A stretch of DNA of 10,606 nt from an uncultured Sutterella sp. (GTDB lineage Bacteria > Pseudomonadota > Gammaproteobacteria > Burkholderiales > Burkholderiaceae_F), in contig CAKQKT010000069.1 of the NCBI GenBank assembly GCA_934249275.1, positions 1 to 10,606 of the forward strand. The letters run 5' to 3'. Below the pieces are notes generated by a model, which worked only from the letters and a program-made list of their open reading frames with translations, was not told the origin of the DNA and did not search any database. The position numbers and the translations under genes were made by a program. Positions 1-10,606 of the stretch are shown in pieces (the first letter of the stretch is position 1; each line of letters begins with the position of its first letter).

Positions 1-81
1 CCTTTCCAACTTTGACGAAGGATGTCAACCGGCCTTCGGGCCGAGCAAGCGGAACCTGCGGGTATCCGCAAAGGAGATACT
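1..81 (+). ncRNA. 3' part of a probable IscB omega-RNA (5' end cut off by the window)
   Basis: IscB nucleases use an omega-RNA encoded directly upstream of the iscB reading frame, with the guide at its 5' end and the scaffold running up to the start codon. Three consecutive hairpins can be read here: TTGAC/GTCAA (12-16 with 24-28), CGGCC-TTCG-GGCCG (30-43, a UUCG-type tetraloop) and GCGGA-ACC-TGCG-GGT-a-TCCGC (49-69, one bulge). They end just before the AAGGAG ribosome site at 71-76. Position and compact folding fit an omega-RNA 3' end. The guide and most of the scaffold lie left of base 1, so the target cannot be read. The RNA identity is inferred from position and structure, not from a covariance match. 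Confidence 0.6.
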
Positions 82-84
82 TTG
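71..84 (+). promoter_or_regulatory. Ribosome binding site fixing a TTG start for iscB
   Basis: AAGGAG at 71-76, five bases, then TTG at 82-84. This strong Shine-Dalgarno decides for the TTG over the in-frame ATG at 22, which lies inside the predicted omega-RNA fold. Confidence 0.75.
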
Positions 85-1344
85 AAAGTTTTTGTTTTGA
101 ACATGCGCGGCAAACCGCTGATGCCGTGTTCGCCTGCAAAGGCGAGACACATGCTGAAGGCGGGCAAGGCCGTCGTCGTGCAGCGAACGCCGTTCACGAT
201 TAAGCTGATCATCGCCACGGGCGAGACGAAGCAGGACGTGACGCTTGGCGTTGACGCAGGCGCAAGGCACGTTGGCATTTCCGCCACGACGGAAAAGGAG
301 GAGGTCTTCGCGTCAGAAGTCGAGCTTCGACAAGACATCACGGGACTTCTTGCCGACCGTCTGGCTTTCCGACGTACAAGGCGCAATCGCAAGACGCGCT
401 ACCGCGCTCCGCGATTCAACAATCGCGTTCGATCGAAGAACAAGGGATGGCTTGCGCCGTCCGTGGAGAACCGCATTCAGGCGCATATCTCGCGCATTGA
501 AGCGGTTTGCCGAGTGCTTCCGATCACCAAGATCGTGATTGAAACCGCATCCTTCGACATTCAGAAGATCAAGAATCCGGAAGTCGAAGGGACGGGCTAT
601 CAGCAGGGCGACCAGCTTGGTTTCTGGAACGTGCGCGAGTACGTTCTTTTCCGAGACGGTCATGTCTGTCAGCACTGTCGTGGTCGATCCAAGGATCCGA
701 TCCTCAACGTGCATCATCTTGAGAGCCGCAAGACGGGCGGTGATGCTCCCAACAACCTGATCACGCTCTGCGAGACATGCCACAAGGCATATCACGCCGG
801 GAAGATCAAGTTGAAGGCACGACGCGGCACATCGTTCAGAGCAGAAGCCTTCATGGGCATCATGCGTTGGACGCTGCTTGAGCGCGTCCGCAAGGCGCAT
901 CCCGAACTGCTTGTCGAGAACACCTACGGGTATCTGACGAAGCACAAGCGCATTGTCCTTGGCATGCCCAAGACGCATTGTGCAGACGCCTTCTGCATTG
1001 CCGGAAATCTAAATGCGCTGCGAAGAGGAGACTTCCTCTTCCAACGCCAGACGCGCAAGCACAATCGTCAGATCCACAAGTGTTCGATTCTCAAGGGCGG
1101 AGAGCGAAAACTCCACCAGGCGCCATTCCTTGTCAAAGGCTTCCGCCTCTTCGACAAGGTAAAGTGCAAGGGACGAATCGGGATTATTTTCGCTCGCCGT
1201 TCATCCGGTTACTTCGACGTCAGAACGCTTGATGGAACTCGTCTTTCCGCCGGCATCAACTCCAAAAAACTGACGCTTCTCGAAAAGCGAACCACTTTTT
1301 TAACACAACTTAGAAAGGAGGTCGGCGCTTCCTCCCCGTTCTAA
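82..1344 (+). CDS. iscB: IscB RNA-guided HNH/RuvC nuclease
   Basis: This is a 420-residue RNA-guided DNA endonuclease of the IscB family, found in IS200/IS605-type elements and related to Cas9. The TTG start at 82 is preceded by AAGGAG with 5 nt spacing and gives the usual N-terminus LKVFVLNMRGKPLMPCSPAK. The upstream in-frame ATG at 22 would read through the omega-RNA hairpins. Domain order: PLMP domain (PLMP at 12-15), RuvC-I (LGVDAGARHVGIS, D58), arginine-rich bridge helix (about 96-119), RuvC-II (IVIETASFDIQKI, E154), an HNH insert with zinc cysteines C196/C199 and C230/C233 and HHL at 211-213, RuvC-III (KTHCADAF, H299 and D302), then a C-terminal target-interaction-type region with RRSSGYFDVRTLDG. 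Every catalytic motif is present, so the enzyme looks active. No TnpA transposase is present, so the locus is either a non-autonomous element or a standalone copy. Confidence 0.93.
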   Translation: MKVFVLNMRGKPLMPCSPAKARHMLKAGKAVVVQRTPFTIKLIIATGETKQDVTLGVDAGARHVGISATTEKEEVFASEVELRQDITGLLADRLAFRRTRRNRKTRYRAPRFNNRVRSKNKGWLAPSVENRIQAHISRIEAVCRVLPITKIVIETASFDIQKIKNPEVEGTGYQQGDQLGFWNVREYVLFRDGHVCQHCRGRSKDPILNVHHLESRKTGGDAPNNLITLCETCHKAYHAGKIKLKARRGTSFRAEAFMGIMRWTLLERVRKAHPELLVENTYGYLTKHKRIVLGMPKTHCADAFCIAGNLNALRRGDFLFQRQTRKHNRQIHKCSILKGGERKLHQAPFLVKGFRLFDKVKCKGRIGIIFARRSSGYFDVRTLDGTRLSAGINSKKLTLLEKRTTFLTQLRKEVGASSPF

Positions 1345-1359
1345 CGGAAGAGGTTTCCG
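1317..1359 (+). repeat. Tandem hairpins spanning the iscB stop, candidate element right end
   Basis: Two small inverted repeats flank the TAA at 1342-1344: GGAGG (1317-1321) with CCTCC (1331-1335), and CGGAA (1345-1349) with TTCCG (1355-1359). IS200/IS605 elements carry subterminal hairpins at their ends, and the right end usually lies close behind the nuclease gene. No run of T follows, so an intrinsic terminator is less likely. The exact end and cleavage site cannot be placed from one copy. Confidence 0.35.
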
Positions 1360-1371
1360 CGCCGAATCATT

Positions 1372-1887
1372 ATGATTTTTGCCGCCAAGCTTGCCGGCGC
1401 TGCTGCTGCGTTGTGCCTTTCCTTTGCCGCTTCTACGGTCGCTGCTGCCGACGAGGGCACGCAGCCGATCACGGATCGGGACCAGTGCCACACGTGCGAC
1501 ATGTGGATCACGAAGTATGCGGGCCCCAAGGCCGAGATCGTGACGAAGAGCGGCCATGTCTACAAGTTCTGCAGCACGAAGTGCATGACCTGCACGCTGC
1601 TGCGCCTTGGCGTCTCGGAAAAGATCGCCGGCATCTGGGTCAACGACATGGTCGGCAACGACTGGGAGCATCCGAACGCCTCCTTCATTGATGCCGAATC
1701 CGCCTGGTACGTCCAAGGCTCGAGCCGCAAGGCCACCATGGGCAAGTCGCTCGCCTCCTTCAGCACTGAAGAGGCCGCCGTCGCCTTTCAGAAGGAATTC
1801 GGCGGAACGATCTACCGCTGGAACGACCTCACGAAGGACATCCTCGGCTGCATGGTCCCGAAGAAGCCCGTCGTCCCGATGGAATGA
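1372..1887 (+). CDS. nosL: NosL-family copper-binding periplasmic protein
   Basis: A 171-residue exported protein of the NosL family, copper chaperones known for supplying nitrous oxide reductase NosZ. The ATG at 1372 is the only start that keeps the signal peptide (hydrophobic residues 7-24, likely cut after VAA at about 26). No lipobox cysteine is seen, whereas classical NosL is a lipoprotein. The hallmark is CHTCDMWI at 39-46 (CxxCxM). Further on are FCSTKCMTC at 66-74, with a second CxxC, and AWYVQGSSRKATMGKSL at 111-127, a typical NosL core. No nosZ or other nos gene is in the window, so its partner is unknown and it may serve another copper or redox protein. No good ribosome site precedes the ATG; GGAAGAGG at 1346-1353 is too far away. 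The start is 27 bp behind iscB. Confidence 0.82.
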   Translation: MIFAAKLAGAAAALCLSFAASTVAAADEGTQPITDRDQCHTCDMWITKYAGPKAEIVTKSGHVYKFCSTKCMTCTLLRLGVSEKIAGIWVNDMVGNDWEHPNASFIDAESAWYVQGSSRKATMGKSLASFSTEEAAVAFQKEFGGTIYRWNDLTKDILGCMVPKKPVVPME

Positions 1888-1930
1888 TTTCCAAATGTTT
1901 TTTCGGATGATGTGCGGCTGTTGATCCGCC

Positions 1931-1951
1931 GGGAGGCCCGAAGCCTCTTTT
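1931..1951 (+). terminator. Intrinsic terminator after the nosL-like gene
   Basis: GAGGC (1933-1937), loop CCGAA, GCCTC (1943-1947), extended by G-T pairs, followed by TTTT. It lies 44 bp behind the stop codon and separates nosL from the next transcription unit. Confidence 0.65.
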
Positions 1952-1978
1952 CTCGACATCATCCGTCAGTTTGTTCTT

Positions 1979-2013
1979 AAAAGGCTCGAAGTCGATGAGA
2001 TTTCGAGCCTTTT
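1979..2013. terminator. Second, bidirectional terminator-like hairpin
   Basis: A perfect 12-bp inverted repeat, AAAAGGCTCGAA (1979-1990) and TTCGAGCCTTTT (2002-2013), with an 11-nt loop. The A and T tracts make it work in either direction. It may back up the first nosL terminator; no - strand gene that would need it is seen. Confidence 0.7.
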
Positions 2014-2143
2014 GACGCTCGTGTTCAAGGAAATTCTCACTACCGCCGTCAGGGTAGTCCGTATGGATATGCCTAATTATTGCGCAGCCTGTCGTTGGCT
2101 GGCGTGCAGAATCCGAGTGTTTTGCTCGAAAAATGAGGGTTGA

Positions 2144-2169
2144 ATTTATTAGGGATAACCTGAATAAAT
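2144..2169. promoter_or_regulatory. AT-rich palindrome over a candidate promoter
   Basis: ATTTATT-AGG (2144-2153) pairs with CCT-g-AATAAAT (2159-2169), with one bulged G and a GATAA centre. TTTATT at 2145-2150 could be a -10 with TTGCTC at 2122-2127 as -35 (17-bp spacer), so the palindrome may be an operator over the promoter. The promoter match is weak; the symmetry is clear. Confidence 0.35.
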
Positions 2170-2217
2170 GATGGGACGGAAGACGGGGGCCGGGCAGGCA
2201 GACTTTTCGGTCATGAC

Positions 2218-2237
2218 GCCGGGCGATGGTGCCCGGC
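2218..2237 (+). repeat. GC-rich leader hairpin with an alternative partner
   Basis: GCCGGGC (2218-2224) pairs with GCCCGGC (2231-2237) around a 6-nt loop. The same GCCGGGC also occurs at 2189-2195, so the 3' arm could pair with either copy. The stem lies 13 bases before the AAGGA ribosome site (2251-2255). Confidence 0.45.
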
Positions 2238-2264
2238 AGGTACGCACGAAAAGGACATCTACGA

Positions 2265-3518
2265 ATGAAAAGCCTTGACGAACTTCGTCTTGACGACTTC
2301 CGTCTCAATCTCAAGGGCCGCAGCCTTGTTCCGGTCATGCAGGGCGGCATGGGCGTCAACATCTCGACGGCCGAAATGGCTCAGGCCGTAGCGGCTCGCG
2401 GCGGGATCGGCCACGTGTCGGACGCGATGATTCCCGACCTTGCCGACCGTCTGTTCGGAACCGGCTTCACGCGCATGAAGACCATCGCCTGCAAGAAGAT
2501 TGAGAAGACGCTGGGCCAGGCGGGCTTTGAATTTCCCGTCGACAAGATCCGCGAGGCCGCGAAGCTCTATCTCGGAAGCGTGATGGAGGGCAAGAAGGGC
2601 GAGGGTCTCATTCACGTGAACGTGATGGAAAAGCTCACGATGAATTCGGGGCTTGAAACGCTCAAGGCCCGCCTGCTCGGCGCGCTCGATGCGGGCATCG
2701 ACGGCATCAGTCTTTCGGCCGGCCTTCACACGTCGTCGTTTGCGCTCATGAGCGAGCATCCGCGTTTTCGCGATGCCTGTCTCGGCGTCGTGGTCTCGAG
2801 CCGCAGGGCTCTGAACCTGTTCCTTCGCAAGTCCGCCAAGACCGAACGCCTGCCGGACTACATCGTGGTCGAAGGCCCGCTTGCGGGCGGCCATCTCGGC
2901 TTCGGCATGGACTGGGCGAACTTCTCGCTTCCCGACATTGTTCGCGACGTGAAGGCCTATCTGGCCGAGAACAAGCTTTCGATTCCGGTGCTGGCCGCGG
3001 GCGGCGTCTTCACGGGCACGGACGGCGTGCGGATGATGCAGGAGGCGGGCGCCGACGGCATTCAGGCGGCGACGCGCTTTGCGGTCACGAAGGAGTCGGG
3101 CCTTCCCGACGACGTCAAGCAGCAGTACTTCAACGCGCATGCCGAGGATATTGAAGTGAACGGCGTTTCGCCCACGGGCTATCCGATGCGCATGCTCAAG
3201 ACCAGCCCCGCGATCAACGACTCGCTCAAGCCTCAGTGCGCGGCCTACGGCTACATGCTGGATCACGGTAGCTGCGCCTATCTCAAGGCCTGGAAGGAAG
3301 CGGAGGCGGAGGGACGCTCGGAAGAGGGGATTCCGGGCAAGACCTGCCTCTGCTCCCAGATGCGCAACTGCAGGGTCTGGACGCTCGGCGCCAATGGCGC
3401 CCGCCTCAACGAAGCGGCCGAGAAGGATGCCTCCGGACATTGGGTGCTTCCGACCGCCGGCGAAGTCTTTGACGACTATCGCTACGGCGTTGCGGGCGAA
3501 GTTCACGCAAGGCGCTGA
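2265..3518 (+). CDS. Nitronate monooxygenase-family FMN oxidoreductase
   Basis: A 417-residue cytoplasmic TIM-barrel flavoprotein of the nitronate monooxygenase (2-nitropropane dioxygenase) family. Members oxidise alkyl nitronates, and close relatives include FabK enoyl-ACP reductases and uncharacterised oxidoreductases. The start ATG at 2265 has AAGGA at 2251-2255, 9 nt away; an in-frame GTG at 2226 lies inside a hairpin and is rejected. Motifs: MQGGMGVNIS at 25-34 (FMN site, N-terminal strand), VVEGPLAGGHLGFG at 201-214 with H210 in the AGGH position of the family's catalytic histidine, AAGGVFTGTDGV at 244-255 (phosphate binding), and GADGIQAATRFAVTKES at 262-278. The C-terminal part after about 320 is longer than in simple members and holds C325, C337, C361, C363 and C369 (KTCLCSQMRNCRVW). 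Family is sure; substrate is not. Transcribed alone behind a structured leader. Confidence 0.85.
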   Translation: MKSLDELRLDDFRLNLKGRSLVPVMQGGMGVNISTAEMAQAVAARGGIGHVSDAMIPDLADRLFGTGFTRMKTIACKKIEKTLGQAGFEFPVDKIREAAKLYLGSVMEGKKGEGLIHVNVMEKLTMNSGLETLKARLLGALDAGIDGISLSAGLHTSSFALMSEHPRFRDACLGVVVSSRRALNLFLRKSAKTERLPDYIVVEGPLAGGHLGFGMDWANFSLPDIVRDVKAYLAENKLSIPVLAAGGVFTGTDGVRMMQEAGADGIQAATRFAVTKESGLPDDVKQQYFNAHAEDIEVNGVSPTGYPMRMLKTSPAINDSLKPQCAAYGYMLDHGSCAYLKAWKEAEAEGRSEEGIPGKTCLCSQMRNCRVWTLGANGARLNEAAEKDASGHWVLPTAGEVFDDYRYGVAGEVHARR

Positions 3519-3578
3519 GAGTGATCGTTCTCGAGAAAACGCGAGAAGTTGTTTCGTTCCGGGGGTGAAGCGTACAAA

Positions 3579-3623
3579 GCGCGCGCAAAGTCTATATGAT
3601 TTAAGGACTTTTGCCCGCGCGCG
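3579..3623 (+). promoter_or_regulatory. Candidate glycerate kinase promoter inside a large inverted repeat
   Basis: TATGAT at 3595-3600 is a good -10. The -35 is poor (CGTACA at 3571-3576, 18-bp spacer). The -10 lies between inverted arms GCGCGCGC-AAAGTC (3579-3592) and GACTTT-tgccc-GCGCGCG (3606-3623), so a regulator could bind across the promoter. The arms may also fold as an RNA stem if transcription starts further upstream. Confidence 0.4.
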
Positions 3624-3709
3624 TTCTCAGCGTGCGGATGAGGCCGGCTCAGGGCGCCCGCGCAGGCGCCCGTGCGCCGCCGGCCGATTCTTCGCTACGG
3701 AACTTGACT

Positions 3710-4843
3710 GTGAAAATTCTCCTGATTCCCGACTCCTTCAAGGGGAGTCTTTCCTCCGCCCGTCTCTGCGCCGTCATGAAGGCGGCCGCGCTTGACGTCA
3801 TGCCGGACGCTCAGGTGACGTCCATCCCGGCCGCCGACGGCGGCGAGGAAACGCTTGACGTCATCCGCAATTCGCTCGGCGGCTCCTTCGTGGTGCACAC
3901 CGTTACCGGTCCTTGCGGCCAGCCCGTGAGCGCCCGGTATCTGAGCGTCGGCGACACCGCCTATGTGGAAATGGCCGAGGCTGCCGGCATGCAGCACAGG
4001 CTGCCGGGCTTTTCCGCCGGCAACACGACGACCTACGGTGTGGGCCAGCTGATCGGCGCAGCCATCGACGCCGGCCACCGCCGCATCGTGGTGAGCCTCG
4101 GCGGCAGCTGCACGACGGATGCGGGCTGCGGCATGGCCGCGGCGCTCGGCGTGCGGTTCACGGCCCCCAACGGCCGTCACTTCATTCCGACGGGCGCCAC
4201 GCTCGGCGCCATCCGCCACATTGCGCTCAATCCCTTCTTCGTTCAGAGCGGCATCAGGATCGAGGCCCTCTGCGATGTGACGAATCCGCTCTGCGGTCCC
4301 AAAGGCTGCTCCAGGGTCTTCGGGCCGCAGAAGGGCGCCACGCCCGAAATGGTCGAGATGATGGAAGCAGGCATGCAGCATCTTGCCGCCATCTTCGAAC
4401 ACGGCAAGGGCCCGAAGCTCGCCGACATGCCCTGTGCGGGCGCTGCAGGCGGCTGCGCTGCGGGCATCCGCGCATTCCTCAACGGCAAGCTCCATTCGGG
4501 CAGCGATGCGCTCCTTGACCTGATGAAGTTCTCCGACCTCGCGGCCGATGCGGACCTCATCGTCACGGGCGAAGGCCGGGTGGACGATCAGACGGCGGGC
4601 GGCAAGCTCGTCTCCGCGGTCGCCTCCCGCGCCAACGGCACGCCCGTCGTCGTGCTCGCAGGCGCCGTTGCCGAAGGCACGAAGCTCGAAGCACTCTATG
4701 CCAAGGGCGTTACGGCCGTCGTGCCGGTCACGAGCCGTCCGATGACGCTCGGCGAAGCTATGTCGGGCTCTGCCGACGAAGTGCGCTTCGCGGCCACGCA
4801 GCTCTTCCGCCTTCTCAAGACCATGAAGGCCATGAAGGCCTGA
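3710..4843 (+). CDS. garK: Glycerate 2-kinase (GarK/GlxK family)
   Basis: A 377-residue glycerate kinase of the GarK/GlxK family, which phosphorylates D-glycerate with ATP to 2-phosphoglycerate and feeds glyoxylate, glucarate or galactarate breakdown into glycolysis. The GTG start at 3710 gives MKILLIPDSFKGSLSS, the family's usual N-terminus, and a normal length near 380; the longer frame from ATG 3611 adds an Arg/Ala-rich stretch unlike the family. A weak GGA lies 8 nt upstream. Motifs: PDSFKGS 7-13, PAADGGEET 40-48, GGSCTTDAGCGMAAALG 131-147, CDVTNPLCGP 188-197, VFGPQKGA 203-210, TGEGRVDDQTAGGK 286-299. The sequence does not tell garK from its paralogue glxK, so the symbol stands for the family. 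No tartronate semialdehyde reductase or sugar-acid gene is beside it, so its pathway here is open. Confidence 0.9.
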   Translation: MKILLIPDSFKGSLSSARLCAVMKAAALDVMPDAQVTSIPAADGGEETLDVIRNSLGGSFVVHTVTGPCGQPVSARYLSVGDTAYVEMAEAAGMQHRLPGFSAGNTTTYGVGQLIGAAIDAGHRRIVVSLGGSCTTDAGCGMAAALGVRFTAPNGRHFIPTGATLGAIRHIALNPFFVQSGIRIEALCDVTNPLCGPKGCSRVFGPQKGATPEMVEMMEAGMQHLAAIFEHGKGPKLADMPCAGAAGGCAAGIRAFLNGKLHSGSDALLDLMKFSDLAADADLIVTGEGRVDDQTAGGKLVSAVASRANGTPVVVLAGAVAEGTKLEALYAKGVTAVVPVTSRPMTLGEAMSGSADEVRFAATQLFRLLKTMKAMKA

Positions 4844-4871
4844 GACGAAGAGCAGGCTTGAAAAAACTCTG

Positions 4872-4905
4872 CGGCCTCGGAATCGTCGGATTCCGTGGCC
4901 GTTTT
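4872..4905 (+). terminator. Terminator of the glycerate kinase gene
   Basis: CGGCC-t-CGGAATC (4872-4884) pairs with GATTCCG-t-GGCCG (4889-4901), 12 bp with a single T-T mismatch and a 4-nt loop, followed by TTTT. It lies 28 bp behind the stop codon. Confidence 0.85.
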
Positions 4906-4927
4906 GCAGCTTGAGGCTGCTGAAACG

Positions 4928-4962
4928 AAAAACGCACCGCAGGTTGCTCGCGGTGCGTTTTT
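4928..4962. terminator. Bidirectional terminator between glycerate kinase and mscL
   Basis: AAAAACGCACCGC (4928-4940) and GCGGTGCGTTTTT (4950-4962) form a perfect 13-bp repeat with A and T tracts on either side. It serves mscL on the - strand and backs up the + strand terminator just before it. Confidence 0.88.
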
Positions 4963-4981
4963 GTATTTGAGGAAAAGCGTC

Positions 4982-5515
4982 TTACTTCTGGAGCTTTTCA
5001 ACGGCGGCCTTGACTTCGGCGCTCGAAGCGGCGTTCGTCTTCATGAGGTCGCGGATTTCGCGAAGAAGAACGATGTCTTCCGGCGTGGGAGCGGGAGCAG
5101 GCGCCGGGGCGGAGGCCTTCTTGTCCTCTTCGGCCTTGAGAAGCTTGGCGGCTTCGGCTTCAACGCGCTTGCGGATCGTCGTGACGACCTTGATGAGCCA
5201 GAAGATCACGAAGGCGAGAAGGAGGAACTGAACGACGGCAGTGAGGAAGGCGCCGTAGCCGAAGACGGTGGCGCCGGCCTTGACGAGGGCTTCGTAGGTC
5301 TGCGGACCCGTGTAGCCTTCAACGGGCTTGAGAACCAGGAAGAGGTTCGTGAAGTCGGGACGGCCGACGAGCACGCCGAGGATCGGATTGACGATGTCCT
5401 TGACGAGCGAGTTGACGATGTTGGAGAAGGCGGCGCCGATGATCACGGCGACGGCCAGATCCATGACGTTGCCCTTCGAAATGAAGGCTTGGAATTCCTT
5501 GAGGAAATTGCGCAT
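4982..5515 (-). CDS. mscL: Large-conductance mechanosensitive channel MscL
   Basis: A 177-residue inner-membrane channel that opens under membrane tension and releases solutes on hypo-osmotic shock, working as a homopentamer. Residues 1-14 (MRNFLKEFQAFISK) form the N-terminal amphipathic helix, TM1 is about 15-45 with the pore-lining GNVMDLAVAVIIGAAF, the periplasmic loop is about 46-84, and TM2 about 85-112 (GAFLTAVVQFLLLAFVIFWL). The start at 5515 matches the family; the frame is open upstream, but that stretch is not MscL-like. It is longer than the usual 130-150 residues: between TM2 and the C-terminal bundle helix (PEDIVLLREIRDLMK, 145-159) lies a charged stretch and an Ala-Pro linker (135-144), and a further helical tail of about 18 residues follows. 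Monocistronic, divergent from proC. Confidence 0.96.
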   Translation of the reverse strand: MRNFLKEFQAFISKGNVMDLAVAVIIGAAFSNIVNSLVKDIVNPILGVLVGRPDFTNLFLVLKPVEGYTGPQTYEALVKAGATVFGYGAFLTAVVQFLLLAFVIFWLIKVVTTIRKRVEAEAAKLLKAEEDKKASAPAPAPAPTPEDIVLLREIRDLMKTNAASSAEVKAAVEKLQK

Positions 5516-5587
5516 TTTCTTATTAGGGTGTTGTTGGTTGAAAAGGTTGGGTGTGCGAAGACGCTGATGCAACACGTCCAATTGCAC

Positions 5588-5617
5588 ATTTTATGGGCAT
5601 TTAAGGTCAATTGTCGA
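5588..5617 (-). promoter_or_regulatory. mscL promoter
   Basis: On the - strand TCGACA (5617-5612) and TAAAAT (5593-5588) are separated by 18 bp, each 5 of 6 to the sigma-70 consensus. The leader would be about 65 nt. For divergent proC, CATAAT at 5719-5724 is the likeliest -10, but no good -35 is seen. Confidence 0.55.
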
Positions 5618-5804
5618 AAAAATGGCCGGCGTGCCCATCGTTTTTCGCTTTTGAGCGCAATGCGGCCGAACTGGCGCGACTTTGATGCGACAGTGCGCTC
5701 ATCTCGTTCAAGGTGCGCCATAATATTTGTTTCGGTCATGAATTTGAGGCGTGCCGCCGGAGCCGCATGCCTCAGGCCTCCAAGTTTTCTAAGTAAAGGA
5801 AAAA

Positions 5805-6611
5805 ATGATGCTTGATTTGTCCACGGTGCGCATTGCATTTTTGGGTTTTGGCAACATGGCGGGCGCCATGGCCGACGGCTGGATTCGATCCGGTGCCGTC
5901 AAGCCCGAGCAGCTGGGCGCCGCCTCCCGCCGCTGGGAGGTGCTTGAGGCCCGCACGAAGGCGCGCGGCATGCAGGCCTTTGCATCCTGCGAAGAGGCCG
6001 CACGCTGGGCCGACGTCGTGGTGGTGGCCGTGAAGCCCCATCTCGTCGAAGGCGTCGTCAAGCCCATTCGCCACGTCCTGAAGGACAAGCTCGTCCTGTC
6101 GGTTGCGGTCGGCAAGCTCTTCGACTTCTACGAATCGATTCTCGAGCAGGGCACGCACCATCTCTCGACGCTTCCCAACACGCCGGTGTCCATCAACGAA
6201 GGCATCGTGATCTGCGAAGCGCGCCATTCGCTGACGCTTGACGACCAGGCGTTCGTCGAGAAGCTCTTTGCGAAGCTCGGTCTTGCCGAGTTTGCCGACG
6301 AAAAGATGATGTCCGCTGCGGGCACGCTCGCGGGCTGCGGCCCGGCCTTTGCGGCCATGTTCATCGAGGCTCTTGCCGACGGCGCCGTCAAGCACGGCGT
6401 GCCGCGCGCGGCCGCATATGCGCTCGCCTCCCAGATGCTCGCCGGCACCGCCAAGCTCCAGCTTGAAACGGGCGCGCATCCCGGCGCCATGAAGGACGCG
6501 GTCTGCTCGCCCGGCGGCACGACGATCATCGGCGTCGCCACGCTCGAGCGCAACGGCTTCCGCTCGGCCGTGATCGATGCGATCGACGCCATCGAAACGC
6601 GCAATAAGTAA
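5805..6611 (+). CDS. proC: Pyrroline-5-carboxylate reductase ProC
   Basis: A 268-residue cytoplasmic enzyme that reduces 1-pyrroline-5-carboxylate to L-proline with NAD(P)H, the last step of proline synthesis. The N-terminal Rossmann fold shows IAFLGFGNMAGAM (10-22), the dinucleotide loop. VVVAVKPHL (72-80), LPNTPVSINEG (123-133), AGTLAGCGPAF (172-182) and DAVCSPGGTTIIGV (231-244) are the family signature and dimer/active-site segments. Length is typical. Two ATGs lie in tandem (5805 and 5808) behind AAAGGA (5795-5800); spacing is 4 nt to the first and 7 nt to the second, so translation may well begin at 5808. Single gene, ending at a shared terminator with the convergent gene. Confidence 0.96.
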   Translation: MMLDLSTVRIAFLGFGNMAGAMADGWIRSGAVKPEQLGAASRRWEVLEARTKARGMQAFASCEEAARWADVVVVAVKPHLVEGVVKPIRHVLKDKLVLSVAVGKLFDFYESILEQGTHHLSTLPNTPVSINEGIVICEARHSLTLDDQAFVEKLFAKLGLAEFADEKMMSAAGTLAGCGPAFAAMFIEALADGAVKHGVPRAAAYALASQMLAGTAKLQLETGAHPGAMKDAVCSPGGTTIIGVATLERNGFRSAVIDAIDAIETRNK

Positions 6612-6633
6612 AACTAGCTTCGGCTCAATGCAG

Positions 6634-6676
6634 CTTCGCCCGCCAAACGGTCTGTTTCGGCGGGCGAAGTCGTTTT
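6634..6676. terminator. Terminator shared by convergent proC and the NlpC/P60-like gene
   Basis: CTTCGCCCGCC (6634-6644) and GGCGGGCGAAG (6659-6669) form a perfect 11-bp stem, extended inside by AAAC/GTTT with one bulged base. TCGTTTT follows on the + strand. The other strand lacks a strong T run, so it is best for proC. Confidence 0.8.
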
Positions 6677-6690
6677 GGAAATGACGGGAA

Positions 6691-7923
6691 TCAGCGGATG
6701 CGGTCGATGTCCGCGCGCTTGCTGCAGGGCACGAGCGCCTTGACGGGCGCTTGCCAGTAGGGGTTCGAGCGCGTGGAGGTGAGGCACGGATCGTTGAGAA
6801 AGTCGGGTTCGATCCGCACGGCGCCCAGAAGCGACTTGCGAAGTTCAGCACGGGACTTTGCGCTTCCCTTTTTGAAGTCGCCGCCCAGCGCAGGCACGGA
6901 AGCGAAGCGGCTGCCGCCGAGCGACATGCCCGCCGTGATGACGCCGTGGCGGTCCTTGAAGACCAGAATGTCGCCGGGCTTGAATTGGTCAAGATTTCTG
7001 CCGCCCGAAATCTTCGGATAGGCGGCAAGCAGCATGTCCGGATCGCGCTGAACGTACAGGTCGTGTGCGAGAAAGACGCTTCTCAGGAAGGAGGAGCCGT
7101 CCTTGTGGCGGCCCGAGGCGGCTTCCTTCTCGGCCGTGTCGGCCAGGGCTTTCATGAAGCCCTTGGGATCCGTGCGGCGTGCTTCCTCTTCGCGTCGTTC
7201 GAGGTCGTAGAGCTTTTCGACGCCGGCCTTGGCAATCGTGCCGCGGCGATGATCGGGAAGGGCGGCGCGCCAGGAGCCGCCGTCGGCGCCGTCGAGTCGA
7301 AGGACCGCGCCGCGGGGCAGCACGATGTCGGCCGAAGGGGCGTTGTCGCCGGCGTCCGTCCTGAAGACGGCGTTGTCGGCGGTTACGACGAGCTTGTCAT
7401 GGCGGTTGCGGACGAGCATGTCAGTTTCGGTGCAGGCTCGCACGTTGGAGCTGTCGGTGAGTCCGATGGAGCCGTCCGGAAAGCGAAGGAGCGTGCGTCC
7501 GTTGTCGTCCGAAAGACGCGCGGCGGGGGTGCCTGCCGGGACTTGGCCGACCGGGCGGCCCGAAAGGTCGGAAATGTCGGCGAGCGGTGCGGTCGTGACG
7601 GCCCAGATCTTCTTTTTCAGATCGTCCGAGTTTGGCAGGAGCTTGACGCGCACGTCGGCCGAGCGGTTCTGGACGTAGTAGGAGGCTCGAAGATCGGAGA
7701 GTGCCTCGGCCGAGTCCGTGCGGCCTTCAAGGACGGTTGTGCCGTTTTCCGTTTTGGACGTCACTTCGAAAAGCTTCAGGCGCGGATCGGGCGCATGGGT
7801 CTTTCTCACGTTTTCAATGATGGCGGCATCGTCCTTCGGAGCCGTTTCGACGGTGATGAGCGGGGCGGCAAAGGCCGTGCAGCTGGTGGCAAGAACGAGC
7901 GTAAGAAGACCGGATCGAAGCAT
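6691..7923 (-). CDS. Secreted SH3/NlpC-P60-like protein, probably catalytically dead
   Basis: A 410-residue exported protein with the plan of SH3-domain C40 (NlpC/P60) peptidases, enzymes that cut peptidoglycan stem peptides. The start at 7923 gives a clean signal peptide (MLRSGLLTLVLATSCTAFAA); a start at 7977 would add 18 residues, and neither has a clear ribosome site. Residues about 30-95 look like the BON-like N-terminal segment (HAPDPRLKLFEV, VLEGRTDSAEA), about 105-240 are two SH3-like parts, and about 255-372 is the C40-like domain (FKPGDILVF 314-322). At the nucleophile site DCSG has become DGSS (275-278); the HVGI position reads TAGM (330-333); the third histidine position is S342. 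All three catalytic residues therefore seem lost. It may bind the wall or act as a regulator. The DGSS and PGDILVF assignments are by eye. Confidence 0.68.
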   Translation of the reverse strand: MLRSGLLTLVLATSCTAFAAPLITVETAPKDDAAIIENVRKTHAPDPRLKLFEVTSKTENGTTVLEGRTDSAEALSDLRASYYVQNRSADVRVKLLPNSDDLKKKIWAVTTAPLADISDLSGRPVGQVPAGTPAARLSDDNGRTLLRFPDGSIGLTDSSNVRACTETDMLVRNRHDKLVVTADNAVFRTDAGDNAPSADIVLPRGAVLRLDGADGGSWRAALPDHRRGTIAKAGVEKLYDLERREEEARRTDPKGFMKALADTAEKEAASGRHKDGSSFLRSVFLAHDLYVQRDPDMLLAAYPKISGGRNLDQFKPGDILVFKDRHGVITAGMSLGGSRFASVPALGGDFKKGSAKSRAELRKSLLGAVRIEPDFLNDPCLTSTRSNPYWQAPVKALVPCSKRADIDRIR

Positions 7924-8000
7924 GGCGAACGATATGAAGAAAAATGCGGTTCGGACATTGTGCCGCAAAAGACGCATCGTGAGCGGAGCAAAATGCAGGA

Positions 8001-8036
8001 AATAAAACGGGCCGGCATTCGGTCGATGCCGGCCCG
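8001..8036 (-). terminator. Terminator of the EamA permease gene
   Basis: CGGGCCGGCAT (8008-8018) and ATGCCGGCCCG (8026-8036) make a perfect 11-bp stem with a 7-nt loop; read on the - strand it is followed by TTTTATT. It separates the permease gene from the NlpC/P60-like gene, so the two are probably not one operon. Confidence 0.88.
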
Positions 8037-8077
8037 CAGGCTTTTGGATGAATTGTCGGTCAAGTGCCGGATGACTT

Positions 8078-9004
8078 TCAGGCGGCCTTGGCGGCTTCGG
8101 TCTTTTCAGCGGCTTCCTTTGCGGCCTTTTCGGCGGCTTCGGTGCGCTTCGTGGCGACCGAGGCCATCATGCCCGAGCAGAGGATGATGGCGGCGCCCGT
8201 GAGGGTCGCGGCGGTCACGCTCTCGCCGAACCAGAAGAAGCTGATGATGACGGAGAACGGAATCGCGGAGAAGCCGAGGCAGGACGACAGTAGCATGTTG
8301 CCGTAGGCATAGGAGCGGGTCGTGCAGATCTGGCCGAGCGTGGCGCACAGGCCCATGCCGAGAATGCCGATGAGGCCCTTCGTGTTGGGCATGTGCAGGC
8401 CGCCCTCAAGCGCGTAGGTGCCGACAAGGCCCGTCACGGTGCCGAAGAGCGTGAAGTAGAAGACGATTCGCCAGGAGGGCTCCTTCATGTTGCCGAGCTC
8501 CTTCATCTGCCAGTAGATGACGAGGTCGAGGAGCGAGACGCCGAGACAGACGAGAGCAGGGATCAGCTCGCCCTCGTTGAAGCTCGGCTGCAGAACGATC
8601 GTGACGCCCGCAAAGCCTGCGATCGTCGAGAGGACGAGAGCCCACGGCGCGGGCTTGTGGCGCATCATGGCGAGGACCACGAAGTTGGCGGCCATGAAGA
8701 GCGGCGTCGTGTAGATGAGCGTCATGTTGGTCCCGAAGTGCATCTTGCCGAGCGTGAAGAACCAGAGCATGATCGAGAGCGTGCCGAGAACGGAGCGCTT
8801 GATGTGGCCCGCGATGTGCGGCGTTTTGAGAGTGAGGGTCGCGCGGTTGCGCCAGACAAAAAGGGAGATCACCAGCACGCCGAAGAGCGAGCGGTAGAAG
8901 ACCATCTCAATGGGGCCGTGGGCGCCGCTGCAGAGCTTGACGAACGCGGCCATGACCGAGAAGAGCGCGGCCGCAGCCAGCGCCCAGAGGGATTGCTTCA
9001 TCAT
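8078..9004 (-). CDS. EamA-family (DMT superfamily) membrane permease
   Basis: A 308-residue inner-membrane protein with ten predicted hydrophobic segments, in the two-EamA-repeat arrangement of drug/metabolite transporters. The first repeat holds SLWALAAAALFSVMAAFVKL (5-24), PIEMVFYRSLFGVLVISLFV (31-50) and MTLIYTTPLFMAANFVVLAM (94-113); the second holds YAYGNMLLSSCLGFSAIPFS (232-251) and VIISFFWFGESVTAATLTGA (252-271). Family members export amino acids, riboflavin, nucleosides or other metabolites; the substrate cannot be read. Tandem ATGs at 9004 and 9001 with only a weak upstream GAGAAA. The last 24 residues are an Ala/Lys/Glu tail (EAAEKAAKEAAEKTEAAKAA), probably a cytoplasmic helix and unusual for the family. 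Single gene downstream of serB's terminator. Confidence 0.9.
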   Translation of the reverse strand: MMKQSLWALAAAALFSVMAAFVKLCSGAHGPIEMVFYRSLFGVLVISLFVWRNRATLTLKTPHIAGHIKRSVLGTLSIMLWFFTLGKMHFGTNMTLIYTTPLFMAANFVVLAMMRHKPAPWALVLSTIAGFAGVTIVLQPSFNEGELIPALVCLGVSLLDLVIYWQMKELGNMKEPSWRIVFYFTLFGTVTGLVGTYALEGGLHMPNTKGLIGILGMGLCATLGQICTTRSYAYGNMLLSSCLGFSAIPFSVIISFFWFGESVTAATLTGAAIILCSGMMASVATKRTEAAEKAAKEAAEKTEAAKAA

Positions 9005-9058
9005 TTTTTGTTTTTCTCGAAGACGATTGTGGTGGTGTTTGAATTTTGAGGCGCCTCG

Positions 9059-9064
9059 ATTGTA
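9059..9064 (-). promoter_or_regulatory. -10 element of the EamA permease promoter
   Basis: TACAAT on the - strand (5 of 6). At 17 bp spacing the -35 position falls in the T-tract of the serB terminator (9081-9087) and matches poorly. Confidence 0.4.
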
Positions 9065-9080
9065 TCCAAAGTCGGGGCCG

Positions 9081-9104
9081 AAAAAAAGGCGGCACGAAGC
9101 CGCC
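9081..9104 (-). terminator. serB intrinsic terminator
   Basis: On the - strand GGCGGC, loop TTCGT, GCCGCC, then seven T (arms 9104-9099 and 9093-9088, T-tract 9087-9081). It lies about 100 bp behind the serB stop and ends serB transcription before the permease gene. The stretch 9105-9201 between stem and stop shows no further feature. Confidence 0.9.
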
Positions 9105-9201
9105 GCACATCAATTGCGGATAAACAGTTATTTTGTGGATTGCCGCATCCTTCGGGCGAACGGCGCGAAGGACGCGGGAGCATGTTTTTTGGGGAAGCGC
9201 G

Positions 9202-10074
9202 CTAGCGCCAGCTCTCGATGAAGAGAAGCGGGATCGCATCAAGGCCCGAGGCCGTGACGGCGAATTTCGCCTTCGCGCGCACCACGGGCTTGGCATGATA
9301 AGCGATTCCGAGCGCGGCTGCACCGATCATCTCAAGATCGTTTGCGCCGTCGCCCGCGCAGATGGCCTGATCGAGCGTGGCGCCCGCCTGGTGGCAGAGA
9401 ATTTCGAGCGTGCGGCGCTTGCCGTCGGCGTCGAGAATGTGGCCGCCAGCGGGGCCCGTCACCGTTCCGTCGAGAACGCCCTTCTCATGATCGATTCCGA
9501 GCATGTTGCTGAAGTCGCCCGTCATGCCGAGGCGCTGGGCAACGGCATGCGTGAAGTGCGTGAAGCCGCCCGAGAGAATGTAGCTCCTGATGCCGTGCGC
9601 GTTGCAGAAGTCGATGAGGCGGGCGGCGCCGGGCTGGAGCCTGACGCCCGCGAGCGCTTCGTCGATGACGGAAACGGGCGCGTCCTTCAGAAAGGCGACG
9701 CGCTTGACAAGGCTTTCGGCGAAGGTGAGCTTCGTGCCGCCCTCCATGGCGGCGCGGGTGACCGAGGAGACTTCCTCGCCCACGCCGTAGAGCGCGGCCA
9801 TGTCGTCGATGCATTCGTTCTGGATGACGGTGCCGTCCATGTCAAGGCAGATCACGCGGAAGTCCTTGACGGAAAGACCGGCCTTCACTTCGAGAACGTC
9901 GATCGAGTCGTCGTTCGCAAGACGTCGGGCAATGGTGCGGGAGGCCATCGGAGAGAGGCCGCAGAAGCGCGCCGCATTGGGGCGCGTGAGAACTTCGCCC
10001 GCCCGGCATTCGTCAGCGAGATCACAGACGAGATCGGGCGTGACGCCGGGACCGGCAATAATCAGATCGAGCAT
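9202..10074 (-). CDS. serB: Phosphoserine phosphatase SerB
   Basis: A 290-residue HAD-superfamily phosphatase that hydrolyses O-phospho-L-serine to serine, the final step of serine synthesis. ATG at 10074 is preceded by AAGG with 6 nt spacing; the frame is open further upstream but unrelated. Residues 1-65 are an N-terminal regulatory-type region, ACT-like in SerB relatives, here weakly conserved. Motif I is CLDMDGTVIQNECID (76-90; nucleophile D78, acid/base D80, E87 in the cap entrance), motif II SGGF (168-171), motif III lysine in DADGKR (K219), and motif IV CAGDGANDLEMI (239-250; metal ligand D242, D246). GIAYHAKP (256-263) is the usual SerB C-terminal signature. Monocistronic, divergent from a second EamA permease. 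Function is firm. Confidence 0.95.
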   Translation of the reverse strand: MLDLIIAGPGVTPDLVCDLADECRAGEVLTRPNAARFCGLSPMASRTIARRLANDDSIDVLEVKAGLSVKDFRVICLDMDGTVIQNECIDDMAALYGVGEEVSSVTRAAMEGGTKLTFAESLVKRVAFLKDAPVSVIDEALAGVRLQPGAARLIDFCNAHGIRSYILSGGFTHFTHAVAQRLGMTGDFSNMLGIDHEKGVLDGTVTGPAGGHILDADGKRRTLEILCHQAGATLDQAICAGDGANDLEMIGAAALGIAYHAKPVVRAKAKFAVTASGLDAIPLLFIESWR

Positions 10075-10106
10075 GTGTTGCCTTGGAAAAGAGACGGAAT
10101 TTATCA

Positions 10107-10135
10107 ACTGTATCCCAAGGACGACAAAGAAGCAA
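10107..10135 (-). promoter_or_regulatory. Candidate serB promoter
   Basis: On the - strand TTGCTT (10135-10130) and TACAGT (10112-10107) with a 17-bp spacer, 3 and 4 of 6 matches to the sigma-70 consensus. The leader would be about 30 nt. Confidence 0.4.
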
Positions 10136-10237
10136 ACCGAAAGGAAGCGTGAATGCGGGAGTCCGGCAGGAAGGCCGGCATGTCCGAAAGACGCTGTCTG
10201 AGAGGGACGCAAAACGCCTGTGGTGCATTTGCGGCTC

Positions 10238-10246
10238 TGATAAAAT
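10238..10246 (+). promoter_or_regulatory. Extended -10 promoter of the second EamA gene
   Basis: TGATAAAAT is a TGn-TAAAAT extended -10 about 54 bp before the ATG. No good -35 is seen, as often with extended -10 promoters. Confidence 0.45.
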
Positions 10247-10299
10247 GGACGGCCTCTGAAAAAGGCTTGCCGATAACAACAAAGGCCATTTCCCTCATC

Positions 10300-10606
10300 A
10301 TGTCGCTCTTTCAGCTTCGTCAAACGGTTCTTCTTCTGATCACGGCCACCATCTGGGGCCTGAGCTTCGTCGCACAGTCGGTCGGAATGGACCACGTCGG
10401 CCCCTTCACGTTCACGGCCTCGCGCATGTGTCTGGGCGCTCTGGTGCTCCTGCCCTTCATTTTCTGGAACCGAAAAAGGCTCGCGAAGACGAATCCGGTC
10501 GAGCATGCGGCCCGCACGACGCCTCAGTACAAGAAGACGCTGCTTCTTGGCAGTCTCGCCTGCGGCCTGTGCCTCTTCGGCGGCGAGTCGCTCCAGCAGT
10601 TCGGTC
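10300..10606 (+). CDS. EamA-family permease, N-terminal part (runs off the window)
   Basis: The first 102 codons of a DMT-superfamily permease; the gene continues past the window end. It begins MSLFQLRQTVLLLITATIWG and continues with LSFVAQSVGMDHVGPFTFTA, the classic first EamA helix with the TIWGLSFVAQ motif seen in RhaT/YdcZ-like exporters. A second helix follows (MCLGALVLLPFIFW, about 44-57), then a basic cytoplasmic loop (about 58-83) and the start of a third helix (TLLLGSLACGLCLFGG, about 84-99). ATG at 10300 lacks a close ribosome site; AAAGG lies at 10281-10285, 14 nt away. It is not a close copy of the permease at 8078-9004, and the long charged loop differs. Substrate unknown. Confidence 0.85.
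   Translation, partial: MSLFQLRQTVLLLITATIWGLSFVAQSVGMDHVGPFTFTASRMCLGALVLLPFIFWNRKRLAKTNPVEHAARTTPQYKKTLLLGSLACGLCLFGGESLQQFG

Follow-up and report, generated by a model that had tools for sequence, protein, structure and literature searches.

The closest described relatives of this locus are the IscB/HEARO (RF02033) OMEGA elements, which likewise combine an IscB protein with an omega-RNA just upstream, an ATGA-type flank and a terminal hairpin, and which only rarely have a tnpA neighbour (PMC9755519). IsrB systems are similar in that the terminal hairpin of their omega-RNA contains the Shine-Dalgarno sequence (SD) of the nuclease, so that a nuclease with its ribosome site inside its omega-RNA has precedent, and in that their target-adjacent motifs (TAMs) NTGA, NTG and NTGG fit the ATGA and ATGG flanks seen here; they differ in having no HNH domain and in an SD that serves the nuclease, not a host gene (PMC9581776). 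A parallel of another kind is offered by bacteriophage T4, where a hairpin between the SD and the AUG of genes 25 and 38 makes a working split ribosome site, in which spacings of 27 and 22 nt shrink to 11 and 5 (PMC3014915). The T4 structures belong to a phage mRNA, whereas the structure considered here lies at the end of a mobile element and is predicted to cut a spacing of about 50 nt to mostly 8.

The elements described here depart from the IscB/HEARO plan in that an SD is conserved ahead of the right-end hairpin and gene starts are strongly preferred. No description of this SD-hairpin-start-codon design with gene-start preference was found in the literature searched, most subscription papers lying outside its scope. 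The window, that is the whole 10,606-nt stretch of DNA analysed, probably contains the right-hand portion of an IS200/IS605-type element that is non-autonomous and made up of omega-RNA and IscB, in a reading taken jointly with mobilisation in trans, insertion at the start of nosL and a split ribosome site.

IscB and the end of its omega-RNA

The iscB gene (82..1344, + strand, as are all features of the element) runs from a TTG start to a TAA stop at 1342-1344, with its PLMP, RuvC and HNH parts intact. Its product of 420 residues (82-1341) shows the PLMP motif, split RuvC and HNH with putative catalytic residues of an IscB, and matches Pfam RRXRR (PF14239, E 5.8e-65) and HNH (PF01844, E 6e-8) as well as solved IscB chains (best E 3.5e-41; OgeuIscB 8.2e-39). 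Residues D58, E154, H211, H212, N225, H234, H299 and D302, which we take to have catalytic roles in IscB, are all present, and each is conserved in at least 62 of the 63 rows (one of them from the window) of an alignment from which matches shorter than 1200 nt or with stops had been excluded beforehand. The original prediction of an intact IscB is borne out by these domain matches, solved chains and conserved residues, and its choice of a TTG start agrees with the relatives, 25 of 26 of which have TTG at this position, with ATG in L021. In-frame ATGs occur at -60 in only two of the 26 (L003 and L022) and at -12 in ten, all Duodenibacillus. The reading frame open from ATG 22 is an accident, and the false extension foreseen for automatic annotation is already in the databases, where proteins P0005, P0006 and P0012 contain residues read from the omega-RNA; over-long predicted IscB N-termini are a known matter (PMC13180657). 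At the other end of the protein, IscB entry P0002 continues beyond the right end with MIREQQP, which seems to open a different host gene lying behind the same terminal sequence as in the window.

An omega-RNA upstream of iscB had also been predicted, and covariance matches confirm it in the relatives: HEARO RF02033 lies upstream of iscB in 10/10 relatives scanned (118-143 bits). In the window itself the Rfam scan gave no HEARO match at E up to 1, because only the last ~30 nt of the RNA fall inside it. This 3' end (1..30) was placed through L003 and L022, which align gap-free to window 1-130 and whose HEARO ends 51-52 nt before the start codon, equivalent to window 29-30. Since the window begins inside the omega-RNA, the guide and most of the scaffold lie to its left, and such a beginning would fit an assembly broken at a repeat. 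Between the RNA core and the SD of iscB (AAAGGAG, 70..76) stand two stem-loops (30-43 and 49-69, together 30..69); the fold of 1-84 has three stem-loops within a stem that pairs bases 3-7 with this SD, at -30.0 kcal/mol (z -2.37; 5 of 200 shuffles equally good).

Insertion at the start of nosL and of other genes

The right end of the element, a boundary that the original prediction did not mention, directly adjoins ATGATT, where a nosL-like host gene begins (1372..1887; PF05573, E 6.3e-38), so that a single ATGA (1372..1375) is the flank of the element, its likely TAM and the nosL start codon. The orthologous nosL stands without the element in S. wadsworthensis (L085), Sutterella RGIG9068 (L086) and a canine Sutterella (L087), where a purine-rich SD precedes a start of the ATGA type (read, for L086 and L087, from alignments that begin 18 and 10 nt inside the gene). 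Weinberg reportedly gave ATGA or GTGA as the target of HEARO elements in 2009. The ATGA flank suggests the TAM of a predicted RNA-guided DNA cleavage. Within one genome of S. wadsworthensis two groups of IscB copies differ in this flank, with ATGG at L001, L002, L003 and L022 and ATGA at L018 and L123, and the two groups may differ in target motif; in IsrB the fourth TAM base is set by one residue (PMC9581776).

A right-end profile, built from 12 sequences that excluded the window and were chosen with ATG behind them, detected, at E<1e-4, 58 distinct sites across the window and 88 loci, and ATG[AG] occurs within about 20 nt of all 58. Three of these sites are TnpA-only ends and 55 were counted as IscB-type, L014:2751 being kept among the latter though TnpA-only in type by sequence. 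The ATG opens at least 60 codons at 40/55 IscB-type ends, whereas 330 of the 1116 non-coding ATG[AG] in these loci do so (30% expected). The null, used here and for the 44 further loci treated below, is conservative because it leaves in the opening 90 nt of called genes along with their start codons. Copies within one genome are related, so that p values overstate. A Pfam match was found for 29 of the 38 complete downstream proteins, and in 22 of the 29 the match begins at profile position 1-4 and inside the protein's first 60 residues, a pattern to be expected of true starts. The start at L123 is doubtful (match from profile position 45), and that of L001 probably lies 12 nt further on, behind GGAGG. 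The 60-codon test does not clearly separate IscB-type ends (40/55) from TnpA-only ends (6/11; p 0.29); starts judged by eye, with uneven criteria, do so at 38/55 versus 2/11 (p 0.005). The 11 TnpA-only ends were drawn from 24 TnpA loci, the other 13 having no such end beside an ATG.

Genes that begin in this way include the sole PF10502 signal peptidase I match found in G003 (Duodenibacillus), which starts at the terminal ATG of IscB copy L008; the left flank of L008 has no strong SD (-2.5). In E. coli, lepB is essential. Of 80 plasmid records with a match, 13 were inspected: in seven the terminal ATGA is the annotated start of the next gene, and in the other six it is not. A plasmid of Trichormus variabilis (L172) carries an IscB element that separates parA from parB, and the terminal ATGA opens parB; here an SD-like GAGG stands at the end of the hairpin instead.

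Among start-codon copies, 14 of 28 show a displaced native SD (-5 or better) on the element's left side, compared with 0/6 other copies and 42/238 control windows, in statistics that exclude one row of N and the spurious left end L132.

The Shine-Dalgarno sequence and hairpin of the right end

An SD, AGAAAGGAGG (1312..1321), falls within the 3' end of iscB and immediately precedes the right-end hairpin (1322..1365); the iscB stop codon begins in the apical loop of the hairpin, and a spacer (1366..1371), placed from the fold and from right-end site measurements, leads to the host start codon. A strong SD (-7 kcal/mol or better) precedes the hairpin at 49/55 IscB-type ends and is absent from 11/11 TnpA-only ends, although these share the ATGA flank and a hairpin that is identical or closely similar. 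Six IscB-type ends have none, four of them not at starts by the 60-codon test (L009, L014, L020, L140) and two at starts (L107, L121); 11 ends with an SD open fewer than 60 codons, and the association of SD with starts among IscB-type ends is weak by itself (p 0.04). In line, the SD core stands 46-53 nt from the ATG; with the hairpin removed, the distance is 8 nt in 29 of 48 sites and ranges from 6 to 14 (48 of the 58 sites, nine having no SD core in place and L041 being folded otherwise). The right end therefore offers an SD, a hairpin and an AUG at a workable folded spacing, and by analogy with T4 genes 25 and 38 may work as a split ribosome site. We judge it probable that this portable ribosome-binding site keeps the host gene translated where the element sits at the nosL start.

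The hairpin of the window is not exceptional as a fold (z -1.24). Two-sided changes occur at 13/14 of its pairs in 26 sequences and are not taken as proof of a role in RNA, the hairpin being also a transposase site. It contains TTCCTCCC, complementary to the SD, and in L035 and L036 this pairing seems to be retained with changed bases (read by eye, uncounted), as would suit a hairpin whose CCTCC sequesters the SD, or an SD that otherwise regulates the element and does nothing for the host gene. We regard this as improbable, for the TTCCTCCC motif also occurs in TnpA-only hairpins that no SD precedes, and the centroid fold of the element's right end in the window leaves the SD open.

Outside the Sutterella group, right ends were picked by eye at 44 further loci, nearly all from other groups, with 11 of 55 such loci left out as cut or unclear; the 44 include L021 and L024 (labelled Desulfovibrio MAG), and L021 is also one of the 55 profile-found IscB-type ends. 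Here 25/44 ATGs open 60 codons, against 358/1604 controls, and 19 do not; an SD lies 38-85 nt before the ATG in 33/44, against 49/220 control windows inside iscB. A strong SD is missing in 11/44, all five Erysipelotrichaceae RD49 copies among them. The start preference is weaker outside the Sutterella group, and some clades are without the SD. The RD49 copies (L056, L057, L061, L063, L076) are a multicopy IscB in one genome, and ATGG adjoins four of their five SD-less right ends. Relative to the iscB frame the SD falls in phase 0, 1 and 2 in 18, 13 and 2 of these further loci, and it is not merely IscB coding sequence, because at L048 and L059 it is located after the iscB stop.

Such variation in phase and position bears on a rival explanation, in which the ATGA/GTGA target merely resembles start codons, selection purges intragenic insertions, and the host gene owes its translation to coupling with iscB termination, with the SD mattering little. 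The position of the iscB stop does range from overlap with the ATG to about 50 nt ahead of it, with stop/start overlap in L021 and two annotated plasmids, and the SD-less TnpA-only elements also use ATGA, two of 11 at gene starts. Coupling of this kind would not, however, call for an SD conserved in different phases and even beyond the iscB stop, nor for the narrow folded spacing from SD to ATG, and we consider it unlikely, though less so than sequestration.

Probable mobility and the proposed capture of start codons

Features of the IS200/IS605 type are present in the subterminal hairpin and in a fixed flanking tetranucleotide (ATGA at 48/55 ends and ATGG at 7, in a set whose 12 seed sequences were chosen with ATG behind them). 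Matches number 30 in G003, 11 in G001 and 10 in G002, and relatives were found in 21 of 67 genomes of the family of G001, with up to 30 matches per genome; fragments of one gene are counted apart in these figures, and many copies are fragments. Where a family name does not come from a record title, it is a label of ours. Y1 TnpA genes were found in 5/6 relative genomes tested, and the window excludes the element's left flank. The terminal hairpin recurs on TnpA-only elements, where its orientation to tnpA is inverted and ATGA again adjoins it; because hairpin and flank are shared, a Y1 TnpA is likely to mobilise the IscB element in trans through that hairpin. At L084 a TnpA-only element adjoins ATGA inside an apparent molybdopterin oxidoreductase gene, which the insertion would break.

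Domestication, which the original prediction had entertained, is accordingly hard to maintain: the intact putative catalytic residues and the want of a noted tnpA in the window would suit a host nuclease that is no longer mobile, but IscB is multicopy in the relatives, three relatives have no element at the nosL site, and the ends of the element are common to TnpA elements. A mobile element is most likely, and a domesticated gene very improbable indeed. A reading as a defence system was dropped as well, PADLOC having given just four weak matches of HNH-type proteins.

On the mobile-element reading, the element would insert immediately 5' of the ATGA start of the nosL-like gene, and the host promoter would transcribe host leader, omega-RNA, iscB and host gene as a single message, in which the leader becomes the guide. 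Once folded, the right-end hairpin would leave about 6-8 nt between the SD of the element and the ATG of the host gene, forming a split ribosome-binding site, such that the nosL-like gene stays translated though its own SD is now about 1.6 kb upstream (a displacement estimated from full copies in relatives). Guide-loaded IscB may then cut element-free alleles beside ATGA, whereby the element is retained or spread. Taken further, IscB elements could be start-codon-capturing transposons, in which one motif serves both as TAM and as host start codon, transcription of the omega-RNA and its guide come from the promoter and leader of the host gene, the hairpin-bridged SD takes over translation of the host gene, and loss of the end silences that gene, an addiction keeping the element; we put this forward tentatively, as quite possible if somewhat short of probable. 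If true, this would account for the survival of hosts in which a 1.6 kb element parts many genes from their own ribosome sites, for the usefulness of an ATGA/GTGA target to the element, and for the source of a promoter for an omega-RNA whose guide lies outside the element. It would make directly testable how IscB elements avoid harm to their hosts, and would point to a compact natural module through which a gene may stay translated downstream of an insertion.

Further along the window lies mscL (4982-5512, - strand; Pfam E 1e-39), and the remaining genes look ordinary and chromosomal.
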